From Spirosoma foliorum (GTDB lineage Bacteria > Bacteroidota > Bacteroidia > Cytophagales > Spirosomataceae), in contig NZ_CP059732.1 of the NCBI RefSeq assembly GCF_014117325.1, positions 7,815,001-7,879,000 of the forward strand: a DNA stretch of 64,000 nucleotides, read 5' to 3'. The stretch's first letter is position 1, and each line of letters starts with the position of its first letter. The notes below the pieces were generated by a model. It saw nothing but the letters and a program-made list of their open reading frames with translations, ran no database searches and was not told where the DNA came from. Of the stretch, positions 1 to 64,000 are shown piece after piece. The position numbers and the translations under genes were made by a program.

Positions 1-2
1 AT

Positions 3-248
3 GTGTTTGTGGAACGGACCCCCGGTCAAAAAATGACTGTTTCCCTGAAATCGGCCGATGGGGCGCTGTTAGACAAGCAATTTATCAACAGGAAGCAGGG
101 TAATTTCCACTTTCAATTTGATCTAACAGACCTAAGTGACGGTGCTTATCAAGTGGAGGTTGCCGCCGGAACTGATGTAACGACCTACCCAGTTACGATA
201 GCCACGAAGCCTGTCCAGACGCCATCCCGCACCATTACGCTGAACTAA
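3..248 (+). CDS. C-terminal part of a small secreted/cell-surface protein (5' end outside window)
   Basis: Only the last 81 codons or so are visible. The reading frame is open to the window edge, so the apparent GTG start is probably internal. The residues alternate polar and hydrophobic (KMTVSLKS, FHFQFDL, GAYQVEV), which suggests a small beta-sandwich. The segment D-L-S-D-G-A-Y-x-V-E-V resembles the end of Bacteroidota secretion-type or fibronectin-like domains. No catalytic motif is visible. Its stop codon overlaps the 3' end of the convergent TOPRIM-like gene by 14 bp. The family assignment is inference. Confidence 0.55.
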   Translation: MFVERTPGQKMTVSLKSADGALLDKQFINRKQGNFHFQFDLTDLSDGAYQVEVAAGTDVTTYPVTIATKPVQTPSRTITLN

Positions 249-882
249 TTGAACGGTATATAATAAAACCAGCCACGGTCGTGAGGCCATGGCTGGTTTT
301 ATGTTTTGGCTGATGATGAGCTAAGAAATACTTGACTTGATTATGGAAGTGTTTGAAACTTTCGGAGCGTTGCAGTAGCCAATCAATATCAACATTAACT
401 AAAAGCTCATTTGCCTTTTCAAGCTGTTTTTCAACTTTCAATTTCCCTCCGTAAATTTTCAATTTAGCCTCGTTTCGCATAATGTGCTCTAGAGGTTCAT
501 TCTTAGTCGAAGTAGGATAATCACGATGCCATTGCAAATAGAGCAACCAGTGCTCAATACATTGCACTGGAACCATAAGAATCACTTTATCATGCGCTTG
601 GCATAGTGAAGTCAATTTTGCTTTTAGTTCATCAATTCGTTTATGGTCGGTAGCATCAGCATCTCTGCCTACAAAGAGTACAGATAGGCCATATTTAATG
701 AAACCTTGACGAGTTGCATCTGGTAAAGTATCTTCAACCTCCTTCGCATTAGTTGCTTTTATCCGCCATCCAAATTGCTCGTTTTCCTGAAAGATTCCTG
801 GATGACACTGAGTCAAATAGTGTTCAATAAAGTTTTTATGCGCCTTATCTTCACATAAAATACCATAGCTAATTATGCTCAT
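235..882 (-). CDS. TOPRIM-like (DUF4276/RloB-like) protein, partner of the upstream ATPase
   Basis: A 215-residue protein. I chose the ATG at 882 because it overlaps the ATPase stop codon in an ATGA arrangement, the usual sign of translational coupling. Visible motifs are an N-terminal strand ending in acidic LCED (E11), then LFVGRDAD (D74, D76), then a conserved-looking CIEHWLL (E110, W112). This order, E then DxD then ExWLL, is typical of small TOPRIM-like proteins of the DUF4276 and RloB groups, which often pair with an AAA ATPase in phage defence and abortive-infection loci. Such proteins are thought to act as nucleases released by the ATPase. The last ~20 codons run through a hairpin that looks like the neighbour's terminator, so the C-terminal tail may be acquired. 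The exact family is uncertain. Confidence 0.6.
   Translation of the reverse strand: MSIISYGILCEDKAHKNFIEHYLTQCHPGIFQENEQFGWRIKATNAKEVEDTLPDATRQGFIKYGLSVLFVGRDADATDHKRIDELKAKLTSLCQAHDKVILMVPVQCIEHWLLYLQWHRDYPTSTKNEPLEHIMRNEAKLKIYGGKLKVEKQLEKANELLVNVDIDWLLQRSESFKHFHNQVKYFLAHHQPKHKTSHGLTTVAGFIIYRSISSA
265..300. terminator. Bidirectional hairpin terminator of the first gene
   Basis: AAAACCAGCCACGG and CCATGGCTGGTTTT form a near-perfect stem with A and T runs on its two sides, starting 17 bp after the stop at 248. It lies inside the 3' coding end of the convergent TOPRIM-like gene. Confidence 0.65.
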
Positions 883-2006
883 CGGGGTACACCACCTAAA
901 AGACCAACCTTCCATGCTTCCCCTAAACCGTCGAGATAACGTGGAGGGTCAAAACCTAATTTTTTACTTTCGTCAGTTTCTGGCTCAATAATATCTTTTT
1001 GTAGATTCTTTACGTGCGTAGCTCCTTCATCGTCTTTGTCGAAAATAAAGACAGACTCAGGCATATCTTTAAACATATCGACAACTGCTGGACTATGCGT
1101 CGTCATAATCACCTGTATATCTTTATCATCAACCAAACCAAAAATGAAGTTGATTATTTCTGCAATCCGACGCGGATGAATACCTTTTTCGGGTTCTTCA
1201 AGCAAAAGAAGTTTGGGAGGGTTGGGCTGGTTGATGATGCAAAGGAGAGCGAGGAAGTAGAGGGTACCTTCTGAGAGTTCGTCGGCCCAATAAGTAATAT
1301 CTTGTTTACTATTCGTTAAGCCGATACGCTTAAGCGACTTATTTTTAATATCTTCTGTAAGAGAAGCATCATCTAAGTTAATTTCATCGAACTCCGAAAT
1401 ACAAGTATGTAAATCTGACTCAATTCGATTGAATACAGTTCTTCTATACTTCCCTAGCATAAGATCCAGAAAACCAACTAGATTAGAAGCGTCAGCATTA
1501 ACTATGTTAGCGCCAATACCAACTGGCCCAGGTTGAATTAGTTTATTCGGATCTGGTCTGAAAATTTGAATATTTCCTAGCGCTGATAATAGTGAATGGA
1601 ATTCTCGTTCATTTAGTGATGAATCAATGTTTTTATCATTAAAATTTTGATTTATAAGCCTGGCATCAACTCCCCAATTTATTGTAAATGGCTCTGAAAT
1701 GTCACTAAATAGTAAATTTAAGCTAATATGAAGTTGATTGTCCTTTTTAAATACAATTGATTTGAATTTTTTGCTTTCTTCTTGCGCTTTTTTTCTAGCT
1801 AAATCATCTAGAAAGAATTGCATTTTTGCTTGCTTGTTCTTCCGAAAAAGCTCTCCGAATGGCTCTGAATCATAACAAAACTCCAGCGCCTTCAAAAAAT
1901 TCGTCTTACCCGAATTATTAGGCCCGATTAGCAAATTGACTTTTTGAAGATCGAGCGTGACGTCTTTTAGGCTTTTGAAGTTCTGGATGGAAACGCGCTT
2001 GAGCAT
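879..2006 (-). CDS. AAA/ABC-type ATPase of the OLD/RecF-like (AAA_21) group
   Basis: A 375-residue ATPase. The N-terminus (KRVSIQNFKSLKDV) is typical of RecF/SMC-like heads. The Walker A is GPNNSGKT (28-35), the ABC-type signature is LSEGT (about 244-248), the Walker B is LLLLEEPE (267-274) and the H-loop is TTHSP (302-306). The coiled-coil insertion is short, as in the stand-alone ATPases of two-gene defence modules (AbiL/RloA, PARIS AriA and similar). The TOPRIM-like gene follows with a 4-bp overlap, so the two are co-translated. The middle of the gene (about 1320-1830) is clearly more AT-rich than neighbouring housekeeping genes, which fits horizontal acquisition. A defence role is inferred from architecture. 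Confidence 0.8.
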   Translation of the reverse strand: MLKRVSIQNFKSLKDVTLDLQKVNLLIGPNNSGKTNFLKALEFCYDSEPFGELFRKNKQAKMQFFLDDLARKKAQEESKKFKSIVFKKDNQLHISLNLLFSDISEPFTINWGVDARLINQNFNDKNIDSSLNEREFHSLLSALGNIQIFRPDPNKLIQPGPVGIGANIVNADASNLVGFLDLMLGKYRRTVFNRIESDLHTCISEFDEINLDDASLTEDIKNKSLKRIGLTNSKQDITYWADELSEGTLYFLALLCIINQPNPPKLLLLEEPEKGIHPRRIAEIINFIFGLVDDKDIQVIMTTHSPAVVDMFKDMPESVFIFDKDDEGATHVKNLQKDIIEPETDESKKLGFDPPRYLDGLGEAWKVGLLGGVPR

Positions 2007-2034
2007 GGTCGGTAGCGGTAAATGGCGGTATACT

Positions 2035-2097
2035 CATTAACTGGGATTTCGATACGCCATATCTTGGAGATATGGCGTATCGAAATCCCAGTTAATG
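2035..2097. repeat. Perfect 30-bp inverted repeat with a TGG loop
   Basis: Positions 2035-2064 are the exact reverse complement of 2068-2097, separated by 3 nt. It lies between the 3' end of the peptidase gene and the start of the ATPase gene. There is no T-run, so it is not a standard intrinsic terminator, although the RNA would form a very stable hairpin. Confidence 0.9.
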
Positions 2098-2113
2098 TAT
2101 GCAAGATAACTAT

Positions 2114-3757
2114 TTACTTCCCCATTTCGGTAGCATGCATCAATACCGTATTATCGGGGTCAATGGCGACGGAGCCGGGCTTGGTGGCTAGGGGAACCGT
2201 GAAGGTCTGCGTTTGTTCGGTCATGGTCAGGCGGGCGGTTCGGGTGATTTCCCGACCATTGCTGCCACGGATGCTGAATGTGAGCGGTACCACAAAAAGC
2301 GCACCGCTACGTTGTGCCTGACGCACATCAATCACCAATGATTTTTTAGTGGCATCGTAACTCGACCCCCACACTAGTTCGGGGTAACCGGGCTGGTATA
2401 ACCATTGCTGGAAAAACTGCCCAAGCTTTTTACCCGATGCCGTTTCCATTACCGCCTGGAAATCGCTGGATTGGGCATTTCGATTGCGGTAGGTGGCGTA
2501 GTAAGCGCGGATGCCTTTCCAGAATGCCTCATCACCAATTTCATTCCGAAGCATGTGCAAGACCCAACCGCCCTTTTGGTAAGAGTTCGGATTGAGCAAG
2601 TCCATTAGGTTTGTCGTGGTCGAATCAACGATAGTGCCTTTGGGCTTTAGGGCTGAGTACCGAAAAATCTGCCCTTTGTTCTGGTTGAGCACTGCGTTGA
2701 GGGTGTCTTTCCCATAAGCATGTTCGAGATAAAGGCCCGAGAAGTAAGTAGCAAAGCCTTCGCTCAACCAAAGCTGCGACCAGTCGGATTCGGTGGCTGA
2801 ATTGCCAAACCACTGGTGGGCAATTTCGTGAGCCAGCAAAGCCTCTACATCCGAATCTTTATGGCCAACAATCACTTTCTCATTGTAGAAAATGCAACTG
2901 GCGTTTTCCATACCGCCGAAAACCGTGGTCGACTCTACGTTCGCCAGCTTCTCGTACGAATACGGACCAATTTTGTCGATGAAGTATTGCAGGATTTCCT
3001 TCGCCGGACGATAGTCGATAAACCCTTTCTGACTATCGTTCGGATACAGCCAGCTTTGTACCGGCACGCCACTTACCGAGCCGACTTCCTCAACCGCAAA
3101 TTGGGCTGCACCAATCACCATCACTTTGGTCGGAATGGGTGTGTTCTCTTGCCAGCGGGTCAATTTGCGGCCATTCGGTAGGTTGCTTTCATTCAGGAGT
3201 TTTCCATTGGCAATAACCCGATATGTAGCAGGAGCATTGACGGAAAACGAACAGGTTGCTTTATCGGAAGGATGATCGACCACGGGTAGGTAATTCCGGG
3301 CGTTGTTAGGCCAATTGTCGCCAAAAAAAGTACGTTCACCAAACTTGTTCCGACTAATAATTAACCCTCGGGCTGGCGTACCGTCATACCGAATAACTAC
3401 TTCTGTTGGTTGATTTGGCGCGGGCGGTAAGTTAATGAATACCCGGTCGTTCCGCTGATTGAAGGGAGCCGCTTTGCCATCCGCCAGACTTACTGAACGC
3501 ACTTTCATCCCTTGGGTAGAATCTACTTTACTAGCTATTAAATCGAACCAGACGGTTTGACGGTCGTCGGCTCGGGTGAATCGAATGGTAGTTTCGCCTT
3601 TAATCTGGTTAGTCGAATCGCTCAGCGTGAGCGAAAAGGCATAATTCAGAACGTCGACACCGGGTTGCGTATAACGGGCTAAGTTGCCTGGTTGTTGGCA
3701 TTGGGCAGTCGAGATAATTAAAACAAATAGGGCAATTAATAATCCTTTTTCCTTCAT
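2114..3757 (-). CDS. M1-family zinc aminopeptidase, secreted
   Basis: About 548 residues. The open frame extends upstream to 3862, but I place the start at the ATG at 3757 because it begins a clear signal peptide (MKEKGLLIALFVLIIS...). The exopeptidase motif GGMEN is at about 281-285. The zinc site HEIAH is at about 310-314, followed after 18 residues by the third ligand Glu in LSEGF (about 333). This is the classic gluzincin HExxH-x18-E layout. It would remove N-terminal residues from peptides in the periplasm or outside the cell. The length suits the compact bacterial M1 form without the ERAP1-like C-terminal domain. A signal peptidase I site near AQCQQ is more likely than a lipobox, because Q precedes the Cys. 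Confidence 0.88.
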   Translation of the reverse strand: MKEKGLLIALFVLIISTAQCQQPGNLARYTQPGVDVLNYAFSLTLSDSTNQIKGETTIRFTRADDRQTVWFDLIASKVDSTQGMKVRSVSLADGKAAPFNQRNDRVFINLPPAPNQPTEVVIRYDGTPARGLIISRNKFGERTFFGDNWPNNARNYLPVVDHPSDKATCSFSVNAPATYRVIANGKLLNESNLPNGRKLTRWQENTPIPTKVMVIGAAQFAVEEVGSVSGVPVQSWLYPNDSQKGFIDYRPAKEILQYFIDKIGPYSYEKLANVESTTVFGGMENASCIFYNEKVIVGHKDSDVEALLAHEIAHQWFGNSATESDWSQLWLSEGFATYFSGLYLEHAYGKDTLNAVLNQNKGQIFRYSALKPKGTIVDSTTTNLMDLLNPNSYQKGGWVLHMLRNEIGDEAFWKGIRAYYATYRNRNAQSSDFQAVMETASGKKLGQFFQQWLYQPGYPELVWGSSYDATKKSLVIDVRQAQRSGALFVVPLTFSIRGSNGREITRTARLTMTEQTQTFTVPLATKPGSVAIDPDNTVLMHATEMGK

Positions 3758-3867
3758 GCTAATACGTTCAGGTTCTATTAATGCTATGGATTCTCGTAGG
3801 GCTAAGTCGTTTATCTCCCGCATAATAGAATCTGAAGAATCAATAGAATCAAATTTATCCAATCTAT

Positions 3868-4275
3868 TTACTCCTTAATCTCCTGGCAAAGTTCGATCAA
3901 AACCCCATTCGTACCTTTAGGATGTAGAAAACAAACTAATTTATTATCGGCTCCGCGTTTCGGAACGTCATTTAACAGGGTAAATCCTTCATTTTTTAAC
4001 CGCTCCATCTCTGCCTGAATGTTATCTACTTCAAAGGCAATGTGATGAATACCTTCCCCTTTTTTCTCCAGAAATTTGGCAATTGGACTGTCAGGGCTGG
4101 TTGCTTCGAGAAGCTCAATTTTAGTCTGGTTTACCTGAAAAAAAGAAGTCGTTACACCTTCTGTCGCAACGGCTTCGGCTTTGTAGGGGGCTACGTTTAG
4201 TAACTTGGTAAATAAGTCGTTTGACGCAACAATGTCACGAACAGCGATGCCGATATGTTCAACGTTTGTAAGCAT
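3868..4275 (-). CDS. mce: Methylmalonyl-CoA epimerase (VOC superfamily)
   Basis: A 135-residue protein. An in-frame TTG lies five codons upstream, but the ATG at 4275 precedes the conserved MLTNVEHIGIAVRD start. This opening, together with GEGIHHIAFEVD in the middle and a C-terminal GVLIELCQ, is the usual signature of bacterial methylmalonyl-CoA epimerase. Metal-binding residues are H near the N-terminus (NVEHIG), H in IHHIAF and the terminal E in LIELCQ. It interconverts the (R) and (S) forms of methylmalonyl-CoA in propionyl-CoA metabolism. No mutase gene is adjacent in the window. The stop lies close to the peptidase region, on the same strand. Confidence 0.88.
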   Translation of the reverse strand: MLTNVEHIGIAVRDIVASNDLFTKLLNVAPYKAEAVATEGVTTSFFQVNQTKIELLEATSPDSPIAKFLEKKGEGIHHIAFEVDNIQAEMERLKNEGFTLLNDVPKRGADNKLVCFLHPKGTNGVLIELCQEIKE

Positions 4276-4279
4276 GATC

Positions 4280-4364
4280 GTCTGGGCCAAGCCGCTACGG
4301 CGGACCGTTCTGGCTTGGCCTTGATTAGTTATTGTAAAAGGCCAAGCCAGAGCTTGGCCCAGAC
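4280..4364. repeat. Nested inverted repeat upstream of mce
   Basis: The outer arms GTCTGGGCCAAGC (4280-4292) and GCTTGGCCCAGAC (4352-4364) are perfectly complementary. The inner arms GGCTTGGCC (4312-4320) and GGCCAAGCC (4340-4348) form a second stem. It fills the spacer between the divergent mce and iscA-like genes. Confidence 0.8.
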
Positions 4365-4442
4365 ATAGAACAGAACTTTTCCATTTAGCCGAAAGTTATA
4401 GAGAAAGCATTGATATGTGTCAACACTGACTCGATTACAACT

Positions 4443-4769
4443 ATGGTTACGGTTTCTGAAATTGCTAAAAATAAAATTGTTGAACTCCGTCAGAAAGATG
4501 GTCTGAACGATAACTACGCTATTCGGGTGGGTGTTCAGGGAGGAGGTTGCTCGGGTCTGATGTACGATCTGCAGTTCGACGCTACGCAGCAGCCAACCGA
4601 CCACGTTGTTGAAGATAAAGGCGTTAAGATTCTGATAGATCGCAAAAGCCTACTCTATCTGGCCGGTACCGAACTTGATTTTTCGGACGGGCTAAATGGC
4701 AAAGGATTCCAGTTCAAAAACCCCAACGCCAGCCGGACCTGCGGTTGCGGTGAGAGTTTCGCCGTCTGA
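4443..4769 (+). CDS. A-type iron-sulfur carrier protein (IscA/SufA/ErpA family)
   Basis: A 108-residue protein. I start it at the ATG at 4443, since the longer frame would need a TTG and adds residues with no family counterpart. The three conserved cysteines are present: C36 in GGGCSGL and C100/C102 in TCGCGESF, the family hallmark used to bind and hand over Fe-S clusters or iron. The length matches IscA/SufA. It acts in the cytoplasm in cluster delivery to apo-enzymes. No other suf or isc gene is adjacent, so I cannot say which subfamily it is. Confidence 0.9.
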   Translation: MVTVSEIAKNKIVELRQKDGLNDNYAIRVGVQGGGCSGLMYDLQFDATQQPTDHVVEDKGVKILIDRKSLLYLAGTELDFSDGLNGKGFQFKNPNASRTCGCGESFAV

Positions 4770-4788
4770 AACCGCATCGGCGGCCCGG

Positions 4789-4955
4789 CGGGATTTTTGT
4801 GATTACTATGATTTTCTTGATTTTTTGAAGAAGCCAGCCTATATAAGGTTGGCTTCTTCATTTTTATGCCTTATTTCATGCATTGTCAGCTAATTGCTAA
4901 GCTTATAAAAAGAAAAATCATAGTCAGTCAGTTAAATCAAAAAAATCCCGGTTCA
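4789..4955. repeat. Inverted pair of the ~40-bp GGGATTTTTGTGATT repeat
   Basis: One copy reads forward at about 4789-4816 (CGGGATTTTTGTGATTACT then ATGATTTT) and a second reads backwards at about 4913-4955. Between them lies a hairpin, GAAGAAGCCAGCC and GGTTGGCTTCTTC. The pair fills the gap between iscA-like and thioesterase genes. Further copies are at 5518-5700 and 13927-14037. Confidence 0.8.
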
Positions 4956-4956
4956 G

Positions 4957-5535
4957 ATGAACGCCAAGCCCGTTAGTCACTCCCGTACCACACTTACCGA
5001 ATTGATGATTCCGGCTTACGCCAATTTTGGTGGCCGCGTACATGGTGGAATACTGCTGTCATTAATGGATAAGGTGGCCTATGCCTGTGCAGCGAAACAT
5101 GCTGGTCAATACTGCGTGACGGTTTCGGTCGATGGCGTGAATTTCCGGCAACCCGTTGAAGTGGGTGAACTGGTTTCGCTGATGGCGTCGGTTAATTATG
5201 TTGGTCGAACGTCGCTGATTGTGGGTATTAAGGTCGTGGCGGAGAATGTGAAAATCGGGAGCGTGAAGCACACAAATACTAGCTATTTCACGATGGTGGC
5301 GAAAGATGACAATGAGAAACCGACCGAAGTACCACCACTTCTGCTCGAAACCTCAGATGATATCCGTCGTTTTCTGGAAGCGATGAAACGTAAAGAGTTA
5401 CGCGCCTTAAACGCAGAGTATTTTCACAACGCCAAAACCCAGATGCTCATCGACGAAAGTGTTGATAAATTAGCGAACGAGCGTTGCCAGCTGGCCAACG
5501 GTCTGAGCCTGGATTTACGGGATTTACCTGACTGA
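4957..5535 (+). CDS. Acyl-CoA thioesterase, hotdog fold (YciA/BACH type)
   Basis: A 192-residue protein. The N-terminal hotdog domain (about 10-125) contains NFGGRVHGGILLSLMDKVAY, where the NxxGxxHGG segment carries the catalytic region seen in YciA and brain acyl-CoA hydrolases. Later SVDGVNFRQPVEVGELV matches the family's second half. It would hydrolyse acyl-CoA thioesters in the cytoplasm. About 65 extra residues at the C-terminus are helical and charged, a common extension in Bacteroidota members. The final codons overlap the first arm of an inverted repeat, so the last residues (RDLPD) may be repeat-derived. Confidence 0.85.
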   Translation: MNAKPVSHSRTTLTELMIPAYANFGGRVHGGILLSLMDKVAYACAAKHAGQYCVTVSVDGVNFRQPVEVGELVSLMASVNYVGRTSLIVGIKVVAENVKIGSVKHTNTSYFTMVAKDDNEKPTEVPPLLLETSDDIRRFLEAMKRKELRALNAEYFHNAKTQMLIDESVDKLANERCQLANGLSLDLRDLPD

Positions 5536-5700
5536 CTATGATTTTGTCTCTATCATAAATGTTCATTACGGCTGAATAGATTTTTGTCATTTCGACGTTA
5601 GGAGAAATCTCAAAAACCTCATTAGTAAAGCTTAAGATTTCTCCTAACGTCGAAATGACAAAATCATAGTCAGTCAGTTAAATCACAAAAATCCCGGTTT
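5518..5700. repeat. Nested inverted repeat: outer 40-bp repeat pair and inner perfect 29-bp arms
   Basis: The outer arms are two copies of the GGGATTT...GACTGACTATGATTTT repeat (5518-5548 and 5660-5699) in opposite orientation. The inner arms (5582-5610 and 5635-5663) are exact reverse complements built on TCATTTCGACGTTAGGAGAA. The element lies between convergent genes and includes the last codons of the thioesterase gene. Confidence 0.88.
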
Positions 5701-6727
5701 AGATTTCCCCCCGCACAATCTTAGCCCCAGCCACCATATTCGTTAGTTTCTGTTTGGCGGCCCAGCGAGCGGTTTGGCTTAAGCCACAATCGGGAGCAAC
5801 GGCCAGTTTTTCTGCCGGAACATAAGGCAGGCATTTGCGGATGCGTTCCGCTACATCTTCAGGCGTTTCGATGTAGTAGCTTTTTACGTCGATGACTCCA
5901 ACGGCTACGTCGAACTTTTCGGCGAAGCGTTCCAGAAGATTTACTTCTGAGAAATTCAGGATGGTCATTTCGGAGTGAAGCTCATCGACGGTCATATCCA
6001 GAAAGTCGGGTAGCATGGGAGCGATAGTCTTTTTTCCTACCGAACGGCCTTTGTAGTTGCCAAAGCAAAGGTGCATCGAAAGCCTAGTTTTGCCGACACC
6101 CGGTGCCACTGTCCGGTTGAAAATATCTACAAATCGTTTCGTGTCTTCCCGATAGGCATAACACGACATCGATGGCTCGTCTACACAAATTTCGGGGACA
6201 CCCAACTCAACCAGTGTGGCAATCTCTTTGCTTACCAGCGGCAACAAGGCTTCCGTTACTTCCCAACGATCTTTGTACAGCCTTCCCGGTAATAGTCGCC
6301 CACTGAGCGTGTATGGGCCTGGAATCGACACTTTGATGCCCTGCCCTTCGGGCGCTAATCGTTTCAGACGAAGATATTCTTCCACAACACCCAAGCCATT
6401 GGGGGCAGTTAGCGGCTCAATAATGTTATGCTTGCCTCGCTGATCGTGAGCGGGTGGGCCAAAACGACGTAACTCCGTCTCATTATTCTGGATGCCGTTG
6501 ATGTAGCCGTAAAACGACAGATTAAAATCGAAGCGGGTTTGTTCGCCATCAGTGATAACATCCAAACCAGCAGCTACCTGATCGTGAACAGAGGCCACAA
6601 CGGCATCTTCAATCATTTCATTGATGTCGGCAGGGCCAAACTGGCCGAGATGCTGACTGGAAAATTCGAGCCAGCCCGGAAAGGGCATTGAACCGACAAC
6701 CGTAGTTTTAATAGGAACAGGTTGCAT
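5699..6727 (-). CDS. MetE-like cobalamin-independent methionine synthase II family methyltransferase
   Basis: A 342-residue protein matching only the C-terminal catalytic barrel of MetE. The start TTVVGSMPFPGWL is typical. Zinc-ligand candidates are H219 and C221 in SMHLCFG, a Glu in the following HSEM/FSEV region, and C314 in APDCGLSQ, the order used in MetE. Stand-alone versions lack the N-terminal folate-binding half and may transfer methyl groups from other donors, so the substrate is not certain. It is the last gene of a same-strand SDR/GNAT/MetE-like run with short gaps. Confidence 0.82.
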   Translation of the reverse strand: MQPVPIKTTVVGSMPFPGWLEFSSQHLGQFGPADINEMIEDAVVASVHDQVAAGLDVITDGEQTRFDFNLSFYGYINGIQNNETELRRFGPPAHDQRGKHNIIEPLTAPNGLGVVEEYLRLKRLAPEGQGIKVSIPGPYTLSGRLLPGRLYKDRWEVTEALLPLVSKEIATLVELGVPEICVDEPSMSCYAYREDTKRFVDIFNRTVAPGVGKTRLSMHLCFGNYKGRSVGKKTIAPMLPDFLDMTVDELHSEMTILNFSEVNLLERFAEKFDVAVGVIDVKSYYIETPEDVAERIRKCLPYVPAEKLAVAPDCGLSQTARWAAKQKLTNMVAGAKIVRGEI

Positions 6728-6800
6728 GGGTTTAGTTAGGTTTAGGCGGTTGAGTTAAGCTGCTTGTCGTAGACAAAAGCACTTTGTCGTGAGGTTTTAA

Positions 6801-7307
6801 CTAACGGAAGTTATGTTCCCACCAAAGCATATCTTCAATACGATCAAATAGCCGGAAGCCATTTTTCTCCAGCACTTTCTGAGAGGCTACATTCTCGGTA
6901 TTGGTATCCGCAACAACACGCAAAACACCTGGTTGCTGACCGGCCCAATTTACCAGCCCGCCAACCATTTCGGTCATATAGCCCTTGCGTTGTAGGGCGG
7001 GATAGGTCCCGTAGCCAATCTCAACAGCTCCCGTTTCATCGGGTTCGCCCTTAAACTTGGCTTCGGCTACAAATTGTTGTTTCTCCCGATCAATAGCCAG
7101 CCACAATGTGTGATAAAGCGGGTCGAGTGTGGAGTTTTGTAAACGAGGTATTGTAAAATGAGTAATGATGCTCAGAACCGGATCGACAGCTTCCCGATGG
7201 CCTTTTTTCAATCCTAATGTGGCTTCCAGGCGGTGTTTATCCGAGATGTGGAGCCGAAGTTGATCGAGACTCAGCGGGATTAGCGTTAAGCGGGGTGTTT
7301 CGATCAT
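6801..7307 (-). CDS. GNAT-family N-acetyltransferase (RimJ/RimL-like)
   Basis: A 168-residue protein. MIETPRLTLIPLSLDQL is the usual start of RimJ/RimL-type acetyltransferases. The acetyl-CoA site region is YPALQRKGYMTEMV (the R/Q-x-x-G-x-G/A loop, here QRKGYM), followed by VVADTNTENVASQKVLEKNGF, where N and the KxG(F) motif are typical. It would transfer acetyl from acetyl-CoA to an amine, but the substrate cannot be read. The gene starts 10 bp after the SDR stop, so the two are surely co-transcribed. Confidence 0.85.
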   Translation of the reverse strand: MIETPRLTLIPLSLDQLRLHISDKHRLEATLGLKKGHREAVDPVLSIITHFTIPRLQNSTLDPLYHTLWLAIDREKQQFVAEAKFKGEPDETGAVEIGYGTYPALQRKGYMTEMVGGLVNWAGQQPGVLRVVADTNTENVASQKVLEKNGFRLFDRIEDMLWWEHNFR

Positions 7308-7317
7308 GGCTAATAGG

Positions 7318-8100
7318 TTAGATTTGTCCTTCGCTCACACTCCAGCCCCCATCGATGGTCAGAACCTGACCGGTGGTGAAGGCCGAGTAGTCAGACATGA
7401 AGTAAACAGCGGCCCCATCCAGATCGTCGGGATGGCCAATGCGGCCTCCATCGAGCGGTTGTTTGGTTTTGGTGAAGGCCAGAATGGTCTCGTCCTGCGT
7501 GGCCCGTTTGGCCATTGGTGTTTCGACCAGAGCAGGTGCCAGCACATTTACCCGAATATTATCGCTGGCGTAATAAGCGGCTACTGATTTGGTGAAGCCA
7601 ATCACCCCCGATTTCATAGCGGCATATGCATGCGTTGCAAAGTAAGTAGGTGAAGGGCGAGAACCTAGTACGGAACCCATGTTAAGGATAGATCCACCTC
7701 CGCCTTGCGCACGGAACGCACGGACAGCTGCCTGATTCGACAGCATCAACGAGGTGAGATTTAGATTGGCCGTATACGTCCAGCCTTCGAGGGTAAGCTC
7801 ATGGAGAGGCCCATCGCCGAAACGCCGACCACTGCCACCGGCTACATGATAGAGTCCATCAAAACCACCAAAAATCTGCTGACAAAGGGCAATAGCTTTG
7901 GGAGCTGTTTGCGGGTCAGAAGCATCACCCGACATCGCTAGTCCATTGCCATCCAATTGTTTTTCGGCTTCTGCACAGCTCTCTGGATTCCGCCCGACTA
8001 CGACCACTTGTGCCCCTTCCCGTACGAACGCCAACGCAGCCGACAAACCCATACCCGTTGTGCCACCGATGACGACGATCTTTTTATTTTCTAACCACAT
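7318..8100 (-). CDS. Short-chain dehydrogenase/reductase
   Basis: A 260-residue classical SDR. The NAD(P)-binding motif is GGTTGMG (12-18). The catalytic Ser is in NMGSVLG (S143), and Y159 and K163 are in HAYAAMK. The segment NIRVNVLAPALVETPM and the C-terminal YFMSDYSAFTTGQVLTIDGGWS are family hallmarks. It oxidises or reduces an alcohol/ketone pair of unknown identity. First gene of a three-gene run with the GNAT and MetE-like genes. Confidence 0.88.
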   Translation of the reverse strand: MWLENKKIVVIGGTTGMGLSAALAFVREGAQVVVVGRNPESCAEAEKQLDGNGLAMSGDASDPQTAPKAIALCQQIFGGFDGLYHVAGGSGRRFGDGPLHELTLEGWTYTANLNLTSLMLSNQAAVRAFRAQGGGGSILNMGSVLGSRPSPTYFATHAYAAMKSGVIGFTKSVAAYYASDNIRVNVLAPALVETPMAKRATQDETILAFTKTKQPLDGGRIGHPDDLDGAAVYFMSDYSAFTTGQVLTIDGGWSVSEGQI

Positions 8101-8179
8101 TGGAATCTTGGATAATCAAATTGGAATTTAGTCACGCAAGAAACGAAATTGCGCCTGTAACACCAATATCACTTACCTA

Positions 8180-8650
8180 ATGCTATCATTCGATATGACA
8201 GGCCATCTGATTCCCTACGATGGAATCTTAAGTAGTCTGCCAGAGATAGAAACTACATTTGTAGACTCTATTCCGGAATCTGCAACCCGAAAAGATTTGT
8301 TTATTCAATTGGTTGGCTATCTCACGGCTTTCAAAAATGAAATTTCAGGTACATTCACAGCTATAATAGACGGAAGTTTTGCAACATATCAACTCAATCC
8401 GAATGACGTTGATGTTGTTATCTTTCTTGATTATAGACTATACGAGCAGTCAAAAGAACGACTAGACGAATTTAGACGAAAGGCGCGTTTTTCCAAAATA
8501 GACAGTTATATTGAGCAGGCTTACCCAATTAATCACCCATACTACATTCGTTACCAGTCTGATGTAGCTTATTGGCATAGCTTATTTACTCGCAATCGAA
8601 GGAAAGAACGTAAGGGCTATTTACAAATTTCATACAACTATGATGCCTGA
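8180..8650 (+). CDS. Nucleotidyltransferase-like protein (DUF6932-like)
   Basis: A 156-residue protein. IDGSFATYQLNPNDVDVVIF contains the G-S-x(n)-D-x-D core of polymerase-beta-type minimal nucleotidyltransferases. The N-terminus (HLIPYDG then F..SI..SATR) fits the DUF6932 group. Its 3' end overlaps the next gene by 11 bp (ATGATGCCTGA). Gene pairs of a small nucleotidyltransferase with a small helical partner are often toxin-antitoxin or mobile-element associated; that role is inferred here. An alternative start is the ATG at 8195. Confidence 0.65.
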   Translation: MLSFDMTGHLIPYDGILSSLPEIETTFVDSIPESATRKDLFIQLVGYLTAFKNEISGTFTAIIDGSFATYQLNPNDVDVVIFLDYRLYEQSKERLDEFRRKARFSKIDSYIEQAYPINHPYYIRYQSDVAYWHSLFTRNRRKERKGYLQISYNYDA

Positions 8651-8855
8651 GCAAGATTCTGTTATTACAGAAATTTCAGCAACGTTGGAGCAAATTCGCC
8701 GAGCTAATCAAATGCTGGCTTACCACCGTCAATTTAAAGAGGTAGATGAAAATGCTATTCAAAATTTTGAGCGTTTGAAGGCCGATTTTATAAAGCAGTT
8801 AGCTGAATTAATGAAAGAGATGCAGATTGATGCTGATTTTCATACGTCTCCTTAA
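8640..8855 (+). CDS. Small helical protein, partner of the nucleotidyltransferase-like gene
   Basis: 71 residues, predicted almost fully alpha-helical and charged (heptad-like spacing in ISATLEQIRRANQML and LIKQLAEL-type stretches). The start overlaps the upstream coding end, so expression is coupled. No family recognised. Its position suggests it modulates the nucleotidyltransferase-like protein, but nothing in the sequence proves that. Confidence 0.65.
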   Translation: MMPEQDSVITEISATLEQIRRANQMLAYHRQFKEVDENAIQNFERLKADFIKQLAELMKEMQIDADFHTSP

Positions 8856-8859
8856 CTAA

Positions 8860-8902
8860 TGATTTACGTAAAAAGCCGTGCCATGGCTTTTTACGTAAAT
8901 CA
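8860..8902. terminator. Perfect 18-bp hairpin after the gene pair
   Basis: TGATTTACGTAAAAAGCC (8860-8877) and GGCTTTTTACGTAAATCA (8885-8902) are exact complements with a 7-nt loop. It starts 5 bp after the upstream stop and lies between convergent genes, so it probably ends transcription from both sides. Confidence 0.75.
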
Positions 8903-8945
8903 ATTCTTGATGGAGATGAAGGATTAACTCGTCTCGCTTAAGCAT

Positions 8946-10139
8946 TTACACCAAATCCCGCTCAATAATCTTCCCACTGGCTTTCTCCTTAAGAATCACC
9001 TTGTTTCGGCCATCGTGGGTCATTTCCTGTTTGATGAGATAATGGTCGGCGTCGTACTCAACCAGTGTCGATTCGGGTTTGAGACCTTCCTGACCACGCC
9101 AAACGGGTAAGTTTACTTTTTCCCACTGCTTCGTTTCTGCCGATTTATAGGCTGCGTCCAGTACCGCATTGACAACGTATCCATCGTAGAAGGTTTCGGC
9201 AGCATCGCGCCCTTCTTCCTGCGACTTGAACATGTCCGTAAACATGTGATTGTAGCCGAGGTCGTTCACTTCATCGCCGACGGGGAAAAGCCAACCCGTG
9301 TTCGATTCCGCTTTTTCGGCGATATAATCACCACCCTTACCGGTCGAGAACATCTCGAAACCCGTACGCAGGAAGTTGTTGATCCAGATGGTGCCCTCGG
9401 TGCCCATTACTTCATCGCGGAGGTCCATGCCACCCCGGAATGTCCAGCTTACTTCAAATTGGCCGATGGCACCATTTTCGTATTTCACCAGGGCAATGGC
9501 GTGATCTTCGGCGTCGATGGGTTTTACCTGCGTGGCAGCCCAACACATGACCTCTACTGGCTTCACATCTTTCCCGATAAAATTCCGGGCGATTTCGACG
9601 CAGTGACAACCCAAGTCGAGCATGCAACCACCACCAGCCTGCTCTTTGTCCCAGAACCAGTCGGAGTGGGGGCCGGGGTGTGTCTCGCGTGATTTAGCCC
9701 AGAGAATTCGGCCTAAGGCCCCATTTTTGACGCTATCCAACGCTTTCAGGAACTTTGGCGTATAACAGAGGTCTTCCAGGTAACCCGCAAAAATGCCCGC
9801 TTCTTCAACGGTTTTCATCATACGTAGCGCTTCTTCGGCTGTCCGGCCTAGCGGCTTAGTACAAACCACCGACTTCTTGTGTTTCGCACAGAGGTTGACC
9901 GCTGTTTCATGAATGTTATTGGGCAGGGCAATACAAACCATATCCACATCGGGATGCGCAATTACTTCTTCCATATCGGTCGAAGCAAAGTCGCAGCCAT
10001 AGTCGGCTTTGAATTTGTCGGCGGTTTCCTGCCGACGGGCATAGATCGCTACCACTTTGTCGCGGCTGCGTTGACCGTGAATGGAATCGGCATAGAAGCG
10101 GCCAATGAAGCCGCCCCCCAGCATGGCAATACGTTGCAT
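8946..10139 (-). CDS. Gfo/Idh/MocA-family oxidoreductase
   Basis: 397 residues from the ATG at 10139 (MQRIAMLGGGFIGRF). The longer frame to 10202 only runs into a palindrome and is rejected. The Rossmann motif GGGFIG is followed by DVDMVCIALPNNIHETAV and by VCTKPLGRTAEEAL, where the usual catalytic EKP is TKP. The second half (WDKEQAGGGCMLDLGCHCVEIARNF) matches the family's substrate domain with D and H in the usual active-site segment. It would oxidise or reduce a sugar or inositol-like substrate with NAD(P). No substrate can be named. Confidence 0.87.
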   Translation of the reverse strand: MQRIAMLGGGFIGRFYADSIHGQRSRDKVVAIYARRQETADKFKADYGCDFASTDMEEVIAHPDVDMVCIALPNNIHETAVNLCAKHKKSVVCTKPLGRTAEEALRMMKTVEEAGIFAGYLEDLCYTPKFLKALDSVKNGALGRILWAKSRETHPGPHSDWFWDKEQAGGGCMLDLGCHCVEIARNFIGKDVKPVEVMCWAATQVKPIDAEDHAIALVKYENGAIGQFEVSWTFRGGMDLRDEVMGTEGTIWINNFLRTGFEMFSTGKGGDYIAEKAESNTGWLFPVGDEVNDLGYNHMFTDMFKSQEEGRDAAETFYDGYVVNAVLDAAYKSAETKQWEKVNLPVWRGQEGLKPESTLVEYDADHYLIKQEMTHDGRNKVILKEKASGKIIERDLV

Positions 10140-10171
10140 AGGAATTATAAGTAAAAGGTTAATCCGTACTT

Positions 10172-10226
10172 TTAGTAGGAATTTTGCGGTGAACCGTGGC
10201 ACGGTTCACCGCAAAATTCCTACTAA
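10172..10226. repeat. Perfect 26-bp palindrome between divergent genes
   Basis: 10172-10197 and 10201-10226 are exact reverse complements with a GGC loop. It lies between the starts of the Gfo/Idh/MocA gene and pnuC, a place where promoters and operators are expected. Because it is symmetric, both flanking frames extend into it and give matching false N-termini (M-x-RFTAKFLL). Confidence 0.9.
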
Positions 10227-10267
10227 GCAAAGTCAACTACGAGAAATTTCTATTGATTACTGATTTC

Positions 10268-10942
10268 ATGCCTAACTTTTTTGACATCCATACCATTTTC
10301 TTTACCCTGTGGGATTACCCCATGAGTTACCTGGAGTTTTTCGGTGTGGTTAGCGGATCGGCGGCTACCTGGCTGGCTGCCCGGGCGCATGTCTGGAGTT
10401 GGCCCATTGGGGCGGCTAGCGTGTTGCTCTTCTTCTTTCTGTTTTATCAGATTCAGTTGTACCCCGATATGTTTTTGCAGGTGTTTTTCTTTGTCACAAA
10501 CTTGCAAGGCTGGTGGCGCTGGACGCATCCTACAGTGGACGAAGCCGATCAACATAACGAACTCCGGGTTACGCGCTTGGTGGGCCGTCCGTTGGTGCTG
10601 GTGTTACTAGGTGGTGTAGTAGCTACGGGCGTTTTGGGTACGTTTGCGCAGAATCTGCATGTCTGGTTTCCTGTGTTGTTCAGCAAACCCAGCGCCTTTC
10701 CTTATCTGGATTCATTTACGACCGTTATGAGTATTATTGGTACCTTCATGATGATTCATAAAAAGCTGGAATGCTGGTGGGTGTGGCTGGTTATTGATAT
10801 CATTAGCACCTATATGTACTTCAATAAAGGCGTGAAATTAGTTGGGTTTGAGTACGCCATTTTCTGCCTGATTGCTTTTCAGGGTGCCTGGCACTGGACA
10901 AAGGAGTATCGAAGTTATTCGCAGCTAACTGCTGTCAAATAG
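10268..10942 (+). CDS. pnuC: Nicotinamide riboside transporter PnuC
   Basis: 224 residues from the ATG at 10268. Several membrane helices are visible. The segment WGAASVLLFFFLFYQIQLYPDM and the motif NLQGWWRW are typical of PnuC, where the Trp/Gln-rich motif lines the substrate path. The C-terminal WWVWLVIDIISTYMYFNKG is the family's other hallmark. PnuC lets nicotinamide riboside diffuse through the inner membrane. A NadR-like kinase/adenylyltransferase two genes downstream would trap it as NMN/NAD, so the cluster forms an NAD salvage route. Confidence 0.92.
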   Translation: MPNFFDIHTIFFTLWDYPMSYLEFFGVVSGSAATWLAARAHVWSWPIGAASVLLFFFLFYQIQLYPDMFLQVFFFVTNLQGWWRWTHPTVDEADQHNELRVTRLVGRPLVLVLLGGVVATGVLGTFAQNLHVWFPVLFSKPSAFPYLDSFTTVMSIIGTFMMIHKKLECWWVWLVIDIISTYMYFNKGVKLVGFEYAIFCLIAFQGAWHWTKEYRSYSQLTAVK

Positions 10943-11026
10943 CATTGCGCGTCAATATTTATGACGCCTGGGCAACTGTTCGTTGAGTTTTAGGGTCTTA
11001 GCCCCCAAACACCAATAGAATCGACG

Positions 11027-11434
11027 ATGAAATATAGTGTATTTGCCCTTTTTCTATGGGTGGCCATGGGCTGCTCGAAATCAGACTCATTATCGCCTTC
11101 GAATACCATCGTTGGTACCTGGCGATTAGCAACGTATTGTAAACCAACCAGCAGCTCAGCCTGCACCACCGTCGATGTTCCAGCGAACAAAGGTGTATTT
11201 ATCTCATTCGACAGGGCAGGCAGGTTTACCGAAACGTATGAAAATACTAAGCCGGTTGAGTATGCTTTTCTGGGATGTGGTAGCGGGAGCTATAGCCTTG
11301 AGGGAGACAGTGTACGAATTACGGCTGTATGTATGTCGTCACTAGGAGGGAAGTTGATGCCTCTGGTTTCGGTGGAAGCGAATCGATTGGTTTTACGGCC
11401 ATTCGACTCGGGTGAGTATATTTTCGTCAGATAG
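11027..11434 (+). CDS. Small lipoprotein with lipocalin-like fold
   Basis: 135 residues. The lipobox VAMGC follows a short hydrophobic signal. The rest (IVGTWRLATYC, then beta-rich strands ending in EYIFVR) resembles lipocalin-like domains found widely in Bacteroidota lipoproteins. Four cysteines after the lipobox may pair. Its stop is followed one base later by the NadR-like start, so it is co-translated with that gene; any link to NAD uptake is only contextual. Confidence 0.75.
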   Translation: MKYSVFALFLWVAMGCSKSDSLSPSNTIVGTWRLATYCKPTSSSACTTVDVPANKGVFISFDRAGRFTETYENTKPVEYAFLGCGSGSYSLEGDSVRITAVCMSSLGGKLMPLVSVEANRLVLRPFDSGEYIFVR

Positions 11435-11435
11435 A

Positions 11436-12407
11436 ATGACAACGGGTCTGGTTTTCGGGAAGTTTATGCCGGTTCATACTGGGCATCTGGCGCTGATTGA
11501 ATTTGCCCGGAAGCAATGCGATCAACTGATTGTTTCCATGACTATCTCGCCCGATGATGTTATTTCGCCCGATCTCCGACTTCAATGGCTGACAGAATTG
11601 CTTGCCCCTTATTCTACCATAGAGGTGGTAGCTGAGACGAACGAATTTCATGATCCGACATTGACGCTGTGGGATGCCACTAAATTATGGGCTGCTTTTA
11701 TTAAGCGACGTTTTCCAGATGTAAGCGTATTTTTCTCATCAGAGGAGTATGCCGTTCCGTTGGCACATCATTCGGGCTTGCAGCATGTTTCATTTGATCC
11801 ACCTCGGCAGCAAGTGCCTGTTTCTGCTACGTTGATTCGGCAGCAACCGGCTTGCTACTGGGATTACATTCCTGCTGTAGTGCGTCCCTATTTCGTCAAA
11901 AAGATCTGCCTGTACGGTCCTGAAAGTGTTGGCAAAACAACGCTGGCTCGCCAGTTAGCGGCCGATTATCAAACGGTTTTTGTTCCTGAAATGGCCCGCG
12001 AGATGATTACATCTAACGATTTTGTTCTGGATGATTTTATTCGGATCGGACGGGCGCAAACCGAAGCCGTACAACAGGCAGAGCGGCAGGCAAATCGGAT
12101 TCTATTCTGCGATACGGATGTCATTACGACGCAAATCTATTCGGATATCTACCTTAGCCAGATTCCATTTATTTTACCCGAATTAGAACAACAGGTGCAT
12201 TATGACGTTTATGCGCTATTGGATATCGATGTTCCGTGGATTGCCGATGATTTGCGGGATCAGGGGCATCATAGGGCTGAAATGCTGGCTCGTTTTCGAG
12301 CGGAATTAGATGGGCGAAAATTGCCTTATCTGCTTGTGAGTGGTTCTTATCCGGAACGGTTAATTACCCTTAAGAACATGGCTGATAAGCTACTTGGATC
12401 TGATTAA
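11436..12407 (+). CDS. nadR: NadR-like bifunctional NMN adenylyltransferase / ribosylnicotinamide kinase
   Basis: 323 residues from the ATG at 11436. The N-terminal nucleotidyltransferase domain starts GLVFGKFMPVHTGH with the HxGH motif at 14-17. The C-terminal kinase domain has Walker A GPESVGKTT (161-169). The DNA-binding domain found in enterobacterial NadR is absent, as usual for this phylum, so it should be an enzyme only. It converts nicotinamide riboside to NMN and then NAD. The gene begins one base after the lipoprotein stop and shares a transcript with pnuC. Confidence 0.92.
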   Translation: MTTGLVFGKFMPVHTGHLALIEFARKQCDQLIVSMTISPDDVISPDLRLQWLTELLAPYSTIEVVAETNEFHDPTLTLWDATKLWAAFIKRRFPDVSVFFSSEEYAVPLAHHSGLQHVSFDPPRQQVPVSATLIRQQPACYWDYIPAVVRPYFVKKICLYGPESVGKTTLARQLAADYQTVFVPEMAREMITSNDFVLDDFIRIGRAQTEAVQQAERQANRILFCDTDVITTQIYSDIYLSQIPFILPELEQQVHYDVYALLDIDVPWIADDLRDQGHHRAEMLARFRAELDGRKLPYLLVSGSYPERLITLKNMADKLLGSD

Positions 12408-12532
12408 TATGATCAGATAAATTGGACGTTTTTTAGATTGGTAATTATAAGTCAATAATTATTAAATATGATTATTTAAAGATTTTTGGCTTATAATGTG
12501 CTGATAATTATGATATTAACAATATTGTACTA

Positions 12533-12540
12533 TAATTTTG
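12533..12540 (+). promoter_or_regulatory. Bacteroidota-type -7 box
   Basis: TAATTTTG matches TAnnTTTG and lies 26 bp before the start of the carbohydrate-binding protein gene, at the end of a very AT-rich spacer. No good TTG at -33 was seen. Confidence 0.5.
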
Positions 12541-12566
12541 CATTGGAAACCAAACAGTAGACCTCT

Positions 12567-12875
12567 ATGGCAGTTGCCAAACAATTTCTAAAAAGCAAAC
12601 CACTTGCAAAAGTAACGTTTGAATTGCCGGCTGAAGCCGTCAACGGTGCTAAAACGGTCGCCCTGGCCGGTGAATTTAATAGCTGGGACCCTAGCGCCCA
12701 GGTTCTGAAGAAGCAGAAAGATGGTTCGTACAAAACGACCGTTGAACTGCCTGTAGGTGGCGAGTATCAATATCGCTACATTTTGGATGGTACGACTTGG
12801 ACAAACGATTGGGCTGCTGATAAATATGTAGCCAGTGGCGTTTCGAGCGAAGAGAACTCGGTTGTTGTTCTCTAG
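12567..12875 (+). CDS. Isoamylase N-terminal-like / glycogen-binding (CBM48) domain protein
   Basis: 102 residues forming a single early-set beta-sandwich. ALAGEFNSWDPSAQVLKKQKDGSY and YQYRYILDGTTWTND are the classic CBM48/AMPK glycogen-binding signature (W in FNSW and YRYILDG). No catalytic domain is attached. Stand-alone copies are common in Bacteroidota and presumably bind glycogen or act as a scaffold; function unproven. Confidence 0.88.
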   Translation: MAVAKQFLKSKPLAKVTFELPAEAVNGAKTVALAGEFNSWDPSAQVLKKQKDGSYKTTVELPVGGEYQYRYILDGTTWTNDWAADKYVASGVSSEENSVVVL

Positions 12876-12898
12876 GAAAGACATTTGATAGGAACAAT

Positions 12899-12943
12899 AA
12901 ATGGGTAATTAGGTGTCATCATGACTTGCCTAATTACCCATTT
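12899..12943. terminator. Terminator between convergent genes
   Basis: AAATGGGTAATTAGG (12899-12913) and CCTAATTACCCATTT (12929-12943) form a perfect 15-bp stem between the CBM48 gene and the convergent isomerase gene. Confidence 0.8.
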
Positions 12944-12964
12944 GCTTAGTTAGCCGAGCTGCTA

Positions 12965-13915
12965 TTACACGGTAAAGTTATCCGATTCAACGTAGGCTTT
13001 GATCAGGGCAACTTCGCCTTCTTTACCCTGTTGCGATTTGCCGTGCTCCATACCAAAAATGAATTCCTTGTTTTCGGCTTTCTGCTTTTGGTAAATGTGC
13101 TTGAACACGTTTTTATAATTGATTTCACCCGTGGTTGGCTCATTCCGGCCAGGATTATCGCCAATCTGGAAATAGCCGATTTCACTCCAGCACCAGTCAA
13201 TGTGCGGAATGATGTGCCCTTCGTTTTTCTGCATGTGATAGATATCGAACAGAATTTTGCACGAAGGACTGTTTACCGCCCGACAGATTTCGTAGGTCTG
13301 ATCCGAGGTGCGCAAAAACAGGTTTGGGGTGTCGCTGAGTGGTTCAAGAACCATCGTTAGGTTACCCGCTGCCAGAATATCGGCTCCCCGGCGAAGGGCA
13401 TCAATTACGTTACCCGTTTGAATACCAATCGGCAGTTTGCGCTCGAAATCGCCGGGTACAACCGTCGTCAACTTTGTGTTGCAGCGTTTGGCTGTTTCAA
13501 CGGCTTTTTTACAGCCGTTCAGGAAAATGTCGATGTACTCCTGCTTTCCGGCAGCCAGGGTATTTTGTCCATTACCACCTTTATCGAGCACGAACACGCC
13601 CATAGTTATGCCCAGGCGGGCCATTTCTTCGCCGAGTTTGGTTTGTAAGGCAGGTTCTCGACCCATCATGCCGTTGTCTTCCATTGCCGTAAAACCCATA
13701 TCGGCCATAAACTTCAGCTGGTCGATGAGGTCTTTACCCGCGCTGTTTTCAAACATGCCAAAGTGCGGAGCATATTTGAGTTTGAAATGATTTTTCGCCA
13801 GAAAAGTGGGCTGTGAATGCCAGTTCTCGGCGAATGATTCGCTTGAAACGGCGGCACCTGTCAGGCCTAAGCCCGCTGCGCCAAAGGTTGATTTTACGAA
13901 GTTGCGTCGTTGCAT
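12965..13915 (-). CDS. Sugar phosphate isomerase/epimerase-like TIM barrel (hydroxypyruvate isomerase type), exported
   Basis: 316 residues. The N-terminus MQRRNFVKSTFGAAGLGLTG is a twin-arginine-like export signal. The barrel carries FMADMGFTAMEDNGM, LEPLSDTPNLFL, ILFDIYHMQ and GYFQIGDNPGR, giving E, D/H and Q/D residues at the places used for metal binding in hydroxypyruvate isomerase and AP-endonuclease-2-type enzymes. It likely isomerises a small sugar or keto acid in the periplasm. Bacteroidota often carry such genes beside Gfo/Idh/MocA oxidoreductases. Confidence 0.85.
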   Translation of the reverse strand: MQRRNFVKSTFGAAGLGLTGAAVSSESFAENWHSQPTFLAKNHFKLKYAPHFGMFENSAGKDLIDQLKFMADMGFTAMEDNGMMGREPALQTKLGEEMARLGITMGVFVLDKGGNGQNTLAAGKQEYIDIFLNGCKKAVETAKRCNTKLTTVVPGDFERKLPIGIQTGNVIDALRRGADILAAGNLTMVLEPLSDTPNLFLRTSDQTYEICRAVNSPSCKILFDIYHMQKNEGHIIPHIDWCWSEIGYFQIGDNPGRNEPTTGEINYKNVFKHIYQKQKAENKEFIFGMEHGKSQQGKEGEVALIKAYVESDNFTV

Positions 13916-13926
13916 AAGGGTTGTTT

Positions 13927-14037
13927 GAACCGGGATTTTTGTGATTTAACTGACTTTGATTTTAGCCTCTGGCTTTCTTTGAAAGCTAAATCCTAAAAAA
14001 TCAAAGTCAGTCAGTTAAATCACAAAAATCCCGGTTC
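13927..14037. repeat. Inverted pair of the 40-bp GGGATTTTTGTGATTTAAC repeat
   Basis: Left copy 13927-13964 and right copy 13996-14037 are in opposite orientation. The left copy lacks one of the two GACT units. A short AGCCTCTGGCTTTC...GAAAGCT hairpin lies between. It sits between two same-strand genes. Confidence 0.88.
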
Positions 14038-14040
14038 GGA

Positions 14041-17000
14041 TTATTTTTTCTTTAAACTCGCTAAATATTCAACTAAATCGACTAATTCCTGCGTACTCAT
14101 GGTTTCCTGTAAGCCCGATGGCATCATAGACGAGTCTATTTGTTTCATGGAAACTACGTCGGCCATTTTGTAATTCTGAACCACGCCACCCGGAAACTTC
14201 ATTTGTAGATCGGTTTCGGTTTTACTGGAAACAATACCCGTCATCGAGCTGCCATCTTTGAACTTAACATCCCAACCTTCAAAACCGAAACTAATGCCCG
14301 CATCGGGGTGCAAAATAGCCAGGTATTGTCCTTCTTTGGGGAGTTTAGAGCCGATTTCTGAGAGCTTAGGCCCGAAGTCCATTCCTTCTCCATTCACCTG
14401 ATGGCAGGTTGAACAGTTGTTTTTGAAGACAGTCATCCCCCGCGATGCATCGCCCGTAAGAGTCAGTAATTCGTTCAGACCGGGCAGTTTTTTGCCTTCA
14501 GCACTTTTGCCTCCATCCAGAAAGTTAGCCGCCTGTTGCCGGATATTTTTGCGCCAATCGCCACTTACACCCTGTACTGCAGCTTTTTTATAATCGCCTT
14601 TGATATCGCCCGATTTCAGGAGAGCCACCACCTGATCGGCGCCTTCCATGCTACCTCCCAATGAGCGAGTTGCTTCCCGACGTAGTGCTGCCGGGCGTTT
14701 TTCATCTAAAGCCACTCGTTTCAGGATGTCGATGGATTCTTTGTTGCCGATACGACGTAAAGCTATCAGCATATTGGTGGCCGCTTCGGTATCGCTACCG
14801 TCTATAGCCAACCAAACCAGCGGACTGCCACCTTGCTTCAACAATTGCCGGGCGGCATCACGGCCCATTCCTTCCGTCGCTTTTTTTACCGCTAACTGCT
14901 TGAGATTAACGTTTTCGGAAGTCGGTTCGTACCGCGTAACGAGTTCGATGTATTCAGGTGTTCCGTATACATCAGTCATGAGTTTGGTAAGGGCCGCTGT
15001 GGCAACAGACGATCCTTTTACGAAAGCGGGATCAAGGTGCCGCAGTGCCAATTTGGTTACCTCGGCGGCCGATGCAGCAGTTGAGTTGCTATTCGCTTCT
15101 AAAATGGCAAGCAGCGCGTTTGATTTTTCGGTAGCACCCGGATTGAAATCGAAGGCCCGGAAGTAGCGCAGCCGCTGACTGAGATCAACCGAAGGGTCGC
15201 CGGCAAGTTTAGCCAGCAGAGGGACAGATTCTTTGGTGCGCGCGCGCCAGACAATATCACGACCTTCTGTTTTGGCGATTGGGTCACCATTTACTTGCTT
15301 TACCCAGGCGGTGTAATAACTATCCCAGTTGCCATCGGCACCAATGCCTAATGCTTCAAGATACCAGCGATCTTTGCCGTTGTATTGGCTAGCCAGTTGC
15401 GCCCATAAAGCGGGTGCCTCGGCCGACGTGCTCCGCCGAAGGGCAATGATACACTCTCTACGTACTTGGGCATCGGCGTCATTGACCAACTGTTTTATGT
15501 ACGGAATTATATCAACCTTAAGCTCTCTAGCCGCCCGAAGAGCCGTAATGCGCAGATCGGCATTGGGGCTTTTGAGGGCCGTTTCAATGTATTTTGGGCC
15601 TTTTTCTAACTTACTCAACAGCCATAATGCACGAGCCTGCATCCTCGGGTTGTCGGACGATTTATATAAGCTGGCCAGGGGTTTTTCGGCTTTCTTATCC
15701 AGTTCACGAAGTTTTTGCCAGCCAGCATAGCGGATAGACATATTGGGGCTTTGTAAGGCTTCAATGGCTCCCGCTGTTGTTGTAAGATCAACTTTCGGCA
15801 TCGTGTAAGGCGAATTTGGGGGAGCTACCCGATAGACTCGTCCCCGACTCTGATCGCCCGCCTGGTGGCCACCTACGCCGGGATCATACCAGTCGGCAAT
15901 AATCAGCGAACCATCGGGAGCTACGCACACATCGGCGGGTCGGAACCATTGGTCACGGGTGCCTTCGAGTACATTCACAATCTCCGCTTTGTAGCCTGCC
16001 CCATCTTTCTGTACTGGGTATGATCGCACTACATTTGGACCTGCATCGCAGTGAATCATCTGATTCCGAAAGACTTCAGGAAGCAATTTTCCTTCGTACA
16101 CAATCATGCCGGTGGGTGAGCCAGCGCCAGTCTGAAGCAGGTTGGGCACAACACCTGGGTCGTTTAAGTGCCAGTGCCGACGAGGAATTTCGGGTTCGAT
16201 ATTTTCCCGATTGACCTGCCAGCCTGCGCCTGTCATTTCGTCGGTGTAGCCGTAGTTGCCACCTTCCATGACGTAGTTAATTCGAACACCTTTGTTACCG
16301 TCGTCGTCGTTATCTGATTGCCAGAGGGTACCGTACGAATCGACAGCTACCTCATAGTTGTTACGGAAATTCTGCCCAAGCACTTCTACGTTTTTTCCGT
16401 CTGGGTCACAGCGAAACACCATGCCCATTTTGAAGTTCTGTTTATTGATGGTTTTGCCGGTAACAATATCCGTAACCGCATTGCCATCTTTATCGAGGAG
16501 CTGACCACCTTCATTCCCAAAATTGAAGTACCATTTTCCGTCAGGCCCGAACACAAAAGTGTGCATGCCGTGGTCGTGTTGCTCGCCCCCGATGCCCGTA
16601 AAGAGTAGCTCTTTTTTGTCGGCTTTATCGTCACCGTTTTCATCCGTCAACACCCAAACGTTTGGGCTGTCCGAAACGATAACTTTGTTGCCCTGAACCC
16701 AGATGCCGAGTGGCGACTCGATGCTTGGATCTTGAAAGAATACTTTCGAAACATCGGCTTTGCCATCGCCATTCTGATCTTCCAGAATAACAATCCGGTC
16801 ACCTTCCTTTCGGGTTGGATTTCCATTGATGGCTGGTCGGTAATTATACGCTTCGCACACCCAGACTCGCCCTCGTGCATCAACATCGATGTCGGTTGGA
16901 TTAGTCAGCATTGGTTCTGACGCAAAAAGGGTTGCTTCAAGCCCAGGCGCTACGTTTAGACTCCCGACGGCATATTTGGGGTCATGTTTATCATCGTCGC

Positions 17001-17163
17001 TCAGTTGAGCAAACAGGCTGTTGAGGTACTTGCCCGAAGCCGCATTCAGGTTGCGATTCTGATAAGCGCCAATAAAACTGCCACCGATTAGCAAGCCGGC
17101 AGTAGAGAGCGCAAGAGCCCGGCGGGTCAATGCCGAACCCTTAAATACAGGAAATGGGGTCAT
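14041..17163 (-). CDS. PVC-type membrane-bound dehydrogenase domain + HEAT repeats + c-type cytochrome
   Basis: 1040 residues from the ATG at 17163. A hydrophobic N-terminal segment (LALSTAGLLIGGSFIGAY) anchors or exports it. Residues about 50-440 form a beta-propeller of the putative membrane-bound dehydrogenase type (EPMLTNPTDIDVDARGRVWVCE). About 450-880 is a helical HEAT-like region (AGWQKLREL, RREATRSLGG). Near 930 is a haem c motif CSTCH, followed by a beta domain (DGSSMTGIV). The architecture is typical of periplasmic electron-transfer sugar dehydrogenases of Planctomycetes and Bacteroidota. The substrate is unknown; nearby exported isomerase fits a carbohydrate pathway. Confidence 0.87.
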   Translation of the reverse strand: MTPFPVFKGSALTRRALALSTAGLLIGGSFIGAYQNRNLNAASGKYLNSLFAQLSDDDKHDPKYAVGSLNVAPGLEATLFASEPMLTNPTDIDVDARGRVWVCEAYNYRPAINGNPTRKEGDRIVILEDQNGDGKADVSKVFFQDPSIESPLGIWVQGNKVIVSDSPNVWVLTDENGDDKADKKELLFTGIGGEQHDHGMHTFVFGPDGKWYFNFGNEGGQLLDKDGNAVTDIVTGKTINKQNFKMGMVFRCDPDGKNVEVLGQNFRNNYEVAVDSYGTLWQSDNDDDGNKGVRINYVMEGGNYGYTDEMTGAGWQVNRENIEPEIPRRHWHLNDPGVVPNLLQTGAGSPTGMIVYEGKLLPEVFRNQMIHCDAGPNVVRSYPVQKDGAGYKAEIVNVLEGTRDQWFRPADVCVAPDGSLIIADWYDPGVGGHQAGDQSRGRVYRVAPPNSPYTMPKVDLTTTAGAIEALQSPNMSIRYAGWQKLRELDKKAEKPLASLYKSSDNPRMQARALWLLSKLEKGPKYIETALKSPNADLRITALRAARELKVDIIPYIKQLVNDADAQVRRECIIALRRSTSAEAPALWAQLASQYNGKDRWYLEALGIGADGNWDSYYTAWVKQVNGDPIAKTEGRDIVWRARTKESVPLLAKLAGDPSVDLSQRLRYFRAFDFNPGATEKSNALLAILEANSNSTAASAAEVTKLALRHLDPAFVKGSSVATAALTKLMTDVYGTPEYIELVTRYEPTSENVNLKQLAVKKATEGMGRDAARQLLKQGGSPLVWLAIDGSDTEAATNMLIALRRIGNKESIDILKRVALDEKRPAALRREATRSLGGSMEGADQVVALLKSGDIKGDYKKAAVQGVSGDWRKNIRQQAANFLDGGKSAEGKKLPGLNELLTLTGDASRGMTVFKNNCSTCHQVNGEGMDFGPKLSEIGSKLPKEGQYLAILHPDAGISFGFEGWDVKFKDGSSMTGIVSSKTETDLQMKFPGGVVQNYKMADVVSMKQIDSSMMPSGLQETMSTQELVDLVEYLASLKKK

Positions 17164-17804
17164 ATGCTTGAGCAACTAAGAGAGGTTCGCTCTTAAAAAG
17201 GTACCTTGAGTATTTACCGAGTAAAAATAACAGCAGGGGCAGTTTATACCCATTTGTGATTTTTATTTTTTACCCTCAGGTAATTCTAACCTAAGTTAAT
17301 CATGCCACATTTTATGAGTGCTCCTATAGTGGCTCATTCTCTGGACGGCTGTTTCAGTAACTTGTCTTGTCGGTAAAATTGCTTGTATAGGCTGAAATCG
17401 GCTCTACGACCTATAATACCCATTCACGATCACTCTGCACACCGTAAAATAAATCGAATATTTTTATAAATCGATCGTACGTTCATGTACGTAAGTACTA
17501 TATCGAGTTAATATTTTGAGGTAAAGTTGAACAATAATATAAGCTTTTAGTTGTGCGAGTTGATAAGTTGATATAGATTAGCGTTAAATGATCATTAATG
17601 GATATGAATCGTTTAGAATGTATCTTAATAAAGTATATAAGTTTTTGATTTTGTGATTAAGTGAATTTATTCGCTAGACTTTAGCGACATTTAGGTTAGA
17701 GTGGCATTAGTTTTGTACTAAAGATTATTAAAATAAACCCAATGAGGAGTGCTCTATAAGAGTACCCCTTGCTATCCTCATCTCACCATTATCTTATTCA
17801 ACGT
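17164..17804. other. 640-bp spacer without a supported gene
   Basis: AT-rich, especially 17440-17770, with no conserved frame. A TAGTTTTG at 17708-17715 matches the TAnnTTTG -7 box and could drive the LytTR gene with a leader of about 85 nt. Confidence 0.5.
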
Positions 17805-18203
17805 ATGGCATTTTATGTAGATCGCGGACAATGGATTACTTCTGAATTACTTAATTGGCCTCCACTTCGTGTTTATGACAATTGCAGCGGGGCTCAATGG
17901 TTAGCGGTAGCAGACTTAGTTTACCTGGAAGGAGAATTAAATTACACTTGGCTTCAATTTGCTGATGGACGACGAATACTAGTTCCCTATACATTAAAGC
18001 GGTTCGAGGCTAAATTGCCGTCTTCCTGGTTTATTCGGCTTCATCGACATTATCTGGTTAATCGGCAGTTTATTGAGCGGATCGAATGCGATAGTACCAG
18101 CCCTGCCTTTTATTTAGTTACTGGGGCAATTCTGCCCGTATCCCGCCGACGTTGGTTTATACTTCGCCGACAACTTAATTTCCAGCGAAAAGTAGTACAG
18201 TAA
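17805..18203 (+). CDS. Stand-alone LytTR DNA-binding protein
   Basis: 132 residues from the ATG at 17805. The LytTR domain fills the centre: VADLVYLEGELNYTWLQFADG, then TLKRFEAKL, then FIRLHRHYLVN and LPVSRRR, the order of conserved LytTR beta-strand and basic motifs. There is no receiver or sensor domain. Such proteins bind direct repeats at promoters as dimers. Related stand-alone copies lie at 21030 and 42688 in this window. How it is switched is not visible. Confidence 0.82.
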   Translation: MAFYVDRGQWITSELLNWPPLRVYDNCSGAQWLAVADLVYLEGELNYTWLQFADGRRILVPYTLKRFEAKLPSSWFIRLHRHYLVNRQFIERIECDSTSPAFYLVTGAILPVSRRRWFILRRQLNFQRKVVQ

Positions 18204-18258
18204 CAGACAGCGTTTATCTGTCCTGATTAATAAGTAGTTATGGTTTCTATCCATAATT

Positions 18259-18303
18259 ACCTCAGTTAGTTGTGTCTGTAAACAAGACACAGCTAACTGA
18301 GGT
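18259..18303. terminator. Terminator between convergent LytTR and sigma genes
   Basis: ACCTCAGTTAGTTGTGTCT and AGACACAGCTAACTGAGGT pair over 19 bp with one G-T pair and a 7-nt loop. Confidence 0.8.
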
Positions 18304-18304
18304 A

Positions 18305-18859
18305 TTAGATGGTGTATTGTTGTGCACAGAATCGCTGTATTTTCTCGCGACTACGTTTGAGCCGCATTTTGACTGCGCTGGATTTTAGATTATAAAGCTG
18401 AGCAATCTCGTCGACGCTCATATTGTCTTCGTATTTCAAACGAAGCAAGGTTTGTTCTTTCGTAGAGAGGGTCGCCATGGCCTGTCTAACAACCTCCAGC
18501 GTTTCTTCGTGGAGTTGTGTTGCCTCAAAGTCGGGGGCGCTTTGGGTTAATCCTTCTTCTATGGAGGTATAATTGACTCGCTTGGCTATCCGCAGTTGGT
18601 CTGAGCAATAATTATAAGCGATTGAGTAAAGCCAGGTTGAGAAGCTGGATCTCTCCTGAAATGCATCCAGTTTAGCAAATACTTTTAGGAATATGTCGTG
18701 CGTGAAATCTTCTGCTTTCTCGGCGTCTTTCGTCATGGACAAGCAACGCCGATAGACCTTATTAACGTAGCGATTGTAAAGTGTTTCGAAACATTGATCT
18801 GGTTGATCCGGCAGATATTGACGAATCGTTTCCTCGTCAGTTAATGAAAGTGATTTCAT
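18305..18859 (-). CDS. ECF-type RNA polymerase sigma factor
   Basis: 184 residues. Region 2 contains FETLYNRYVNKVYRRC and DAEKAEDFTHDIFLKVF, with FSTWLYSIAYNYCSDQLR completing it. Region 4 is LSTKEQTLLRLKYEDNMSVDEIAQL followed by a helix-turn-helix, AVKMRLKRSREKI. This is the sigma-70 family ECF layout of Bacteroidota. No anti-sigma gene is adjacent, so its signal is unknown. An unusual feature is the gap of over 700 bp upstream. Confidence 0.9.
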   Translation of the reverse strand: MKSLSLTDEETIRQYLPDQPDQCFETLYNRYVNKVYRRCLSMTKDAEKAEDFTHDIFLKVFAKLDAFQERSSFSTWLYSIAYNYCSDQLRIAKRVNYTSIEEGLTQSAPDFEATQLHEETLEVVRQAMATLSTKEQTLLRLKYEDNMSVDEIAQLYNLKSSAVKMRLKRSREKIQRFCAQQYTI

Positions 18860-19607
18860 AGTTTATGGGAGTGATGAAGGCAAGCTAACTCTCATCATAG
18901 TATGCGCATACCTCTAAGTACATACGCGACCAGCCTGACTTACGGATGGCTTGATGATAAGCAAAATATAATAAATCTATTAGACGGCGTATTTATATGA
19001 ATCTCTGGATACAAGCTCAACGTATTAAAAAAGCCTGAAAAAGCACTATTTTGCCGTAAATATAAGTGAATTTACTTATCCTTGAGCTTGATTTATACTT
19101 AAGTGATATTTGTAATTTACCAATATTGCTCTCTTTTAATAATACCAGAAATTATATGGATATTTTGAGTCGATTAATCAAAAAACTAAATGAGGTCGGT
19201 TTAAGGAATTGCCCAAACTGTTTACATAAGTACCTGATTGATTGTAATCTTTGGGGGATAGGTTGATCAATTTTATGAATGAAAGGTCACTCTTAGTCTA
19301 TTATTTATCCTGTTTGATTGGACAGCTTTTTTAATTACAAGTTACTGTTGGTATAGCCAATTGTTAATTTAAGAGTAGGGGAAGGGCTTTCCTACATCAT
19401 ACCGATTTCTGTATTGTCTCTGGCGCAAATAGATATAGTGAACAGCCATACTTGACCCTGTACTAGTCATAAGTTCGTTACCGTCTGAAAGCGGATTGGC
19501 CTTAAAAGTTTTATTTATACATTTAAACTTTTGGATGTATAGGTGCGTTAGGGCCTTGAAACTACTGCAAAGCGCTGGCTTTGTTCACCATTAAAACGAC
19601 TAGACGA
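18860..19607. other. 750-bp spacer without a supported gene
   Basis: AT-rich. One frame at 19066-19266 begins with GTG and shows no family features. A 19-codon hydrophobic frame starts at the ATG at 19274. Neither is convincing. Confidence 0.45.
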
Positions 19608-20714
19608 ATGGCTCAGAAATTATTTTCAGAAGCTAAACTTGGTGCGCTAACACTCACCAATCACATTGTAATGGCTCCCATGACCCGAAGCCGTGCTCTT
19701 GGCAACATCCCTAACGATATGATGGCTGAGTACTATGCACAACGAGCATCGGCCGGTTTGATTATCACCGAAGGCACCTCTCCCTCGCCCAACGGATTAG
19801 GGTATGCCCGGATACCTGGCATTTATAGTGCCGAACAGATTGAAGGCTGGAAGAAATCAACATCGGCAATACATCAGAAAGGCAGTAAAGTGTTTATTCA
19901 ACTAATGCATACAGGCCGTATTTCGCATAGCGCCAATATGCCTCAAGGTGCTGAAATTCTAGCCCCTTCGTCGGTAGCTGCAGCAGGTGATATGTGGACG
20001 GATTCGGAAGGGATGGTTTCCAATGCCACTCCTCGTGAGATGACCCAGGCCGATATAAAAGCAACGATTCAGGAGTTTGTACAAGCGGCCAAGAATGCTG
20101 TTGAAGCGGGTTTTGATGGTATAGAACTGCACGGAGCCAATGGGTATTTGATTGAGCAATTCCTGAGCCATCGGAGCAATCAGCGGACAGATGAATACGG
20201 TGGTGCCATCGAAAACCGGGCTCGATTCTTACTTGAAATCGTAGCTGGTTCTATTGAAGCTATTGGCGCCGATAAAGTGGGCTTACGCCTATCGCCTTTC
20301 GGGGCTGCGGGCGACTTACTTCCTCATGCTGACGATAATCATGATTTATACGTTTATCTGACGGCTAAACTAAACGAATTAGGGATTGTGTACCTGCATT
20401 TAGTTGATCACTCTGGCTTAGGAGCACCTGCCGTACCAGAAGCCACAGTAGACGCAATTCGGGAGCAATTTAAAGGAACATTAATTTTATGTGGTAGCTA
20501 TACGGCTAGTCGGGCTGAAGCTGACCTCGAAAGTGGTAAGGCTGATCTGGTTGCTTTTGGACGGCCATTTATTGCTAACCCTGACCTCGTCGAACGTCTG
20601 GAAACTGGTGCAGAATTAGCGCCACTTGATCCAGCTACTCTTTATGCACCCGGCACTGATGGCTTTGCTCAGGGGTATATTGATTATCCTGTTCTGGCAG
20701 AAGCGCAGGCGTAG
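19608..20714 (+). CDS. Old yellow enzyme family ene-reductase (NemA-like)
   Basis: 368 residues from the ATG at 19608. It has the FMN-barrel start (LGALTLTNHIVMAPMTRSRA), IQLMHTGRISH, the substrate-binding pair H and N in HGANGYLIEQFL, and SNQRTDEYGGAIENRARF. The last is the most conserved OYE motif. It reduces activated C=C bonds or nitro compounds using NAD(P)H and FMN. It is monocistronic and ends at a clear terminator. Confidence 0.92.
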   Translation: MAQKLFSEAKLGALTLTNHIVMAPMTRSRALGNIPNDMMAEYYAQRASAGLIITEGTSPSPNGLGYARIPGIYSAEQIEGWKKSTSAIHQKGSKVFIQLMHTGRISHSANMPQGAEILAPSSVAAAGDMWTDSEGMVSNATPREMTQADIKATIQEFVQAAKNAVEAGFDGIELHGANGYLIEQFLSHRSNQRTDEYGGAIENRARFLLEIVAGSIEAIGADKVGLRLSPFGAAGDLLPHADDNHDLYVYLTAKLNELGIVYLHLVDHSGLGAPAVPEATVDAIREQFKGTLILCGSYTASRAEADLESGKADLVAFGRPFIANPDLVERLETGAELAPLDPATLYAPGTDGFAQGYIDYPVLAEAQA

Positions 20715-20780
20715 TCACAAAAAGACTTTCCGACACAACTTCCTCTTCACTTTATAGCCCACGTAGGAAGCTCGCCAAAG

Positions 20781-20816
20781 CAGCCTTGTCAATCATGACA
20801 GGGCTGTTTTATTTTT
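20781..20816 (+). terminator. Terminator of the ene-reductase gene
   Basis: CAGCCTTGTC and GACAGGGCTG pair with one mismatch around a 6-nt loop, followed by TTTTATTTTTT. Confidence 0.75.
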
Positions 20817-21029
20817 TGATAGTATGCAGCTTTACTACGATTCAGAGAGAGTATATATCACTAGCTATATTTTTTTGAAATTGTTTCGTAACGATCTAAC
20901 TATGAGGGAATAGTGAGAGTGTTACGGATGTCTGCTGATAGGTATTAATTTTTCGTTAATAAAAGTAATTAATAGCAAATCCGTCCTTAAATCTGTTTCG
21001 TAAGTACTGGTAACAAAATTTAGCTCCCT

Positions 21030-21350
21030 ATGAGAAAACAAATACTCAATTCAGATCAAATTATGTATGCCCTCGGTAACGGGAACTACAGCAATTTGTA
21101 CTTCTCGAATGGTACTTCAGAGTTAACCAGCCACACATTAAAGTGGTATGAGGAGGGGTACCCAACGCTACTCCGAATTAGTAAAAGTGCCATGATTAAT
21201 CCTATGTATGTAAAAGAAGGGGTTAAGCTATCGCCCGCTACAGCTTACATTACGATGCATACAGGGATTAAGATTCCCATTTCCCGACGTATGGTGAAGC
21301 GTGTAGCGCTCAAGCTCCGCTCTATCAATGCACCATTAACCAGTCAGTAA
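21030..21350 (+). CDS. Stand-alone LytTR DNA-binding protein
   Basis: 106 residues. The whole protein is a LytTR domain: SDQIMYALGNGNYSNLYFSNG, TLKWYEEGYPTLLRISKSAMINP and KIPISRRMVKRV. It is closest within the window to the protein at 42688, sharing the TLKWY motif. No receiver domain. It is preceded by a 315-bp AT-rich spacer and followed by about 700 bp without a supported gene. The spacing suggests autonomous regulation. Confidence 0.82.
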   Translation: MRKQILNSDQIMYALGNGNYSNLYFSNGTSELTSHTLKWYEEGYPTLLRISKSAMINPMYVKEGVKLSPATAYITMHTGIKIPISRRMVKRVALKLRSINAPLTSQ

Positions 21351-21657
21351 GTTTTTGTCTGATGTAAAAAGCAGCTACTCTGCCAAAGTTGGCTTTTACG
21401 TGAGAATGAAATAAGTCGTTTCTGAGGTTGAGAACAAGTGGTAAGCTTGGTACTATCTACTAACGCTATAGTAGATTTACGTTTAACTTGCTAGTTGTTA
21501 GGCGGTTACTGATTAAAGGGGTTGTCTTAATCACTTTAATGGGATCTTGCTATTGACGTACAAAGGCTATGAGTATAGGCCTTTATACTTATCTAATAAA
21601 GCGAAAGCATCTACAGAGCAAGCATTTTGTTGGCTCAATAGTTGCCGTGCTTTAGAT

Positions 21658-21743
21658 GATTGCAAGCTGATAGTTGTCGGCTTGCAAGCTCTTATGGGTT
21701 AGGTTCAAAAACGTTGGTCCATTTTTGAGGCCAACGTTTTTTT
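21658..21743 (+). ncRNA. Candidate structured RNA, GCTCTTATGGGTTAG family, copy 1
   Basis: An 11-bp hairpin (21660-21687, TTGCAAGCTGA with TCGGCTTGCAA) is followed by the conserved block GCTCTTATGGGTTAG (21688-21702) and then a terminator, AAAAACGTTGG/CCAACGTTTTT with a T run ending at 21743. Copy 2 at 50342-50423 has the same order with compensatory base changes in the hairpin. A 29-residue membrane ORF lies 316 bp downstream. Confidence 0.6.
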
Positions 21744-22059
21744 GATGCCTATGGGCAAATTCAACAGAAATACGTTTGCAATACCAACCCGTAAATAAGG
21801 CTGCTTCGAGTAAATACTATTGGTGCCAGGGTAGTTAGGGGGCATAACAATACCCGCTGACGAAATTGAGCCGTTTGTAAAATTACCTGTCTGGGATGTA
21901 GAGGATGGTGGTAAGGCACCGAACCGTATTGGGAAAAGTAAGCGGGACAACCCGACGTGGAAAGAAGGTTATTTTTTCAACCTAGCCTAAATAATGAGTG
22001 CCGTCTTGACATCTATTGTTCAATTGCTGCCGTATATAACACAGTAGCGCGGCTCATTT

Positions 22060-22149
22060 ATGAAAAAACCACTACTACCAGGTGCCTGGCCATTGGCTAT
22101 TGCCATTGTGCTGGTCTTGCTGTACATAGCGGTGAGGTTGCTTTTTTAG
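22060..22149 (+). CDS. Very small membrane protein, P-G-[AP]-W family, member 1 (29 aa)
   Basis: The frame reads MKKPLLPGAWPLAIAIVLVL and ends LLF. Two Lys at the N-terminus, the PGAW motif at residues 7-10, one 16-18 residue hydrophobic helix and an Arg near the C-terminal end suggest an inner-membrane single-span peptide. Two similar peptides (22213, 26975) share the motif and layout, which supports translation. No function known. Small hydrophobic peptides of this type include type I toxins and regulators of membrane enzymes. Confidence 0.5.
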   Translation: MKKPLLPGAWPLAIAIVLVLLYIAVRLLF

Positions 22150-22212
22150 GCAAACCGGTTTCTTATTGTTCATTTTTTGTGACTGCTTGAAATTGAGGCA
22201 AGTCAAAACAAA

Positions 22213-22320
22213 ATGAAGCGAGCAAAATGGCCTGATCCCGGCCCGTGGACACTTTTATTGGCTATCCTGGCTGTTGGGCTCTGGCTTCTGGGGCAGTGGC
22301 TATGGAAATACTGGTTTTAG
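22213..22320 (+). CDS. Very small membrane protein, P-G-[AP]-W family, member 2 (35 aa)
   Basis: Starts MKRAKWPDPGPWTLLLAILA and is followed by a Trp-rich end (QWLWKYWF). The charged N-terminus, PGPW at 9-12 and a single hydrophobic helix match the 29-residue peptide 63 bp upstream and the 34-residue one at 26975. The high Trp content suggests an interfacial anchor. Probably co-transcribed with member 1. Confidence 0.5.
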   Translation: MKRAKWPDPGPWTLLLAILAVGLWLLGQWLWKYWF

Positions 22321-22391
22321 CGAGTTTAACCTCTTGTTACTTTTGACCAATGTTAACTGGTTTTTCGCATTTGAGGTCGTGAGGGCCGATT

Positions 22392-22859
22392 CTAATTACT
22401 ACCGGTTAAGTAATTGATACTGGAAGTTCCTATCGTTTTTGATATTTTCTTTACCAATTCAGTCAAAGAAACAAAACCGCTCTTTTCGACCCCACTGCCT
22501 GACCCTCTATAAACCAGGGGCACGTTGGTATACTTATAACCCAGAACTTCGGCATCTCCCTGGCCTCTAAAAACAGCCTTATTACTGCTGATACCAACAA
22601 TAACTTTTATAGAGATAGGGTCCGTATCAGGCTTATTCACGTTTTTGTATTCTGTTATGATATAGCCCTTTTCCAGATTTGACTGTTCAATAAAAAAGCC
22701 CACCGATTCGAGTCTAAAGGAAATCATATCGAATAAGGCAGAATCGGACAGCGTAGTAGAGACTTCTATTCGATTTGCCCCTTTAGGGATTTTATCACTT
22801 TGCGAATAGCCGACAGTGGCTAACAATAACAGCAGGAATAGGTAAAGACCGCTTTTCAT
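22392..22859 (-). CDS. Secreted protein of unknown function
   Basis: 155 residues. A clear signal peptide (MKSGLYLFLLLLLATVGYSQ) precedes about 135 residues of mixed alpha/beta character: SVGFFIEQSNLEKGYIITEY, IKVIVGISSNKAVFRGQG, LVYRGSGSG. The pattern suggests a small beta-rich periplasmic or surface domain. I recognise no family. Monocistronic, with AT-rich flanks. Confidence 0.7.
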   Translation of the reverse strand: MKSGLYLFLLLLLATVGYSQSDKIPKGANRIEVSTTLSDSALFDMISFRLESVGFFIEQSNLEKGYIITEYKNVNKPDTDPISIKVIVGISSNKAVFRGQGDAEVLGYKYTNVPLVYRGSGSGVEKSGFVSLTELVKKISKTIGTSSINYLTGSN

Positions 22860-23150
22860 GAAAGAGAAGGTTTCTTACAAATATACTATATAGCCCAATT
22901 GGTGCAATCTGATGGCTTAACATAACTGCCTGACGACTCAGTTAAAACGCCATTGACTAAAAAATCTTATGGGTGAACGTAAATTCCGAAATAAGAAGCT
23001 ATTCTATGATATTTTTTGGTAGTTACTTCTTGCTATAAGCTCTGATTAAAAGGTATTTGCAATTAAAAACTTGTTAAAAATACTCAATTTTGAAACTAGG
23101 TATTTATACGGTATGTATGCTATCTATTATCGCTGTAACCTGTACAATAC

Positions 23151-23264
23151 ATGAATCGCTTACGCATACTTTCAATTGATCTGGTAAATACACTAACCTG
23201 GGGCTCAATATTCATTATCTCGACTTGTTTGAGTATTGGCCTATTCAGGCTGATAGTTTTATAA
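23151..23264 (+). CDS. Possible small membrane protein (37 aa)
   Basis: MNRLRILSIDLVNTLTWGSI then a hydrophobic stretch ending FRLIVL. Two Arg at the N-terminus and one predicted helix. It lacks the PGPW motif but is similar in size and layout, and it is followed directly by a terminator hairpin at 23289. No homologue recognised. Confidence 0.4.
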   Translation: MNRLRILSIDLVNTLTWGSIFIISTCLSIGLFRLIVL

Positions 23265-23288
23265 TTAATAATTTGGTGTTCCTAAGTT

Positions 23289-23317
23289 CCGATTGGCAAT
23301 TGCCGATCGGGATTTTT
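23289..23317 (+). terminator. Terminator after the 37-residue frame
   Basis: CCGATTGGCA/TGCCGATCGG stem with one G-T pair, then GATTTTTG. Confidence 0.6.
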
Positions 23318-23453
23318 GTTTCGCTGGCTAAAAAGGATGGAATGGTATCGAACAAGCCCCATGTCGGATCGATGCGGGCCTACTTTTCTGCTAAATATCG
23401 ACTCAAATTGAAATTGTTGAGTTTACCTATGCCTTAAATCGGCTAAATAAGCT

Positions 23454-23461
23454 TACTTTTG
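23454..23461 (+). promoter_or_regulatory. -7 box of the tRNA-Arg gene
   Basis: TACTTTTG matches TAnnTTTG and ends 6 bp before the first base of the tRNA, the expected distance to the start point. Confidence 0.7.
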
Positions 23462-23467
23462 CGCAAT

Positions 23468-23539
23468 GGCTTTATGGTGTAATGGATAGCATCACAGTCT
23501 TCGGAACTGTTGGTTGGGGTTCGAGTCCCTATAAAGCCA
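23468..23539 (+). tRNA. tRNA-Arg (anticodon TCG)
   Basis: The acceptor arms GGCTTTA and TAAAGCC are exact complements. The D arm holds AATGGATA, the anticodon arm is ACAGT-CTTCGGA-ACTGT giving TCG, and the T loop is TTCGAGT. CCA is not encoded. A -7 box lies just upstream and a terminator follows at 23551. Confidence 0.93.
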
Positions 23540-23550
23540 CAAACTTTGAT

Positions 23551-23586
23551 AAAAACCGCGTCTACAAACTGTAAACGCGGTTTTTT
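23551..23586 (+). terminator. Terminator of tRNA-Arg
   Basis: AAAACCGCGT and ACGCGGTTTT pair, followed by further Ts. Confidence 0.85.
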
Positions 23587-23682
23587 CATTTCAACAGTAT
23601 GTCAACAATGCCCACCAGCCGCTTTCTAGGGGCATTTAGTTTCAACTCATTTCAACCGGAAATTTTCCAGTAAAATAGAGTT

Positions 23683-23750
23683 AGGCCTATCGCTTAACGT
23701 CGCGCTACAATTCTATTGACAAACTGTGGCAGGCGTTAAGCGATAGGCCT
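23683..23750. repeat. Perfect 17-bp inverted repeat
   Basis: AGGCCTATCGCTTAACG (23683-23699) and CGTTAAGCGATAGGCCT (23734-23750), with a 34-nt loop. It sits 41 bp from the 3' end of the downstream minus-strand gene and could act as its terminator. Confidence 0.75.
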
Positions 23751-23790
23751 GAGAGTATAAGATAGCCACTTTGATAGCTGTTTTTATACG

Positions 23791-24084
23791 CTATAGCAAA
23801 GCCACTGCATGGCTAATCTTTTCCTGGAGAGAAATAAAAGTCCTTTTCCTGGAGATTACTCCAGTGCTGTTAGCGGTAAGTTGTCTTAAATTAGGTCTGG
23901 CCTGTTGATCCAAAATTACCCACGCCTGTAATAAACGGGAATTACCAGGGTTGATGAATAACACCTGCTGAAATAATCCTTCCAGTCGGGCAAACGCATA
24001 ATCAATATCCGAGACATCATCACAAAGGGTAAGTGATTGGATGTGAGCATTCTGAGCTGTAACCTGAGTCATCAACGTATACAT
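23791..24084 (-). CDS. Small protein of unknown function (97 aa)
   Basis: 97 residues, ATG at 24084. Mostly helical with acidic N-terminal third (LCDDVSDIDYAFARLEGLF), then INPGNSRLLQAWVILDQQARPNLRQL. No signal peptide or membrane helix. It may contain a single TPR-like helix pair. Family not recognised. Flanked by an inverted repeat on its 3' side and a 1.4-kb region with RNA-like elements on its 5' side. Confidence 0.5.
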   Translation of the reverse strand: MYTLMTQVTAQNAHIQSLTLCDDVSDIDYAFARLEGLFQQVLFINPGNSRLLQAWVILDQQARPNLRQLTANSTGVISRKRTFISLQEKISHAVALL

Positions 24085-24603
24085 GCTATTGCTGATTTAA
24101 GCTAGAGTTTAGATGAAAAGAGGGTTTTGGGAGTTAAGTAAAAAACCTTGTCTATAGTTAGTTTAAAGACGTTCCTATTGTTCCTATTCTTCTGTACTGA
24201 TTTTTGTCAATTAATTGATCCTTCTCAGATGAATCTGTTGTAGTAAGTAAACAAAGTAACCTAGTCGAGCGATGACCTGTGTTGCTGGATAGAGCATAAG
24301 GAAAACAGTTTCATGGGTTGACTACTATACGTAAATCAGGATGTTTTTGATTCCTAAGAATTCATACTATACGCTTAACTCTCTAAAAAATGATGTTTTC
24401 GTGTGTATTTGATAACTAAAAGCCTACCAAATCAAGATGCCATGAACTTCAGATTGGCCTACAAATTCCAATTCTGTTAAAATTAACATGTGTTAGTTAG
24501 TTACGCCGTTTAGTCGATGTGTTACCAAATATAAACATTTGTTCCTTATTTTGTTTTGAGAATTGTTAAGTGTAAACTTAATTATTCGTTGGAAATAATT
24601 TGT

Positions 24604-24635
24604 AAACGCTGGCTCGTTTGAGTCCAGCGTTTTTT
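24604..24635 (+). terminator. Terminator-like hairpin
   Basis: AAACGCTGG and CCAGCGTTT pair with an 11-nt loop followed by Ts. What transcript it ends is unclear. Confidence 0.65.
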
Positions 24636-24801
24636 ACAATGACTAGCGGGCTTATTTATACAGCTATAGATGAATCGGTAAGGCTTAATAGAGAGAAGAT
24701 ATAGCTATAGGCTGCCTCAAACAACAGTTTCTGATAGTCTATTCGTGTTCTTTGTAAGTACTACTATTATTCCTCACTCATGTGTAGAATGGATTAGGTA
24801 C

Positions 24802-24835
24802 AAAAAACGCCAGCCTTACTGAGGCTGGCGTTTTT
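24802..24835 (+). terminator. Terminator-like hairpin of the CGCCAG type
   Basis: AAAACGCCAGCC/GGCTGGCGTTTT. Preceded by TGTGTAGAATGGATTAGG, a possible degenerate version of the GGTGTGGAT block. Confidence 0.7.
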
Positions 24836-24845
24836 AATTTTATAT

Positions 24846-24963
24846 TAATGAGCTTGACTTCGTTATGCCGTAAGTTGCAAGAAGTTATTAGGTGCGCTTT
24901 GGCGCACGAATGGTGTGGATAGAATATATATAACGCCAGTCTCATTGGGACTGGCGTTTTTTT
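24846..24963 (+). ncRNA. Candidate structured RNA, GGTGTGG family, unit 1 (full length)
   Basis: Order: hairpin TAATGAG/TTCGTTA with a 6-nt loop, a GTAAGTTGCA block, hairpin GTGCGC/GCGCAC (24892-24907), GAAT, GGTGTGGATAG (24912), then terminator AACGCCAGTC/GACTGGCGTT with a T run. The unit at 25186 has the same order and spacing with base changes that keep pairing. Confidence 0.62.
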
Positions 24964-25112
24964 ACGGCTATTGCCGAAGATTCAAATCGTCATAAACCAC
25001 TATACTATCTCGAAGCTTGACCAGGCATGATAAGACTATAGCGTATTGTTATAAAAAGTATATGGCTTGCCAATAGCCCATTCGGCAAAGCTCTGGGTAC
25101 TATTTATTGTCT

Positions 25113-25176
25113 CCTACTTAGGTAGGGATGGTGTGGATATTGCCCAAACGCCAGTTCTCGTAGGACTGGCGTTTTT
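25113..25176 (+). ncRNA. Candidate structured RNA, GGTGTGG family, unit 2 (short form)
   Basis: Hairpin CCTAC/GTAGG (25113-25126) with a 4-nt loop, GAT, GGTGTGGAT (25130), then terminator AAACGCCAGT/ACTGGCGTTT. The first hairpin and GTAAGTTGCA block are not visible. The hairpin stem differs in sequence from the other units but keeps its position. Confidence 0.55.
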
Positions 25177-25185
25177 AATTCTCTG

Positions 25186-25299
25186 TTAATGAACTTAAAT
25201 TCATTAACCTGTAAGTTGCATGGCTTATTAAGTGCGTTACATGCACGAAGGTGTGGATAGAGAAGTTTAACGTCAGTTTCGCTGGGACTGGCGTTTTTT
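25186..25299 (+). ncRNA. Candidate structured RNA, GGTGTGG family, unit 3 (full length)
   Basis: Hairpin TTAATGAA/TTCATTAA with a 6-nt loop, GTAAGTTGCA, hairpin GTGCG/TGCAC (25232-25246), GAA, GGTGTGGATAG (25250), then terminator AACGTCAGT/ACTGGCGTT, where one C-G pair of unit 1 is replaced by T-G. Compensating changes in both hairpins relative to unit 1 support a conserved RNA. Confidence 0.62.
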
Positions 25300-25505
25300 C
25301 ATTTACGAAGGTATCGTGTTGTCAATCAGAGAAGTATACGATTCGCTTGCGGCTATAGTCCGTTATAGTAGACGCATAAAAAACAGTCGCCATCAAAATA
25401 GATGACGACTGTAGGACCTATTAAAGATTATCACTTAGTACCAATACTCCTTATTGGCATAGATCGTTGCTGTCAGCAGGTAAAAGCCTAAGCGGGTATT
25501 CATTC

Positions 25506-26357
25506 TCAGGCGTTAAGCTTCTTGACATTTTGGAAGCTAATCGCAATGGCTTCCAGCGGGGGAACTTTGCAAATGTCCTGCTCAACGTAATAGTGTTTAA
25601 TACCTGCAATCTTGCGTGCATCCAGAATTCGCTGAAAATCAATGGAGCCAGTACCTACTGGCGCGAAGGAACGCTCGGCCGTTTTTTCCATATCCTTCAA
25701 ATGGACAATTGGGAAACGGCCTGGGTTTTGCTTGAATAGCGCTACCGGATCTTGACCCGCTTTTGTTGACCAGTATATATCTAATTCCAGTTTAACCAAT
25801 TTAGGATCAGTTCCTTTTAGGAGTAGATCATAGGGAACCTGACCGTCTAAGGGTTGAAATTCAAAGTCGTGATTGTGGTAAATAAATTGAAGCCCGGCTT
25901 TCTGGCATACTTCTGCCGATCGGTTAAATAACTCGTTCAGCTTTTTATAGTCATCGATAGTTTTACGTTCATTGGGGGCTAAATAAGCACATCCTATGAG
26001 CGATTGGCCAGCTTCAGCGGCCTGGTCTACGGTTTTCTGCCAGTCGGTTTTCATCGTGCTCGTCATAGTGAGGAGACTTGGCGCACTCAGCCCCATTCCA
26101 CTCAAAAAGGCTTTGAATTCCTTTGGAGATTTGCCATAGTAGCCACCTATTTCTATTTCGGTATAGCCGATAGCCGCTACCTTTTTCAGTGTACCTTCTA
26201 CGTCTTTTTCCATCTCATTTCGGACCGTATAGAGTTGCAGACCTACGTTTTTTAGTGGAGCCGCCGTAGCGTCCAGTTTACTCAGAATGGGCAGAGAAAG
26301 AGCAAGGGCACTTGTTTTCAAGAACTCGCTTCGGGAAATTGTACGGGGAAAGGCCAT
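25506..26357 (-). CDS. Sugar phosphate isomerase/epimerase (TIM barrel), exported
   Basis: 283 residues. The N-terminus (TISRSEFLKTSALALSLPIL) is an export signal. The barrel carries GYTEIEIGGYYGKSP, FIYHNHDFEF (His and Asp/Glu at metal-binding positions), KLELDIYWSTKAG and IVHLKDMEK. This is the standard pattern of the xylose-isomerase-like TIM barrel enzymes of Bacteroidota. Substrate unknown. Monocistronic. It ends next to the RNA-like array. Confidence 0.88.
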   Translation of the reverse strand: MAFPRTISRSEFLKTSALALSLPILSKLDATAAPLKNVGLQLYTVRNEMEKDVEGTLKKVAAIGYTEIEIGGYYGKSPKEFKAFLSGMGLSAPSLLTMTSTMKTDWQKTVDQAAEAGQSLIGCAYLAPNERKTIDDYKKLNELFNRSAEVCQKAGLQFIYHNHDFEFQPLDGQVPYDLLLKGTDPKLVKLELDIYWSTKAGQDPVALFKQNPGRFPIVHLKDMEKTAERSFAPVGTGSIDFQRILDARKIAGIKHYYVEQDICKVPPLEAIAISFQNVKKLNA

Positions 26358-26712
26358 AAAAGTAGAGTAGAATCAAGATTTGTAGAAGATTGGTCAGCAA
26401 GATCGATTGTAGCATACAAAAAAAATAATGCAGAATTCTACTGGTTTGATCCAGCGAAAGCCTACATTATTTTTAACTAGTGCTACCGTGTGAAAAGTGC
26501 TGTAGTAGGATTTATTCTGGTTTGATTATTATCTTTATTTGAATTTTTATTAATCTATTTGCTATATTAGTAACTCCTTATTTACTTTAAATCAAAAACA
26601 AACACCACATTAAATCTTCCTTATTACATTCATTTTAGTAGCTATCCTTAGTAATCCAGCCCCTGCCGGTCAATTCTGGTGGGGGCTTATTTAGTGAAGG
26701 CCTCCCAGAACT
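26358..26712. other. 355-bp spacer
   Basis: AT-rich, no coding frame. A hairpin with AGCCCC/GGGGCT arms around a GCCGG...CTGGT inner pair lies near 26658-26690, just before the small membrane gene. Confidence 0.45.
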
Positions 26713-26898
26713 ATGAACCTCTTTTATCGAATCTTGACTATTCTCTTCTTATTAATAGGCCTCAGTTGTTTCGGCTACGCAGTTGTCTCGCTGTATTTGA
26801 AGCAGGTTGCTTATCCGGTAATAAGTGCTTCGTTTTTAGCATCCTTACTCAATACCGGAGCTGCTATTTTTGTTTCCAGTAGAAGCAGTAGCGTATAA
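26713..26898 (+). CDS. Small membrane protein (61 aa)
   Basis: 61 residues with two predicted membrane helices: LTILFLLIGLSCFGYAVVSLYL and VISASFLASLLNTGAAIFV. It ends SSRSSSV. No recognised family. It sits in a cluster of tiny genes together with a PGPW peptide and a small lipoprotein, all within 600 bp. Confidence 0.6.
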   Translation: MNLFYRILTILFLLIGLSCFGYAVVSLYLKQVAYPVISASFLASLLNTGAAIFVSSRSSSV

Positions 26899-26974
26899 GC
26901 TCTTTATTTTATTACTAATTAGCTAAACATTTGTAATAATTTCATGTTTATCTTTTATCTCAACGTTGATAGAT

Positions 26975-27079
26975 ATGAACAAACAATCGATTTTGCCCGG
27001 CCCCTGGACACTCATCCTGTCTATTACAGCTTCGCTTTTTGTCATCATTGCCGAAATGCTGATAAAGTTAATTTTTTAA
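26975..27079 (+). CDS. Very small membrane protein, P-G-[AP]-W family, member 3 (34 aa)
   Basis: MNKQSILPGPWTLILSITAS then a hydrophobic stretch ending KLIF. PGPWTL (8-13) is identical to that in the peptide at 22213, and the position relative to the single helix is the same. Members differ elsewhere, which argues for selection on the motif and not for recent duplication. Function unknown. Confidence 0.5.
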   Translation: MNKQSILPGPWTLILSITASLFVIIAEMLIKLIF

Positions 27080-27159
27080 CATCGCTTATCCAGTTGCCCG
27101 CCAGGGGCTCTTCGCTGGTTCTAACTACTATTAGCCTATAGGAGCATAGTAGCTCATGA

Positions 27160-27315
27160 CTAGAAACTATCCCTTCTTGAACTATCTGGTACGGACACAA
27201 TTCGACCACTCGGTTCCCGCGTAACTCGTATGCCAACAGGTGGCTCTTTAGACTCTTTTTTCTTCCCTGTGCAGGCTGCCAGGGCGAGAACGAGAAATAA
27301 TAACGTTGTTTTCAT
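27160..27315 (-). CDS. Very small lipoprotein (51 aa)
   Basis: MKTTLLFLVLALAAC is a textbook lipoprotein signal with lipobox LAAC at 12-15. The mature part is 37 residues, very basic at first (TGKKKESKE) then VGIRVTREPSGRIVSV. It is too short to show a fold. It likely sits at a membrane face. It begins about 100 bp before the 3' end of the large kinase gene on the same strand. Confidence 0.6.
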   Translation of the reverse strand: MKTTLLFLVLALAACTGKKKESKEPPVGIRVTREPSGRIVSVPDSSRRDSF

Positions 27316-27419
27316 AGATCAAAGTTAAAGAAAACACATATTCGTTCGAACGGTTTAGTAACTCCGAGTGTATAAAAGTGAGCAAAGAGTCAGGGGGCAG
27401 GTAGTAACATTTGTACTAA

Positions 27420-30400
27420 TCAGATTGGGAGATACATACTAAAAGTCGCCCCTTGGCCTGGCTGACTGGTGGCCGTAATAGCTCCCCCATGATTAGCCAC
27501 CACCTTTTCGCAAATGGCTAAACCAATACCAGTTCCTGCAAAGACGCTTTGACTGTGCAGTCGCTGAAATATCTGGAAAATGCGATCCAAATACTTTTCA
27601 TCAAAACCAATACCGTTGTCAATAACATCGATCCGATGGTAGGTTGCAGTCGCCCGAAAAGGCCTGATTTGGGTGGGGAGTTCAGTCGCATTGACCAAAT
27701 GAGCCTGTACCGAAACAACTGGCATTATTGGAAGTCCATCTGGGCTTGTTTTGTGAAATTTCAGCGCGTTCGACAATAGATTTTGTAGCACTTGAGTTAA
27801 TTGGGAGCGATCGCCCAGCACAGTTGGCAATGGATTTACCTGTACGTGCGCACCTGACGCATTGATCATATTCTCCAGATCGGCCAGTACTGTGTGAACA
27901 AGGTCTGTCAGCAGAATTTGGGAAGGTGCTTCCTGCCGAGTTGAAATTCTGGAAAAATTCAACAAGTCCCGAATGAGAGTAGACATGCGGTTAGCTCCGA
28001 CTTGCATGCGTCGTAAATAATCAACTCCGTCGCCCAACTGTTCTGCATAGCGTTGCTGTAGTAAATCGCCGAATGACTGAATCTTTCGTAAAGGCTCCTG
28101 CAAATCATGGGAGGCAATGTAAGCGAACGTTTGTAGGTTATCGTTAGAGCGCTGTAGGTCATGAACCGATGCCTGTAACTCCGCTGTTCGCTGCTGTACC
28201 TGCCCGTCCAACTCGGCCGAAAGCTGACGATAGCTCGCTTCACTCTGAGCCAATGCCTGACTGGCTAACACCTGTTGGGTAACCTCCGTACATACCTCCA
28301 GAACACCAGTTAGCTTAGTTCCTTCGTAGTAAGGCGTTAACAGGATATTGAAATAGGCCTCTTCCAGTTTGTTATTCCGCTGAACCAAAATCGGCACTGC
28401 CCAGCCCTGATCGGGTATACCCGTTTCATATACCTGTAAAAGTCGACCGATAAAGGGTTGGCCGCTCAGTTCGGGTAGGGCTGCCAGAAGGGGCTTACCC
28501 AAAACATCGCCTTCGCGATAAACAAGCTCGAGCATCGCCTGATTGATCAACTCGATAACCAGTTCGTTGCCTTTAACTAGCAACATAGCCACAGGCGCTT
28601 GTTGAACCAGATTCCGGAGCCGAGTTTCAGCCTGCCTGCGCGACTGTTCCAGGTTTATCTGGCCCCGCACTTTAGTCAGCAACTCCTGGGCTGAAAAAGG
28701 TTTGACCAGATAATCGTCGGCTCCTGCCTGTAGACCCTCAATTCGGGCTTCCTGACCGGCCCGTGCCGATAGAAAGATCAGTGGAATATGTGCCGTGGCT
28801 GGATTTTGTTTGAGGTGATAGAGTAATTGACTACCATCCATCACCGGCATCATAATGTCGCTCAGAATAAGCTGAGGCTGTATACCCGCTACTTGCTGAA
28901 GTGCGTCGACCCCATTCAGAGCCGCGTACACTGTAAATGATGGCTCTAATAAGCGAGTCAGATACGCCCGCATGTCGGCGTTATCATCTACAATCAGAAT
29001 CTTGACGGCCTTATTCTCCGTAAACTCTTCGGAGAGAGCCTCTGCTGAAGCTGAAGGGCTCGGTTCGTCTAATATGGAATTAGCTTCCTGAATAAAGGAT
29101 TCGGCTAAGCGGCTCATCGTATGGCTTGGCTTGTCTTCAACTATCTGACCCGCGGGAAGATGAGATTTGCCTAACGGTATATTGACGATAAATGTACTCC
29201 CTTTCCCTTCCTCACTGACCACCCGAATACTGCCTGCATGGAGCCGTACCAGTTCATGAACCAACGAAAGGCCAATGCCGCTACCCTCGTAGGTACGACC
29301 ACCAGCGTTTTCCACTCGGTGGAATCGCTCGAACATATGCGGAATTTCCCGCTCGGGAATACCAACCCCCGTATCCGAAACCCGCAGAACGGCAGTGTTT
29401 TCCTCAGCTGCAAGTTCGACTCGAATACTTCCTTGTAGGGTAAACTTGAAGGCATTGGACAGCAGATTGAGGACAATCTTCTCCCACATTTCTGTATCGG
29501 CGTAGACAGTCGATGGTAATGGGTGGCAGTCAACAACAAATTGTAAACCTCCCCGCTCGATTAGTGAGCGAAAACTACTGGTTAAGTCCAGCGTGAGAGC
29601 GACCAGATCAACCGGACGAAAACTGGCTTTTACACGGCTAGCTTCTATTCGACTGAAATCGAGCAGGTTGTTCACCAGTTTGAGCAAACGAAGTGCGTTT
29701 CGGTGAGTTGCTTCTATAGGTGCTTTGTAAGGCGATGCCAATACGGTTGTATCCTGAAGTAATTCTTCCAGTGGCCCCAGCATCAGGGTTAGCGGTGTAC
29801 GGAACTCGTGACTGACGTTGCTAAAAAAGGCAGTTTTGGCCTGGTCGATAGCAGCTAGTGCCTCGGCTCTCTTTTGCTCTTCCTGATAGGCATGTACATT
29901 GGAGAAGGCCGTACTAATCGTGTTGGCCAGTAGGGCATAGAAACTGAGATAATCGGTATCCAGCGCCCGGTGTGGACTAACTCCCGCCAGCAAAAAGCCA
30001 ATTGGCTGTTCTTTGGTCGATAGCAGGATGGGTAAGCGAACAACCGTGTGCGGAGACTCCTCGTAAGGACCACCATGTAACGAGCCGATCCGTTCTGCGA
30101 GATTCTCAATCACTAAGGTCTGCGGTAAATCGGTTAGCCAGTCTGTCTGGGCTACATCCAACTCAGTCAACTCTACTGGAAAAAGGTGGTCTGCCGACAG
30201 GCCAGCCATACTTTTCAGATGAGCCTGGTTCTGCTCATCCTGAATTTTATAAATCAGCAGAAAGGGTAAATCGAGCGCAAAATCTGATGAGGCATCCGTC
30301 AGGCTCGTATAAATATCCTGGTTGGTTTTGGCCTGACCCGTGCGGGCTGCCACATCGCGAAGCACCTGCGTTCGACGGGCGCTGAGCATCTTATCGGTCG

Positions 30401-30863
30401 TTTCGGTAATGGGGTGAAAAATGCCACCTACCTGACCACTTTCGTCCCGGATCGGGGCAAAAGAAAAGGTCATAAAGGCTTCTTCCAGATACCCATATCG
30501 ATCCAGAAACATGCGCTGGTCTTTGATATAAGTTCCCTCGCCCTGTTGGCCACGCGTAAACGCATCGCCCACAACAGGGAGGGCTGTTTCCCAGCAAATC
30601 CGGAAATTCTGCCCCATCGATTCCGGATGTTTGGCGCCACAGATAGGTCGGTAGCTGTCGTTATAGATCTGAATCGTTTCGGGACCCCAGGCAATCAGAA
30701 TAGGAAACGTTGAGGAGAGACACAAACTAACGGAGGTGCGTAAACTTTGGGGCCAGGTAGCAACTGGGCCAAGCGGAGTGGTCGACCAATCCATCGAACG
30801 AATCAGCTCACCCATTTCGCCACCACCCGCTAAAAATTGTTCTGATTGGTCAAGTTCATTCAT
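27420..30863 (-). CDS. Double hybrid histidine kinase: PAS-like, GAF, kinase, receiver, PAS, second kinase
   Basis: About 1147 residues from the ATG at 30863. Order: an N-terminal sensory segment (DWSTTPLGPVATWPQSLR), a GAF-like region, a first HisKA with the H-box FFSNVSHEFRTPL (His about 352), its ATPase with LLSNAFKFT and SDTGVGIPE, a receiver with LSDIMMPVMDG (Asp about 669), a PAS domain, then a second HisKA (FAYIASHDLQEPLRKIQ) and ATPase (LLSNALKFH, DNGIGFDEKY). Having two complete kinase cores in one chain is less usual. All phospho-residues appear intact. No helix-turn-helix output is present, so phosphate probably leaves by a receiver-only partner. Confidence 0.92.
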   Translation of the reverse strand: MNELDQSEQFLAGGGEMGELIRSMDWSTTPLGPVATWPQSLRTSVSLCLSSTFPILIAWGPETIQIYNDSYRPICGAKHPESMGQNFRICWETALPVVGDAFTRGQQGEGTYIKDQRMFLDRYGYLEEAFMTFSFAPIRDESGQVGGIFHPITETTDKMLSARRTQVLRDVAARTGQAKTNQDIYTSLTDASSDFALDLPFLLIYKIQDEQNQAHLKSMAGLSADHLFPVELTELDVAQTDWLTDLPQTLVIENLAERIGSLHGGPYEESPHTVVRLPILLSTKEQPIGFLLAGVSPHRALDTDYLSFYALLANTISTAFSNVHAYQEEQKRAEALAAIDQAKTAFFSNVSHEFRTPLTLMLGPLEELLQDTTVLASPYKAPIEATHRNALRLLKLVNNLLDFSRIEASRVKASFRPVDLVALTLDLTSSFRSLIERGGLQFVVDCHPLPSTVYADTEMWEKIVLNLLSNAFKFTLQGSIRVELAAEENTAVLRVSDTGVGIPEREIPHMFERFHRVENAGGRTYEGSGIGLSLVHELVRLHAGSIRVVSEEGKGSTFIVNIPLGKSHLPAGQIVEDKPSHTMSRLAESFIQEANSILDEPSPSASAEALSEEFTENKAVKILIVDDNADMRAYLTRLLEPSFTVYAALNGVDALQQVAGIQPQLILSDIMMPVMDGSQLLYHLKQNPATAHIPLIFLSARAGQEARIEGLQAGADDYLVKPFSAQELLTKVRGQINLEQSRRQAETRLRNLVQQAPVAMLLVKGNELVIELINQAMLELVYREGDVLGKPLLAALPELSGQPFIGRLLQVYETGIPDQGWAVPILVQRNNKLEEAYFNILLTPYYEGTKLTGVLEVCTEVTQQVLASQALAQSEASYRQLSAELDGQVQQRTAELQASVHDLQRSNDNLQTFAYIASHDLQEPLRKIQSFGDLLQQRYAEQLGDGVDYLRRMQVGANRMSTLIRDLLNFSRISTRQEAPSQILLTDLVHTVLADLENMINASGAHVQVNPLPTVLGDRSQLTQVLQNLLSNALKFHKTSPDGLPIMPVVSVQAHLVNATELPTQIRPFRATATYHRIDVIDNGIGFDEKYLDRIFQIFQRLHSQSVFAGTGIGLAICEKVVANHGGAITATSQPGQGATFSMYLPI

Positions 30864-31052
30864 CGATAAAGAGGGCAACGATTCAGGTTTCGGCAGAAAA
30901 GTAATTGATCTAGGGCTTATGATCTTATTCTGTTTAACTTCTGACTAGGCTGGTGTGTTGGGCTTTGGATTTAATTGTCTGGATAGATGGGAATGTCCAA
31001 AAAGTCTGCTAAATATACTCGTCGTGGGTGCAGAGAGATTTATACCGTGAGA

Positions 31053-32609
31053 TTAGTTGGGTAAATACACGGAAAAAGTTGCTCCCTGACCTGGTTGACT
31101 GGTGGCTGTAATAGCTCCGCCATGATTAAGGGCTACTTTCTGACAGATGGCTAACCCGACGCCCGTTCCCGCAAATTCATTCCGGCCATGTAAGCGTTGA
31201 AAGACCTGAAAAATGCGTTCGGTATGCTTTTCATCAAAACCAATTCCATTATCCGATATGCTGATGCAATGGTAAGTCGAAGCGGGCCGAATATGATTAA
31301 TAGAGGCAGGTAATTGGCTGGCACTGATTTGATTCGCATTGATCCGAACGAATGGGCTTTGGCCTGCCCGGTGAAATTTGATAGCGTTGCTAATCAGGTT
31401 CAAAAACAGTTGACCTAATTGAACAGCATCGCCCGATAGAGTGGGCAGCGGCTCTTTGATCTCGACTACCGTTCCTGTTTCCTGAATACGAATCTCTAGG
31501 TCAGCTAAGACCGAGTCAATAACGTTTTTCAGACCTACCGGCTCTGTGGTTTCCTGATAGGTAGAAATGCGGGCTAAGGCTAACAGATCGCGAATCAGGA
31601 TAGACATCCGCGCTGCCGATGCCTGTATTCGTTCCAGAAAGCTGGCACCGTCTTCCAACTGATCGCTGTACTGATCCTTGAGTAAATCGGCAAAGGATTG
31701 AATCTTTCGCAACGGTTCCTGCAAATCATGACTGGCCACGTAAGCAAACTGCTGTAGATTTTCGTTGGAGCGATTCAACTCATCGATCTTGCTTTCAAGC
31801 TGGAGTTGTAACTGCCTCAGACGGGTAAAATCAGTAAAGTAGATGACCACTTCATCATCCACTTTGAACGTACTCATCAGATTATAAAGGTCGAGGCCAT
31901 CTTTGTCGTAGTGGATTTCAAACGTAAGTGACTGCCCCGTTTTGTAGGTTTCTACGGGTTTAGTAAAACTCACTGTGTCGAAGTAGCCAGGAAAAACGTC
32001 GCCTACCTTTTTGCCCTGCAATTGTTCAGGCGTTGTATTGGCATACGACGCATAGGCTTGGTTCGTAAGTTTAAACTGGAAATCAATGATTTCCCCATTT
32101 TCGAAAATGGGCTGAAGAACCTGCAACGGTTCTTTCATTAAGTCAAGTAGGGTTTGTTGATACTGGTTGGCTTTGGCCACTTTTAGTAGTTCCTCGGCAC
32201 TGGCACTATCCTCAATCGTATGAATGATATAGATGACCTCGCCACAGCTATCCAGAACCGGCTTGCTGGCCGGACGCCAGGTTCGCCACGTAAGTTTGCC
32301 CGTTTGTTGATCAGGCCACTGATGACGTTGGTTGGCCATGACATGAGGCCGTTTGGTTTGTACTACCTGAGTTAGTGACTGGCTGATTTGACTGGCCAAT
32401 TCATCATCACGTCGGTCACCCAAAAATACCTCAACTAAGTTGGCTCCTATCAGCGATTCACGCTGGATACCAAAAGCGTCGATATACGCATCGGTCACGG
32501 CAGCAATCGTAAAGTTTGGCGCATCGGGCAATAGTACCAGATGCTTGCCTGGCATGGCATTCATAAGTGAATAACCAAAGTGAAAGCCGTCACTTACTGG
32601 TGTAGACAT
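31053..32609 (-). CDS. PAS-containing sensor histidine kinase
   Basis: 518 residues from the ATG at 32609. Two PAS-like domains (about 20-130 and 155-265), a coiled segment, then HisKA with FAYVASHDLQEPLRKIQSFADLL and the ATPase motifs LISNAIKFH and DNGIGFDEKHTERIF. The catalytic half is close to the C-terminal kinase of the neighbour at 27420 and to that at 44190. No receiver or output domain. Likely cytoplasmic, since no membrane helix is visible. Confidence 0.92.
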   Translation of the reverse strand: MSTPVSDGFHFGYSLMNAMPGKHLVLLPDAPNFTIAAVTDAYIDAFGIQRESLIGANLVEVFLGDRRDDELASQISQSLTQVVQTKRPHVMANQRHQWPDQQTGKLTWRTWRPASKPVLDSCGEVIYIIHTIEDSASAEELLKVAKANQYQQTLLDLMKEPLQVLQPIFENGEIIDFQFKLTNQAYASYANTTPEQLQGKKVGDVFPGYFDTVSFTKPVETYKTGQSLTFEIHYDKDGLDLYNLMSTFKVDDEVVIYFTDFTRLRQLQLQLESKIDELNRSNENLQQFAYVASHDLQEPLRKIQSFADLLKDQYSDQLEDGASFLERIQASAARMSILIRDLLALARISTYQETTEPVGLKNVIDSVLADLEIRIQETGTVVEIKEPLPTLSGDAVQLGQLFLNLISNAIKFHRAGQSPFVRINANQISASQLPASINHIRPASTYHCISISDNGIGFDEKHTERIFQVFQRLHGRNEFAGTGVGLAICQKVALNHGGAITATSQPGQGATFSVYLPN

Positions 32610-32856
32610 TATCAAACTCCCTCCTGTTTGTGAATTTTCCTGATCAATAGTTGTCGCCTTATACGATCGTATGCTGAGCAGTATCCACCATTCGGTTTAA
32701 ATTGTACGCAAGATACTTATTTACTAAATGCTGCTGAGGAGTCTCCCAAACCAAACTAGCAACTGGCTTGACGTTACTCATGAGCAAAAGGCTCGCCATT
32801 CTTAAGGAGCTGTTTTATACATTTGGTGCTCACAATCAGATTTTGCTTAGTACGTA

Positions 32857-34050
32857 ATGGATACCGCTATGCCATCAGGACACGTGTTGTTGAAGGCCCG
32901 AAGAGCCACCCAGTTAATTTTTCTGGTTTGTGGTCTGGGCATGTCTAGCTGGGCTCCAATGGTTCCTCTGGCCAAAGATCGTTTAGCTTTGAACGACGCC
33001 AGTCTGGGCTTATTATTATTGTTATTAGGCGGAGGTGCCATGCTGATGATGCCTATTTCGGGTTGGCTGGTTGGTCGCTTTGGCAGTCGTATCGTTATGG
33101 CCTGTGCCGCACTAATCATGGCGCTCGTCCTGCCGTTGTTGCTTCTGTTGCCTTCCGTCGTTCCTGTGGCGATTGCGTTGTTTGTTTTTGGCTCTAGTAT
33201 TGGCGCTGTTGACGTAGCCATGAATGCGCATGGTGTACAAGTACAGAATTTGTACGGAAAGCCGATCATGTCGTCTCTACATGGCCTCTTTAGTGTTGGC
33301 GGATTGTTCGGTTCCCTCGGACTGGGCTTTCTGATTAAGTTGGGACTTAATCCAGCTTATGCCATCGGTAGTATAGCTGCGTTGATGATCATTATTACCC
33401 TTACCCAATACAAAGACTTGTTTCCGTTGCCTATTGAGCGACAGGCGATTGCTCGTTTTTCTGGCGACGAGAAACCGGCAGAAAGCAATCGGCAGTTTAG
33501 TTGGTTGAACAGTAGTGTAGTATTCTTAGGGATGATGTGCTTTGCCATTTTCCTGGCTGAAGGCGCTATTCTCGACTGGAGTGCCGTCTTTCTTAGGGAT
33601 ATAAAACAAATTGAACCAGCGTTTGCGGGAGCAGGCTATGCCGCCTTTTCTGTTGCTATGGCCATAATGCGATTAGTAGGGGATAAGCTGGTAGCACGCT
33701 TGAACAGTAAAACGGTGGTGGTAGGAGGTAGTTTGATTGGGGCCGCCGGATTGAGCCTTGCTGTTTTATGTCCTTGGGTAATTGGAGCACTGATTGGCTT
33801 TACGTTAATGGGCCTGGGAGTGGCTAATGTTGTTCCGGTGTTTTTTAGTGCGGCTGGTAGGCTGCCCGGTATCGCTCCAACAGTCAGTATATCTGCCATT
33901 ACGACTATGGGTTACACTGGACTACTGGCTGGTCCTGCTTTACTAGGGTTTATTGCTCAGCATTTTTCCCTGGCCACCGCTTTTGGATTCATAATCCTAT
34001 TATTGTTGCTCGTTTCACTAAGTTATGGAGTAAAAGGTCGAGCTGATTGA
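32857..34050 (+). CDS. MFS transporter (YbjJ/FucP-like, 12 helices)
   Basis: 397 residues. Start at the ATG at 32857, although the ATG at 32869 is possible. GLGMSSWAPMVPLAKDRL and LLGGGAMLMMPISGWLVGRFGSR cover helices 1-2 with the loop-2 motif G-x-L-x(2)-R-F-G-S-R. DVAMNAHGVQVQNLYGKPIMSSLHGLFSVGG is the hallmark of the FucP/YbjJ-like MFS group (members carry sugars or act as exporters). Substrate not readable. It converges on the GH30 gene with a large hairpin between. Confidence 0.85.
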   Translation: MDTAMPSGHVLLKARRATQLIFLVCGLGMSSWAPMVPLAKDRLALNDASLGLLLLLLGGGAMLMMPISGWLVGRFGSRIVMACAALIMALVLPLLLLLPSVVPVAIALFVFGSSIGAVDVAMNAHGVQVQNLYGKPIMSSLHGLFSVGGLFGSLGLGFLIKLGLNPAYAIGSIAALMIIITLTQYKDLFPLPIERQAIARFSGDEKPAESNRQFSWLNSSVVFLGMMCFAIFLAEGAILDWSAVFLRDIKQIEPAFAGAGYAAFSVAMAIMRLVGDKLVARLNSKTVVVGGSLIGAAGLSLAVLCPWVIGALIGFTLMGLGVANVVPVFFSAAGRLPGIAPTVSISAITTMGYTGLLAGPALLGFIAQHFSLATAFGFIILLLLLVSLSYGVKGRAD

Positions 34051-34100
34051 GAGAGATTTTTGATTCCCTTTGTTTGGCGTAGTCCAAAGACTACGCCCTG

Positions 34101-34162
34101 GTGTTATCTGGTCTCTGACCAGTTTCCAACTTATTTTATACCGGTCAGAGACCGGATAACAC
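34101..34162. terminator. Large hairpin between convergent MFS and GH30 genes
   Basis: Arms 34101-34120 (GTGTTATCTGGTCTCTGACC) and 34143-34162 are almost exact complements. Shorter GCGTAGT/ACTACGC hairpins flank it on both sides. Confidence 0.8.
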
Positions 34163-34254
34163 TCGAACGTAGTTCATACTACGCTCAACAAGGATGCGCT
34201 GGGTTTTAACCCGGCGAGAATGAAAAAAACATGCTCTCACAGAGCTATAGTAAA

Positions 34255-35868
34255 TCAGTTATACTGGCCCACTAGCGTTACAACCGACTTGGGTTCAAGC
34301 TGGATTTGGTTAGAAGGAGCAATGGACTTGGCAAGCGTTTGGGTTTCAGTTGTTTTATAACAGTCAAATCGTCCATGCCGAATCGTCAAACCGTGGAGTG
34401 GCAGGGTTAGTGGATCAGCGGTCATGTTGATACAAACCAGCACGATCTGCTTAGTACGACTATCTTTATAAGCCGATATCATACACTGACTAGCCTCTTG
34501 TGTGGGGTTGCTATCTGCCATATGGACAGCTACCCGCTTCATGCCGGGGCGTACAAAGCGGGCATAGTTACCGAAAGCCCACAGTTGCCTGGAGTCCAGC
34601 ACCTGGCCATCTTGTCGAGCGTTGTCGTGCTTTTTGTAGTTACCATCGGGGCCATTGATATACACCAGCCCATCGCTATAGTCATATGGATTGATCGCCA
34701 GCCACCATTGCCACGACGTTACATTGGCCACGGTTAGGTCGTTGTGGATGACTTTGGCAACATAGAGGCCATAGTCCATGTCTGTATGGCGAGGACTGCC
34801 GTTGTAACGGCCACAGATGTCGCCCAGAACGCCAAACTCACTTTGCCAGAGCATCGGATTGCCAACTGCTTTAACGCGTTGGGCCACTTTCTGTCGCATA
34901 GCCACCAGCACTGAATCTGAACAGGTCGTGAAATAGCTATGATATGCCCAAATCGGTTCAACATTGGGGAGTTTGGTTATGGGCGCTTCTTGTTTTGAGG
35001 AAAAAAAGTAATCTAATTGATTCCCACGGCCACTTTCTGCTTTTTCGTAGAGGAAATTGAGCTGCCCTGCTTCGCCGGTTACTACGGTCGTTTTGGCTTT
35101 TTGGGCTGCCAATTTTGCCGATAACGCTTTTGTGACGGCTGCAATGTCGGCATTTTCGGCAGGGGAGCCTTCCTGCCCGGCTCGGCCATTTTTCCCGGCT
35201 GTCCAGTCCCACTGCGGTTCGTTGATGGGACTCAGGTAATCGAATTTGAAGTGCTCGGACACTTTCACTAAAAAATCTGCGAAGGCATTCGTCGCATCCG
35301 GTTTAAGGTTAATGGATTTGCCTCCTGCCGAAAACGCTTTGCCATTTTTCGTCATCTGTACGGGAGGGGAGTTGGTAAAGCCCAATGTATAGCGCACTCT
35401 CCGTTGCCGAGCGGCCTGCAAAAACCATTGGCTTCCACTTTGTTTAGTCCAGTCGAAACGTCCTTGGCTATCCATAAAACATTCCTCCCGGCGCCAAGGG
35501 TCGCTAATGCGGCTGCTGTCGCCTTGCTCATAGCTCCCCGCGCCAATATTCATCCGCCATAAGGACAAACCAATTCCCTTAGGCTGACCGCTAGGCAACG
35601 TATCCAGGCTAAATAGCAGATCGGCAATCTGATTTTTCTTGCTTTCATCTTGCCATTTGCCAATAAACTTAGCCGACCAGCAGTCTGATGCACCAAAACT
35701 GTGGATGGTCTGAAATTCTTCCTGCAAGTTAATGGTAACCGATTTTTCAATTCGCCGGTGTCTATTGCTGGTTTTCTCCGGCGGATCTATACCCCTGAGT
35801 GTACTACCTAAACAGGTGAAACCAATCAATGCGAGCAGGCTAATTTTAATTCTAAATTTCATGGCCAA
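34255..35868 (-). CDS. Glycoside hydrolase family 30-like, secreted
   Basis: 537 residues. A signal peptide (ISLLALIGFTCLGSTL) is followed by a TIM barrel. LSPINEPQWDW carries the acid/base Glu, and MLWQSEFGVLGD the nucleophile Glu, the spacing and context of clan-A GH30 enzymes. IHSFGASDCWSA at the start (GFGA-like) and the C-terminal beta region fit GH30. Typical targets are beta-linked glucans, xylans or galactans; which one cannot be decided. It would act in the periplasm or outside the cell. Confidence 0.85.
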   Translation of the reverse strand: MAMKFRIKISLLALIGFTCLGSTLRGIDPPEKTSNRHRRIEKSVTINLQEEFQTIHSFGASDCWSAKFIGKWQDESKKNQIADLLFSLDTLPSGQPKGIGLSLWRMNIGAGSYEQGDSSRISDPWRREECFMDSQGRFDWTKQSGSQWFLQAARQRRVRYTLGFTNSPPVQMTKNGKAFSAGGKSINLKPDATNAFADFLVKVSEHFKFDYLSPINEPQWDWTAGKNGRAGQEGSPAENADIAAVTKALSAKLAAQKAKTTVVTGEAGQLNFLYEKAESGRGNQLDYFFSSKQEAPITKLPNVEPIWAYHSYFTTCSDSVLVAMRQKVAQRVKAVGNPMLWQSEFGVLGDICGRYNGSPRHTDMDYGLYVAKVIHNDLTVANVTSWQWWLAINPYDYSDGLVYINGPDGNYKKHDNARQDGQVLDSRQLWAFGNYARFVRPGMKRVAVHMADSNPTQEASQCMISAYKDSRTKQIVLVCINMTADPLTLPLHGLTIRHGRFDCYKTTETQTLAKSIAPSNQIQLEPKSVVTLVGQYN

Positions 35869-35997
35869 TAGTAGCTTGAGGTAGTTGATATATAGGAGCA
35901 GAGAGAGCCGATACTCTACTAATGATAGCTTAGAAATACACTTTATTTGATCGCGTTTTTCGTCAGAATGACAAAAAGCCCTTTAGTACAATGTCAA

Positions 35998-36486
35998 TTA
36001 CACCACTTCATGAGAGTCTTTAATGATATCCATGACGAATACGCTTTTCGCCTTTTGGATGCCTTTAACCTCCCCCAGATAATTGATAAAAAAGTCATGA
36101 TAACTTTCGATGCTCTCGGCTAGAATTTTGAGCATAAAGTCATAGTCACCTGATACGTTATAGCACTCGACCACTTCTTTAAACCCAATAATGCCACTTA
36201 CAAAAGCGTGAGCTGTTTGTTTGTCGTGCTCTTTCAGTGCCACCTGACAAATCACCATGACTTTCCGGTTTACTTTTCGATTATCCACTAAGGCCACATA
36301 CTGCCGAATGACCTGTAGTTGTTCAAGTCGTTTGATTCGCTCGTGGGTGGGCGTAGTACTCAGGTGAATGCGCGACGCGATCTCCCGCACGGTAAGCTTG
36401 GCATTGTCCTGGAGCAGTCGCAAAATAGCGTAATCCTTTTCATCTAACTCAATAGCGACTCGATTGGGCTGTTCTGTTTGGCTCAT
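35998..36486 (-). CDS. Lrp/AsnC-family transcriptional regulator
   Basis: 162 residues from the ATG at 36486. The longer frame to 36708 runs into the divergent gene and is not supported. N-terminal winged helix: LDEKDYAILRLLQDNAKLTVREIASRIHLSTTPTHERIKRLE. C-terminal RAM ligand domain: VVECYNVSGDYDFMLKIL. It is divergent from the DHA2-type MFS gene 127 bp away, suggesting it controls it. Since that target is broken by an insertion, the regulator may now be orphaned. Confidence 0.92.
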   Translation of the reverse strand: MSQTEQPNRVAIELDEKDYAILRLLQDNAKLTVREIASRIHLSTTPTHERIKRLEQLQVIRQYVALVDNRKVNRKVMVICQVALKEHDKQTAHAFVSGIIGFKEVVECYNVSGDYDFMLKILAESIESYHDFFINYLGEVKGIQKAKSVFVMDIIKDSHEVV

Positions 36487-36613
36487 AAAAGAAAAATGGG
36501 ATAAAGCAGATGTTCTATATAAGGGGTAAAAAATAAGTATTTGTTCTAAATATCCTACAGTTTTTTTTAGCTCTATGCTGCTATTGCTTCTTTTGTGAAA
36601 ACAATTGGTCATT

Positions 36614-37449
36614 ATGGTACCTATACTCCGACCCAAATTAGCCCTGCTTATTGCATCGGTCAGTGTCTTTTTTGAAGCGTTAGATATTGCGATTGTCAAT
36701 TTAACCATGCCGCTGATTCAGACCTGGTTTAAGCTGTCTTTTAATCAGGTACAATGGCTACAGACGCTGTATGTGCTGCTGTATGGTGGGTTACTCATTC
36801 TGGGAGGACGTTTGACGGATACCATAGGTCGGCGAAAAATCTTTCTGGTGGCTTCCACGCTATTTCTGCTCACTTCACTTGGGGCCGGATTGGCCGGATC
36901 GTTTGTTTGGCTGCTCATTTTCCGGACTATCCAGGGCATCGCTGCTGCCTTATTAATGCCATCGGCACTTTCGATTGTGACACACGCGTTTACGGAACCC
37001 CAGGCCCGCAGTAAGGCAATTGGTATTTTTAGTTCGTTTGCCGCGCTTGGTTCGGGTAGTGGTTTATCGGTTGGCGGCTTAATTGCGGCCTGGTTTGGCT
37101 GGCAGTGGGTATTTTTTATTAATGTTCCAGTTATTTTACTCACCTTATTATTGGCTTTTCGATACCTTCCCAAAGATGCGGCTCGCACGGAACCCTTGCC
37201 CGATATCCCATCCGGGTTATTGCTGACGCTGGTTATTACGGCCTTGTCGTATGTGGTCCATGAACTAGGCGACTGGGCGAATCAGGGTTATTTATTGCTC
37301 CTGTTAAGCCTGTTGGTGGCTGGTGGTGCAGCGCTGTTTATCAAGCGAAACAGCGTTCAGGCTTTTCCGTTGATTTCGTTTCCAGTCCTTAACCGCTCTC
37401 TGATCCCAATTACGGTTATGGCCATGCTTGGTGCTACCTTTACGGGCTA
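36614..37449 (+). pseudogene. 5' part of DHA2-type MFS drug transporter, interrupted by IS
   Basis: About 279 codons, start ATG at 36614. It covers the first half of an EmrB/QacA-like 14-helix transporter: FFEALDIAIVNLTMPLIQ (helix 1), GGRLTDTIGRRKIF (loop 2-3 motif), FRTIQGIAAALLMPSALSIV (motif C region). The frame stops making family sense at 37450, where the ISAs1 element begins. The remainder continues in the same frame after the element at 38606. Joined, the product would be about 479 residues, normal for the family. Confidence 0.9.
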
Positions 37450-38605
37450 CAGGGTAATTGCATCAAACGTTAAGTTGGCTCAATAGAGTCATTAGATAAG
37501 CATCGTCTCGGGCAGCTTTCTTTCGCTTACGCTTCAAACTCATCTTGGCCGGGTCACGACTAATTAAGCCTAAGGCCAACTTACGAACCGTACTCAAATT
37601 ACGCGGAGCATGGTCTTTCCGGACCTGGCACCCATCTTCATCAAAGGTGACATCAAGGTGCCAATGCTGCTCATTCTCAATACTCCAGTGCCGACGAATG
37701 TAGCAACTCATCTGAGCGGCTGAATAGCCTCTTAGTGAGCTGATATAGTAGCGTGTACTGCGCTGTTCTTTGTCATTGATCCAACGAGTTGACTCCACAT
37801 AAATGACGCTTTTTAAGCCTACCCACCCCGCTGCGGCATCAATCAAGTCCAGTGTTTCGCTTACGAATACAGCCCGCTTTTCAGCTCGCCCATGGCCCAA
37901 ATCCCGGCTTATATCGGCTTGTAAGGAAGGCTTTGTTCGCTCGAACCAATCGACCACTTGTTCATATAAGCCGTCCTGATTGGCCTTTAAGCCAATGAGA
38001 TAGTCTGCCCGCTGATCGATAATGAGTTTGGCAATCGTTTTTTGGCATCCAATGGCATCCATACTAACCACGCTACTGGCGATGTCAATCGATTTTAACA
38101 AATCAGGAATCGCTTTGATCTCGTTGGTTTTAGTAGCTATCTGGCTCTGAGCCAGACACAACCGCTCTTTCTCGGCCCAGACACTGACAATCTGAACGGT
38201 GGCTTGTTTGTGGCCAGCCTCTACCGTTCCCCGCAGTTGTTTACCGTCGATGATAAGCTGTTTTTGGGTCAGCAGGTCAACAATTTCTTTGCCCCAATTG
38301 GTTAACAAAGTCTCCAGCTGGGTGGGCTCAAGTCGGCGAAAGACCCGATTTAGGGTATCGTGCGAAGGAATCCCGCAGGGTAGTTCCAAAAACTCACGGA
38401 ACACCTCCTGTTTATCACAAGCATAATCATAAACCTCTTCAAATCCCTCACAATCAGCTAAGTATCCACAAAGTACGATCATTAGAATATCGGTTAGCTG
38501 GTGAAAACACTTTCCTTCTTGGCGGGGATCATCAATCTCAAAAAACAATTCGGCTACGTCCATCTGTCAAAGATGGCTAACTTAGCTTTTCGTGCAATCA
38601 CCCTA
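37450..38605 (-). mobile_element. ISAs1-family insertion sequence (1156 bp)
   Basis: Ends carry imperfect inverted repeats of about 29 bp beginning AGGGTAATTGCA on the left and AGGGTGATTGCA on the right (reverse complement). It is flanked by a direct repeat TACGGGCTA at 37441-37449 and 38606-38614, the target duplication. It holds one transposase gene. The intact ends and frame suggest it is recent. Confidence 0.92.
37463..38563 (-). CDS. ISAs1-family transposase
   Basis: 366 residues. LTDILMIVLCGYLADCEGFEE and GIPSHDTLNRVFRRL are the family's N-terminal signature. DGKQLRGT, VVSMDAIGCQKTIA and WSIENEQHWHLDVTFDED supply the D-D-E catalytic triad in the ISAs1 order. VRKDHAPRNLSTVRKLAL is the conserved end. 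The stop codon overlaps the left inverted repeat. It looks full length and active. Confidence 0.95.
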   Translation of the reverse strand: MDVAELFFEIDDPRQEGKCFHQLTDILMIVLCGYLADCEGFEEVYDYACDKQEVFREFLELPCGIPSHDTLNRVFRRLEPTQLETLLTNWGKEIVDLLTQKQLIIDGKQLRGTVEAGHKQATVQIVSVWAEKERLCLAQSQIATKTNEIKAIPDLLKSIDIASSVVSMDAIGCQKTIAKLIIDQRADYLIGLKANQDGLYEQVVDWFERTKPSLQADISRDLGHGRAEKRAVFVSETLDLIDAAAGWVGLKSVIYVESTRWINDKEQRSTRYYISSLRGYSAAQMSCYIRRHWSIENEQHWHLDVTFDEDGCQVRKDHAPRNLSTVRKLALGLISRDPAKMSLKRKRKKAARDDAYLMTLLSQLNV

Positions 38606-39206
38606 TACGGGCTACCTGTTTCTGATTTCATTGATTTTGCAACAGGATCGACAACTAAGCGCAGCGTATGCGGGCTTGTTGCTTTTTCCCTTCAGCCTTC
38701 TCTCGGCCTTAGCCGGAAAATATTTACTGCCCATGCTACTGAAACGATTCTCCATAAAACAGGTGGCTATTTTGGGCATGGCCTCGCTGGTAATCGGTAC
38801 GCTATGCTTAACCTATTATATCCAATCGACCGACCATCCGCTTATTGTATTGCTAATATCTCTTTTGGGAGTTAATAGCATAGGTATTGCGCTGAGCTTT
38901 TCTGGCTTAACGGTACTTTCCTTACAACCCGTCCCAGAAGTTCATCACGGGTTAGTATCGGGGGTTAATACTACTGCCTATTTCATTGGAGGTGGTTTCG
39001 GCCTATCGATTGTATCCCTATTTCTGGATGGGTCGGGGCAGACAGATCATGGGATAGGTATTCTGCCAGCCGTTATACTCAGCTTATATGCTTTACTCGG
39101 TCTTGGCAGGCTTCTTCTAAAAGGTCGCCATGAGCCTCATAAACCTTCTGGTTTGTCAAATAATACGACGGAGAAGTTTAGTGCTGAGCCTGCTTCGTCG
39201 TTGTGA
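38606..39206 (+). pseudogene. 3' part of the interrupted DHA2-type MFS gene
   Basis: About 200 codons continuing the transporter frame: TGYLFLISLILQQDRQLSAAYAG, then LPMLLKRFSIKQV and further helices. It has no start of its own other than a GTG inside the IS end. If that GTG were used it would make a six-helix fragment, unlikely to transport alone. Confidence 0.9.
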
Positions 39207-39314
39207 ATTGCGCAGCTTTATCGCCAATTCAGTAAACCGATTACATACTCTATGGCATGATTTCGTCTATATTACATAGTTAAAAACTAAATCTGTTACA
39301 ATTAGCACTGCATT

Positions 39315-39817
39315 AGTGGAGTCATTATTTTACTTGTTTCTCCTTCGCTTGCTTACCTCCTTTGGGCTCAGACCAATTATGTTGTTAATACGCCCAACAC
39401 TCTTATACCTGCTGATTATACTACGATTATTGGACCAGGAGCAGGTAATAAAGCCTTACCAGTAAGTATAAGGCATTTATAGGGACCTATTCTTATCAAC
39501 TACACATCAATAATACTAGCGAATGGAGTGATAAGGTGTTTGCGCCAGGCTATAACTTGTCGACATTGGCGGAGGTAAAGAAGTACATCGGTGCCAACCA
39601 GCATTTGCCGGGCGTTCCCTCAGCAGAACAGGTCGCTGGAGATGGTATTGATCTATTGAAGATGAATGCCACCTTATTGGAAAAGGTGGAGGAGTTGACC
39701 TTATATAGCATTCAATTGGAGGAGGCTCGCCAACAGGATCAAAAGAAACTACAAGCATTAGAGCAGAAGCAGGCCGAACTAGAACAGTTGTTGAAACAAG
39801 TTTTAAGTCGAAAATAG
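39315..39817 (+). pseudogene. Decayed relative of the repeat-adhesin gene at 53339
   Basis: Two disconnected pieces. 39315-39480 reads a signal-like stretch then QTNYVVNTPNTLIP, followed by a stop; compare NNYVVTAPIS at the start of the 53339 protein. 39484-39817 in another frame reads NNTSEWSDKVFAPGY and continues to the C-terminal coiled coil (LPGVPSAEQV, NATLLEKVEELTLYSIQ), about 75% like the end of the 53339 protein. The whole central repeat block is gone. A deletion between the ends plus loss of the start fits a dead copy. Confidence 0.75.
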
Positions 39818-39957
39818 TTGTACAGGTTAGACCTTTCGACAGTGACTATAATACTAATACCCAGGCAGCGTAAGTACTTAATTTTTATTGTAGGTATTTA
39901 TACTTAATTTTGTTGGCGGCCTCATCGAAGCTGTCTTATAAATTACGGTAATTGCCG

Positions 39958-39989
39958 AAACGCTGGTTCCATTTGGAGCTGGCGTTTTT
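39958..39989 (+). terminator. Terminator-like hairpin after the decayed adhesin gene
   Basis: AAACGCTGG pairs with CTGGCGTTT using two G-T pairs, then TTTT. Similar hairpins follow at 53218 and in the 24-25 kb array. Confidence 0.65.
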
Positions 39990-39992
39990 GCT

Positions 39993-40111
39993 ATAAAAAC
40001 AGCCGCTACCCAGCAAGTAACGGCTGATTGCTACATGTAATAAACTAAACTATTATCTGTACTATCTATAGAGTAGGTTTGGAGTTACTGGCAGTGAGGC
40101 AACGGGCGAAG
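39993..40111 (-). ncRNA. 119-bp structured repeat, copy A
   Basis: On the minus strand it starts CTTCGCCCGTTGCCTCACTG and ends in the hairpin AGCCGTTACTT/GGGTAGCGGCT with GTTTTTAT, a good intrinsic terminator. Copy B (47097-47215) is the same length, conserved at both ends and variable in the middle, with compensating pairs in the hairpin. It could instead be the 3' end of a vanished gene. Confidence 0.5.
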
Positions 40112-40134
40112 CCTGAATGAATAGTAGCCAGTAG

Positions 40135-40293
40135 TTAATAGGCTTCATATTCATAAATAAACTCGTATCCTCCGTCGTGTTGAGTGACTTTGATTAGTAA
40201 GCCATTAGCATCATAGGTATTTAAGGAGTATGAGTTACTGGTTGCAAGGTGGTAAAGTACATATAGGCGCTCCCGCAAGTTTAAGGATTGCAT
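40135..40293 (-). pseudogene. Possible gene fragment, YD-repeat-like end (52 aa)
   Basis: The frame from the ATG at 40293 ends SYSLNTYDANGLLIKVTQ then GGYEFIYEYEAY. The last half resembles the end of lipoproteins with YD-type strands (TYDANGxL). There is no signal peptide, so it looks like the 3' remnant of a larger gene. Confidence 0.35.
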
Positions 40294-40440
40294 CAAGGCT
40301 ATGCAGAAGGAAATAAACGGGATGGGGATAACACTAACTCATAGCAGTATAAACTAATAGCCCCGTCTAATGGCGAGGCTATTATTGTTTGTTGAATAAG
40401 TTGGTTTGATTGCTGGCCTTCAGATAAAGTTAATGCCCGC

Positions 40441-40767
40441 TTACTGTTTGCCCTTTAACTTACTCTTCCCTTTTCCATTCGCTTTATAATCCATCTTTGT
40501 CTCCCGTTGAGCTGTGTGACTACCTGGCGAAACACTACTATTTGGATTAGCCGCTGCATCAACACCAGTACCGACTGATGAGGCCGGTACCGGATGATCC
40601 GCTCGCTTCGGTATCGTTTTACTTTTCTGCTTGGCATCCTTATTATTGGAAGCACCTTTACTTTCTATCTGGCTATTGTTGGGAGTTTGCGTATTGCCGG
40701 ATTGAGCCCATGCCTGTAAGGTTCCAGTCAGTAGAACCACTGCTATGGCCATTTGCATCTTTTTCAT
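40441..40767 (-). CDS. Small secreted basic protein
   Basis: 108 residues. A signal peptide (MQMAIAVVLLTGTLQAWA) is followed by a low-complexity, Lys/Ser/Asn-rich chain ending KANGKGKSKLKGKQ. No fold is visible. Similar in style to the protein at 48580. Function unknown. Confidence 0.65.
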   Translation of the reverse strand: MKKMQMAIAVVLLTGTLQAWAQSGNTQTPNNSQIESKGASNNKDAKQKSKTIPKRADHPVPASSVGTGVDAAANPNSSVSPGSHTAQRETKMDYKANGKGKSKLKGKQ

Positions 40768-41027
40768 GTGTCTAGTTCGTTTATAACGTTGTCAATTGTT
40801 GAAGTAAACAAATTGACAGGGGATAAGGGACTAGATAGTGTATGAAATAAGGTAATGGGATCAATACACTGGCAACTCGTTTATAGTACTAGCGATGGTA
40901 GATTTATCCTTCATATATGCCGTCTAGTAAATTTGTGATAGTGAATAGGTTTGAAAAGGTGACACAAAATTTCTTGTAACGTCTAAATCGGTAACAAATT
41001 GAGGCTTAAATATTCCTAGTTAATCCC

Positions 41028-41147
41028 ATGAACGCCACCACGAGTATTACTATTCAAGAAGTAATCGATCAGGCCAAACAGTATCTTGAGCAGGGCATAA
41101 GCCAGGATGAAGCTATTCGCCGGGCAATTGCAGCGGCCAAAGCTTAA
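41028..41147 (+). CDS. Very small helical protein (39 aa)
   Basis: MNATTSITIQEVIDQAKQYL then EQGISQDEAIRRAIAAAKA. Predicted to form two amphipathic helices. Ends in a normal stop followed by AT-rich sequence. The even codon pattern and helical periodicity suggest a real gene, but no relative is known to me. Confidence 0.5.
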   Translation: MNATTSITIQEVIDQAKQYLEQGISQDEAIRRAIAAAKA

Positions 41148-41180
41148 TTAGGTGAACAGAATTGGCCCAACTCTCCCTTC

Positions 41181-41216
41181 TTATTTACGATAGGTAGTAA
41201 CAGCCTCTTCGTAAAT
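41181..41216 (-). pseudogene. Orphan C-terminal fragment of the 49489-type phage-like protein
   Basis: Twelve codons read IYEEAVTTYRK then stop, against IYEEAITTYRK then stop at the end of the gene at 49489. An in-frame stop lies just upstream, so only the tail survives. Confidence 0.65.
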
Positions 41217-41243
41217 TGATTAGGGAACCAGCTTTTGGGCTAT

Positions 41244-41663
41244 TCACAATAAAAATTGCTTCATGTAATAGCTAAATACGTAGTAGCCTCCGCCAATGAT
41301 TAGTAATCCTGCAGCAATGGCTAATAGAATGATGGCCCAGCCAAAGGCGCCAAAGTAACTTAGTACCATAGGATTCTCAGGATCACCTATCTTATAAACA
41401 ACCGTTGCTTTCTCGCCCACTTGCCAATCCGGTGGAGAACTCGCAACATTATAGGCATGATGTATTTCTTTACCGGTGATAGTCGTAAATTTAAAAATAG
41501 GCCGATAGGTTGATTTCCCCTTTTTGCTATTTTCTCGAACAAGCTCTTCAACCGTGGCCAGTGTACGGGTTCCTGTTTTAATAAAATTAATCGAGTTGGA
41601 GAATAAATACAGTGAGCCTAGAAGTACTACTATGCCCGCTAAAAAAGTAAGAAAGTAACCCAT
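41244..41663 (-). CDS. DUF3592 membrane protein
   Basis: 139 residues. Two membrane helices (FLTFLAGIVVLLGSLYLF and FGWAIILLAIAAGLLIIGGGYYVF) flank a beta-rich domain with TGTRTLATVEEL, YRPIFKFTTITGKEI and VGEKATVVYKIGDPENPMV, the order and motifs of DUF3592. Function of the family is unknown; it lies in the cytoplasmic membrane. Confidence 0.85.
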   Translation of the reverse strand: MGYFLTFLAGIVVLLGSLYLFSNSINFIKTGTRTLATVEELVRENSKKGKSTYRPIFKFTTITGKEIHHAYNVASSPPDWQVGEKATVVYKIGDPENPMVLSYFGAFGWAIILLAIAAGLLIIGGGYYVFSYYMKQFLL

Positions 41664-42687
41664 TGACGCTAGGAGTTTGCTAGATGGTTTCTTTTCGCAT
41701 AGGATAATGCGCCTAGCAATTTACGGTCTAGATACCTCCCAGACGGTAATCAACTGATTGAACGGTTGTATTTTGAGTTTGATGCATGTCTCCTGACAAG
41801 TAGGGCAACTACGACTGCTACGATAAGTACACCTGGGGTGCGCAACTTATTTAACCTGGCACCTTACGTCTGACACCCTTAGCCTTACTGTTTCCTTGTT
41901 ATTTCTCCCCAGAGTTGTGCGAATAGCAACAAAATGGTAAAACAACTACTTACAATGTCAGACAAGAAAGCCTACTATTTAATCTGAAATTTAAACAGAT
42001 AGATACCACACTTGCGTTGTCTTTAACATTATAATTATTCATGTAGAGGTCATGGTTACCTTAGTGCGAATACTACTGGCGGGACTACAGCAATCGGTTG
42101 TTGTGGGGCTCGACCTGGATTTTTTGATAAGCATACACTCTTGGGCAGTACATTTTTTCCCTCTATGGTCATGAGTTGCCCGGTAGGAATCGTTCGCTAC
42201 AGTCCTGGCCAGTTTTGCTATACCTTACCGGTTAGTTCGACCGGGTCACTCTGGTCAGGATTTGGTGCCTGGCATTTTCGAGTATGCTGCTTCCTGCGTA
42301 TTGAGTGGGATACTCCCCATCATTACAGACCAGAAAAGCAGATAGCTCTGTTTATTCAGCCTCGAGAAAGTTTCAGGGTCCTAAATTCAGGTGGCTCTCT
42401 CCGACGCGTTACTCCATATCCAGGTTAATGGATATCCATACACACTTGGGGCTTAATGCCGCATTCTGGGGTGCTATCTAGTATTATTACAGTTGTACTT
42501 GCTTTGCAGGCTGAGATTTAGGGCTCTAAAAGGATTTCTGGCTAGCCCAATAAATAAATTTTCCAGGATTTATAAAGGATATATTGTTACCGAAATGCAA
42601 TAAAAGCAACAAGTGATAGTATTTATTAGTATCCTAGTAGTACTACATAGGAAAAACTACATTTTCTTTTCCTCAACGGCTCTAGCT
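41664..42687. other. 1.0-kb region without a supported gene
   Basis: AT-rich at both ends. The longest frames (42051-42173 and 42141-42428) lack family features, and the latter starts with TTG. I see no repeats shared with other parts of the window. Confidence 0.5.
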
Positions 42688-43056
42688 ATGAAGCGATCTT
42701 CTCATGCGGCACAGATTCAACACAACTTTGATCCTGACCAGATTCTTTATTTAGCTGGGGATGTTAATTATTGCACCGTTTATCTGCTGGATGGTCGGGC
42801 CATTCTATCCAGTCGAACCCTAAAGTGGTATAGTAATCGGTGGCCCTGCTTTATTCGGATTCACAAGGGTTATTTAATCAACCCAGCGTATGTTCATAAT
42901 TGTATCGTTCTTTCTTCGATTTTAGCCTATATGATTATGCATAATGGCGCTAGGCTACCGATCGGCCGACGCCGAATTAGCCAGGTTATTCAGGAACTGG
43001 GCTTTGGATTGCCTGCCTACGGCCGTACGAGTAGCTATCTGCTGGTTGCTAGTTAA
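42688..43056 (+). CDS. Stand-alone LytTR DNA-binding protein
   Basis: 122 residues from the ATG at 42688. LytTR core: DPDQILYLAGDVNYCTVYLLDG, TLKWYSNRWPCFIRIHKGYLINP, LPIGRRR. No other domain. It shares TLKWY and the general length with the protein at 21030. The LytTR gene is followed by a DnaA-box repeat and then by receiver genes. Confidence 0.82.
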   Translation: MKRSSHAAQIQHNFDPDQILYLAGDVNYCTVYLLDGRAILSSRTLKWYSNRWPCFIRIHKGYLINPAYVHNCIVLSSILAYMIMHNGARLPIGRRRISQVIQELGFGLPAYGRTSSYLLVAS

Positions 43057-43069
43057 AGCCAGCTATCGC

Positions 43070-43137
43070 CTTTTTGTGAATTTTATCCACAGGCGTTGGG
43101 AATAGCTGTGGGTAAGTTTTAGAAGAGGGGATATAGG
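43070..43137. repeat. Repeat with inverted DnaA-box-like sites, copy 1
   Basis: TTATCCACA (43083-43091) matches the consensus DnaA box and TGTGGGTAA (43107-43115) is an inverted near-match, 24 bp start to start. The ~68-bp block recurs at 56008-56077 with the same spacing. Confidence 0.7.
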
Positions 43138-43172
43138 GGCGCTACGTTGTAAAAGCACCTAAAGCGCTGGAC

Positions 43173-43613
43173 TCAGTCCTCACTAAGAAAATAGAGTTTT
43201 GGCGTGGTAGCCACATCAACCCAATACAACCGTAAATTCTCCACATACAACTTCCACTCCTCGAAGCTAAACGGCTTGCCGGTAACGGCATTGGCGCCAC
43301 GCACATAAGCCTCTCCTCGTTTCAGCGGATTTTTATTGGCAGACAACATAATAATGGGCAATAAACGGCCTTGGGGATGCCCCCGTAATAAGGTCAAAAA
43401 ATCCAGCCCATCCAGTTCACTTTGCAAGTCAATATCCAGCAATACCAGCCGGGGACCCGGACCCGACAAATCACTCAGAAAGCGGGCCGCTTCGGCAAAA
43501 CTCTGGATACCCAGAAAATGGGCCTGAGGAAAGACGCTCCTGGCTGCTCGCCGAAGGATATCTACAATGTGGGGGTCATCATCAACGACCAATATGGGAA
43601 AGGAAGTGGGCAT
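43173..43613 (-). CDS. Receiver-only response regulator (Rcp1-like)
   Basis: 147 residues from the ATG at 43613. VVDDDPHIVDI gives the acidic pocket, LLDIDLQSELDG the phospho-acceptor Asp, IIMLSAN the Ser/Thr position and VTGKPFSFEEW the conserved Lys. The C-terminal YWVDVATTP tail is like the Trp-containing tail of Rcp1-type single-domain receivers that serve PAS/phytochrome-type kinases. Divergent from a second receiver gene 84 bp away. Confidence 0.88.
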   Translation of the reverse strand: MPTSFPILVVDDDPHIVDILRRAARSVFPQAHFLGIQSFAEAARFLSDLSGPGPRLVLLDIDLQSELDGLDFLTLLRGHPQGRLLPIIMLSANKNPLKRGEAYVRGANAVTGKPFSFEEWKLYVENLRLYWVDVATTPKLYFLSED

Positions 43614-43697
43614 TGGGCTCACGAAAAAGTCTATAGATGAGGAAATTGAAAACAATTAGCGACTTTAGGGCTTATAAGGACGCAAACGATTATTGAA

Positions 43698-44144
43698 ATG
43701 CAACCTACTGAAGGCTCAATTGTTTCATTTATGGTTCTGGTGGTCGACGATGAGCCAACCGTCTTTGAACTTCTGACCAGAATTGCGCAGAAGGCATTTC
43801 CCGAAGCGACTTTTATCAACACTCGATCGGCCCCAGAAACACTGATTTATCTGGCCAAGACGACTAAGTTGCCTCAATTAGTCTTGTTGGACATCGATTT
43901 GAAGACCGAATCGAATGGTTTGGCTTTATTACCAGAGCTGGTTCAGCGGTTTCAAGGTAAAGTCCCTGTAATCATATTTAGTACAGATGGGGCCAAACTA
44001 ACTATTGAACAAGCCTATCACCTGGGCGCGGTGGCCTACACGGTGAAGCCCGATGATTTGGCGGGGTGGACTGATTATCTGGCGGTGATGAGGGCTTATT
44101 GGTATAAAACAACGCGGCTACCTACGGAGGATTCGCTCAATTAA
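43698..44144 (+). CDS. Receiver-only response regulator (Rcp1-like)
   Basis: 148 residues. VVDDEPTVFEL, LLDIDLKTES, VIIFSTDG and YTVKPDDLAGW carry all receiver residues. The MRAYWYKTTRLP tail matches the divergent partner at 43173. It converges on the 852-residue kinase, the most likely phosphate donor. Confidence 0.88.
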   Translation: MQPTEGSIVSFMVLVVDDEPTVFELLTRIAQKAFPEATFINTRSAPETLIYLAKTTKLPQLVLLDIDLKTESNGLALLPELVQRFQGKVPVIIFSTDGAKLTIEQAYHLGAVAYTVKPDDLAGWTDYLAVMRAYWYKTTRLPTEDSLN

Positions 44145-44189
44145 CCCCTTGCCGTTACCCGAATTCGAATAAGTCCTGAATAAACGAAT

Positions 44190-46748
44190 CTAAGCAATGG
44201 GTAGGTACACACTGAACCGGGCTCCTTGGTCAGGCTGGCTGCTAGCCGTGATGGCTCCGCCATGATTGGCCACGACCCGCTCACAAATAGCTAGGCCAAT
44301 ACCAGTCCCGGCAAATTCGCTCTTACCATGCAGCCGCTGAAAGACTTGGAATATGCGGTCCAGATACTTCTCATCGAAACCGATCCCATTGTCGACCACG
44401 TCAATCTGATGATAGGTTGAGGTTGCCCAGGCCGGCTTCACGGAAAGCGGGAGCTGGTCCGCTCCTAAGATTTGGGCGTTAATGTGAATGATCGGAGGAA
44501 TCGAACGTCCGGACGAGTCAGCCCTGCGAAACTTCAGGGCATTACTCAACAGATTCTGAAACAACATATCCAATTGAGCCGCATCCCCCTGCACGGTCGG
44601 TAAAGAGCCTATCTCCACCTGGGCATTGGTTTCACTAATCACCAAGTCGAGCGTAGAGAGTACCCGATGAATGGTTTCCGTCAGCGATACCGGCTTGTTA
44701 GCGTCCCGTTGAGTGGCAATGCGCGAAAAGTTCAACAAATCCCGGATTAAGGTGGACATTCGGCTAGCCGCAACCTGCATCCGCTTAATATACATTTGGT
44801 CTTCACTCGATAAGGCATCCTGCCGCATCGCTAATAGATCGCCAAACTGCTGGATTTTGCGCAAAGGCTCCTGCAAGTCATGGGAAGCTACATAGGCAAA
44901 GGTTTGCAGATTGGCATTCGAGCGCAGCAGCAATCCGTTGGCCTCTTCCAACTCTTCATTCAGTGTGGCATACTCTTCAAGGCTGGCAGCCAGTTTTCCG
45001 TTGGTTGCCGCTAATTCCTCGGTCCGGGTTTGTACTTCATTTTCCAACGCCAACTGTAAGGCTTGTTGCATCGTGATATCCTGCGCCGTACCCGCCAGGA
45101 TTAGTGCGTTGCCATCCGCATCGAAGGTGGTCTGTCCGCTGGCATGAATGATGCGCTCATGCCCCGTTTTGCTATGCAAGATGGTATATACCTCATCAAA
45201 ATGGCCAGTACCCCCTTTTTGAAGCGCCCGCCCGATTGCTACATTAATTCGCTTCTGGTCTTTAGGGTGAATACGGGGGGAAGGGACCTGTTGTAAAACG
45301 GGCTCTGTGGTACCTAACCAGGTTTGCAGTCGTTCCGAATACGTAATTTGCCCGGTTTGGGCATTAATAGCCCAAGTGCCTAATTCTGCCAGTTCAATGG
45401 CATTCCGCAGAGCCGCTTCACTGTCCCGCAGCGCCAATTCTCGCTGCTTGGTTTGGGTAATATCAGCAGCATGGACAATCAACCCAAGTACCTGTTCCTC
45501 TTTGTTTTTGTAAGGTGTATAGGTGATGTTCAACCATTTTCCTTCCCCCATTCGAGTGGGAGACCACAATTCGTAGCGTTCCTGTTGTCCTCCATAAGCA
45601 ATGGCTAAATGAGGCAGTACGTTTTGATAAGCCGCTTCGCCAATAAACTCGCGTACCGTTTTTCCAATGGCCTCCGTTGGATTGACCCCGAACCAGTGCC
45701 GGAAGGTATCATTATAGTACTGATAGCGTTGCTGGTCATCCAGGTAAAAAATCATCGCTGGTACTGTATTGCTTAACAGTTCCAGATGGGCTCTGCTTTC
45801 TTCGACCTTTTTTCGAGCCAGTACTTGTTCAGTGATTTCATTAGCGACCACGGTGACACCACGAATGGTTCCATCAACTGCTCGAAGAGGTTGATAGACG
45901 AAGTTGAAATACACCAGTTCAAGTTGACCCTTTCGCATTAAGGGAGCGTTTAACTCATTGGCGTACAAAGGTTCACCAGTAGCGAGGACAGTGGCCAACA
46001 GTTCTTCGTAGCCCTTCCCCTTAATTTCTGGCATGGCCTCAAACATAGGTTTTCCCAGCAACTCATCCGCTGGGCGGCCAACAAGCTGCTGATAAGCCTG
46101 GTTGGCCGTTTCGATAATGTGATCAGAACCCTGGAAGACAGCCATAGCAATGGGAGCCTGTTCCACCAGGGCCCGGAACTGTTGTTCAGGAAACTGGACC
46201 TGCTGTCGGCTTTTGGTCGCTTCGGTTGTATCCTGACAGTTGACCAACACTCCACCATGCTGGCCATGATCATCAAGAATCAGACTACAGGAAAAAGTCC
46301 AATAAACCTCCTCCCAAACACCATGACGCTCAAGCCGTATCGGTACCTCCTGACTAGTAACGGGCTCACCCGTCTTGCGGACGCTGCTGAGCATGGGGAT
46401 CATAAAGTCCCAGTCTTTTCCGCATAGCTCCTGAACAGGTTGACCAAGGGTCGGATGTTTTTCTGGGGTCAGGCTCGGAATCACCGCGTCATTGTAGAAG
46501 CTATAAAGCTCTTCTCCCCAAAATACAAACATGGGTAGGCTTGCCTGTAGCAGATTACTAACAGAGGCCCGTAAACTGTAAGGCCATTGGTCGGGTGTAC
46601 CTAAGCCGGTTTTAGACCAGTCATACTGCCGAAGGAAGGCTGCCGTCTTGCCGTTTCCCTGTAGAAAAGGGTAATGCTTAGGGTTAGAAGTTGTCTCCAA
46701 AGTGGAAGCTGTTGACGCTATAGGGCGTTTGCCGATTGGCCTAGCCAA
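44190..46748 (-). CDS. Multi-PAS sensor histidine kinase
   Basis: 852 residues, starting at a TTG because no suitable ATG lies before the conserved domain and a stop lies just upstream. The first sensory segment (DWSKTGLGTPDQWPYSLRASVS) is closely related to that of the kinase at 27420. Three or four PAS domains follow, then HisKA with FAYVASHDLQEPLRKIQQFGDLL and the ATPase with LLSNALKFR and DNGIGFDEKYLDRIF. No receiver. It lies between two divergent receiver-only gene pairs. Confidence 0.92.
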   Translation of the reverse strand: MARPIGKRPIASTASTLETTSNPKHYPFLQGNGKTAAFLRQYDWSKTGLGTPDQWPYSLRASVSNLLQASLPMFVFWGEELYSFYNDAVIPSLTPEKHPTLGQPVQELCGKDWDFMIPMLSSVRKTGEPVTSQEVPIRLERHGVWEEVYWTFSCSLILDDHGQHGGVLVNCQDTTEATKSRQQVQFPEQQFRALVEQAPIAMAVFQGSDHIIETANQAYQQLVGRPADELLGKPMFEAMPEIKGKGYEELLATVLATGEPLYANELNAPLMRKGQLELVYFNFVYQPLRAVDGTIRGVTVVANEITEQVLARKKVEESRAHLELLSNTVPAMIFYLDDQQRYQYYNDTFRHWFGVNPTEAIGKTVREFIGEAAYQNVLPHLAIAYGGQQERYELWSPTRMGEGKWLNITYTPYKNKEEQVLGLIVHAADITQTKQRELALRDSEAALRNAIELAELGTWAINAQTGQITYSERLQTWLGTTEPVLQQVPSPRIHPKDQKRINVAIGRALQKGGTGHFDEVYTILHSKTGHERIIHASGQTTFDADGNALILAGTAQDITMQQALQLALENEVQTRTEELAATNGKLAASLEEYATLNEELEEANGLLLRSNANLQTFAYVASHDLQEPLRKIQQFGDLLAMRQDALSSEDQMYIKRMQVAASRMSTLIRDLLNFSRIATQRDANKPVSLTETIHRVLSTLDLVISETNAQVEIGSLPTVQGDAAQLDMLFQNLLSNALKFRRADSSGRSIPPIIHINAQILGADQLPLSVKPAWATSTYHQIDVVDNGIGFDEKYLDRIFQVFQRLHGKSEFAGTGIGLAICERVVANHGGAITASSQPDQGARFSVYLPIA

Positions 46749-46940
46749 GGTTTACTGAGGACAAAAATAAGAAGTATGACGTATTTGATCGACTTACCGG
46801 TAAAAAGGAAGCACCCAGCGGACTTTTTTCGGTTTTGCCGCGACGTTGAGTGCTCATTTTCAAAATAAATATGGCTAAAGCCATCTTGCAAATTCAGCAA
46901 CTAATAGTCCACTAATCCCTATTTTGGGTATTACGTTAGT

Positions 46941-47002
46941 TCGCGCTAGGCGCGACGGTGTGGTTTCACGAAACGCTCAGGCTGATGGCTTGGGCGTTTT
47001 TT
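46941..47002 (+). ncRNA. Candidate structured RNA, GGTGTGG family, unit 4
   Basis: Hairpin TCGCGC/GCGCGA (46941-46955), one base, GGTGTGG (46957-46963), then terminator AACGCTCAGG.../..TTGGGCGTT and a T run. Same order as the units at 24.8-25.3 kb, with different hairpin bases. Confidence 0.5.
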
Positions 47003-47096
47003 ATGACATCCCCTCATCCCTACGTCTGCTAGCCGTAGCTAGCATTCACAAAGGTTGATTGCTAAACACCAGCCTCTTTTGGGTCTGGCGTTTAGC

Positions 47097-47215
47097 ATAA
47101 AAACAGCCGCCACCTAGTAGGTAACGGCTGATTGCTGCATGTAATAAACTAAAATATCATTTACACTACTGACAAGCCAGGCTGTTGGTTACTGGCAGTG
47201 AGGTAACGGGCGAAG
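47097..47215 (-). ncRNA. 119-bp structured repeat, copy B
   Basis: Same ends and length as copy A at 39993. On the minus strand it ends AGCCGTTACCT/AGGTGGCGGCT plus GTTTTTAT, where several pairs differ from copy A but still pair. A further CTGGCGTTTAGC hairpin lies just to its left (47061-47096). Confidence 0.5.
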
Positions 47216-47323
47216 AAAAAGCTACAATCGAATGAAAAGGCTTTAGAGCAGGATCAACTGAGCGTTTATTCTATTCACATCATCCTATCACAAGCACCTT
47301 TCAACAAGAACACTTAGTCTGCT

Positions 47324-47445
47324 ACTAGTGCTCTTCCAAAAGAGTTTTTTTTGATTCTACTAGATTCTTTTGGTACTAGATGACTGATTATCAGAATCGA
47401 TAGAATCTACAGAAACTATAGAATCTAAATTGGAAAAGCACTAGT
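47324..47445. repeat. Large imperfect palindrome with iterated GATTCTA units
   Basis: The outer arms ACTAGTGCTCTTCCA (47324-47338) and TGGAAAAGCACTAGT (47431-47445) pair. Inside are repeated GATTCTA/TAGAATC units on both arms. Similar TAGAATC iterations occur at about 3828-3862. Confidence 0.7.
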
Positions 47446-47479
47446 CATCCCTAATTCCTGTATCCGACTGTATTAGTAA

Positions 47480-47893
47480 TTACACGCATTGATCCAGATG
47501 CCAGGCTTTACGAAGATGAAGAACCATTTGGCCAAGCAAATCCACACTAATGGGCTTTATCAGATACTCATTTGCCCCTAAGGCATATGCATCCTGGCGA
47601 TCTGTGGAATCACTTGAGGTTGTTAGAATCACAATTGGGGTGTGTTTATACTGCGTGCTAAGGCGCAACACCTGCAAGGCTTCCAGGCCATTGAGTCGAG
47701 GCATGTTCAAATCAAGGATAATTAAGCAGGGTTCTGAGGTCAATTGGGCCAGAGCATCCAGCAAAGCCAGACCATCCTCAGCAAAGATCAACTCACATTC
47801 GGGGCTGTGTTGAGCGAAGGCGTATTTTAATAGTAAACGATCATCTTCGTCGTCATCAGCGATAAAGACAGCATGAGTAGGGTATTGATCCAT
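47480..47893 (-). CDS. Receiver-only response regulator
   Basis: 137 residues from the ATG at 47893. IADDDEDDRLLL, IILDLNMPRLNG, IVILTTSSD and EYLIKPIS contain the acidic pocket, phospho-Asp, Thr and Lys of a complete receiver. The C-terminal LRKAWHLDQCV is short. Divergent from the receiver at 48034. Likely acts with one of the orphan kinases. Confidence 0.9.
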   Translation of the reverse strand: MDQYPTHAVFIADDDEDDRLLLKYAFAQHSPECELIFAEDGLALLDALAQLTSEPCLIILDLNMPRLNGLEALQVLRLSTQYKHTPIVILTTSSDSTDRQDAYALGANEYLIKPISVDLLGQMVLHLRKAWHLDQCV

Positions 47894-48033
47894 TAGCTCG
47901 TTGTTACGGAGAAGGCGAATATACAACAATGAGCAGAATTCATTTACCCTAAATGCAGTAAGTGGATTAGTTTAGAATGTGTAAACAATAGCGCGCTTAT
48001 TGATGTCTATAGGTATTGCTTACAACCGAATCA

Positions 48034-48432
48034 ATGATACCAATATCGACAATGCCCTGGATAGCTCTACTGGATGATGATGAGGACGATTTTACATTCT
48101 GGCAATATGGCGTTGAAACTTGGGCAAAACCAGTAGTGCTCAAATGGTTTTTATCCGCCGAATCGTTTCTTGCCGAAGCGTCCAGGGCTAGTAGTAAACC
48201 AACGGCCATCGTTCTGGATGGAATAGTCCCAGATGACGATCAGGAAAGCTGGCTAACGACCTTTCTGGGCCATATGTGTTGTCAGAACATTCCCATCTTT
48301 ATACTTGCTGGTCAATTTAGTCAGGCGCATCAAGAACGTTTTCTGGCACTCGGAGCCACTGGTTATCTACTAAAGCCAAGCTCTACTGATGAGCTTCAGG
48401 CTGTGATTCTGCAAGTAATCGATAAGCAGTGA
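48034..48432 (+). CDS. Receiver-only protein with altered switch residue
   Basis: 132 residues from the ATG at 48034 (48052 possible). LLDDDEDDF and IVLDGIVPDDD keep the acidic pocket and Asp, and YLLKPSS keeps Lys, but the usual Thr/Ser after strand 4 is Ala (IFILAGQ). It may therefore be phosphorylated without the normal conformational switch, or act as a phosphate sink. Divergent from the receiver at 47480. Confidence 0.8.
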   Translation: MIPISTMPWIALLDDDEDDFTFWQYGVETWAKPVVLKWFLSAESFLAEASRASSKPTAIVLDGIVPDDDQESWLTTFLGHMCCQNIPIFILAGQFSQAHQERFLALGATGYLLKPSSTDELQAVILQVIDKQ

Positions 48433-48579
48433 TGTCTACTTAATCTAACGTGAATAATGGGTTAAGCCGTTAGGCGGCTACCCGTCGCGGTAGGTATCAT
48501 TATTCATGAAAAAGGTCGGCTTCAATTTAGAGCCGACCTTTAAAAGACATTTAGTATACTTACTAAGAATTAAATTTGA

Positions 48580-49005
48580 TTAATTCGAGGAAGTCGTTGT
48601 AGTAGGCTTCGTCATTTTACCTTTACGGTTGCCGCGTCCCTGAGATTGCGAAGATCCTTTATCCATCGTCCCATCCTGAGTTGACATCGAGTTGCCGGTT
48701 TGGGTGCCTGTCGCATCTGTTGACGAATTGTCACGCTGATTGCCCATTCCATTCGTCGATGAGCCGTTACTCATCGATCCTGAACGACCTGATTTGCGAC
48801 GACCACCCTGGCCAGTCTGATCGCCATTCATGGAGCCTGTTCCTGAAGTGCTACCTGTTCCTACTGTTGATCCGTTTTGAGCAGCCGAGCCGTTCGTACC
48901 GTTGCCTGTACCACTACCGCTGGTAGTGGTAGGTGTTGTTTGCGCCTGTGCGCTGAAGGTAGCAATGCCGACTAGCATAGCCCCGAGTATGATTACCTTT
49001 TTCAT
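48580..49005 (-). CDS. Secreted low-complexity Ser/Gly/Thr-rich protein
   Basis: 141 residues from the ATG at 49005, which starts a signal peptide (MKKVIILGAMLVGIATFSAQA). The mature protein is mostly Gly, Ser, Thr and Asn with basic patches (GRRKSGRSG, GRGNRKGKMTK). No defined fold. It looks like an extracellular or periplasmic disordered protein, similar to the one at 40441. Function unknown. Confidence 0.7.
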   Translation of the reverse strand: MKKVIILGAMLVGIATFSAQAQTTPTTTSGSGTGNGTNGSAAQNGSTVGTGSTSGTGSMNGDQTGQGGRRKSGRSGSMSNGSSTNGMGNQRDNSSTDATGTQTGNSMSTQDGTMDKGSSQSQGRGNRKGKMTKPTTTTSSN

Positions 49006-49165
49006 AACCTTGAGTTGATTACACCTATTTAGTTGATAGGTAAGCATCTAACACGAGGAAATTGAGAAGAGGTAAAAAACTGTCTTATTAATGAGAATAT
49101 GGTACTATGTATAGCAAATCGCTATGAGTTAACACTTTTGACAATGGTTCATTGCCTAATCGTTA

Positions 49166-49453
49166 CTAGGCGATTGACAGTAGTTCACCAAGCTGATCCA
49201 TTTCGTGTTTCAGCTCATGAATAGCATGTGTTTTACCTTCCTGAACCTCTGCCAGGCACTTATAGGCATCATCTCTGAGCAGGCTCCAGGCTCGGGCATG
49301 GGAGTCAGAATCTTCATCGGTCAGCATCAGCGATTGAACGATGTCTATAATTCGATTATAGGCTGCGGTAATCTCGTCGGCACTAGTGGTTGAGGGTAGC
49401 TCCTTAAAGGCGCTTATTTCAGTTGCGAGTTGGTCTTTTAGTTCTTCATTCAT
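49166..49453 (-). CDS. Small acidic helical protein (95 aa)
   Basis: 95 residues, highly acidic (DEDSD, EELKDQ) and predicted to be alpha-helical. No signal peptide or membrane helix. It is encoded just after the phage-like gene at 49489 with a 36-bp gap on the same strand, so the two may be co-transcribed. Family not recognised. Confidence 0.6.
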   Translation of the reverse strand: MNEELKDQLATEISAFKELPSTTSADEITAAYNRIIDIVQSLMLTDEDSDSHARAWSLLRDDAYKCLAEVQEGKTHAIHELKHEMDQLGELLSIA

Positions 49454-49488
49454 AGTCTTTGTTTCGAGATAGCTAACAGGACCTTACC

Positions 49489-50094
49489 TTATTTGCGATA
49501 TGTGGTAATAGCCTCTTCGTAAATCCGGACACCTGGTATATCTCTCGCACCATTGGCGATATCAGCTTTAATTGCGGCTTCATCAATGATCCAGTAGCCG
49601 TTCGGCACTTGATTGGGATCTACGATTTCAAAGGTCCATCTCATCTGTACGCCTTTAGGTTTAGCGATTAAGGCGACTTCCGGTGTAAGCCAGTTTGTCT
49701 CGCCGGATTGAGCTAGTGAGGCTTGCTGGGCGGCTTCAGCCTGCTGATGTTCCCTCACTCGTAATAGCTCCCGGTTATAATGCTCAACAGCATCTTTCAG
49801 GGGTTGCATCGCGGCCAGGATGGGAGCCGTCATTTCCTTTTCCAATTCAATCCAGTCATGTTTCTGCTGGTCGAGTTGACGGGTAATCTTGAGCCGCTCA
49901 ACTGTTACAAGCTTGATTAAATCATGGCCCTGAGCAACGTGTTTGATGAGTGCTTCCTGTTGTTCGGGCGTGCCACAGACGGCTGGTTGTCGACGCAGAA
50001 ACGTAACGTAGTCCGATAGGGTGGCTTGTAGCTGCTGGCGTCCGCTGGAATCATTGAGTGAGAGGCCAGTGGTTGGGTTGGTTTGGGTAGTCAT
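49489..50094 (-). CDS. Phage-like coiled-coil protein
   Basis: 201 residues. A helical N-terminal half rich in Gln and Glu (ITRQLDQQKHDWIELEKEM) leads to MRWTFEIVDPNQVPNGYWIIDEAAIKADIANGARDIPGVRIYEE. That C-terminal block (W-x-F-x-(V/I)-V-D-P-x-x-V-P ... I-P-G-V-x-I) is well known from phage proteins near recombination genes. No other phage gene is intact nearby, so it may be a domesticated remnant. A copy of its tail lies at 41181. Confidence 0.7.
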   Translation of the reverse strand: MTTQTNPTTGLSLNDSSGRQQLQATLSDYVTFLRRQPAVCGTPEQQEALIKHVAQGHDLIKLVTVERLKITRQLDQQKHDWIELEKEMTAPILAAMQPLKDAVEHYNRELLRVREHQQAEAAQQASLAQSGETNWLTPEVALIAKPKGVQMRWTFEIVDPNQVPNGYWIIDEAAIKADIANGARDIPGVRIYEEAITTYRK

Positions 50095-50273
50095 ACCCCT
50101 AAAAGCAACGAACAGGTATAAATGTTGGCTAAATCATATATGTTGAGTAGCTCTAAGTTCCCCTAAAGTCGTAATAGCTATAGGGATTTGGGCGAAACCA
50201 GGCATATTAGATCGGTTTTCTCAAAAAAATAACCCCATCCTTAGGCGGACAGGGCTAATACTTTTTCTTTGAT

Positions 50274-50306
50274 GAACGTGCTCTTATGGGTTAAATTCAC
50301 GTTGGT
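50274..50306 (+). other. Degenerate copy of the GCTCTTATGGGTTA RNA element
   Basis: GCTCTTATGGGTTAAATTCACGTTGG retains the conserved block and the first terminator arm of the family, but no matching CCAACGT arm follows. It faces the full copy at 50342-50423. Confidence 0.5.
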
Positions 50307-50341
50307 ATTCTTTAGACGGTCAAAGTGTATTTTGGACACAT

Positions 50342-50423
50342 AAAAAAACGTTGGCACTAGTAGCACCAACGTTTATATCTAACCCATAAGAGCTCGCAGG
50401 CTACTAGATGTAGACCTGCAATC
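50342..50423 (-). ncRNA. Candidate structured RNA, GCTCTTATGGGTTAG family, copy 2
   Basis: Reading the minus strand: hairpin TTGCAGG-CTAC/GTAG-CCTGCGA (50394-50421), then GCTCTTATGGGTTAG (50379-50393), then terminator AAACGTTGG/CCAACGTTT and a T run. The hairpin differs from copy 1 at several paired positions with pairing kept. Confidence 0.6.
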
Positions 50424-50687
50424 GGGGTCAATATAGTTGAAGAAATGAAGCTAGTGGTAACTTATTGGCTGTTTTTTGAATTAATTTGGCAACAAATAAC
50501 TTAACTCCCACAGCATCAGAAAGTCGTCTACTTGTAGACTATCACTTACCTGGCAAAAGAGAACAGGCATTCACCCTGTCTTAATACATGCCACTAACAG
50601 ATAGGTAATCCGTTAATGGCAAGTTTGAAAAAACCTGACTGATTTAACGAACGTTTCTTTTTTATCAGGAATAGAAGATTGTCAGTG

Positions 50688-52019
50688 TTAAATTTTTTCG
50701 ACTTTTAGGACTGTTGATAAATCTTTATAGCGCCGTAAAACCAACCCAGTAAGTAGCAGAGCCACCACGGCTAAGCCACCGGCCAGTAAGCCAATTGTGG
50801 GTGCCTGAATATAAACCAATGCCTGCCCCGCCAGAAATGATCCGGCAATATCCGACAAATTTATAAATGCCATGTAGGTGGTGAACTGTGATCCTTCCAC
50901 CCCAGGTCGACAGACTGACATGAGCAGCGGTATAGCTGCCACACTTAGGCTAGGGTCCATAAAATACAAAGCGACCAGGCCAGTTTGGGCAACCGTCCGA
51001 TTGCTCCAGGTGGGCTCCAGGAGGTTAAATACAAGCAGATAGGTTGCGATAAGCGCTAAAACAAAAACCAGTAAACGACGGGCCCCGATTCGGTCAGCCA
51101 GATAGCCCCCTAGAAGGGCAACACTGGTGGCAACCAGCATACCATAGGTACCAGTAAGAATAGACACGGATGTGTCGGCCCAGCCCAGCTTGTGAATCAG
51201 GTGATAATTGTAGGATCTCAAAAACAGACTTATGCTTACATAAGTGGCTACCACCCCGCCAAATAATAATAAGCTTCGTTTGGCGAAAATGCCTTTCAAT
51301 AATTCGGCAAATAGCCAGCTGAAGGTATGATTGGGCCCCGCTTTTTTGGCCTCAGTAGCCGGGAATAAGGATTCTCGACGAGTCAAAAAGGGGGAAAGCC
51401 GATCCTCAGGACGCTCCCGGATGAAAAAAGTCAATAGGGTTAGGGCTAGTAGGCAGAGCGTTTGGGTTAGGGCTGCCTCAAAAAAACCATATCTCCGCAG
51501 AATCTGCGCAAAAACGGCAGCACCTACGCCGGTACCTAGCAGAAAGCCTGCCCGCATGAAGGCGTTTACGCGTCCCCGTTCCTGGTCGGGAATGACCGAA
51601 ATGGCCATGGCGTCAACGCTTGCATCCTGTATGGCAGCAAAGATGCTGTGGACCAGGAAGCAGCCCCCTAGTGTCTGAAGCTGGGTTATGGGATTGTGAA
51701 TGAAGAGCAGAGCGATTGAGGCCAGAAGCGCCAATAGTTGAGCACCTAGCACCCAAGGTTTCCGACGCCCCATTGACGAGCGTTGATAGCGGTCAATCAA
51801 GGGCCCCCAGACAAATTGAAACGCCCAGGGTAGCCCCACTAGGGCCGCAAACGAACCCACGGAGGACGACTTAACTCCTTCGGCGGTTAAATAGTTGGCT
51901 AAGGCGGTGAGCGAAAAACCAGCCGGAATGCCCTGCATGATATACAGGTAAAAGAAAACGCCGTAACGTAATGGTCGATTCTGGGAAAGTACCAGCGGAA
52001 AAGCAGAAACTATAGGCAT
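50688..52019 (-). CDS. AmpG-like MFS permease
   Basis: 443 residues from the ATG at 52019; the longer frame adds an unlikely polar leader. YLYIMQGIPAGFSLTALANYL and PWAFQFVWGPLIDRYQRSSMGRRKPWVL are the AmpG hallmark (QGxPxG and the loop-2 motif). VDAMAISVIPDQERGRVNAFMRAGF is another. AmpG carries anhydro-muropeptides into the cytoplasm for peptidoglycan recycling; in this phylum many relatives have unknown cargo, so the exact role is uncertain. Confidence 0.85.
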   Translation of the reverse strand: MPIVSAFPLVLSQNRPLRYGVFFYLYIMQGIPAGFSLTALANYLTAEGVKSSSVGSFAALVGLPWAFQFVWGPLIDRYQRSSMGRRKPWVLGAQLLALLASIALLFIHNPITQLQTLGGCFLVHSIFAAIQDASVDAMAISVIPDQERGRVNAFMRAGFLLGTGVGAAVFAQILRRYGFFEAALTQTLCLLALTLLTFFIRERPEDRLSPFLTRRESLFPATEAKKAGPNHTFSWLFAELLKGIFAKRSLLLFGGVVATYVSISLFLRSYNYHLIHKLGWADTSVSILTGTYGMLVATSVALLGGYLADRIGARRLLVFVLALIATYLLVFNLLEPTWSNRTVAQTGLVALYFMDPSLSVAAIPLLMSVCRPGVEGSQFTTYMAFINLSDIAGSFLAGQALVYIQAPTIGLLAGGLAVVALLLTGLVLRRYKDLSTVLKVEKI

Positions 52020-52314
52020 AATGGGTTTACACCAGGCAGTTATACGATCTGATTTAGCCGGGCTAGTAAGTGGCCAGTAAGACTCTTTGCTTAGGAATAA
52101 TGTTTTGAGAGTTGGGTTGTAGTTGGGCAACAGGCTTTATGGCCCGTAATTAGTCCTAGCTTTCGACTTAAAACTACCCTATTCATATGGCATTTTGAGG
52201 ATAGGATTGTCCTTACTAAGCGCTCTCCATTGCTGTAGGCTTAAACAAAAAGGCCCGGCACCAATAACACCAGGACTTCTAAACCCACTCATATATATAG
52301 CCTGTTAGCTTTCC

Positions 52315-52463
52315 AGCTCTTTTACTTTCTGTTCGATAAACTCATTCATCTGCATTCCCGAGTGAATAAATGAACCAGCTTGAGAAGGCCGAATTACCCC
52401 CGCTACTTCACCTCCAGTGTGATAGCTGGCTGGTTGCTGCCGAACTGTGTCTACACTAGGCTA
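52315..52463 (-). pseudogene. Short gene fragment, start lost
   Basis: About 48 codons read SYHTGGEVAGVIRPSQAG and end MNEFIEQKVKELES then stop. The composition looks protein-coding but no ATG or clear upstream part is found. It lies in a zone of integrase and phage remnants. Confidence 0.3.
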
Positions 52464-52474
52464 ATTATATAGAA

Positions 52475-52888
52475 TTGCCCCAAATAGAGTTTGTCTATTC
52501 CAATAACCTCTTCATGCAGCATGACCGAGCTAAGCAGGCTGGAACCAGGCTTGTTCAGACCGTAGACGTAACGCCTAGAGCATTGCGGCTCCTGGAAAAG
52601 TATAACGGGTCTAAGGGGCTCTTTTATGGCTCGAACTGGAGCAAGCAACTAAAAACGATTGCGCGTCTGACGGATCTACGTGACCCGAAAACGGGCGAAT
52701 TTATTCGACTCCTGTTTGGGATGGGTTGTGATACAGGCTTAACTGCTCGTGGGATTCGGAGTGATAATGATATGCAGATGACGCGTCTGGGAGGGTGGTC
52801 CTCAACACGTCCTGCGCGACGGTACATCGGCCTGGATCTAAAGATTATTGCCGGTTTTGCTACTAACTCATCCGTTGTATCGTACTAA
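52475..52888 (+). pseudogene. Remnant of a tyrosine recombinase (integrase)
   Basis: 137 codons after a TTG. TVDVTPRALRLLEKY and LFYGSNWSKQLKTIARLTDL fit the start of the tyrosine-recombinase catalytic domain, but the expected H-x-x-R and catalytic Tyr region is replaced by degraded sequence (GRGI, WSSTRPARRYIGLD retains only a WSS..Y echo). Too short and incomplete to act. The next small gene begins 4 bp later. Confidence 0.55.
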
Positions 52889-52891
52889 GCC

Positions 52892-53188
52892 ATGAAAACG
52901 AAACCATCATCCGGCGATCCCCGCGATTGCTACGACTTCGAAACGCTCTGGCAGTGGGTGGAAGAGCTACAGGGCCTAGCGACCGTACAGCAGGAGCTAG
53001 TAACTTGCAGTAACAAGCAGTGTGAGGTTGCAGACAGGCTCTACCGGCAGCTAGATGAGAAAGCGACCCTGTTGGAAGAGAAAGCGGCCTTACTGTCGGA
53101 GAAAATGGAACTGCTCATCGAGCGTTTAGTGCAGTATGAGGTAGCTTTCTCGGGCGAGTTCATTAATGATGTCAGGCGGCTGAATTAA
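52892..53188 (+). CDS. Small coiled-coil protein (98 aa)
   Basis: 98 residues. A clear heptad run (LDEKATLLEEKAALLSEKMELL) suggests a coiled coil. The N-terminus is polar with CSNKQCEVAD. No signal peptide. Begins 4 bp after the integrase remnant, so it may be left over from the same mobile element. Function unknown. Confidence 0.6.
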   Translation: MKTKPSSGDPRDCYDFETLWQWVEELQGLATVQQELVTCSNKQCEVADRLYRQLDEKATLLEEKAALLSEKMELLIERLVQYEVAFSGEFINDVRRLN

Positions 53189-53217
53189 ATGTAACCGGGT
53201 TCGGTATCGAAATAAAC

Positions 53218-53249
53218 AAACGCTGGCTCTATTAGGGCTGGCGTTTTTT
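53218..53249 (+). terminator. Terminator-like hairpin
   Basis: AAACGCTGGCTC pairs with GGGCTGGCGTTT, followed by Ts. Same type as the hairpins at 39958 and in the 24-25 kb array. Confidence 0.65.
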
Positions 53250-53338
53250 GATTATTACAAAACCAATGAGTTATATATTAAAATCCCATATTTTTAACGT
53301 GCAGTCAATGTTCACATCGTTTAACCATCCTAAATACA

Positions 53339-55222
53339 ATGAAAACTCATTTTTACTTACTTATTCTCTTTCTTAGTACATCGGTTTTTGCACAAAACAA
53401 CTATGTCGTTACCGCCCCAATTTCAAGTACACCTGGAAAGAATAATACGTTAATTGGATATCAGGCAGGTGTAAGTAGTACAAGCATTTCTGCTGATAAT
53501 GTATTTATTGGATCTCAAGCCGGCAACCGGAATACATCTGGATCAGAAAACACATTTATAGGTAGTAGTGCTGGATTATTGAATACAACAGGAAACTTAA
53601 ACACCTTCTTAGGGGCCGGTGTAGGTTATCTTAACACAACAGGAATCAGCAATACCTTTGTTGGAGCAGAATCAGGCTCGGCTAATACAACTGGGTATGC
53701 CAATGTATTTATGGGTGCAAGGGCAGGTAGCTACAGTACAACGGGTATCTCAAACTCGTTTATTGGCACATACGCGGGGACTAACAATACAACTGGCAAT
53801 TCAAATACTTTTTTAGGGGGAGACGCCGGGAGTAATAATACAACTGGGAGTCAAAATACAATTCTCGGTCGTAGTTCGGGGCAATCCAATACAACTGGCT
53901 CAAATAACGTGCTGGTAGGTTACTATGCAGGGTTTTTGAATAAGACAGGCTTTTCAAATGTTTATCTTGGAAGCTATGCAAGCTTTAGTAATCAAAATGG
54001 GAGTAACAATATCATGATTGGTGACTCGGCTGGTCTTAATAATACTGTTTCGGGCAATGTGTTTGTTGGGTCAAAGTCGGGGTATAGTAATAGTTCAGGT
54101 ACAGATAACGCTTTTGTAGGTTATCGTGCTGGCTATACTAATACAACAGGGAAGTGGAATTCATTTTTGGGAAATGAGTCAGGGGTTTTTAACACCACTG
54201 GCAGCTCAAATGCTTTCGTGGGCTATCAAGCGGGAAATCACAATACTACTGGAGGTAGTAATGCCTTTTTGGGTGCTCAGGCAGGTTTCTCAACCACCAC
54301 AGGTTCATTTAACACGTTTACGGGCTATGTTGCGGGAACTTCAAATACGACCGGTACTGGAAATACTTTAGTGGGAGCTTCGGCGGGGACTGCTAACACA
54401 ACTGGCCAGCAGAATACGTTTATAGGGACTAGTTCGGGTATAAATAATACAACTGCTTCTGCCAATACCTTTTTGGGCTATCAGGCAGGCTACACAAACC
54501 AAACTGGAGTAAAAAATACGTTTATCGGCTATCAGGCAGGTTATTTGAATTCAACAGGTAGCAATAATATCATCATCGGGCCTAACTCGGGCACTGCTAT
54601 CACAACTGGTGACGACAATGTGCTAATGGGTTATAATAGTCAGGCCGAAGATGGATTGTATAACGCCACTGCCATCGGTGCCAACAGCCGAGTAGCCATC
54701 AGTAACGCCCTAATTCTGGGTAATAATGCCAACGTGGGCATTGGTACCTCTGCCCCTACTTCCAGTCTTCATGTAAACAGTTCACAGGCTAATCAATCAG
54801 GGGTGCGCCTAGAACAACTAACTTCATCAAGTCCGGCAGGCCGCTCGACCGACCAGTTCCTAACGGTCAACGAAAAGGGTGATGTCGTGAAAGCACGTTA
54901 TCAACTCCGAATCGCCAATGCTAATGAATGGAGTGACAAGGTGTTTGCATCGGGCTATCACTTGCAATCATTGACGGAGGTAAAGAAGTACATCGATGTC
55001 AACCAGCATTTACCTGGTATACCCTCAGCTGAGCAGGTAGTAAAGGACGGCGTTGATCTGGTAAAGATGAATGCTACTCTGTTGGAGAAGGTAGAAGAAT
55101 TGACGCTGTATAGCATTCAGCAAGATAAGGCTATTCAACAGCAAAACGAGGAACTACAGGCCATCAAGCGGGAGCAGGCCCAGTTGAAACAAATGCTACA
55201 GCAGGTGTTAAACTGTAAATAG
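53339..55222 (+). CDS. Repeat-rich secreted surface protein with tail-fibre-type C-terminal domain
   Basis: 627 residues. A signal peptide (FYLLILFLSTSVFAQ) precedes over 25 tandem 14-residue repeats with the pattern G-x-x-A-G-x-x-N-x-T-G-x-x-N-(T/V)-F-(I/L)-G. The pattern resembles YadA-type head repeats and probably forms a beta-roll or trimeric solenoid. After about 430 residues comes a unique segment, then GYHLQSLTEVKKYI, HLPGIPSAEQV, NATLLEKVEELTLYSI and a coiled coil, a C-terminal module widespread in Bacteroidota surface proteins. Likely an adhesin or appendage. Repeat number may vary by slippage. A dead relative lies at 39315. Confidence 0.88.
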   Translation: MKTHFYLLILFLSTSVFAQNNYVVTAPISSTPGKNNTLIGYQAGVSSTSISADNVFIGSQAGNRNTSGSENTFIGSSAGLLNTTGNLNTFLGAGVGYLNTTGISNTFVGAESGSANTTGYANVFMGARAGSYSTTGISNSFIGTYAGTNNTTGNSNTFLGGDAGSNNTTGSQNTILGRSSGQSNTTGSNNVLVGYYAGFLNKTGFSNVYLGSYASFSNQNGSNNIMIGDSAGLNNTVSGNVFVGSKSGYSNSSGTDNAFVGYRAGYTNTTGKWNSFLGNESGVFNTTGSSNAFVGYQAGNHNTTGGSNAFLGAQAGFSTTTGSFNTFTGYVAGTSNTTGTGNTLVGASAGTANTTGQQNTFIGTSSGINNTTASANTFLGYQAGYTNQTGVKNTFIGYQAGYLNSTGSNNIIIGPNSGTAITTGDDNVLMGYNSQAEDGLYNATAIGANSRVAISNALILGNNANVGIGTSAPTSSLHVNSSQANQSGVRLEQLTSSSPAGRSTDQFLTVNEKGDVVKARYQLRIANANEWSDKVFASGYHLQSLTEVKKYIDVNQHLPGIPSAEQVVKDGVDLVKMNATLLEKVEELTLYSIQQDKAIQQQNEELQAIKREQAQLKQMLQQVLNCK

Positions 55223-55411
55223 TAAGACAATCAGTGTAGGCTATAAAACATTCTTTTTTGCCTGTTAACATTTCCCTTCTTTACCCCAAAGTAGGAGCCA
55301 AAACTAAAGCCTATTTGTAGCTACTTATAGCTAGCGCCAACAACAGGGCATACTCACTGGTTAAGGGAATAGTCAACCTACGGTAGCTATAGTAAGCTGC
55401 CCCAGACATGC

Positions 55412-55855
55412 ATGAAAGCAGATCATAAACTCCAACGCTTTTTAGACGCTCAGTATAGCAGCTATGCCAAGGCCCTAGCTGAAATCATCAGTGGCCGAAA
55501 GCAAACTCACTGGATGTGGTATATCTTTCCTCAGATTGATGGGCTAGGGCTTAGTGAAACCGCTCGATTCTACGCTATTAAAGACCTCCAGGAGGCCCGT
55601 GATTATTTGGAGCATCCCGTATTGGGGAAACGCCTGATTGAAATAGCGAACGCAATGCTTCAGCTTAATGGAAAATCAGCCAATCAAATTTTGGGAAGTC
55701 CAGACGACTTGAAATTGCACTCCAGTATGACCCTGTTTAGTCTATTGGACAAAGCAGATCCTGTTTTTCAAGCGGTCTTATTGAAGTATTTTAATGGCGT
55801 CCCCGATCAGCGTACACTATCGATTGTTAAAGATATGACTACCTCAGCTACATGA
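55412..55855 (+). CDS. DUF1810 protein
   Basis: 147 residues. MWYIFPQIDGLGLSETARFYAIKDLQEA and DDLKLHSSMTLF are the conserved segments of DUF1810. Family function is not established. The gene is monocistronic, with a hairpin-free 190-bp upstream spacer. Confidence 0.85.
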   Translation: MKADHKLQRFLDAQYSSYAKALAEIISGRKQTHWMWYIFPQIDGLGLSETARFYAIKDLQEARDYLEHPVLGKRLIEIANAMLQLNGKSANQILGSPDDLKLHSSMTLFSLLDKADPVFQAVLLKYFNGVPDQRTLSIVKDMTTSAT

Positions 55856-56007
55856 AAACAATGGCTTTGGTGGTTCAAAAATCGGTCTTTTTTGTGCAAG
55901 ACCTCGATTCTTGAAATTTTCATCTTTTTAGTTTCATCGGAAGAGACAAAACAGAATAAACCCCAGTAGTTCTGGCCCGACTGAAGCTAGGTTAGGAAGC
56001 CCCAATT

Positions 56008-56077
56008 TTTGCCTTTTTGTGATTTTTATCCACAGGGGTTGGGGATAACTGTGGGTAAGCTCTGAAAAAGGGGGTAT
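56008..56077. repeat. Repeat with inverted DnaA-box-like sites, copy 2
   Basis: TTATCCACA (56026-56034) and inverted TGTGGGTAA (56050-56058), 24 bp start to start as in copy 1 at 43070. Flanking GCCTTTTTGTGA and GGTATAGGAGG are also shared with small changes. Confidence 0.7.
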
Positions 56078-56121
56078 AGGAGGTGTTTCAACCAGCGTTT
56101 CAACCGTCCTCCAAATCCCAT

Positions 56122-56155
56122 AAAAAATGCCGGCCAACCTTTCGGCTAACCGGCT
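56122..56155 (-). terminator. Terminator of tRNA-Gly
   Basis: On the minus strand GCCGGTTAGCC-GAAA-GGTTGGCCGGC and a T run. GAAA tetraloop with several G-T pairs. Confidence 0.8.
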
Positions 56156-56177
56156 ACTTTTCATATAGTTATGGGCG

Positions 56178-56250
56178 AGCGGGAAATGGGTCTCGAACCC
56201 ACGGCCTGCAGCTTGGGAAGCTGCCGCTCTACCGACTGAGCTACTCCCGC
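56178..56250 (-). tRNA. tRNA-Gly (anticodon CCC)
   Basis: Acceptor GCGGGAG, D arm AGCTCAGTCGGTAGAGC, anticodon arm GCAGC-TTCCCAA-GCTGC with CCC, T arm GTGGGTTCGAGACCCAT. CCA not encoded. It ends at a GAAA-loop terminator. Confidence 0.95.
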
Positions 56251-56304
56251 TTGTTTACGATAACAAAGTTGATTCTTTAAAATCACAATGTCAAGCCCTG
56301 GTAG

Positions 56305-57576
56305 TCAGATCGTTTGAGCCAGTTTGCTTATCTGGAAATACGTATACGCTAATTGCTCATCTGTGGTACAATAAGGCGGCATCAGGTATAAAACATTGCC
56401 CAATGGGCGCATCAGAATACCGCTTTCAAGCAGAAAATTGTAGGCCGTATCCCGGATACTATTGAAATACGATGTCTGCTCGCCAGCTTTTAAATCGAAG
56501 GCCAATAATGTCCCGTGTTGCCGAATGGTGTCGACTGTTGAGTAAGTTGTTAACTGCTTTGCGAATTCAGTATGTTTTTGGGAAATACGCTGAATATTTG
56601 CCTGCGTCTCATCCTGTAGGAGCAAGTCCATACTGGCCAAAGCTGCCGTACAGGCAAGCGGATTGGCCGTAAATGAGTGGCCGTGGAAAAGCGTTTTGAA
56701 CTTGTCGTCCGACAGAAAAGCATCGTAGATGGCTTGCGTACACGTCGTTACCCCTAACGCCATTGTTCCACCAGTTAACCCTTTCGATAAGCACATGAGG
56801 TCGGGATTTTCCTGCAAATGATCCGATGCGAATAACCGTCCCGTCCGGCCGAAACCAGTCATTACTTCGTCGGCAATGATGAGCGAACCATGTTGGCGGG
56901 CTAGCTGAAACAGTTTGTCCAGAGCAGTAGGCTCATACATATTCATACCTCCGGACCCTTGTACTAGTGGTTCTACAATGAAAGCAGCTACTTCGTCAGT
57001 AAAAAGCGTAGCAGCTTGTTGCAGAACGGCTTCCTCCTGACCCGCTACAGGAACAGGTATATACTCCACATCGAACAAGAAAGGGGTAAACGGAGCAGTG
57101 AAGGCACTACGCCCACTGACGGCCATTGCTCCAAACGTATCACCGTGGTAAGCATTCTCGAAAGCCACAACTTTACGGCGCGGTTTGCCCAAATTATGCC
57201 AATATTGAAAGGCCATTTTCAGAGCAACCTCAACGGCAGTTGAACCATTGTCGGAATAAAATACCCTGCTCTGGTTTTGGGGCAAAATGGCGAGTAATCG
57301 CTCGGCTAACTCAACGGCGGTGGGATGGGTAAAGTCCGCAAAAATGACGTGTTCAAGGATTTGTAATTGCTCTGCTACCCGTTGCGCAATGTACGGATGC
57401 GCGTGACCATGCAAATTGACCCACCACGACGAAATCATATCCAGATATTCACGACCGTCGGCACTATATAATACTGATCCCTGACCTCGTACAATAGGTA
57501 TCGGCATTGGCGCCGTCTGCATTTGTGTGAATGGATGCCAGATAACAGCCTTATCACGTTCTGCTAAGTTGTTCAT
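56305..57576 (-). CDS. bioA: Adenosylmethionine-8-amino-7-oxononanoate aminotransferase
   Basis: 423 residues. DKAVIWHPFTQMQ is the hallmark BioA start, MISSWWVNLHGHAHP follows, and the class-III aminotransferase motif IIADEVMTGFGRTG leads to the PLP lysine in MCLSKGLTGG (K265). It makes 7,8-diaminopelargonate for biotin synthesis. No other bio gene is adjacent, but kdsC follows on the same strand with an intervening hairpin, so they are probably separate units. Confidence 0.95.
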   Translation of the reverse strand: MNNLAERDKAVIWHPFTQMQTAPMPIPIVRGQGSVLYSADGREYLDMISSWWVNLHGHAHPYIAQRVAEQLQILEHVIFADFTHPTAVELAERLLAILPQNQSRVFYSDNGSTAVEVALKMAFQYWHNLGKPRRKVVAFENAYHGDTFGAMAVSGRSAFTAPFTPFLFDVEYIPVPVAGQEEAVLQQAATLFTDEVAAFIVEPLVQGSGGMNMYEPTALDKLFQLARQHGSLIIADEVMTGFGRTGRLFASDHLQENPDLMCLSKGLTGGTMALGVTTCTQAIYDAFLSDDKFKTLFHGHSFTANPLACTAALASMDLLLQDETQANIQRISQKHTEFAKQLTTYSTVDTIRQHGTLLAFDLKAGEQTSYFNSIRDTAYNFLLESGILMRPLGNVLYLMPPYCTTDEQLAYTYFQISKLAQTI

Positions 57577-57598
57577 TTATAACTAATGGATAATGTAA

Positions 57599-57660
57599 AA
57601 TGGATAATGAATAATGAATGGGGTGAGTGTTTCCCATTGTACATTATTCATTATCCATTA
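57599..57660. terminator. Hairpin between bioA and kdsC
   Basis: AATGGATAATGAATAATG and its near-complement CATTATTCATTATCCATT with CCC/GGG inside. It starts 23 bp before bioA's ATG and ends 3 bp after the kdsC stop. Confidence 0.65.
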
Positions 57661-57663
57661 AGA

Positions 57664-58176
57664 TTAAACACCCCACTTCCCCTGAGCTTTCATTACCTGC
57701 TCAATCACATCCCGAACAGCACAATGGCCGCCTGCGTTGGGCGATATGTATTGGCAAATGCCTTTTATTTCGCTAACGGCATCAGACGGACACGTACTTA
57801 GTACGTCCGAACGGCTCAAGATTTTGTAGTCGGGGAGGTCGTCGCCCATATATAAAACTTCGGATTCGTTCAGGCCGTCGCGAGCAATATAACCGAGGTA
57901 GGCGTTGACTTTCTGGTCGGATGGGCCACCCATGAAAATATCTTTTACGCCCATGTTCGTCAGCCAGTTACGGACACCGTCGGCATTAGATGAAGATAGA
58001 ATGGCTACCCGGAAGCCTGCTTTCAGTGCCTGTTCAATAGCATAGGTATCGCGGATGTGTACCGTTCGGAAGCGTTCGCCGGAGGCTAATAGATTAACGC
58101 TACCATCGGTCAAAACACCATCGACATCAAAAATGAAGGTCTTGATTTTGGTAAATCGCTCTTGTGTTGCTGCCAT
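57664..58176 (-). CDS. kdsC: 3-deoxy-D-manno-octulosonate 8-phosphate phosphatase
   Basis: 170 residues of the C0-type HAD family. FIFDVDGVLTDG (catalytic D17 and D19), VAILSSSNAD (motif II Ser), a Lys in SDQKV and MGDDLPDYKIL (motif IV Asps) are complete. IRDTYAIEQALKAGF is typical of KdsC. It removes phosphate from KDO-8-P in the lipid A/LPS core pathway in the cytoplasm. Divergent from the methyltransferase gene with just 48 bp between. Confidence 0.92.
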   Translation of the reverse strand: MAATQERFTKIKTFIFDVDGVLTDGSVNLLASGERFRTVHIRDTYAIEQALKAGFRVAILSSSNADGVRNWLTNMGVKDIFMGGPSDQKVNAYLGYIARDGLNESEVLYMGDDLPDYKILSRSDVLSTCPSDAVSEIKGICQYISPNAGGHCAVRDVIEQVMKAQGKWGV

Positions 58177-58211
58177 GTTACAAGTTTAGTGAAAACCGCC
58201 CGACAGTTCCG

Positions 58212-58219
58212 TATTTTTG
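58212..58219 (+). promoter_or_regulatory. -7 box just before the methyltransferase start
   Basis: TATTTTTG matches TAnnTTTG and ends 4 bp before the ATG at 58224. If used, the transcript would start at or next to the ATG and be leaderless or nearly so. Confidence 0.5.
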
Positions 58220-58223
58220 CTGC

Positions 58224-59645
58224 ATGAATGATCAAAACCCGTCCTGGACTGGGTCGCCCCAGGTTGAATTGCCCCAGGAGTTCCAGGCGCAGATGCAGGC
58301 GCAACTGACTACGGAATTTCCTGATTTCCAGTCTGCGTTGATGGGACCTTCACCCATAAGCATTCGTCTGAATCCACGTAAGAATGGCTATGACACAGCT
58401 AACTTGACACCTGTGCCTTGGTGTTCTGCTGGATTCTATCTGCCCGAACGCCCCAATTTTACGCTTGATCCCCTGTTTCAGGCAGGTGCTTATTACGTTC
58501 AGGAGGCTTCGTCGATGTTGCTCCATGATGTAGTACGACAAACTGTTAATGTAAATCACCCGTTGCGGGTTCTGGATTTGTGTGCTGCGCCGGGCGGGAA
58601 AAGTACCTTGCTGACCTCGGCTTTACATCCCGATAGTTTGCTGATGTGCAATGAAGTAATTCGAAGTCGGGTTTCGGTTTTGCGTGAAAATCTCGATAAA
58701 TGGGGATATCCAAATGTCGTTGTTAGCAATCATGATTCGGAAGATATGGCTAATCTGGCGGGCTTTTTTGATGTGGTCGTCGTCGATGCGCCTTGCTCTG
58801 GTGAGGGACTTTTTCGAAAAGATCCCGATGCTATACAAGAGTGGTCAGAAGCGAATGTGCAACTTTGTTCGGCGCGCCAAAAGAGGATTCTGGCCGCAGC
58901 GGCAACGTTACTGGATAAAGACGGTATCCTGATTTACAGCACGTGTACTTATAACGATACTGAAAACGCGGAGAACGTCCGATTTCTGACCGAAAATGGC
59001 TTCAGAAATATTCCCTTGATTCTGCCTGCTGATTGGAATGTAGTGGAGCGAGAAGCTGGTGACTCGGAAACGGGAGAGGCTGTTGGGTATCAATGTTACC
59101 CGCATCGGGTACAGGGTGAAGGTTTTTTCATTAGTGTTTTTAAGAAAACGGCATTTACGGCTCCGGTGAAATTGGATGCGCGTACTTTCCGCAGTATCCG
59201 GGCCTTACGACCTCGCGAAACAGCAATAGCATCGAAATGGCTGCAAAATCCAGCCGATTTTTCGTTCTGGGAAAAACCGAATGGCGATGTAATGGCTTTG
59301 CCGAAAGCATTAGAAAAAACGTTTCTGTTCCTCGATGTTGCTATTCGCCAAAAAGGTTTCGGATTGGAAATGGGGCAGTTTAAAGGACAAGACTTTATTC
59401 CTTCTCACGCACTAGCGCTCAGCACGGCCATTAATCAGAATCTGCCGAGTATTGAATTAAGTAAAGAAAACGCGTTACGATACTTTAAGAAAGAGAATCT
59501 GGTGTTCGATGAACCAGTGAAGGGCTGGCTGTTGGTTAAGTACAATGGCTTGAATCTGGGTTGGGTAAAAGGAGTGGGCAACCGGGTGAATAACTATTTG
59601 CCGAAAGATTGGCGCATTCGGATGGATATAAAAGAATACGTATGA
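58224..59645 (+). CDS. RsmF/NOL1-NOP2-sun family rRNA cytosine-C5 methyltransferase
   Basis: 473 residues from the ATG at 58224. VLDLCAAPGGKSTLL is motif I (SAM binding), VVDAPCSGEGLFRKD is motif IV with one catalytic Cys, and STCTYNDTENAENV motif VI with the other. The C-terminal RsmF-type PUA-like end (GWLLVKYNGLNLGWVKG) fits. It should methylate C in 16S rRNA. Its stop overlaps the next start by 4 bp (ATGA), coupling the two genes. Confidence 0.9.
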   Translation: MNDQNPSWTGSPQVELPQEFQAQMQAQLTTEFPDFQSALMGPSPISIRLNPRKNGYDTANLTPVPWCSAGFYLPERPNFTLDPLFQAGAYYVQEASSMLLHDVVRQTVNVNHPLRVLDLCAAPGGKSTLLTSALHPDSLLMCNEVIRSRVSVLRENLDKWGYPNVVVSNHDSEDMANLAGFFDVVVVDAPCSGEGLFRKDPDAIQEWSEANVQLCSARQKRILAAAATLLDKDGILIYSTCTYNDTENAENVRFLTENGFRNIPLILPADWNVVEREAGDSETGEAVGYQCYPHRVQGEGFFISVFKKTAFTAPVKLDARTFRSIRALRPRETAIASKWLQNPADFSFWEKPNGDVMALPKALEKTFLFLDVAIRQKGFGLEMGQFKGQDFIPSHALALSTAINQNLPSIELSKENALRYFKKENLVFDEPVKGWLLVKYNGLNLGWVKGVGNRVNNYLPKDWRIRMDIKEYV

Positions 59646-60679
59646 AACGGTTTGTTCTGATTTTAGGCTTGCTCTTGGCGGTTATGGCGGTCGGTTATTT
59701 ACTTGGCCCATCGGCTCATTCTGACCCTATTAAAGATGCACCAATTACGCTTGATCCAGATCTGGTGAAGCTGGAACAAAGTATTGCAGAGTCAGAGCGA
59801 AAATCTAACCTACGGCCCGACAATGAAGCCCGCATTGTTTGGGCCGATAGTCTGCATAAAGTCAAAACGCCTTATAGCATCGTATACATTCCAGGCTTTT
59901 CGGCAAGCTGGGCAGAAGGCGATCCGGTTCATAAACAGATTGCCAGGCACTTCGGCTGTAATTTATACCTCGCCCGTACAGCAGAGCATGGCATAAGTTC
60001 ACCGGATGCGTTTAAGGAAATTACGCCATCGAATTATGCGGCCTCTGCCGAACGGGCGCTAGCGATCGGTAAAGCGTTGGGCGAAAAAGTGATTGTCATG
60101 GGTACATCGGCGGGGGGCATGTTGTCGCTTTATCTAGCTGCGCATCATCCTGAAATAGATGCGTTAATCTTATACTCGCCTTGTATTGCAACGGCTAATC
60201 CAGCCTTAAAATTGGCCACCAAGCCCTGGGGGAAGCAAATTCTGGATCAGGTGTTTCAAGGCGAATACTTCATTAATAGCCATTACGATAACGAACGGGC
60301 TAAATATTGGCTGCCTCGGTATCATACAAACGGTCTGATTACGCTGCAAACGATGCTCGATGAGTTTATGACGCCCGAGCAGTTTCAGAAAGTGAAGCAG
60401 CCCGTATTTATGGGCTATTACTATAAAGATACCGCGCATCAGGATCAGGTTGTGTCGGTACCCGCCATGCTGGAGATGTTCGACGAATTAGGGACACCCG
60501 CCGATAAAAAAGAGAAAGTCGATTTCCCCAATGCAGATGCTCACGTAATTGCATCTCATTTCACATCGAAAGACTTAACGGGTGTTTATCAGGCCACTGA
60601 GAAATTCATGACCGATGTCTTAAAGTTACCATCTGCACCAGCATCAACGGCGACTGTAGCCCTTCACCCAAAAAAATAA
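59642..60679 (+). CDS. Alpha/beta hydrolase, membrane-anchored
   Basis: 345 residues from the ATG at 59642. An N-terminal hydrophobic segment (FVLILGLLLAVMAVGYLLG) exports or anchors it. IVYIPGFSAS (HG-like oxyanion region), the nucleophile elbow MGTSAGG and a late ADAHVIAS with the catalytic His fit the hydrolase triad; the acid is probably the Asp in KDTAHQDQ. The substrate is an ester or similar bond, unknown. Start overlaps the upstream stop. Confidence 0.85.
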   Translation: MKRFVLILGLLLAVMAVGYLLGPSAHSDPIKDAPITLDPDLVKLEQSIAESERKSNLRPDNEARIVWADSLHKVKTPYSIVYIPGFSASWAEGDPVHKQIARHFGCNLYLARTAEHGISSPDAFKEITPSNYAASAERALAIGKALGEKVIVMGTSAGGMLSLYLAAHHPEIDALILYSPCIATANPALKLATKPWGKQILDQVFQGEYFINSHYDNERAKYWLPRYHTNGLITLQTMLDEFMTPEQFQKVKQPVFMGYYYKDTAHQDQVVSVPAMLEMFDELGTPADKKEKVDFPNADAHVIASHFTSKDLTGVYQATEKFMTDVLKLPSAPASTATVALHPKK

Positions 60680-60736
60680 CCTAACTTTGAGCAATTAATG
60701 AATAATGGATTGGGATTCACTGGAACACTAGTTGGT

Positions 60737-60764
60737 CATCATTCATCATTCATCATTCATCATT
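60737..60764 (+). repeat. Four tandem CATCATT units directly upstream of fabI
   Basis: CATCATT repeated four times without change, ending 9 bp before the fabI ATG. A heptamer tract at a start site could change leader spacing if copy number slips. Confidence 0.75.
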
Positions 60765-60772
60765 AGAAAAAC

Positions 60773-61588
60773 ATGGCTTACGGATTACTGAACGGAAAAC
60801 GCGGCATCATTTCGGGTGCCTTAGACGAAAACTCAATTGCCTGGAAAGTCGCTTTAAAAGCGAAAGAAGAAGGGGCCACTTTCACGTTGACCAATGCGCC
60901 GATTGCTATGCGCATGGGGGCTATCAAAGAACTGGCTGAACAGTGTAATGCCGAAATTATTCCGGCAGACGCCACTTCGGTTGAAGACATCGAAAATCTG
61001 TTTTCCAAATCAACCGAAATCCTCGGCGGTAAACTGGATTTCGTGTTGCATAGTATTGGCATGAGCCCAAACGTGCGGAAAGGAAAAGCCTATACCGACC
61101 TCAACTACGAGTGGTATAAGCAAAGTATCGACATTTCGGCTCTGTCTTTTCACAAAATGATGCAGACAGCCTATAAGCAGGATGCTATCAATGAATGGGG
61201 TTCGATTGTTGCTTTAACCTACATGGCGGCACAACGGACATTTCCATTTTATGGCGACATGGCCGATGCAAAAGCTGCGTTGGAGTCCATTGCCCGGAGC
61301 TTTGGCTATCAATATGGTAAATATCGTAATGTACGTGTAAATACGGTTTCGCAATCTCCAACACCAACGAAAGCGGGTGGTGGCATTGGGGGATTCGATA
61401 AATTCTTCGATTTCGCTGATAAAACGGCTCCTCTCGGAAATGCGACCGCCAATCAATGTGCTGATTATGTGATCACACTTTTCTCTGATCTGACGCGTAT
61501 GGTAACGATGCAAAACCTGTTCCACGATGGCGGTTTCTCAATGACCGGGATCTCGGAAGAGGTAATGTCCTTGATTACGAAGGAATAA
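60773..61588 (+). CDS. fabI: Enoyl-[acyl-carrier-protein] reductase (NADH)
   Basis: 271 residues. GIISGALDENSIAWKVALKA is the FabI nucleotide-binding start. Catalytic Y160 and K167 (FPFYGDMADAK, Y-x6-K) are in place. VNTVSQSPTPT and the C-terminal VTMQNLFHDGGFSMTGIS fit FabI. It reduces the trans-2-enoyl-ACP in fatty acid synthesis, the target of triclosan. Convergent with the phosphatase gene across a strong hairpin. Confidence 0.95.
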   Translation: MAYGLLNGKRGIISGALDENSIAWKVALKAKEEGATFTLTNAPIAMRMGAIKELAEQCNAEIIPADATSVEDIENLFSKSTEILGGKLDFVLHSIGMSPNVRKGKAYTDLNYEWYKQSIDISALSFHKMMQTAYKQDAINEWGSIVALTYMAAQRTFPFYGDMADAKAALESIARSFGYQYGKYRNVRVNTVSQSPTPTKAGGGIGGFDKFFDFADKTAPLGNATANQCADYVITLFSDLTRMVTMQNLFHDGGFSMTGISEEVMSLITKE

Positions 61589-61601
61589 ACACAGGGGGGA
61601 A

Positions 61602-61691
61602 AAGGGACGAAAGGGAGGAGCGGGAAGAAAGGGATACACATTGCTCAACGCATGTTTTCCTTTCTTCCCGCTCCTTCCTTTTGTCCTTTTC
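61602..61691. terminator. Long hairpin between convergent fabI and PhoD-like genes
   Basis: AAAAGGGACGAAAGGGAGGA and the continuing GCGGGAAGAAAGG pair with CCTTTCTTCCCGC and the following TCCTTCCTTTTGTCCTTTT with few mismatches. Confidence 0.8.
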
Positions 61692-62714
61692 CTAAAACTT
61701 AATCTCCTGAGTAAGATACGTCGTCTGGTTATCGCCATTGATCCGAACAGTAGCCGTTAGAGGTTTGGCATTCCAGTCAATTGTAATTAATCCATAGTTC
61801 AGTTCTGTGACCATTTTACCAACCCGATGGCGATTCGCTTCTTCGTGCGGGGCCGAAACGTGGGTCAGGCCGCTGCTGGTTATATCGTACAGATCATAGG
61901 GTAAACCCGGTATACTTACCTTCGAAACCTCTGCCATGTGGCGATCACCGCTGATAAGCATCGCGCCTTTGGGTTTTGTCTTGCTTATCAAATCCAGGAA
62001 GCGCTGGCGGGCGGTTGGAAAATTGGCCCACTTCTCGTAGATATGTTCTTCTGGCAAGAATTGAATACCACAACCAATAATATGCACATCGGCATCAGAG
62101 TTGGTTAATTGTTGTTCCAGCCATTTCCACTGCGTTTCGCCTAGCATATCGCCCGATGGATCGGGTACGTTTTGTTTGTTTTCCTTCTTCAATGGGTCTC
62201 GGAAGTAGCGGCCATCTAATAGAATTACTTTTACCCGTTGGCCATTTGGGCCATATGTGTTTATGGAGTAAGCCCCTTCCTGCGTTCGTAATGGACTATT
62301 GGTGGGCACATCCAGAAAATCCAGCATAACCTGCTGGCTCTCTTTTCGTTTGGGATATTCTTTGCCACCATCATTAACTCCGTAATCGTGGTCATCCCAA
62401 ACGCCAATGATCGGGGTGGATTGCCGTAATTGCTGATAAACAGGATTCGATTTTTGACGGGCATATTTAGCCCGCAGGGTATCCATGCTTTCCGAATCGC
62501 CATAAATATTGTCGCCCAGCCAAATCCAGATATCCGGTTTTTGCGCCACAATATCATCCCACAGTGGCTGAGGCCGTTTTTGGTCGCTGCATGAGCCAAA
62601 GGCGATAGTAGTAATGGGCTTCTGGATTGATGATGTAGCCGTTCCCGACTTCGGTGTACGGCATCCGGTTAGTACAATGCAGCCGAAGAGGAAAAGCGTA
62701 ATAAGTTTTTTCAT
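61692..62714 (-). CDS. Alkaline phosphatase D-like lipoprotein
   Basis: 340 residues. Lipoprotein signal ending VLTGC. PhoD-type metal-binding segments: IAFGSCSD, WIWLGDNIYGD, GVWDDHDYGVNDGG and ISGDRHMAEV. These carry the Asp, His and Asn residues of PhoD-like phosphodiesterases. It hydrolyses phosphate esters in the periplasm or at the surface; substrate unknown. Confidence 0.9.
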   Translation of the reverse strand: MKKLITLFLFGCIVLTGCRTPKSGTATSSIQKPITTIAFGSCSDQKRPQPLWDDIVAQKPDIWIWLGDNIYGDSESMDTLRAKYARQKSNPVYQQLRQSTPIIGVWDDHDYGVNDGGKEYPKRKESQQVMLDFLDVPTNSPLRTQEGAYSINTYGPNGQRVKVILLDGRYFRDPLKKENKQNVPDPSGDMLGETQWKWLEQQLTNSDADVHIIGCGIQFLPEEHIYEKWANFPTARQRFLDLISKTKPKGAMLISGDRHMAEVSKVSIPGLPYDLYDITSSGLTHVSAPHEEANRHRVGKMVTELNYGLITIDWNAKPLTATVRINGDNQTTYLTQEIKF

Positions 62715-62958
62715 CGGAATGAGTTTGATGATTGATTCGGTAAAAGTAAAAAAGCGCTGCCGTTTCCCAGAGTAATTAAAGATTTGATAACTTTACCACC
62801 CTGAAGATTATCATCACATATCACTGACCTGCGCCGAAAGCTCCTATCTAGTAGGATAATGCTTTTCGGTATAGACTGCCCAACACGGGGCAGCGTTGAC
62901 TCGTCCTATTTTTGGGGTGAGTTTTTGGTCATTTCTCAATCCTTATAATTCTCTACCG

Positions 62959-63792
62959 ATGAAATTTCATCATTTCATCTCGGGCTTCCTATGCGTAGGT
63001 GTCGCCCTCATTTTGTCGTGTTCCAAAACGATTACTACAAACAAGCAGATCATGCAACAAGAAGCAATAAATAAATCCATCATCCGCGATTTCTACCGCC
63101 GGGCAGTTAGTCAGGGCGACCTCGATTTTGCGAAACAAATAATAGCAGACGAGTACATTCAACATAGTCCGATGGTTAAGCCAGGAAAAGAGGGACTTCT
63201 GGAAGCACTGGCCTACATGAAGCAAATGCCGAAACCAGCAAGTACCTCAACGCCTTTTCTGCGCCTAATTGCCGAAGGAGACTATGTTGTAACGAACATG
63301 AGTTTCGGTTGGGGTGATAAGCAGAAAGTCGTAGTTGACCTGTTCCGATTTCGAAACGGGCAGGTAACTGAGCATTGGGATGCTATTGAAGATCAGCCCG
63401 AAACAACCCGAAATGGTAACGCCATGATGGACGGCCCGTTGCCGATTGAGGATAACGGGCAGGTAGCAAACAACAAAGCCCTGGTGTCGGAGTTCTTTGA
63501 AAAGGTTTATATCAAGCGCCAACTAGAAGCACTTCCCGATTTTGTTGATGCTAACCTAATCCAGCACATTCCTGAAATTGAAAATGGCATCGCTGGATTA
63601 ACAGCTTACTTCCATCAGACATCGGATCAATTTATCGTAGAGAAAGTAGCCCATGTTATTGGCGAAGGCGATTTTGTAGTCGTGCAAGCTGAGGGGAAAG
63701 TAGGTTCAAAGGCGGCTACGTTCTATACTATTTTCCGTTTGAATGACGGGAAAGTAGTTGAGCAGTGGGGAGTGAAGCAGATTGCTTTGTAG
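62959..63792 (+). CDS. Lipoprotein with two SnoaL-like domains
   Basis: 277 residues from the ATG at 62959. Signal peptide with lipobox LILSC. Two tandem NTF2/SnoaL-like units: IIRDFYRRAVSQGDLDFAKQIIADEYIQHSP... and LVSEFFEKVYIKRQLEALPDFVDANLIQHIP..., each ending in VTEHWDAI or VVEQWGVKQ. These alpha+beta barrels bind small ligands or catalyse isomerisation. The duplicated arrangement suggests a fused homodimer. Role unknown. Confidence 0.85.
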   Translation: MKFHHFISGFLCVGVALILSCSKTITTNKQIMQQEAINKSIIRDFYRRAVSQGDLDFAKQIIADEYIQHSPMVKPGKEGLLEALAYMKQMPKPASTSTPFLRLIAEGDYVVTNMSFGWGDKQKVVVDLFRFRNGQVTEHWDAIEDQPETTRNGNAMMDGPLPIEDNGQVANNKALVSEFFEKVYIKRQLEALPDFVDANLIQHIPEIENGIAGLTAYFHQTSDQFIVEKVAHVIGEGDFVVVQAEGKVGSKAATFYTIFRLNDGKVVEQWGVKQIAL

Positions 63793-63799
63793 ATAGAAC

Positions 63800-63916
63800 T
63801 GGCGCGGGCATTTGCTCGCGCCTTTTATCTAGTCAGCATTCGCTGACTCTATTGGCTATTTAGGTGCCAGCGAATGCTGGCTAAATGAAAAGGCACGGGC
63901 AAATGCCCGCGCCAGC
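63800..63916. repeat. Nested long inverted repeats after the SnoaL-like gene
   Basis: Outer arms CTGGCGCGGGCATTTGC... and ...GGGCAAATGCCCGCGCCAG, inner arms TAGTCAGCATTCGCTGAC and GCCAGCGAATGCTGGCTA. Lies between convergent genes and likely ends both. Confidence 0.75.
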
Positions 63917-63919
63917 TTT

Positions 63920-64000
63920 TTACTCTTCCCAACTCCGCTTAATCCGACTCCCATTTTCCGAAGCTTCGGCGCGTATGTACATATCCACTTCCTGTTGTAG
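63920..64000 (-). CDS. C-terminal end of a gene cut by the window edge
   Basis: 26 codons read LQQEVDMYIRAEASENGSRI then KRSWEE and stop. The helix-like composition and placement right after a terminator support a real gene end. Family not recognisable. Confidence 0.6.
   Translation of the reverse strand, partial: LQQEVDMYIRAEASENGSRIKRSWEE

What the first reader, a model, noticed from the sequence alone, without database searches (positions are those of the whole stretch)
24846..25299. Tandem array of structured RNA-like elements with a GGTGTGG core
Units at 24846, 25113 and 25186, plus a distant one at 46941, share hairpin, GGTGTGG(AT) and a terminator. Two full units also share an upstream hairpin, a GTAAGTTGCA block and almost equal spacing. 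Paired bases change together (A-T to G-T, C-G to T-G), which points to conserved RNA structure. Tandem units each with its own terminator suggest separate small RNAs.
Basis: seen in the sequence. Interest (0 to 1): 0.72.

Follow-up and report, generated by a model that had tools for sequence, protein, structure and literature searches.

The report
Multi-copy small RNA family in Spirosoma
The repeated units look like genes of an uncatalogued family of short regulatory RNAs that bacteria of the Spirosoma group carry, often in many copies, and that probably bind the messages of secreted and lipid-anchored envelope proteins.

Summary
Four units in the window (A, B, C in tandem, D 22 kb away) share the layout variable hairpin, GGTGTGGATAGA (D diverged), terminator. 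A model of motif plus terminator alone matches 36 of 36 genus genomes (1-23 matches each) and 39 of 101 sampled family genomes; of 194 order genomes 10 matched, one outside the family, lacking the motif. The window's genome holds 12 motif-bearing copies. The hairpin, left out of the model, recurs (62 of 97 members against 6 of 33 other matches) and covaries in a core copy. No Rfam family reached its cut-off. The core seed lies 143-308 nt before a CopR/CusR-like regulator in 18 of 23 named records. In the own genome 9 of 12 copies face convergent genes or each other, so they look like free small RNAs. Of 25 complementary sites outside ORFs, 11 have a start codon within 100 nt on the mRNA strand, none on the other; 12 of 20 next genes look secreted against 83 of 368 background ORFs. 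Best reading: sibling trans-acting small RNAs, like LhrC or FopS. Transcription and pairing are not shown.

The parts
24871..24879 (+). promoter -7-like box TAAGTTGCA of unit A
   Evidence: Same block in C (25212-25220) and in L039, 11-12 nt before the hairpin. Across 103 upstream regions TANNTTGC occurs in 13 against 4.4 in shuffles and TANNTTTG in 34 against 7.5, many of the latter in related core copies. Transcription start inferred.
24880..24963 (+). unit A: predicted small RNA of about 84 nt
   Evidence: R1 match 62.7 bits, but A is one of the 30 sequences R1 was built from; fold z -3.0
24892..24907 (+). hairpin A, GTGCGC-TTTG-GCGCAC
   Evidence: on its own not exceptional (10 of 60 shuffles reach it)
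24912..24923 (+). seed motif A, GGTGTGGATAGA
24932..24963 (+). intrinsic terminator A
25100..25178 (+). unit B: predicted small RNA; hairpin 25113-25126, seed 25130-25139 (GGTGTGGATA), terminator 25146-25178
   Evidence: R1 55.8 bits (in the training set); fold z -4.5; 5' end unknown
25185..25208 (.). DNA palindrome GTTAATGAACTTAAATTCATTAAC before unit C, possible operator
   Evidence: inverted repeat I10; imperfect counterpart at A, about 24844-24866; role inferred
25212..25220 (+). promoter -7-like box TAAGTTGCA of unit C
   Evidence: as for A
25221..25300 (+). unit C: predicted small RNA of about 80 nt; hairpin 25232-25246, seed 25250-25261, terminator 25269-25300
   Evidence: R1 56.1 bits (in the training set); fold z -2.5
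46920..46927 (+). possible promoter -7 box TATTTTGG of unit D
   Evidence: sequence only
46936..47003 (+). unit D: diverged member; hairpin 46941-46955, motif GGTGTGG 46957-46963 followed by TTTCAC instead of ATAGA, terminator about 46970-47003
   Evidence: R1 44.4 bits (in the training set); fold z -3.7

Best explanation
The units are genes of sibling trans-acting small RNAs of about 80-120 nt. Each starts shortly before a stem-loop of variable sequence, carries a conserved stretch (AAT-GGUGUGGAUAGA, about 22 nt in the core copy) between stem-loop and terminator, and ends in an intrinsic terminator. The stretch pairs with complementary sites near the start of mRNAs, many of them for secreted proteins and lipoproteins, and most likely blocks translation. 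One core copy, in a tandem pair in several other genera, sits before a CopR/CusR-like response regulator and a kinase gene that may control it; Spirosoma has multiplied the gene, in some species to 10-23 matches per genome, with different upstream regions. Shown by sequence: layout, copy number, covariation, synteny, complementary sites and their orientation. Inferred: transcription, accessibility of the seed, pairing in the cell, repression, control by the two-component system.
For: Matches in 36 of 36 genus genomes and 39 of 101 family genomes. Hairpin outside the model: 62 of 97 members pass (at most 3 of 60 shuffles as good) against 6 of 33 R1 matches without the motif (Fisher p 4e-6, members treated as independent though related). 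Core hairpin, 39 distinct sequences: helix next to the seed 99.3% paired, 5 of 7 pairs with two-sided changes; covariation score 0.410 against 0.244 shuffled and at most 0.130 when slid. Own-genome copies mostly stand alone. TCTATCCACACC: 77 hits in 7 genomes, 6 for the reversed pattern; after removing members and adding 7 own-genome sites, 25 sites lie outside ORFs, with a start codon within 100 nt on the mRNA strand 11 times and on the other strand 0 times (p 0.001). Next genes secreted-like 12 of 20 against 83 of 368 (p 5e-4). Start-proximal pattern: 10 hits, 2 of them members, reversed control 0.
Against: No transcript data. 35 of 97 members do not pass the hairpin test singly, window units A-D among them. 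Minimum-energy folds of the window units pair part of the motif. In one search two of five measures are weak: pairs with two-sided change 11 against 8.4 (16 of 500 shuffles), further pair types 30 against 27 (38 of 500). The secretion test is a home-made rule on mechanical ORFs; two of its 12 positives (L271, L275) look like the same gene in two species and L231 may be a membrane anchor. The sites come from 8 genomes (9 in the secretion test) and 5 may be decayed copies. Beyond 100 nt the orientation bias is weak (19 against 8 at 400 nt, p 0.05). The mirror-image start-proximal search also gave 5 hits, 1 of them a member. Few targets recur at orthologous genes.
Confidence: 0.7

Rival explanations
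1. The core copy is a cis-acting leader or attenuator of the response regulator operon: hairpin, conserved stretch and terminator decide whether transcription runs on into the regulator gene. Dispersed copies are by-products.
For: The core seed ends 143-308 nt upstream of the regulator start, same strand, in 18 of 23 named records.
Against: In the own genome 7 of 12 elements (1015919, 4384531, 4293326, window A-D) face convergent genes, though at 4384531 an 84-aa mechanical ORF on the same strand starts at the terminator; 1441436 and 1441978 face each other. In L118 another gene lies between core and regulator, 1278 nt in L198; in L110 the next gene is on the other strand, with no regulator in the 1.5 kb held. 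In 3 records with at least 3.9 kb of flank no regulator was found.
Confidence: 0.12
2. The conserved stretch binds a protein, and the multi-copy RNAs titrate it, as CsrB/RsmY RNAs do with CsrA; there are two GGA motifs in the core stretch.
For: The conserved stretch of about 22 nt is longer than a usual seed and has GUGGAU and GCGGAA; the core copy sits beside a two-component system, as recalled for Gac-controlled RsmY/Z.
Against: No CsrA match (PF02599) in the own genome, while the control found it in 3 of 14 genomes. Complementary sites near start codons would be unexplained. Another protein is not excluded.
Confidence: 0.12
3. The motif is a DNA site: TGTGGATAG differs by one base from a DnaA box (recalled), so the copies and the other intergenic sites could bind DnaA or another DNA-binding protein.
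For: Some non-member intergenic sites carry two TGTGGATA-like words (L155, L274, L275; near match in L278).
Against: Conservation runs beyond the 9-mer and includes covarying stems and a terminator in fixed order. Sites near start codons have one orientation, 11 against 0.
Confidence: 0.04

Closest known systems
LhrC family of Listeria (LhrC1-5, Rli22, Rli33-1; PMC8079631, passages seen)
   Same: Multicopy small RNAs, four of them at one locus; stem-loop A, single-stranded stretch, terminator loop; most of them induced through a two-component system (LisRK); targets include an adhesin and a transporter's binding protein, by pairing at the ribosome binding site.
   Different: Seed UCCC against GGUGUGGAUAGA here; different phylum; no sequence link seen. 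Control by the two-component system is reported there and only inferred here.
FopS / GibS of Bacteroides thetaiotaomicron (PMC11697453, abstract and passages seen)
   Same: Bacteroidota; 14 paralogous small RNAs in one genome with a shared seed and terminator; FopS binds near start codons of SusC-type envelope protein mRNAs.
   Different: FopS consensus is a single-stranded 5' stretch plus terminator, with no hairpin before the seed. The GibS model scores 19.3 bits at unit A against a cut-off of 115. Partner protein RbpB is an RRM-1 protein; no RRM_1 match was found in this genome. The seed sequences of FopS were not seen and not compared.
OmrA/B, Qrr and Cia-dependent sRNAs (named in PMC11697453 passages; control by response regulators recalled)
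   Same: Sibling small RNAs, several per genome.
   Different: No Rfam match at gathering scores; the Qrr model gives 25.2 bits at unit A against a cut-off of 50.

Membership tests
sibling (paralogous) trans-acting sRNAs | several copies per genome with one shared seed | tested here: met
   12 motif copies in the own genome; 1-23 model matches per genus genome, some of them plain terminators
sibling (paralogous) trans-acting sRNAs | own promoter and terminator, free transcript | tested here: inconclusive
   terminators clear; promoter-like boxes upstream; no transcript data
sibling (paralogous) trans-acting sRNAs | base pairing with mRNAs in trans | tested here: inconclusive
   oriented complementary sites near start codons; no experiment
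FopS/GibS (Rfam GibS RF04182) | match to the covariance model | tested here: not met
   19.3 bits against 115
FopS/GibS | association with the RRM_1 protein RbpB | tested here: not met
   no RRM_1 match in the own genome; control found it in 2 of 14 genomes, one a Bacteroides
LhrC | UCCC seed motifs | tested here: not met
   the shared stretch is GGUGUGGAUAGA
CsrB/RsmY-type sequestering RNA | CsrA/RsmA in the genome | tested here: not met
   no match in the own genome
cis-acting leader/attenuator | located before a same-strand gene | tested here: not met
   met for the core copy; not met for 9 of 12 own-genome copies

The most novel reading that the evidence does not exclude
A family-wide envelope regulon of Spirosomaceae run by RNA: a two-component system of the metal-response type drives a core small RNA, which in some Spirosoma species was multiplied into ten to twenty siblings with separate promoters. 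All aim one G-rich seed at start regions of secreted and lipoprotein mRNAs, without CsrA and without an RbpB-type RRM protein.
Probability: 0.33. Interest if true: 0.72.

Novelty: new member of a known kind. Interest (0 to 1): 0.58.

Why it matters
Multi-copy small RNAs in Bacteroidota are described for Bacteroides (FopS/GibS, PMC11697453). No paper on small RNAs of Spirosoma or Cytophagales was among those listed by my searches (15 of 1,291 listed, none with the word Spirosoma; none found; 8 of 1,158 listed, none with the word Cytophagales). This adds a structured family with a conserved core locus, a candidate regulator next door and a list of testable targets, in a genome where searches found no CsrA and no RRM_1 protein, so small-RNA control of the envelope in this group becomes directly testable.

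Tried and rejected
Rfam at gathering score on the window: only two tRNAs. Rfam on six relatives: nothing. Rfam with permissive scores: only matches far below their cut-offs. CsrA titration: no CsrA match. RbpB-type partner: no RRM_1 match. RNAalifold's own fold of the core alignment paired GGGAAGGTTG with the terminator tract, mostly by pairs that hardly vary; I counted the local hairpin instead, which I drew from these same sequences. A model including the 5' hairpin was not built, because MAFFT misaligned the arms; so the hairpin could serve as an outside test. The order-level hit outside the family, G208/L139, is a terminator without the motif. The core copy in a record named Flavobacterium sp. 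SUN052 (L202) is not taken as spread to Flavobacterium: its response regulator is 94.7% identical to that of Rudanella paleaurantiibacter (L194). The four window units alone were too few for covariation.

Rows dropped or placed by hand. R1 was built from 30 of the hits, picked by eye. Of the 77 hits, 16 were not fetched because one search lists them as R1 matches. In the site count 34 fetched loci were set aside as family members: 30 by R1 and 4 by eye (L229, L247, L255, L261). Kept as sites although they may be decayed members: L226 (25.8 bits), L256 (28.1), L252, L237 and L231; L267, set aside, scored 25.6. One search used 35 sites, including 3 from G091. L274 and L175 were left as not secreted, although the real next gene may be. 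Of the 8 non-member hits, three (L280, L282, L288) are sites already in the set, and the pattern's ATGAAR itself favours signal peptides; secretion there was judged by eye.

Full report
OBSERVATION. The window lies at 7815001-7879000 of an 8.85 Mb genome. Two genomes of its genus have contigs of the same length as named records, Spirosoma telluris (8658028) and Spirosoma fluviale (2635547), so the genus is taken as Spirosoma. Units A, B and C lie in about 420 nt between a tRNA-Arg gene (23468-23540) and a convergent gene (25506-26357, minus strand); D lies between two minus-strand ORFs. Each has a hairpin, GGTGTGG and a GC-rich terminator, and folds better than its shuffles. GGTGTGGWT is in excess in the window (5 against 0.65), GGTGTGG alone is not.

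FAMILY. The pattern GGTGTGGN{18,48}GCGTTTTT in 36 genus genomes returned many hits of one kind, with ATAGA following the motif although the pattern did not ask for it. From 30 of them, picked by eye and including the four window units, I built model R1 of motif and terminator only. In it the letters GGTGTGG and GCGTTTTT are fixed by construction. At E 1e-4 or better R1 matched 36 of 36 genus genomes, 1-23 matches each, 39 of 101 family genomes in 16 of 36 genera, and 10 of 194 order genomes, of which one lies outside the family and lacks the motif. The family and order searches used stricter filters that lose weak matches. Counts include some plain terminators: in the own genome 11 of 13 matches bear the motif; with one weaker match (4316430) the own genome has 12 copies. 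No Rfam model reached its cut-off on the window or on six relatives (permissive scans 37, 38).

STRUCTURE. The hairpin was not part of R1, so its presence is a test. In 62 of 97 unique members a stem abutting the motif is matched by at most 3 of 60 shuffles, against 6 of 33 R1 matches without the motif, which include other terminators, antisense matches to terminators and second-family members (Fisher p 4e-6, relatedness ignored). 35 members do not pass singly, window units A-D among them; A, B and C have short stems. In 39 distinct core copies the stem next to the seed is paired in 99.3% of cells and 5 of its 7 pairs show two-sided changes; the upper stem is 74.2% paired. Over all 15 pairs there are 72 cells with two-sided changes against 24.6 in shuffles and at most 25 when slid; two other measures are only slightly above shuffles (16 and 38 of 500 reach them). 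The structure was drawn from these sequences, which favours it. Against the picture of an open seed: minimum-energy folds of the window units pair part of the motif. Having added this I set the main confidence at 0.70 instead of 0.72, the protein-binding rival at 0.12 instead of 0.10 and the bold reading at 0.33 instead of 0.35.

CORE COPY AND SYNTENY. A match with the core copy's score of 44.2 bits is listed in 27 of 36 genus genomes (capped list). Its sequence is GATCCTTTACAAAGGGAAGGTTGAACATCAAGA or near it, hairpin, TCTTGAAATGGTGTGGATAGAAGCGGAAAGCC, terminator. In Rudanella-type and other genera a second copy (GGTGTGGATATAGTCGGAAAGC) stands about 210-265 nt upstream (about 760 nt in L122 and L140), so tandem units occur outside Spirosoma too. 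A response regulator (Response_reg plus Trans_reg_C; best NCBIfam model TIGR01387, heavy-metal regulators, 267 bits against a cut-off of 279) follows, then a gene that ends up with the kinase motif HELRTP (the kinase fragment that I scanned matched no Pfam family). Of 23 named records the regulator starts 143-308 nt after the core seed in 18 and 1278 nt after in one; it was not found in 3 with at least 3.9 kb of flank, and one was not testable (253 nt). In the own genome a CusA/CzcA-type efflux gene lies upstream (TIGR00914, 401 bits for a C-terminal piece; cut-off 701 for the whole protein).

FREE RNAS, NOT LEADERS. Of the 12 own-genome copies, 7 (1015919, 4384531, 4293326 and window A-D) face convergent genes; at 4384531 an 84-aa mechanical ORF on the same strand begins at the terminator. 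1441436 and 1441978 face each other. 4316430 and 3904022 have a same-strand ORF 400-480 nt on. Only the core has a convincing same-strand gene close by (ORFs of 80 aa or more, mechanical). Promoter-like boxes occur upstream: TANNTTTG in 34 of 103 upstream regions against 7.5 in shuffles, many in related core copies. Four paralogs share TGCCAC-N14-20-GCGTA (0.0 in shuffles), so copies may answer to different signals.

TARGETS. Non-member hits of TATCCACACC in two genomes fell in two groups: hits in intergenic stretches extended the complementarity to the seed by TC, hits inside ORFs mostly did not (grouping by eye). TCTATCCACACC gave 77 hits in 7 genus genomes against 6 for the reversed pattern. 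16 hits were known members and not fetched; 34 fetched loci were set aside as members. 25 sites remained, and 7 from the own genome were added: 32 sites, 25 of them outside ORFs. A start codon lies within 100 nt on the mRNA strand in 11 (in two of them, L243 and L166, the site lies just inside the ORF) and on the other strand in 0; within 400 nt the counts are 19 and 8 (p 0.001 and 0.05). In a list of 35 sites from 9 genomes, 20 have a next same-strand gene within 400 nt; 12 of the 20 look secreted by a home-made rule, against 83 of 368 background ORFs, which come from the same fetched loci, and 1 of 8 on the opposite strand (p 5e-4). Examples: 28 nt before MKKIVFSSLLVAASWQVKGQ, 43 nt before the lipoprotein-like MPTTPLLILLLAAVLCAC, 60 nt before MKISFASGLLVRFLLAASFSSLVAC. 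A genus-wide search for the complement followed by ATGAAR gave 10 hits, 2 of them members, and 0 reversed; of the 8 others 5 have secreted-like ORFs by eye, 1 does not and 2 have no long ORF; 3 of the 8 were known sites. The mirror search gave 5 hits, 1 of them a member. Perfect complementarity to the core at 12 examples is 13-17 nt, largely by selection.

MECHANISM. The simplest account is sibling trans-acting small RNAs with one shared seed that occlude start regions of envelope protein mRNAs. Nothing here shows transcription or repression. The CsrA route is unlikely and an RbpB-type partner was not found; Hfq was not tested.

KNOWN RELATIVES. LhrC of Listeria works alike in layout and control (PMC8079631, passages), FopS in phylum and target type (PMC11697453, abstract and passages). 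No sequence relation was found: the GibS model scores far below its cut-off; FopS and LhrC sequences themselves were not compared. The paper searches listed no work on small RNAs of Spirosoma or Cytophagales (listings only, capped).

Noticed in passing
window 21697-21743 (+) and 50342-50384 (-); also L021, L039, L057, L070, L076: A second small-RNA-like family of the same layout with TTATGGGTTAG before the terminator: 7 of 9 distinct hits in the fetched loci have a terminator right after. In L050 and L057 a member faces a member of the first family.
   Followed up: partly
window 24590-24636 and 24797-24837: Two more terminators of the same type just upstream of unit A, without the motif; they could end further RNAs.
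   Followed up: no
L202 (NZ_JAPQNS010000004.1): Record named Flavobacterium sp. SUN052 carries the tandem core pair and a response regulator 94.7% identical to that of Rudanella paleaurantiibacter; the name may be wrong.
   Followed up: partly
L155, L274, L275, L278: Intergenic sites with a second TGTGGATA-like word 15-25 nt on, either double pairing sites or DnaA-like boxes; L271, L274 and L275 lie at what looks like the same gene in three species.
   Followed up: partly
L255, L261: Family members with an extra GC-rich hairpin between seed and terminator; in L255 the upstream stem extends into a copy of the seed's complement.
   Followed up: no
L045, L046, L033/L217, L056 upstream of the hairpin (L049 similar): TGCCAC-N14-20-GCGTA promoter-like pair, perhaps for an ECF sigma factor, in four paralogs.
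   Followed up: partly
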